Assembly: GCA_018241985.1 (NCBI GenBank)
Contig: JAFECV010000015.1
Location: 1 to 12,475, forward strand
Direction of reading: 5' to 3'
Length of the DNA: 12,475 bases
Source: Pseudomonadota bacterium
GTDB taxonomy: Bacteria > Pseudomonadota > Gammaproteobacteria > Burkholderiales > Burkholderiaceae_C
Shown: piece after piece, positions 1-12,475 of the stretch
How positions within the stretch are numbered: position 1 is the first letter of the stretch
Layout: each line of letters opens with the position of its first letter
The notes under the pieces: model-generated
The model's database searches: none
Told to the model about the DNA's origin: nothing
What the model saw: the letters and a program-made list of their open reading frames with translations, nothing else
Made by a program: the position numbers and the translations under genes

Positions 1-537
1 CCCGCGCCCGACGGCGCGCTGGTCGCCAGCGTGCAGAACGGCAGCCCGGCGGCGAAGGCCGGCCTCGAGTCGGGCGACGTGATCCAGAGCGTGGACGGGC
101 AGCCGATCGTCACCGCGGGCGACCTGCCGACCATCATCAGCATGGACTCGCCGGGCCAGACCGTGAAAATGGGCGTGTGGCGCAACGGCAAGCCGATCAC
201 GGTCACCGCCAAGCTCGGCAACGCGAACGACAAGGCGAAGCAGGTCGCGAGCAACGCGCCGGCCAGCGGCCAGGGCCGGCTCGGCCTCGCGCTGCGACCG
301 CTGCAGCCCGGCGAGAAGCAGGAAGCCGGCGTCGACCACGGCCTGCTGGTCGAGGACGCGAGCGGCCCGGCCGCGATGGCCGGCGTGCAGTCCGGCGACG
401 TGCTGCTCGCGATCGACGGCACGCCGGTGCAGAGCGTGAGCCAGGCGCGCGCGATCGTCTCGAAGTCGGGCGACTCGGTGGCGCTCTTGATCCAGCGCGG
501 CGAGGACCGGATCTTCGTGCCGGTGCAGCTTGGCTGA
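1..537 (+). CDS. HtrA/Deg-family periplasmic serine protease, C-terminal PDZ part (5' truncated)
   Basis: The open frame enters from the left edge and ends at TGA 535-537, giving 178 residues of a C-terminal region. Two PDZ domains are visible: the first, at about residues 1-70, carries GSPAAKAGLESGDVIQSVDGQPI. The second, at about 95-178, carries GLLVEDASGPAAMAGVQSGDVLLAIDGTPV. A polar linker of about 25 residues separates them. Tandem PDZ domains at the very C-terminus are the layout of DegP/DegQ/MucD proteases, periplasmic quality-control enzymes that degrade or refold misfolded envelope proteins; the PDZ domains bind exposed C-termini. The catalytic His-Asp-Ser domain lies outside the window, so activity cannot be judged. 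A terminator follows directly, so this gene ends its transcription unit. DegP, DegQ and MucD cannot be told apart from this fragment. Confidence 0.9.
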   Translation, partial: PAPDGALVASVQNGSPAAKAGLESGDVIQSVDGQPIVTAGDLPTIISMDSPGQTVKMGVWRNGKPITVTAKLGNANDKAKQVASNAPASGQGRLGLALRPLQPGEKQEAGVDHGLLVEDASGPAAMAGVQSGDVLLAIDGTPVQSVSQARAIVSKSGDSVALLIQRGEDRIFVPVQLG

Positions 538-557
538 GCGCGGCGAATGCAGACCCT

Positions 558-583
558 GCGGGCCGCTTGCGGCCCGCTTTTTT
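558..583 (+). terminator. Rho-independent terminator after the Deg protease gene
   Basis: An 8-bp GC-rich stem (558-565 with 570-577, GCGGGCCG/CGGCCCGC) closes a CTTG tetraloop and is followed at once by six T residues (578-583). It lies 21 bp past the stop codon. This is a textbook intrinsic terminator and it isolates the protease gene from lldD. Confidence 0.92.
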
Positions 584-595
584 CGTGCCGGCGGA

Positions 596-637
596 TTGAC
601 CCAATACCACGGATGCTATTAATAGCATAGCTACAAT
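596..637 (+). promoter_or_regulatory. Possible promoter elements upstream of the lldD-like gene
   Basis: TTGACC at 596-601 is a good -35 match. No -10 box sits at the ideal 17-bp spacing. Candidates are TATTAA at 617-622 (15 bp) and TAATAG at 620-625 (18 bp), both inside the 16-bp palindrome. TACAAT at 632-637 is a good -10 box but lacks a matching -35. The region is clearly AT-rich for this genome. The start site is therefore uncertain, but a promoter in this stretch is likely. Confidence 0.45.
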
Positions 638-654
638 CGAACGACTGGTATTGG
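601..654. repeat. 9-bp inverted repeat around the lldD-like promoter
   Basis: CCAATACCA at 601-609 and TGGTATTGG at 646-654 are perfect inverted copies 36 bp apart. The left arm abuts the -35 candidate TTGACC; the right arm lies downstream of the -10 candidates. The centre (627/628) differs from that of the 16-bp palindrome (620/621), so the two structures are separate. The arms could be two operator sites bound cooperatively. The TGGT/ACCA core recalls GntR/FadR-family sites such as those of lactate regulators, but that is only a resemblance. Confidence 0.55.
613..628. promoter_or_regulatory. Perfect 16-bp palindrome, operator-like
   Basis: ATGCTATTAATAGCAT reads identically on both strands with no mismatch. 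It overlaps the likely -10 region upstream of the lldD-like gene. A perfect palindrome of this size in a promoter is the usual form of a binding site for a dimeric helix-turn-helix repressor. The cognate regulator is not recognisable in this window; the MarR site described elsewhere has a different sequence. Confidence 0.6.
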
Positions 655-786
655 CTTCAGCGCGAAATCATTGAAAATTCTGGCGCACCGCCGCGATCGC
701 AAAATAATTTCAAGCGCGCGCCGCGATCCGTCATCGGGGCGCGTTCCGGCTCCCGTTACCATCGCAGCAACGTCGAGGAGAGCACC

Positions 787-1932
787 GTGACCGTGATCAC
801 CAACATCGAAGACCTGCGCGCGCTGGCCCAGCGCCGCGTGCCGCGCATGTTCTACGACTACGCCGACTCGGGCTCGTGGACCGAGGGCACCTACCGGGCG
901 AACGAGGCCGACTTCCAGAAGATCCGCCTGCGCCAGCGCGTCGCGGTCGATATCGACAACCGCAGCACGCGCACGAAGATGCTTGGGCTGGACGTGGCGA
1001 TGCCGGTCGCGATCGCGCCGACCGGCCTGACCGGCATGCAGCATGCGGACGGCGAGATCCTCGCGGCGCGCGCGGCCGAGAAGTTCGGCATTCCGTTCAC
1101 GCTCTCGACGATGAGCATCTGCTCGATCGAGGACATCGCGGCGCACACCAAGGCGCCGTTCTGGTTCCAGCTCTACGTGATGCGCGACCGCGACTTCATC
1201 GAGCGGCTGATCGACCGCGCGAAAGCGGCGAACTGCGGCGCGCTGGTGCTGACGCTGGACCTGCAGATCATCGGCCAGCGCCACAAGGACCTGAAGAACG
1301 GCCTGTCGGCGCCGCCGAAGCTCACGCTCGCGAACATCGTCAACATGATGACCAAGCCGCGCTGGTGCCTCGGCATGCTGGGTACGAAACGCCGCAACTT
1401 CGGCAACATCGTCGGCCACGTGAAGGGGATCGACAACATGGGTTCGCTGTCGGAGTGGACGAACAAGCAGTTCGACCCGCGGCTGAACTGGGGCGACGTG
1501 GAGTGGATCAAGAACCGCTGGGGCGGCAAGCTGATTCTCAAGGGCATCCAGGACGAGGAGGACGCGCGGCTCGCGGTCGACAGCGGCGCCGACGCGCTGA
1601 TCGTCTCGAACCACGGCGGGCGCCAGCTCGACGGCGCGCCCTCGTCGATCTCGGCGCTGCCGGCGATCGTCGACGCGGTCGGGCGCCGCATCGAGGTGCA
1701 CATGGACGGCGGCATCCGCTCCGGGCAGGACGTGCTGAAGGCGGTGGCGCTTGGCGCCAAGGGCACCTACATCGGCCGCGCGATGCTGTACGGCCTGGGC
1801 GCGATGGGCGAGGCCGGCGTGACGCGCGCGCTCGAGATCATCCAGCGCGAACTGGATCTGACGATGGCGTTCTGCGGTCACACCAACATCAACGAGGTCG
1901 ACCGGGGCATCTTGCTGCCTGGGATGGGTTGA
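787..1932 (+). CDS. lldD: FMN-dependent L-lactate / alpha-hydroxy-acid dehydrogenase
   Basis: The product (381 aa) oxidises a 2-hydroxy acid, most often L-lactate, to the 2-oxo acid with FMN, passing electrons to the respiratory chain or oxygen. The single TIM-barrel domain shows the family marks: FYDYADSGS (22-30), the FMN-binding PTG (78-80), QLY (128-130), a barrel lysine in LKGI (K252), the catalytic SNHGGRQLD (274-282, His276 and Arg279), and DGGIRSGQDV (307-316). Length matches the family. The start is GTG 787, with GAGGAG about 6 bp upstream. A strong terminator precedes it and an operator-like region lies upstream. The gene is followed by a transport operon with its own promoter, so co-transcription is not required. 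Mandelate or glycolate could be the substrate instead; the family is certain, the substrate is not. Confidence 0.88.
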   Translation: MTVITNIEDLRALAQRRVPRMFYDYADSGSWTEGTYRANEADFQKIRLRQRVAVDIDNRSTRTKMLGLDVAMPVAIAPTGLTGMQHADGEILAARAAEKFGIPFTLSTMSICSIEDIAAHTKAPFWFQLYVMRDRDFIERLIDRAKAANCGALVLTLDLQIIGQRHKDLKNGLSAPPKLTLANIVNMMTKPRWCLGMLGTKRRNFGNIVGHVKGIDNMGSLSEWTNKQFDPRLNWGDVEWIKNRWGGKLILKGIQDEEDARLAVDSGADALIVSNHGGRQLDGAPSSISALPAIVDAVGRRIEVHMDGGIRSGQDVLKAVALGAKGTYIGRAMLYGLGAMGEAGVTRALEIIQRELDLTMAFCGHTNINEVDRGILLPGMG

Positions 1933-2062
1933 CCACCCCCAGTCTTCGCGCACTGCGTGTCGCTTCGCCAACCCCCTTCAAGGGGGCACCGCCAGCGGCC
2001 GAGCAAAGCCCGTCCGCGGCGGTCGCCTGCACGGTCTGCTCCGCGGCCACTTGAACCCATTT
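1933..2062. repeat. Intergenic GC-rich element resembling a Comamonadaceae interspersed sequence
   Basis: Immediately after the lldD stop, no reading frame with protein character is found. At 1972-1986 there is a C5-TTCAA-G5 inverted repeat (7-bp arms 1972-1978 and 1980-1986 around one base), followed by GCCAGCGGCCGAGC and CTGCTCCGCGGCC blocks. From memory, blocks of this kind (CCCCCAGTCTTCGC, then CCCCCTTCAAGGGGG) occur between genes many times in Comamonadaceae and related Burkholderiales. Only one copy is present here, so the repeated nature is recalled knowledge and not seen. The C5/G5 hairpin has no T tract, so it is at best a weak terminator for lldD. Confidence 0.5.
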
Positions 2063-2114
2063 CATGCGCCGCCGGTGGCGCGCGGTGGCGGGCCTCGATT
2101 CGGGTCTTCGTGGA

Positions 2115-2143
2115 TTGACGGATATACAACGTTGTGATGTAAC
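2115..2143 (+). promoter_or_regulatory. Promoter of the ABC transport operon
   Basis: TTGACG (2115-2120) and TGTAAC (2138-2143) are separated by 17 bp, a plausible sigma-70 promoter with a good -35 and a moderate -10. It lies 65 bp before the start codon of the binding protein. The spacer is occupied by the MarR-type operator motif, so repressor binding would block polymerase directly. Confidence 0.6.
2123..2142. promoter_or_regulatory. MarR-type operator candidate in the transport-operon promoter
   Basis: The minus strand reads TTACATCACAACGTTGTATA, with a perfect 10-bp core palindrome ACAACGTTGT at 2126-2135. It matches the motif at the marR promoter (9467-9486) at 17 of 20 positions, and all three differences are transitions. 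It fills the spacer and -10 of the promoter here. I infer that the MarR protein encoded at 9507 binds both sites. Confidence 0.6.
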
Positions 2144-2207
2144 TGGGGGTCACAGGATCCCGGCGCCGTGCCCTTCGGGTCCGCTGTTTCATCACGAGGA
2201 ATCCATC

Positions 2208-3470
2208 ATGCTGCGATCGAATTCGTCTGAACCGAGCCGCGCGCTATGCCGGCTCGCCGCCGCGGCGGCGCTGGCGCTGTGCGCCGCCGCGCCGCTGCCG
2301 GCCGCCTCCGCCGAGCCGCCGATCAAGATCGGCGTGATCGCCGAGGCGCAGGCCGTTGCCGGCGCGTCGATTCCGCAGGCCGCGCAGATGGCGGCCGACG
2401 AGATCAACGCGAAGGGCGGGGTCGACGGGCGCAAGATCGAGATCGTCACCTACGACGACCACAGCTCGTCGGCCGACGCGGTGCGGGCGTTCCAGCGCGC
2501 GGCGAACGACGACAAGGTCACCGCGGTGATCGGCAGCTACATCAGCGAGGTGGTGCTGGCGCTCGAACCCTGGGCGGCGCGGCTGAAGATGCCGTTCATC
2601 ACGCCGGGCGCGGCGTCGAACGAGATCAGCCTGAACGTGCACCGCGATTACGCGAAGAACAAGTACACCTTCCACGGCTACATGACCTCGGCCGCGCTGG
2701 CGCAACAGGTGTGCGACGCGGCGAAGGATCTGCTGGTCGACGGGCTGCACATGAAGACCGCGGTGATCATGAGCGAGGACGCGGCCTGGACCAAGCCGCT
2801 CGACGCCGGCTACGAGGCCTGCCTGCCCAAGGCGGGCCTGAAGGTGCTCGATCACATCCGCTTCTCGCCCGACACGACCGACTTCACGCCGATCTTTAGC
2901 AAGATCGAGGCGACCAAGGCCGACGTGATCATCACCGGCATCGCGCACGTGGGCGTTCAGCCCACCGTGCAATGGAAGACGCAGCAGGTGCCGATCCCGA
3001 TGTTCGGCGTCAGCGCGCAGGCCAGCAGCGGCACGTTCTGGAAGGACACGAACGGCGCCGCCGCCGGCGTGCTGACGCAGTCGGTCTCCGCGCCGGACGC
3101 CGCGGTGACGCCGAAGACGATTCCGTTCGCCGACGACTTCAAGAAGCGCTTCGGCAATTTCCCGTCTTACGCGGGCTACACGGCCTATGACGAGGTCTAC
3201 TACATCGCCGACGCGATCCGCCGCGCGAAGTCGACCGACGCCGACAAGCTGGTCGCCGCGCTCGAGAAGACCGACTGGGTCGGCACGATCGGCCGCATCG
3301 AGTTCTACGGCAAGAGCGACGAGTTCACCCATTCGATCAAGTACGGCAAGGGGCTGGTGAACGGCCTGATGCAGCAGTGGCAGGACGGCAAGCTGATCAC
3401 GGTCTGGCCGAAGGACGTCGCGAAGGCGCCGCTCAAGTTCCCGTCGTTCGTCAACACCGCGCAGAAGTAG
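2208..3470 (+). CDS. livK: Branched-chain amino acid-type ABC transporter, periplasmic binding protein
   Basis: This 420-residue protein is the soluble receptor of a HAAT-family importer. It has a Sec signal peptide (basic start, hydrophobic run 16-29, cleavage likely after AASA at residue 35). A type I periplasmic-binding fold follows: IKIGVIAEAQAVAGASIPQAAQMAADEINAKGG, YDDHSSSADAVRAFQRA, VTAVIGSYISEVVLALEPWA, and a C-terminal lobe with YDEVYYIADAIRRA. The start ATG 2208 is supported by GAGGA at 2196-2200 and by the signal peptide; upstream in-frame codons only lengthen it into the intergenic element. It is the first gene of the operon. Family members also bind urea, short amides, aromatic acids and other carboxylates, so the ligand is open. 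Its promoter holds a MarR-type site. Confidence 0.88.
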   Translation: MLRSNSSEPSRALCRLAAAAALALCAAAPLPAASAEPPIKIGVIAEAQAVAGASIPQAAQMAADEINAKGGVDGRKIEIVTYDDHSSSADAVRAFQRAANDDKVTAVIGSYISEVVLALEPWAARLKMPFITPGAASNEISLNVHRDYAKNKYTFHGYMTSAALAQQVCDAAKDLLVDGLHMKTAVIMSEDAAWTKPLDAGYEACLPKAGLKVLDHIRFSPDTTDFTPIFSKIEATKADVIITGIAHVGVQPTVQWKTQQVPIPMFGVSAQASSGTFWKDTNGAAAGVLTQSVSAPDAAVTPKTIPFADDFKKRFGNFPSYAGYTAYDEVYYIADAIRRAKSTDADKLVAALEKTDWVGTIGRIEFYGKSDEFTHSIKYGKGLVNGLMQQWQDGKLITVWPKDVAKAPLKFPSFVNTAQK

Positions 3471-3487
3471 CGCGCGGCCGGGCTGAC

Positions 3488-3511
3488 CGCGGCGGCCACG
3501 CGACCGCCGCG
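3488..3511 (+). other. Intercistronic hairpin between binding protein and permease genes
   Basis: CGCGGCGG (3488-3495) pairs perfectly with CCGCCGCG (3504-3511) across an 8-nt loop, 17 bp after the livK stop. No T tract follows. Such hairpins commonly protect the upstream message from 3' decay or weaken readthrough, giving more binding protein than permease; that role is inferred here. Confidence 0.45.
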
Positions 3512-3555
3512 CGCCTGGCCTGGATGCGCCCCCGCCCCGACGACCCGCACGCCCG

Positions 3556-4431
3556 ATGCTGGCCCTGCAGATCCTGATCGACGGTTTCGCGATCAGCGCG
3601 CTCTATGCGCTCGGGGCCATGGGGTTCACGCTGATCTTCGGTGTCTCGGGCGTGCTCAACCTGTCGCACGGCGCGATCATGGTCGCGGCCGCGGTGGCGG
3701 CCTGGGCCTGCGGCAGCCTGCTGCACCTGAACGGCTACGCAGGCTCGCTGGTGGGCCTCGCGACCGCGCTGGTCGTCGCGCTGGCCACCTATTTCCTGGT
3801 GGTGCAGCCGATCCAGCGCTCGCGCCGCATCGCGAACGAAGAGAAGGAAATCTTCATCCTCACCGCGACGCTGCTGTGGGGCATCATGCTGGAGGAGCTG
3901 ATCGCCTACTTCTTCACCAACAACGCGAAGACGGTGCTGCCGCTGGTCGAGGGCGTGGTCGGCATCCTGGGCGTGCGCACGCCGCGCAACGAGGTCTTCA
4001 CTGCCCTCGTCTGCTGGATCGCGATCGGCGGGCTGTGGGCGTTCGTGAACCGCACGCGCATGGGCAAGGTGGTGCTCGCCGCATCGATGAATCCGCGCGG
4101 CGTGACGCTGCTGGGCCACGAACTGACCCGCGTCTACGTCGTGGTCTGGGCGATCTACGGCATCCTCGCCGGCATCGCCGGCGTGCTGCTCGGCATGTTC
4201 CTCGGCGTCAGCTCGTACAGCGTCGGGCCGCTCACGGCCAGCGCGTTCTCGATCGTCGTGCTCGGCGGCCTGGGCAGCGTGTCGGGCTCGCTGCTCGCCG
4301 CGTTCGTGGTCGGCTACCTGGAAACGCTGACCGCGTACCTGGTGTCGCCGGCGTACCGCTCGATCCCCGCCTTGCTGCTGCTGGTCGCGGTGATCTATGT
4401 GCGCCCGCAAGGCCTGCTTGGAAGGCGATAG
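3556..4431 (+). CDS. livH: Branched-chain amino acid-type ABC transporter permease (LivH family)
   Basis: A 291-residue inner-membrane permease with about eight hydrophobic segments. Family marks are the N-terminal IDGFAISALYALGAMGFTLIFGVSGVLNLSHGA (about 8-40), the cytoplasmic coupling loop TRMGKVVLAASMNPRGVTLLG (167-187) that contacts the ATPase, and VVLGGLGSVSGSLLAAFVVG (234-253). Length is typical. The start ATG 3556 gives the usual N-terminus, although no good ribosome-binding site precedes it; the gene lies 85 bp after livK with a hairpin between. It pairs with the next gene to form the heterodimeric membrane pore. The family assignment is secure and the substrate is unknown. Confidence 0.88.
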   Translation: MLALQILIDGFAISALYALGAMGFTLIFGVSGVLNLSHGAIMVAAAVAAWACGSLLHLNGYAGSLVGLATALVVALATYFLVVQPIQRSRRIANEEKEIFILTATLLWGIMLEELIAYFFTNNAKTVLPLVEGVVGILGVRTPRNEVFTALVCWIAIGGLWAFVNRTRMGKVVLAASMNPRGVTLLGHELTRVYVVVWAIYGILAGIAGVLLGMFLGVSSYSVGPLTASAFSIVVLGGLGSVSGSLLAAFVVGYLETLTAYLVSPAYRSIPALLLLVAVIYVRPQGLLGRR

Positions 4432-4435
4432 TCCA

Positions 4436-5359
4436 GTGAGGCTGCTACGTTCGCCCTGGCTCTGGATCGTGCTCGCGGCGCTGGTCGTGGCGACCTCGCT
4501 GCCGTGGTACGTCTCGGGCTACGTGTTGGGGCTGCTCACGGTCGCCTACTACTTCGGCGTGTTCTCGATGAGCTGGGACCTGCTGTTCGGCTTTGCCGGC
4601 GAGGTCAACTTCGGCCCGACCTTTTTGATCGGCGTCGGCGCGTACACCGCCGGCATCCTCGACAACCGCTACGGCTGGTCGCCCTACCTGTGCATCGCGC
4701 TCGGCGCGCTGGCGGCGGTGGTCGCGGGCTTTCTGCTCGCGCTGCCGGCGCTGCGCGTGCGCGGGCCGTATTTCGGGCTGATCACGCTGGTCGCGGTGCT
4801 GATCCTGCAGAGCTTCGTCGTCGTGTTCGCGGACCTGACCGGCGGCGAGATCGGGCTGACGATCCCCGACGTGCTGTCCATCGATGCCGGCGTCAACTAC
4901 TGGATCGCGCTCGGGTTCATGACGATCAGCGGCGCGATCCTGTTCGGCCTCGCGCGCTCGCCGGTCGGGCTGATCCTGCAGGCCAGCGGCCAGGACCCGG
5001 TGCAGGCCGGCGCCTTGGGTTTCAACATCGTCAAGCACAAGCTGGCCGCGTTCGTCGCGAGCTCGCTGTTCTCGGGACTCGCGGGCGCGCTGCTGGTGTT
5101 CTACATGGGCACCGCGTCGGTCGGGACCGTGGTCGACCTCTCGGTCGGCGTGCAGGTGATCGTGGCCGCGGTGCTCGGCGGCCGGCGCACCGTCATCGGC
5201 GGCGTGATCGGCGCGATCTTCCTGATCGTCGCCGGCGAATTCCTGCGCCCGACCGGCGAACTGGCCACCTTCATCGTCTCGACGGTCGCGCTGCTGGTGA
5301 TCCTGTTCTTCCCGAACGGCTTTCTCGGTTCGCTGCTGGCGCGGGGGGCGAAGCAATGA
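4436..5359 (+). CDS. livM: Branched-chain amino acid-type ABC transporter permease (LivM family)
   Basis: This is the second pore subunit, 307 residues from GTG 4436. It shows GFAGEVNFGPTFLIGVGAYTAG (52-73), the LivM signature RVRGPYFGLITL (107-118), the coupling loop ASGQDPVQAGALGFNIVKHKLAAF (183-206), and VLGGRRTVIGGVIGA (246-260), with about nine to ten membrane spans. GTG 4436 is preferred: GGAAGG lies 10 bp upstream, it follows the livH stop (4429-4431) by four bases, and it gives a normal N-terminus. The in-frame ATG 4397 would add 13 polar residues overlapping livH. The stop overlaps the next start as ATGA at 5356-5359, so translation is coupled to the ATPase gene. Confidence 0.87.
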   Translation: MRLLRSPWLWIVLAALVVATSLPWYVSGYVLGLLTVAYYFGVFSMSWDLLFGFAGEVNFGPTFLIGVGAYTAGILDNRYGWSPYLCIALGALAAVVAGFLLALPALRVRGPYFGLITLVAVLILQSFVVVFADLTGGEIGLTIPDVLSIDAGVNYWIALGFMTISGAILFGLARSPVGLILQASGQDPVQAGALGFNIVKHKLAAFVASSLFSGLAGALLVFYMGTASVGTVVDLSVGVQVIVAAVLGGRRTVIGGVIGAIFLIVAGEFLRPTGELATFIVSTVALLVILFFPNGFLGSLLARGAKQ

Positions 5360-6831
5360 CCGCGGCCACGCAGGCATTGCTGCAGGTGCGCGGGCTCACC
5401 AAGCGCTTCGGCGGCCTGACGGCGGTGAAGGACCTCGACCTGGATCTGCACGGCGGCGAGATTTTTGGGCTGATCGGCCCGAACGGCTCCGGCAAGTCGA
5501 CCGCGATGAAATGCATCATGGGCATCGAGCGCCCGAGCGCCGGCCGCGTGCTGTTCGACGGCGACGATCTAGCCGGGCTGCCGGCGCACCGGATCGCGCG
5601 CCGCGGCTTCGGCATGGTGTTCCAGCATTCGCGCCCGCTGAACCGGCAGACCGTGCTCGAGAACATCATGGTCGCGCTGCTGCCCGACAGCCTGCGCAAG
5701 GTGTTCTCCGACCATGCGCTCGCGCAGCACGCGCGGCAGATCGCCGAACGCGTCGGCTTAGGGGGCGTGCTCGAACGCAAGCCGCCGACGCTGCCGTTCG
5801 CCGACCTGCGCCGGCTCGAGCTCGCGAAGGCGATCGCGCGCAATCCGCGCGTGGTGCTGGTCGACGAGCCGTTCGCCGGCCTGACGCTGGCCGAGGTCGC
5901 GACCTTCTCCGCGCTGATCCGCGGCTTTCGCGACGAAGGCCGCGCGGTGCTGCTGGTCGACCACAACGTCAAGAGCGTGTCGGCGCTGGTGGACCGGGTG
6001 CTCGCGATGTACCTGGGCGAGGAGATCTGCACCGGCCGGGCCGACGAGGTGATGAAGAACGAGACCGTGCGCCAGGTCTACCTCGGCGGCTCGATCGAGA
6101 CCGCCGCGCGGCCGGCGGCCGACTTCGCCGGCAAGACGCCGCGGCTGGCGGTGAAGAACCTCAGCGTGCACTACGGCAAGGCGCAGGCGCTGCAGGACGT
6201 GTCGATCCACGTGCACGCCGGCGAGTTCGTCTCGATCGTCGGCCTGAACGGCGCCGGCAAGACCACGCTGTTCAACACCATCTCGGGCCTGCTGCCGTAC
6301 GCCGGCACCATCGAGCGCGACGGACAGGCGCTGCGCGGCCGGACCGCGGCGCAGATCGCGCGCGGCGGCATCGTGCAATGCCCGGAGACCCGCGAGCTGT
6401 TCGGCGAGATGACGGTGCGCGAAAACCTGGATCTCGGCGGCCAGCACCAGCAGAGCGCCGAGCGCGAACGCCAGCTCGGCTGGCTGCTCGACCTGTTCCC
6501 GATCCTGCGCGAGCGCGCCGGCCAGCTCGCGCAGACGCTCTCCGGCGGCGAGCAGCAGATGCTGGCGATCGCGCGCGCGCTGATGATGAAGCCCGACCTG
6601 CTGATCCTCGACGAGCCGACGCTGGGCCTGGCGCCGGTGATCCTCGAGCAGTTGTCGAAGGCACTGGAAACGCTGCGCCAGACCACGCCGCTGACCGTGC
6701 TGCTGGGCGAGCAGAACGTCACCTTCGCGCTGCCGCACGCGGACCGGGTCTACGTGCTGGAACATGCGCGCATCGCCTGGGAAGGCGACCCGGCGCGCTT
6801 CGCGCAGGAAGCCGGGGCCGACTACCTGTAG
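5356..6831 (+). CDS. Fused LivG-LivF double ATPase of the ABC importer
   Basis: One uninterrupted frame of 491 residues encodes two nucleotide-binding domains that are usually separate proteins. Domain 1 (about 8-245, LivG-like) has Walker A GPNGSGKST (41-49), Q-loop Gln90, Walker B VVLVDE (166-171) and switch His203. Its signature motif is LPFAD (146-150) rather than the usual LSxGx. Domain 2 (about 263-491, LivF-like) has Walker A GLNGAGKTT (296-304), Gln341, a canonical LSGGEQ (395-400), Walker B LLILDE (415-420), and GEQN at 451-454 where LivF proteins normally carry Gln instead of His. The linker is about 247-262. ATGA overlap with livM fixes the start. The protein would power the LivHM pore from the cytoplasm as a single chain. 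The weak signature in half 1 suggests one ATP site may be impaired. Confidence 0.9.
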   Translation: MTAATQALLQVRGLTKRFGGLTAVKDLDLDLHGGEIFGLIGPNGSGKSTAMKCIMGIERPSAGRVLFDGDDLAGLPAHRIARRGFGMVFQHSRPLNRQTVLENIMVALLPDSLRKVFSDHALAQHARQIAERVGLGGVLERKPPTLPFADLRRLELAKAIARNPRVVLVDEPFAGLTLAEVATFSALIRGFRDEGRAVLLVDHNVKSVSALVDRVLAMYLGEEICTGRADEVMKNETVRQVYLGGSIETAARPAADFAGKTPRLAVKNLSVHYGKAQALQDVSIHVHAGEFVSIVGLNGAGKTTLFNTISGLLPYAGTIERDGQALRGRTAAQIARGGIVQCPETRELFGEMTVRENLDLGGQHQQSAERERQLGWLLDLFPILRERAGQLAQTLSGGEQQMLAIARALMMKPDLLILDEPTLGLAPVILEQLSKALETLRQTTPLTVLLGEQNVTFALPHADRVYVLEHARIAWEGDPARFAQEAGADYL

Positions 6832-6931
6832 CGCGGCGCCGGGCGGCGCACCGGAAACAGATCGATGCATCGGCGGGCAGACCGGTCCGGTAGAGTACGG
6901 CCTGTCCACACCAAAAACGGGAGCGCGAAGA
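6832..6931. other. 100-bp gap before the halogenase-like gene
   Basis: No gene is seen. It holds a GC-rich potential hairpin just after the ATPase stop (GCGCC/GGCGC, no T tract), a perfect 10-bp palindrome CGATGCATCG at 6863-6872, and GACCGGTC at 6880-6887. I find no convincing -35/-10 pair and no copy of the MarR-type motif, so readthrough from the transport operon is the simplest source of transcription for the next gene. Confidence 0.4.
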
Positions 6932-8281
6932 ATGAATGACGGCACCGTGCCGTTCGACTGCGACGTGTTCGTGATCGGCGGCGGCCCGGCCGGCGCGACC
7001 GTCGCCGCGCTGCTCGCGCGCGCCGGCCGCTCGGTGCTGCTGGCCGAGAAGGCACGCCACCCGCGCTTCCACGTCGGAGAGTCGCTGCTGCCGGCCAATG
7101 CCCCGCTGTTCGACCAGCTCGGCGTACGGGACGCCGTCGAGCGCATCGGCATGCGCAAGCTGGGCGTGCAGTTCGTCTCGCCCGACCACGCGCACACCAC
7201 GCGGCTCGCGTTCGCCGAAGGCTGGGACCCGCTGCTCGACCGGGCCTGGCAGGTGCGGCGCGCCGAACTGGACCGCATTCTGTTCGACCGCGCGCAGCAG
7301 GACGGCGCGCGGACCCTGGAAGGCTGCCGCGTGCGCAGCGTCGCGTTCGACGCGGCCGGGGTCGACATCGAGGCGGACGCCGAAGCCGGATTCGATGCCG
7401 AGAATGCCGAGCGCCGCCGCTGGCGTGCCCGCTACCTGATCGACGCCTCGGGACGCGACACCCTGCTCGCGAACCAGTTCGCGATCAAGCAGAAGAACCC
7501 GCGCCACAACAGCTCGGCGCTGTTCGGCCATTTCGAGCAGGCCGAGCGCGGCAGCGGCGACCGCGAAGGCGACATCACGATCTTCTGGTTCGCGCACGGC
7601 TGGTTCTGGTACATCCCGCTGGCCGACGGTAGCGTCAGCGTGGGCGCGGTGTGCTGGCCGTACTACCTGAAGTCGCGCACGAAGCCGCTGCCCGAATTCT
7701 TCGCCGACACGATCGCACTGAGCCCGCCGCTCGCGCAGCGTCTGGCAAAGGCGCGGCTGATCGACGGCAAGGTGTACGCGACCGGCAACTATGCGTACAG
7801 CGCGAGCCGCTGCACCGGCGAGCGCTACGTGATGCTCGGCGACGCGTTCACCTTCGTCGACCCGGTCTTCTCTTCCGGCGTCTACATGGCGATGCACGGC
7901 GCGTTCGAGGCGGCGGCGCTGATCGCGACCCATCTGGACGAGCCGGCCAAGGCGCCGGCAGCGCGCCGGCGTTTCGAGCAGTACATGCGCCGCGCGCCGC
8001 GCGAGTTCTCCTGGTTCATCTTCCGCATGACGAACCCGGCGATGCGCGGGTTCTTCATGAATCCGCACAACCCGCTCGGCGTGAAGAGCGCGGTCCTTTC
8101 GCTGCTCGCCGGCGACATCCACCGCGGCACGCCGATCTGGGCCTCGCTGGGCGTGTTCAAGGCGCTGTACTACATCGCGTCCGCGCTGCAGCCGCGCCGC
8201 GCCTGGCAGGCCTGGTGGCGCAGGCGCCGCAACATCCAGGGCGCGGGGTCGGTGCCGGGCGAGAACGTGCAGCCGGGTTGA
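6932..8281 (+). CDS. Flavin-dependent halogenase-like oxidoreductase
   Basis: This 449-residue FAD protein belongs to the tryptophan-halogenase-like group of the PHBH-fold flavoenzymes. Visible marks are the dinucleotide motif GGGPAGA (16-22), HVGESLLP (47-54), and RKLGVQF with Lys76 where halogenases carry their catalytic lysine. The halogenase-diagnostic WxWxIP is present as WFWYIP (224-229). A second FAD motif GDAFTFVDPVFSSGVYMA (303-320) is of the type seen in phenol/pyrrole (variant B) halogenases. Such enzymes use reduced FAD, oxygen and chloride or bromide to make hypohalous acid, which reacts through the lysine. The start ATG 6932 has GGGAG 8 bp upstream. No biosynthetic cluster or carrier protein is visible nearby, so the substrate is unknown and a non-halogenating oxidoreductase role remains possible. 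The C-terminal 65 residues are basic and aromatic. Confidence 0.75.
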   Translation: MNDGTVPFDCDVFVIGGGPAGATVAALLARAGRSVLLAEKARHPRFHVGESLLPANAPLFDQLGVRDAVERIGMRKLGVQFVSPDHAHTTRLAFAEGWDPLLDRAWQVRRAELDRILFDRAQQDGARTLEGCRVRSVAFDAAGVDIEADAEAGFDAENAERRRWRARYLIDASGRDTLLANQFAIKQKNPRHNSSALFGHFEQAERGSGDREGDITIFWFAHGWFWYIPLADGSVSVGAVCWPYYLKSRTKPLPEFFADTIALSPPLAQRLAKARLIDGKVYATGNYAYSASRCTGERYVMLGDAFTFVDPVFSSGVYMAMHGAFEAAALIATHLDEPAKAPAARRRFEQYMRRAPREFSWFIFRMTNPAMRGFFMNPHNPLGVKSAVLSLLAGDIHRGTPIWASLGVFKALYYIASALQPRRAWQAWWRRRRNIQGAGSVPGENVQPG

Positions 8282-8302
8282 ACGGATCGGATCGCGGTTG
8301 CT

Positions 8303-9403
8303 TCAGCGCACGCGCGCCGAGCGCAGCCATTGCACGATGCGGCGCAGCAGGCCGGCGAACGCGGCGACCCAGGCGAGCAGCGCGAGCACCAGGAACGCCA
8401 CCGGCAGCGGCCACAGGAAGTCGAGCGCCAGCACGTGCGCCATGTCGTAGCTGCACACCGAGTACATGCCGAGCGGAAACACCGCGCCCCAGTCGAGCGG
8501 GTCGTAGCGGAACGGGAACCGCTTGTACACGTAGCTCCAGACGTCCAGCACGATCATCATCGGCACCCACCAGGTGCCGGTCGCCCAGTAGAACACCATG
8601 AAGCCCATCAGGAACGGCGTCAGCACGCGCAGCATCGGCGCGTCGCCGGCGTTCTCGATCAAGAGCGCGCCGACCAGCGTCGAGATCGCCATCGCGCCCA
8701 TGCTGATCCAGTGCGGCGGCGTCAGGTCCGCCGGCGCGAAGTGGAAGAACGTGTCGCGGTAGAAGATCAGCGACACCATCCAGATGTACTGCATGCCGCC
8801 CCACAGCCACATCGCCAGCGCAAAGAAGTTCAGCGCCAGCCGCCAGGGCTGCGGCGCCTGCGCGGCGAGCAGCGCCCCGACCACCGCGAGCGACTGCGTC
8901 GCCACCACCGCGAGCAGCCAGGCGCCGCTGATGCCCTTGTCCAGCGTCGGCTTCACGTCCTTCACGATCATCGCGGCGAACACGGTGTAGGTCAGCACCA
9001 GCCACAGCACGTAGGCGAGCGCGAGCAGCACGGCGCCGAACCAGAAGCGGTGCGCGAGGATCACGCACTGCGCGCCCAGCACCGCGGTCGCTGCGACCGA
9101 GGTGAAGTAACCCGGGCCGGTCATGTGGTCGACCATGTCGCCGTAGAAGCGCCGCGGGAACACCAGCATGCGCAGCGTGTTCATGCACCACAGCAGCGCC
9201 CAGGCGACGCCGGCGATCCAGAACAGGCCGAGCGCGATCCGCTCCAGGCCATGCTGGTGCGCCGCGAGCGACACGATGCCGGTCGCCATCACCATCGCGA
9301 AATAGGCCGGCGACAGATCGACCAGCCCCGCGAGCACGCCGCCGGCCCCCGCGCGCCGCGCGCGCCGTTCGCTCGCCTCGCCGACGTTCATCGCGAACAC
9401 CAT
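8303..9403 (-). CDS. TehA/SLAC1-family (TDT) anion channel or transporter
   Basis: A 366-residue polytopic membrane protein on the minus strand with about ten hydrophobic segments. It shows the family's first helix SPAYFAMVMATGIVSLAA (31-48), GPGYFTSVAATAVLGAQ (97-112), PPHWISMGAMAISTLVGALL (229-248) and WGAVFPLGMYSVCSYDMA (305-322). The tellurite-resistance/dicarboxylate transporter family includes TehA, the malate permease Mae1 and the plant SLAC1 anion channel, so monovalent anions or small dicarboxylates are the plausible cargo. ATG 9403 gives the longest product; ATG 9391 is an alternative and neither has a clear ribosome-binding site. It converges on the halogenase-like gene with only 21 bp between and diverges from marR across 103 bp that contain the MarR-type site. 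Confidence 0.82.
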   Translation of the reverse strand: MVFAMNVGEASERRARRAGAGGVLAGLVDLSPAYFAMVMATGIVSLAAHQHGLERIALGLFWIAGVAWALLWCMNTLRMLVFPRRFYGDMVDHMTGPGYFTSVAATAVLGAQCVILAHRFWFGAVLLALAYVLWLVLTYTVFAAMIVKDVKPTLDKGISGAWLLAVVATQSLAVVGALLAAQAPQPWRLALNFFALAMWLWGGMQYIWMVSLIFYRDTFFHFAPADLTPPHWISMGAMAISTLVGALLIENAGDAPMLRVLTPFLMGFMVFYWATGTWWVPMMIVLDVWSYVYKRFPFRYDPLDWGAVFPLGMYSVCSYDMAHVLALDFLWPLPVAFLVLALLAWVAAFAGLLRRIVQWLRSARVR

Positions 9404-9424
9404 CGATCGCAGCCCATGGATTTC

Positions 9425-9430
9425 ACTATA
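9425..9430 (-). promoter_or_regulatory. Possible -10 box for the TehA/SLAC1-like gene
   Basis: TATAGT on the minus strand matches the -10 consensus at five of six bases and would start transcription about 15 bp before the ATG at 9403, giving a very short leader. No good -35 lies 16-18 bp upstream. The assignment is tentative. Confidence 0.3.
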
Positions 9431-9466
9431 GACGCCGCGCGCGAACGGTGCCTCGCTTTCGCCGAT

Positions 9467-9486
9467 TTATATCACGATGTTGTATA
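9467..9486. promoter_or_regulatory. MarR-type operator candidate at the marR promoter
   Basis: TTATATCACGATGTTGTATA is an imperfect inverted repeat (ATCAC ... GTTGTATA) that covers the first four bases of the marR -10 box at 9483-9488. Its inverted copy sits in the transport-operon promoter. Placement over its own -10 fits autorepression by the MarR protein; being between divergent genes it could also affect the TehA/SLAC1-like gene. Confidence 0.6.
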
Positions 9487-9488
9487 AT
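9483..9488 (+). promoter_or_regulatory. Perfect -10 box (TATAAT) of the marR-CLC operon
   Basis: TATAAT at 9483-9488 matches consensus exactly in a GC-rich genome. No strong -35 is found 16-18 bp upstream (TTTCGC at 9457-9462 is 20 bp away). Transcription would begin near 9495, within or just before the ribosome-binding site for GTG 9507. This rules out the in-frame ATG at 9477, which lies upstream of the transcript. Confidence 0.6.
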
Positions 9489-9506
9489 TCGCCGAGGAGC
9501 GAGAGT

Positions 9507-9938
9507 GTGATCAACAAGCGGCAGTACGCTACCCTGTCGGAATTCCGGTTTCGGCTGGCCCAGTTTTTGCGATTCAGCGAGGCGGCGGCGCTCGACGCCG
9601 GGATGTCGCCGCTGCAGTACCTGCTGCTGCTGCACCTGCGCGGATATCCGGGGCGCGAATGGGCGACCGTCGGCGAACTAGCGGCGCGGCTGGACGCGAG
9701 CCATCAGGGCACGGTCGGGCTCGTCAAGCGCTGCGAGGCGAACGGCCTGGTCACGAAGCAGCGCAGCACGATGGATGCGCGGCGCGTCGAAATCCACCTG
9801 ACGCCGCGCGGCCGCGCGCTGGTCAAGCGCATCGCGACGCGCCACCTGCGCGAGCTCAATCGCCTCGACGAAATCTTCCGCTCGGTCGGCGCCGCCCACC
9901 GCGAGCGGCTGAACCTGGCCCAGGAGGCAAGCTTATGA
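9507..9938 (+). CDS. MarR-family transcriptional regulator
   Basis: A 143-residue winged helix-turn-helix repressor. It has an N-terminal dimerisation helix (about 9-30), the DNA-reading part WATVGELAARLDASHQGTVGLVKRCEANGLV (52-82), the beta-wing RSTMDARRVEIHLTPRG (86-102, with the family's DxRR), and a long C-terminal dimer helix. MarR proteins usually repress until a small, often aromatic or phenolic ligand releases them from DNA. GTG 9507 is chosen because GAGGAG (9494-9499) lies 7 bp upstream; the in-frame ATG 9477 sits within the operator and -10 box. The stop overlaps the start of the CLC gene (ATGA). Operator-like sites occur at its own promoter and at the transport-operon promoter. 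Its ligand cannot be read from sequence. Confidence 0.88.
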   Translation: MINKRQYATLSEFRFRLAQFLRFSEAAALDAGMSPLQYLLLLHLRGYPGREWATVGELAARLDASHQGTVGLVKRCEANGLVTKQRSTMDARRVEIHLTPRGRALVKRIATRHLRELNRLDEIFRSVGAAHRERLNLAQEASL

Positions 9939-11749
9939 GTTCCAAACCATCGGATCCGGCCGCGACCCCGGAGTGGCGCGACTTCTCCGGAAACGACCGG
10001 TTCCTGATGCTGTCGGCGTTCGCGATCGTGATCGGCATCCTGAGCTCGGTCGGCGCCTACGTGCTGTTCCAGGCGATCCGCTTCTTCACCAACCTGTTCT
10101 TCTATCAGACCTTCTCGTTCGAGTTGCACTCGCCGGCCGACAATCACCTCGGTGCCTGGGTCATCATCGTGCCGGCGATCGGCGGGCTGATCGCGGGGCT
10201 GGCCGCGCGCTTCGGCACCGAGAAGATCCGCGGCCACGGCATTCCCGAGGCGCTCGAGGCGATCCTGTACGGCAAGAGCCGCATGTCGCCCAAGGTCGCG
10301 GTGCTGAAACCCATCGTTTCGGGCATCGTGATCGGCAGCGGCGGCCCGTTCGGCGCCGAAGGGCCGATCATCGTGACCGGCGGCGCGGCTGCTTCGCTGC
10401 TGGCGCAGGCGTTCAGCCTGACCTCGGCCGAGCGCAAGGCATTGCTAGTGGCCGGCGCCTGCGCCGGCATGACCGCGGTGTTCGGCACGCCGGTGGCCGC
10501 GGTGCTGTTCGCGGTCGAGCTGATGCTGTTCGAACTGCGGCCGCGCAGCCTGCTGCCGGTCGCGATCGCCTGCGCGGTGGCCGGGTTCCTGCGGCCGGTG
10601 TGGTACGAAGGCGGGCCGCTGTTTCCGATGACGACCTCGGAGCCGGCGCCGATCGCGATCGTCTCGTCGATCATCGCGGGCCTGGCCTGCGGTGCGCTCT
10701 CGGCCGCGGTGACCCACATGTTCCATTACATCGAGGAACTGTTCGACCGACTGCCGCTGCACTGGATGTGGTTTCCCGCGATCGGCGGCCTGGTCGTCGG
10801 CGTTGGCGGCTACATCCAGCCGCGCGCTTTAGGCGTCGGCTACGACGTGATCGGCGACCTGCTCGCGAACGACCTGTTGCTGGCCACCGCCGCGACCCTG
10901 GTGATCGTCAGGGCCATCATCTGGGCGGTGGCGCTGGGGTCGAACACCTCGGGCGGCACGCTCGCGCCGCTGATGACGATAGGCGCCGGCCTGGGTGTCG
11001 TGATGGGCCGCTGGCTGCCCGGCGGCGACGTGCAGCTCTGGGCGCTGGTGTGTCTGGCCGCGATCATGGCCGGCACGCTGGGGGCGCCGCTGATGGCGAT
11101 CGTGTTCGCGTTCGGGCTGACGCACGACGCGAATGCGTTCCTGCCTGTGCTGCTCGGCTGCATCGTGTCGTATGCGTTCACGGTGATCGTGATGCCGCAC
11201 TCGATCCTGACCGAGAAGATCGCGCGGCGTGGCCGGCGCATCTACCGCGAGTACAGCGTCGACCCGCTCGAGCAGAGCTTCGTCGACGACGTGATGACGC
11301 GCAACGTGAAGGCGATCCCGGCGCAGCTGCCGATCGCCGACGTGCTCGACCAGTTCTTCGGCGGCACGCAGACGCAGCGCGCCTATCCGGTGCAGCAGGC
11401 CGACGGCAGGCTGCTCGCGATGGTGGACCGCAGCACCTTCCTCGACCTCGAACCGCAGACCCTCGCGCAGCCGGTCGCCACGCTGCTCGCAAACCAGAGC
11501 CCGGCGTTCGCGCTGCCGACCGAGACCTGCCGCACGGTCGGGTCGCGCATGGCGGCGGCGGGGCTGGAGCGCTTTCCGGTCATCGAGTCCGCCGAGACGT
11601 TCCAGCTGATCGGCATCGTCAGCCGCAGCGACCTGGTCAAACCCCGAAAGATGATCCACGAGGAAGAGTCGCAGCGCGAGCGCTTCTTTCACCATCCCTG
11701 GGAGAAGCAGGAAGCGCTGCCCGACGCGGAAGACGGCGACGCGCGCTGA
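9935..11749 (+). CDS. CLC-family chloride channel with C-terminal CBS domains
   Basis: A 604-residue membrane protein with a CLC pore (about 25-430) and a cytoplasmic CBS pair (about 450-570). Pore motifs are GHGIPEALEAI (100-110), GSGGPFGAEGP (134-144, with gating Glu142), GTPVAAVLFAVEL (184-196) and GSNTSGGTLAPLM (335-347). By my alignment from memory to E. coli ClcA, the inner proton glutamate (Glu203) is Leu196, the central tyrosine (Tyr445) is probably Leu425 within SILTEKIARRG, and the pore serine is His101. Loss of the proton glutamate points to a passive anion channel rather than a chloride/proton exchanger. CBS domains commonly bind adenine nucleotides and tune gating. The start ATG 9935 has a perfect AGGAGG 7 bp upstream and overlaps the marR stop by 4 bp, so the two genes form one operon. 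Confidence 0.9.
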   Translation: MSSKPSDPAATPEWRDFSGNDRFLMLSAFAIVIGILSSVGAYVLFQAIRFFTNLFFYQTFSFELHSPADNHLGAWVIIVPAIGGLIAGLAARFGTEKIRGHGIPEALEAILYGKSRMSPKVAVLKPIVSGIVIGSGGPFGAEGPIIVTGGAAASLLAQAFSLTSAERKALLVAGACAGMTAVFGTPVAAVLFAVELMLFELRPRSLLPVAIACAVAGFLRPVWYEGGPLFPMTTSEPAPIAIVSSIIAGLACGALSAAVTHMFHYIEELFDRLPLHWMWFPAIGGLVVGVGGYIQPRALGVGYDVIGDLLANDLLLATAATLVIVRAIIWAVALGSNTSGGTLAPLMTIGAGLGVVMGRWLPGGDVQLWALVCLAAIMAGTLGAPLMAIVFAFGLTHDANAFLPVLLGCIVSYAFTVIVMPHSILTEKIARRGRRIYREYSVDPLEQSFVDDVMTRNVKAIPAQLPIADVLDQFFGGTQTQRAYPVQQADGRLLAMVDRSTFLDLEPQTLAQPVATLLANQSPAFALPTETCRTVGSRMAAAGLERFPVIESAETFQLIGIVSRSDLVKPRKMIHEEESQRERFFHHPWEKQEALPDAEDGDAR

Positions 11750-11760
11750 ACCGCCGCCGC

Positions 11761-11784
11761 CCGCGAGGCTTGCTAAGCTCGCGG
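11761..11784 (+). other. Hairpin abutting the dinB start; possible leaderless promoter
   Basis: CCGCGAG (11761-11767) pairs perfectly with CTCGCGG (11778-11784) around a 10-nt loop, ending two bases before the dinB ATG. No T tract follows, so it is not a clear terminator for the CLC gene. Within it TAAGCT (11774-11779) has the TAnnnT form of a -10 box placed 7 bp before ATG, as in leaderless transcripts. No Shine-Dalgarno sequence and no LexA-type box (CTGT-N8-ACAG) are visible. Confidence 0.35.
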
Positions 11785-11786
11785 TC

Positions 11787-12475
11787 ATGAGCGAGCCGCT
11801 GCGCCGCATCGCGCACCTGGACATGGACGCGTTCTACGCGTCGGTCGAACTGCTGCGCTATCCGCAGCTCAAGGGGCTGCCGGTGGTGATCGGCGGCGCC
11901 CGGCGCCGCGTCGATGATGCGATGCAGGACGGCCGTGCGCTCGCCGAGATCCCGCTGGCCGCGTTCCCGCTGCTTCGCGACTACAAGGGCCGCGGCGTCG
12001 CCACGACCGCCACCTACGCGGCGCGCGCCTTCGGCGTCGGCTCGGCGCAGGGGCTGATGAAGGCCGCGCGGCTGTGCCCGCAGGCGATCCTGCTGCCGGC
12101 GGACTTCGACGAGTACCGCCGCTGGTCGCGCCGCTTCAAGGAGACGATCCTGGAGATCGCGCCGCGGATGGAAGACCGCGGCATCGACGAGGTGTACATC
12201 GACTTCACCGAAGTGCCGGGCGGGCAGCGCGAAGGCGGCCGCGTGCTGGCGCGGCTGATCCAGAAAAGCATCTTCGAGCGCACCGGCCTGACCTGCTCGA
12301 TCGGCGTCGCGCCGAACAAGCTGCTCGCGAAGATGGCGAGCGAATTCGACAAGCCGAATGGCATCACGGTGCTGCGCGAGCAGGACCTGCCCACGCGCAT
12401 CTGGCCGCTGCCGTGCCGCAAGATCAACGGCATCGGCCCGAAGGCCGACGAGAAGCTCGCGCAGCTGAACATCCG
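11787..12475 (+). CDS. dinB: DNA polymerase IV (DinB), 3' truncated by window end
   Basis: The frame opens at ATG 11787 and runs 229 codons to the right edge without a stop. This Y-family polymerase carries out error-prone translesion synthesis past damaged bases. Seen in order are the palm motif HLDMDAFYASVEL (10-22, metal ligand Asp12, steric-gate Tyr17), TYAARAFGV (76-84) in the fingers, the second metal site IDEVYID (133-139, Asp134 and Glu135), the TCSIGVAPNKLLAKMASEFDKPNGI core (169-193), and the start of the thumb helix-hairpin-helix INGIGPKA (213-220). Between IGG (35-37) and GVATT (70-74) there are 32 residues where E. coli DinB has about five, an insertion in the fingers. The little-finger domain lies outside the window. 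Catalytic residues are intact. It starts 37 bp after the CLC gene. Confidence 0.92.
   Translation, partial: MSEPLRRIAHLDMDAFYASVELLRYPQLKGLPVVIGGARRRVDDAMQDGRALAEIPLAAFPLLRDYKGRGVATTATYAARAFGVGSAQGLMKAARLCPQAILLPADFDEYRRWSRRFKETILEIAPRMEDRGIDEVYIDFTEVPGGQREGGRVLARLIQKSIFERTGLTCSIGVAPNKLLAKMASEFDKPNGITVLREQDLPTRIWPLPCRKINGIGPKADEKLAQLNI

Follow-up and report, generated by a model that had tools for sequence, protein, structure and literature searches.

A MarR-family regulator beside a CLC channel gene and its predicted operators at its own promoter and that of a neighbouring liv-type importer operon

Two copies of an inverted repeat, about 7 kb apart in a window of 12,475 nucleotides (the whole stretch of burkholderial DNA analysed here), are very probably operators of the MarR-family protein encoded at 9507-9938, whose putative binding would repress both the marR-CLC operon and a liv-type ABC importer operon. 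With distinctly less assurance, we also favour a broader reading, in which the MarR clade concerned, as yet without a name, would be conserved in Burkholderiales and their relatives as a regulator of anion channels (CLC, HPP and perhaps SLAC1). In one lineage it would have captured an unrelated ABC importer, the importer genes having come to lie beside marR and their promoter having acquired an operator copy whose right half-site co-changed with the recognition helix of the regulator.

Pfam matches place an lldD-like gene for an FMN-dependent dehydrogenase (787-1932) ahead of a plus-strand operon for a complete liv/HAAT-type importer, comprising a livK-like binding protein (2208-3470; PF13458, 177.8 bits), two permeases (3556-4431 and 4436-5359, plus strand; both PF02653) and a fused LivG-LivF protein of 491 residues (5356-6831, plus strand) in which two stretches match ABC_tran and supply the two ATPase domains. 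A gene for an FAD-dependent halogenase-like protein (6932-8281) and one for a SLAC1/TDT-type anion channel (8303-9403, minus strand; PF03595, 161.6 bits) follow, the latter divergent from marR, which begins with GTG, lies on the plus strand and forms one operon with the gene for a CLC channel with a CBS domain (9935-11749, plus strand; PF00654, 247.4 bits against a cut-off of 24.8); a DNA polymerase IV-like gene starts at 11787. Pfam finds no HPP gene in the window. Against equivalogs for import of urea or branched-chain amino acids, the importer's binding protein remains under the cut-offs (UrtA, 59.2 against 492.75; PRK15404, 60.3 against 477) and the permeases fail theirs too; the fused ATPase exceeds the cut-off of UrtE (299 against 285.8) and likewise that of LptB (303 against 240), so that the UrtE pass is no evidence of substrate.

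The 143-residue product of marR belongs to the MarR family according to PF12802 (52.3 bits against a cut-off of 27), and scores 23.5 against 24.6 with the older model PF01047, i.e. below its cut-off. Its single-chain structure model (pLDDT 90.3) has residues 66-78 as the recognition helix, and a Foldseek search with this model retrieved MarR structures that include the MarR-operator complexes 8ylg (Burkholderia MftR) and 8yli (PecS). By sequence, the closest solved proteins are remote (best 32.7 bits, 2rdp). Assignment to a known MarR subfamily was rejected, as no NCBIfam equivalog reaches its cut-off.

The preliminary description of this DNA had reported a shared 20-bp motif, and its two copies, TTACATCACAACGTTGTATA on the minus strand at 2123-2142 and TTATATCACGATGTTGTATA on the plus strand at 9467-9486, were verified together with their identity at 17 of 20 positions and the three transitions (positions 4, 10 and 12) by which they differ. 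The full unit is a 21-bp inverted repeat, which refines the 20-mer: TTATATCACGATGTTGTATAA at 9467-9487 on the plus strand before marR, and TTACATCACAACGTTGTATAT on the minus strand at 2122-2142 before livK. The symmetry of these sites (7/9 matched pairs at marR, 5/9 at liv) is less than that of operators outside the window, and the positions at which the two differ are those that vary in the outside operators, namely position 4 and the three-base centre. Since little similarity extends past the motif, the copies are not parts of a duplicated promoter block, and that explanation was rejected.

The motif is also rare. A merged pattern allowing up to three mismatches matches the window exactly twice (mean 0.01 in shuffled windows, with two matches in 0/200 shuffles), and at the same tolerance a scan of the whole draft genome (3,128,957 bases in 820 contigs) returned two matches, both in the window, with none for the reversed control pattern. 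Random scatter of the motif through the genome is thereby ruled out, and the earlier statement that such a match in two promoters is hard to explain by chance is borne out by the window shuffles and the genome-wide count, with the proviso that in a draft 89.86% complete further sites may be missing. A large regulon is not supported by the family palindrome at three mismatches, which finds two further sites (contigs C20 and C183) where the reversed control gives an equal number. As predicted from the draft sequence, the detectable regulon would comprise two promoters, or three should the divergent SLAC1-type gene also be under its control.

Both copies had been placed on core promoters, and this holds as a reading of the sequence. 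The livK site lies between the -35 and -10 elements of a proposed plus-strand promoter at 2115-2143, TTGACG (2115-2120)-17-TGTAAC (2138-2143), and overlaps the -10; the marR site lies over a proposed plus-strand -10 element, TATAAT (9483-9488), with no good -35 seen. A stricter sigma-70 scan lists no promoter anywhere in the window, and both promoters are accordingly given as sequence readings, backed by their conservation in G176, a genome of the same genus. Regulation of lldD was rejected, as none of the top matrix scores of the window falls in its promoter. The SLAC1-type gene shares its intergenic region with marR, the two being divergent in the window, in G176 and in a further genus member, G301, and its own strand has a -10-like TATAGT at a distance of 36 bases past the operator; its control by the marR operator is uncertain.

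Comparison with other members of the clade indicates what kind of site this may be. The operator of the clade is a 21-bp inverted repeat, TTAYATCAY-nnn-RTGATRTAA, of which the window motif is a variant. Upstream of 39 MarR homologues in the family, TTAYATCAC-nnn-GTGATRTAA or a variant recurs, 32 of the 39 regions reaching 14/18 positions and 20 reaching 15, with no convincing site in two (L079, 12/18; L087, 10/18). An alignment of 30 MarR proteins then led to outside loci in named genomes, the best 80 of 565 confirmed ones being analysed, and these 80 include Burkholderia, Caballeronia, Massilia, Janthinobacterium, Duganella, Chromobacterium, Silvimonas, Curvibacter and Variovorax. An operator scoring at least 15/18 precedes marR in 62 of the 80, as against 2 of 1600 mononucleotide-shuffled upstream sequences reaching 15. 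Nine more of the 80 have a site (15 or 16) before an HPP gene that leads the unit; in these loci (eight named Caballeronia, one Burkholderia turbans) HPP lies just upstream on the same strand with no site at marR, and all nine such loci carry the HPP site, which indicates that the operator follows the promoter. Four of the 80 score only 14. In another five (L145, L151, L156, L185 and L212) the vicinity of marR shows no clear site, L151 and L185 having strong sites elsewhere in the locus.

A scoring matrix built from 49 distinct sites, all from outside the genus, ranks the marR site (24.4 bits) and the livK site (22.5 bits) first and second in the window, the next score there being 8.95, and no score as high occurred in 5 Mb of Markov-1 random sequence; the two sites score well under the average of the training set (37.1 bits), though higher than its weakest member (17.8). 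These scores place the window motif in the operator class of this MarR clade, and it behaves like a genuine operator.

Regulator and site also tend to occur together. The MarR protein has matches at 1e-10 in 42 of 299 genomes of the family, 34 of them at 1.8e-21 or better, and a site with at most two mismatches is present in 23 of these 34 compared with 41 of the 265 others, which include eight genomes with weaker MarR matches (odds ratio 11, Fisher p 5e-10). At the same tolerance the reversed control pattern matches 4/34 and 23/265, and single two-mismatch sites far from marR are therefore not to be trusted. Fifteen of the 23 positive genomes have one site and eight have two; a match lies at the marR promoter in 20, at a CLC gene in two (G122 and G215) and 1.9 kb downstream of marR in the last (G168), and in the other 11 of the 34 no site is present at this tolerance. 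The sole genome-wide site in G122 and G215 stands 70 and 28 bases, respectively, before the CLC gene on a contig other than that of marR, and the sequence before marR itself is weaker in both (13/18 and 12/18), so that in these genomes the CLC site could belong to a different regulator. The second sites of G125 and G223 are not claimed as targets, because the genes after them gave a P450 match and no family.

A liv-type binding protein is encoded in all seven genus genomes (the six relatives being 83-93% identical to that of the window), and only in the window genome and G176 does the liv operon lie between the lldD-like and SLAC1-type genes. The gene order of the window was found in a single relative, G176, and it is there that conservation at orthologous promoters, on which the earlier proposal depended, is seen for both sites: the liv site is identical at 21/21 positions against 147/254 in the remaining intergenic region, and the marR site at 20/21 against 57/82. 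Among the genus genomes with a readable liv promoter, only these two have the site before liv, none being present in 230 bases in G299, G254 and G070 or in the 154 bases available in G301; the promoter in G300 is unreadable, the contig ending at the gene. The third genus member with the same marR (83%) is G301, in which lldD-like genes, the SLAC1-type gene, a site (14/18), marR, the CLC gene and the DNA polymerase IV gene follow one another without liv, the liv operon being on another contig. From this distribution the liv importer looks like a late, lineage-specific recruit to the MarR protein, and its link to MarR, seen in two species, is one evolutionary event.

The right half of both window sites reads, from the outside in, ATACAAC instead of the ATATCAC of the clade. 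We compared 112 proteins, i.e. that of the window, those of 31 family loci (L135 and 30 of the 39 regions above) and those of the 80 best-ranked named loci; a site scoring at least 13 accompanies 107 of the 112. The ACAA-type right half occurs in three of these 107 sites, those of the window, G176 and G301, and glutamine at residue 67 occurs in the same three of the 112 proteins only (104 have histidine, five asparagine), as does lysine at residue 74. Both residues are located inside the recognition helix predicted by the structure model, and the liv sites of the window and G176 carry the same altered right half. The change of half-site and helix is one evolutionary event.

The usual neighbours of the MarR clade are anion channels. 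Within 6 kb on each side of marR, the best 80 of 565 loci have a CLC gene in 55 cases, an HPP gene in 48 and either in 64, with SLAC1/TDT in 0/80; in the family set, counting three genes from marR, CLC is found at six loci, HPP at six and both at two, and further neighbours include TctAB, a nitronate monooxygenase, a metallophosphatase and a PAS protein. The earlier proposal is to be extended in that the liv link was seen in two species only, that no site was found where the liv operon lies elsewhere and that it is anion channels that adjoin marR in the wider clade. The window CLC fails the ClcB-like equivalog NF002505 (203.8 against 482). An internal proton glutamate has a role in CLC transporters; aligned to solved transporters, all 17 CLC proteins compared have leucine or valine at that position, and all keep GHGIP and GAEGP. 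The HPP genes beside the clade match Pfam TM_HPP, and those checked carry CBS domains. A link between the HPP family and nitrite transport has been reported (Maeda et al. 2014, as cited in PMC7438415 and PMC4137279); for the clade genes, which share the family, any such substrate would be putative. Together, the channel neighbours, the HPP link to nitrite and the CLC residues make an anion or acid plausible as the signal for MarR, without identifying one.

The earlier proposal that one MarR protein controls the importer, itself and the CLC channel is supported by the rarity of the motif, its conservation at orthologous promoters and its match to the clade operator, all of these being arguments from sequence. 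MarR proteins that bind core promoter elements usually repress, steric repression, which the geometry here fits, is their usual mode, and the family typically forms dimers that let go of DNA on ligand binding or oxidation. We infer that a MarR dimer would bind each 21-bp inverted repeat; as the marR site covers the -10 and the livK site occupies the space from -35 to -10, bound MarR would most likely block RNA polymerase and so repress its own marR-CLC operon and the liv-type operon, and a small molecule or anion may release both together. The anion channels would have come first, the liv operon being drawn in on moving next to marR.

Under one rival reading, this MarR protein would own the marR site only, and the liv site would be that of another regulator, e.g. 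one of the 34-41% identical MarR paralogues, which do exist in genus genomes and one of which adjoins another liv-type operon in G070, G254, G176 and G192. However, the repeats before the paralogues, where seen, are different (e.g. ATATATCTTGGTACGATACAT), and the liv and marR sites have in common a right half found only with the changed helix of this MarR, which ties the liv site to it rather than to a paralogue; we regard this reading as unlikely. That MarR acts at both sites as an activator, or with opposite effects at the two promoters, is suggested by the opposite orientation of the sites relative to transcription and their different placement over the promoters, but is very unlikely given that both overlap core promoter elements, where MarR usually represses.

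In favour of a likeness due to chance or to a common promoter shape, with no regulatory link, both copies occupy AT-rich core promoters in a window of 68.7% GC, and weak matches to the pattern at three mismatches occur in 21 of the 299 family genomes, the window's own and its sister among them. Nevertheless, with two matches genome-wide, none at such matrix scores in the random sequence and conservation in G176, coincidence appears highly improbable, and the preferred reading remains that of one MarR protein acting at both promoters.

To our knowledge, what CLC and HPP channels do in bacteria is poorly understood. If our reading is correct, a widespread MarR clade gains an operator, with anion channels as its likely class of targets, and its inducer thereby comes within reach; should the common signal turn out to be an anion or organic acid, the regulator would offer a way to test the role of these bacterial channels. 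In one genus, moreover, some genomes have the operator at the ABC operon and others lack it, which gives a before-and-after view of regulon capture; the system would then be a readable case of such capture and of operator-regulator co-evolution, in which channels and importer are switched jointly by an anion or acid signal.

No description of a MarR protein with this operator, or with such CLC or HPP targets, was found in the literature searched, mostly without subscription papers, and the absence of the MarR-channel pair there is weak evidence of novelty. Comparative genomics has described regulons of Proteobacteria with lineage-specific expansion, the MarR-family group named in the accessible part of that work being HmgS, of tyrosine degradation (PMC5343134); the kind of inference is the same as ours, and CLC and HPP are not mentioned in that part. 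The best NCBIfam matches of the window MarR are HpaR (TIGR02337, 31.8 bits) and OhrR (NF052638, 27.8 bits), both far under their cut-offs of 121.2 and 200. Autorepressors of the MarR family that act at palindromic operators include OhrR, HucR, MftR and CouR, and what these have in common with the window is a winged-helix protein of about 140 residues whose core promoter is overlapped by an inverted repeat, here the predicted operator at 9467-9487, which overlaps the TATAAT at 9483-9488 and belongs to a repeat conserved in the clade.

Upstream of marR, tandem pairs of operator-like sites spaced 22-23 bp apart occur at eight of the loci compared (L060, L068, L069, L080, L083, L084, L153 and L204), the right half of the site being altered in most of them, and at five of the eight (L060, L068, L069, L080 and L084) marR is adjoined by TctAB genes. 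At the Paraburkholderia phosphatilytica locus (L185), three operator sites, of which two are strong and the third is weaker, lie around marR and the CLC gene, none of them immediately upstream of marR. An identical operator-like 20-mer is present on two contigs of a further family genome, G162 (L094:9952 and L095:9961), where a genome search for MarR gave no match at 1e-10; the two copies perhaps represent a repeated segment.

Other liv-type operons are adjoined by MarR paralogues with 37-42% identity to the window MarR (L073:1829-3716, L090, L091 and L093), and repeats such as ATATATCTTGGTACGATACAT lie upstream of these paralogues. This arrangement constitutes a second MarR-liv link, involving a related repeat. 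Within the window's own liv operon, a single 491-aa frame (5356-6831) joins a LivG-like ATPase to a LivF-like one; matches of approximately equal span were found in G176, the relative sharing the window's gene order, and in the other genus genomes G299, G300, G254, G301 and G070. Downstream of the operon lies an FAD-dependent halogenase/monooxygenase-like gene (6932-8281), a relative of which in G168 (L058:4035-5333, 65% identity) is located approximately 4.4 kb from marR.

A perfect palindrome, ATGCTATTAATAGCAT, which differs from the MarR motif and is flanked by AATACCA and TGGTATT, lies within 600-660, upstream of the lldD-like gene (787-1932), and looks like an operator for a regulator other than this MarR. 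Two lldD-like genes are found near the locus in G176 (L056:16520-17656 and L141:542-1678). Because the window gene is closer to the farther copy (L141, 96% identity) than to the liv-adjoining one (79%), the stretch between the two may have been lost from the window, or collapsed in the draft assembly.

In the window CLC protein (9935-11749) and in 16 relatives, the residue that aligns with the internal proton glutamate of CLC transporters of solved structure is not itself a glutamate, which suggests that these 17 proteins transport in a channel-like manner.
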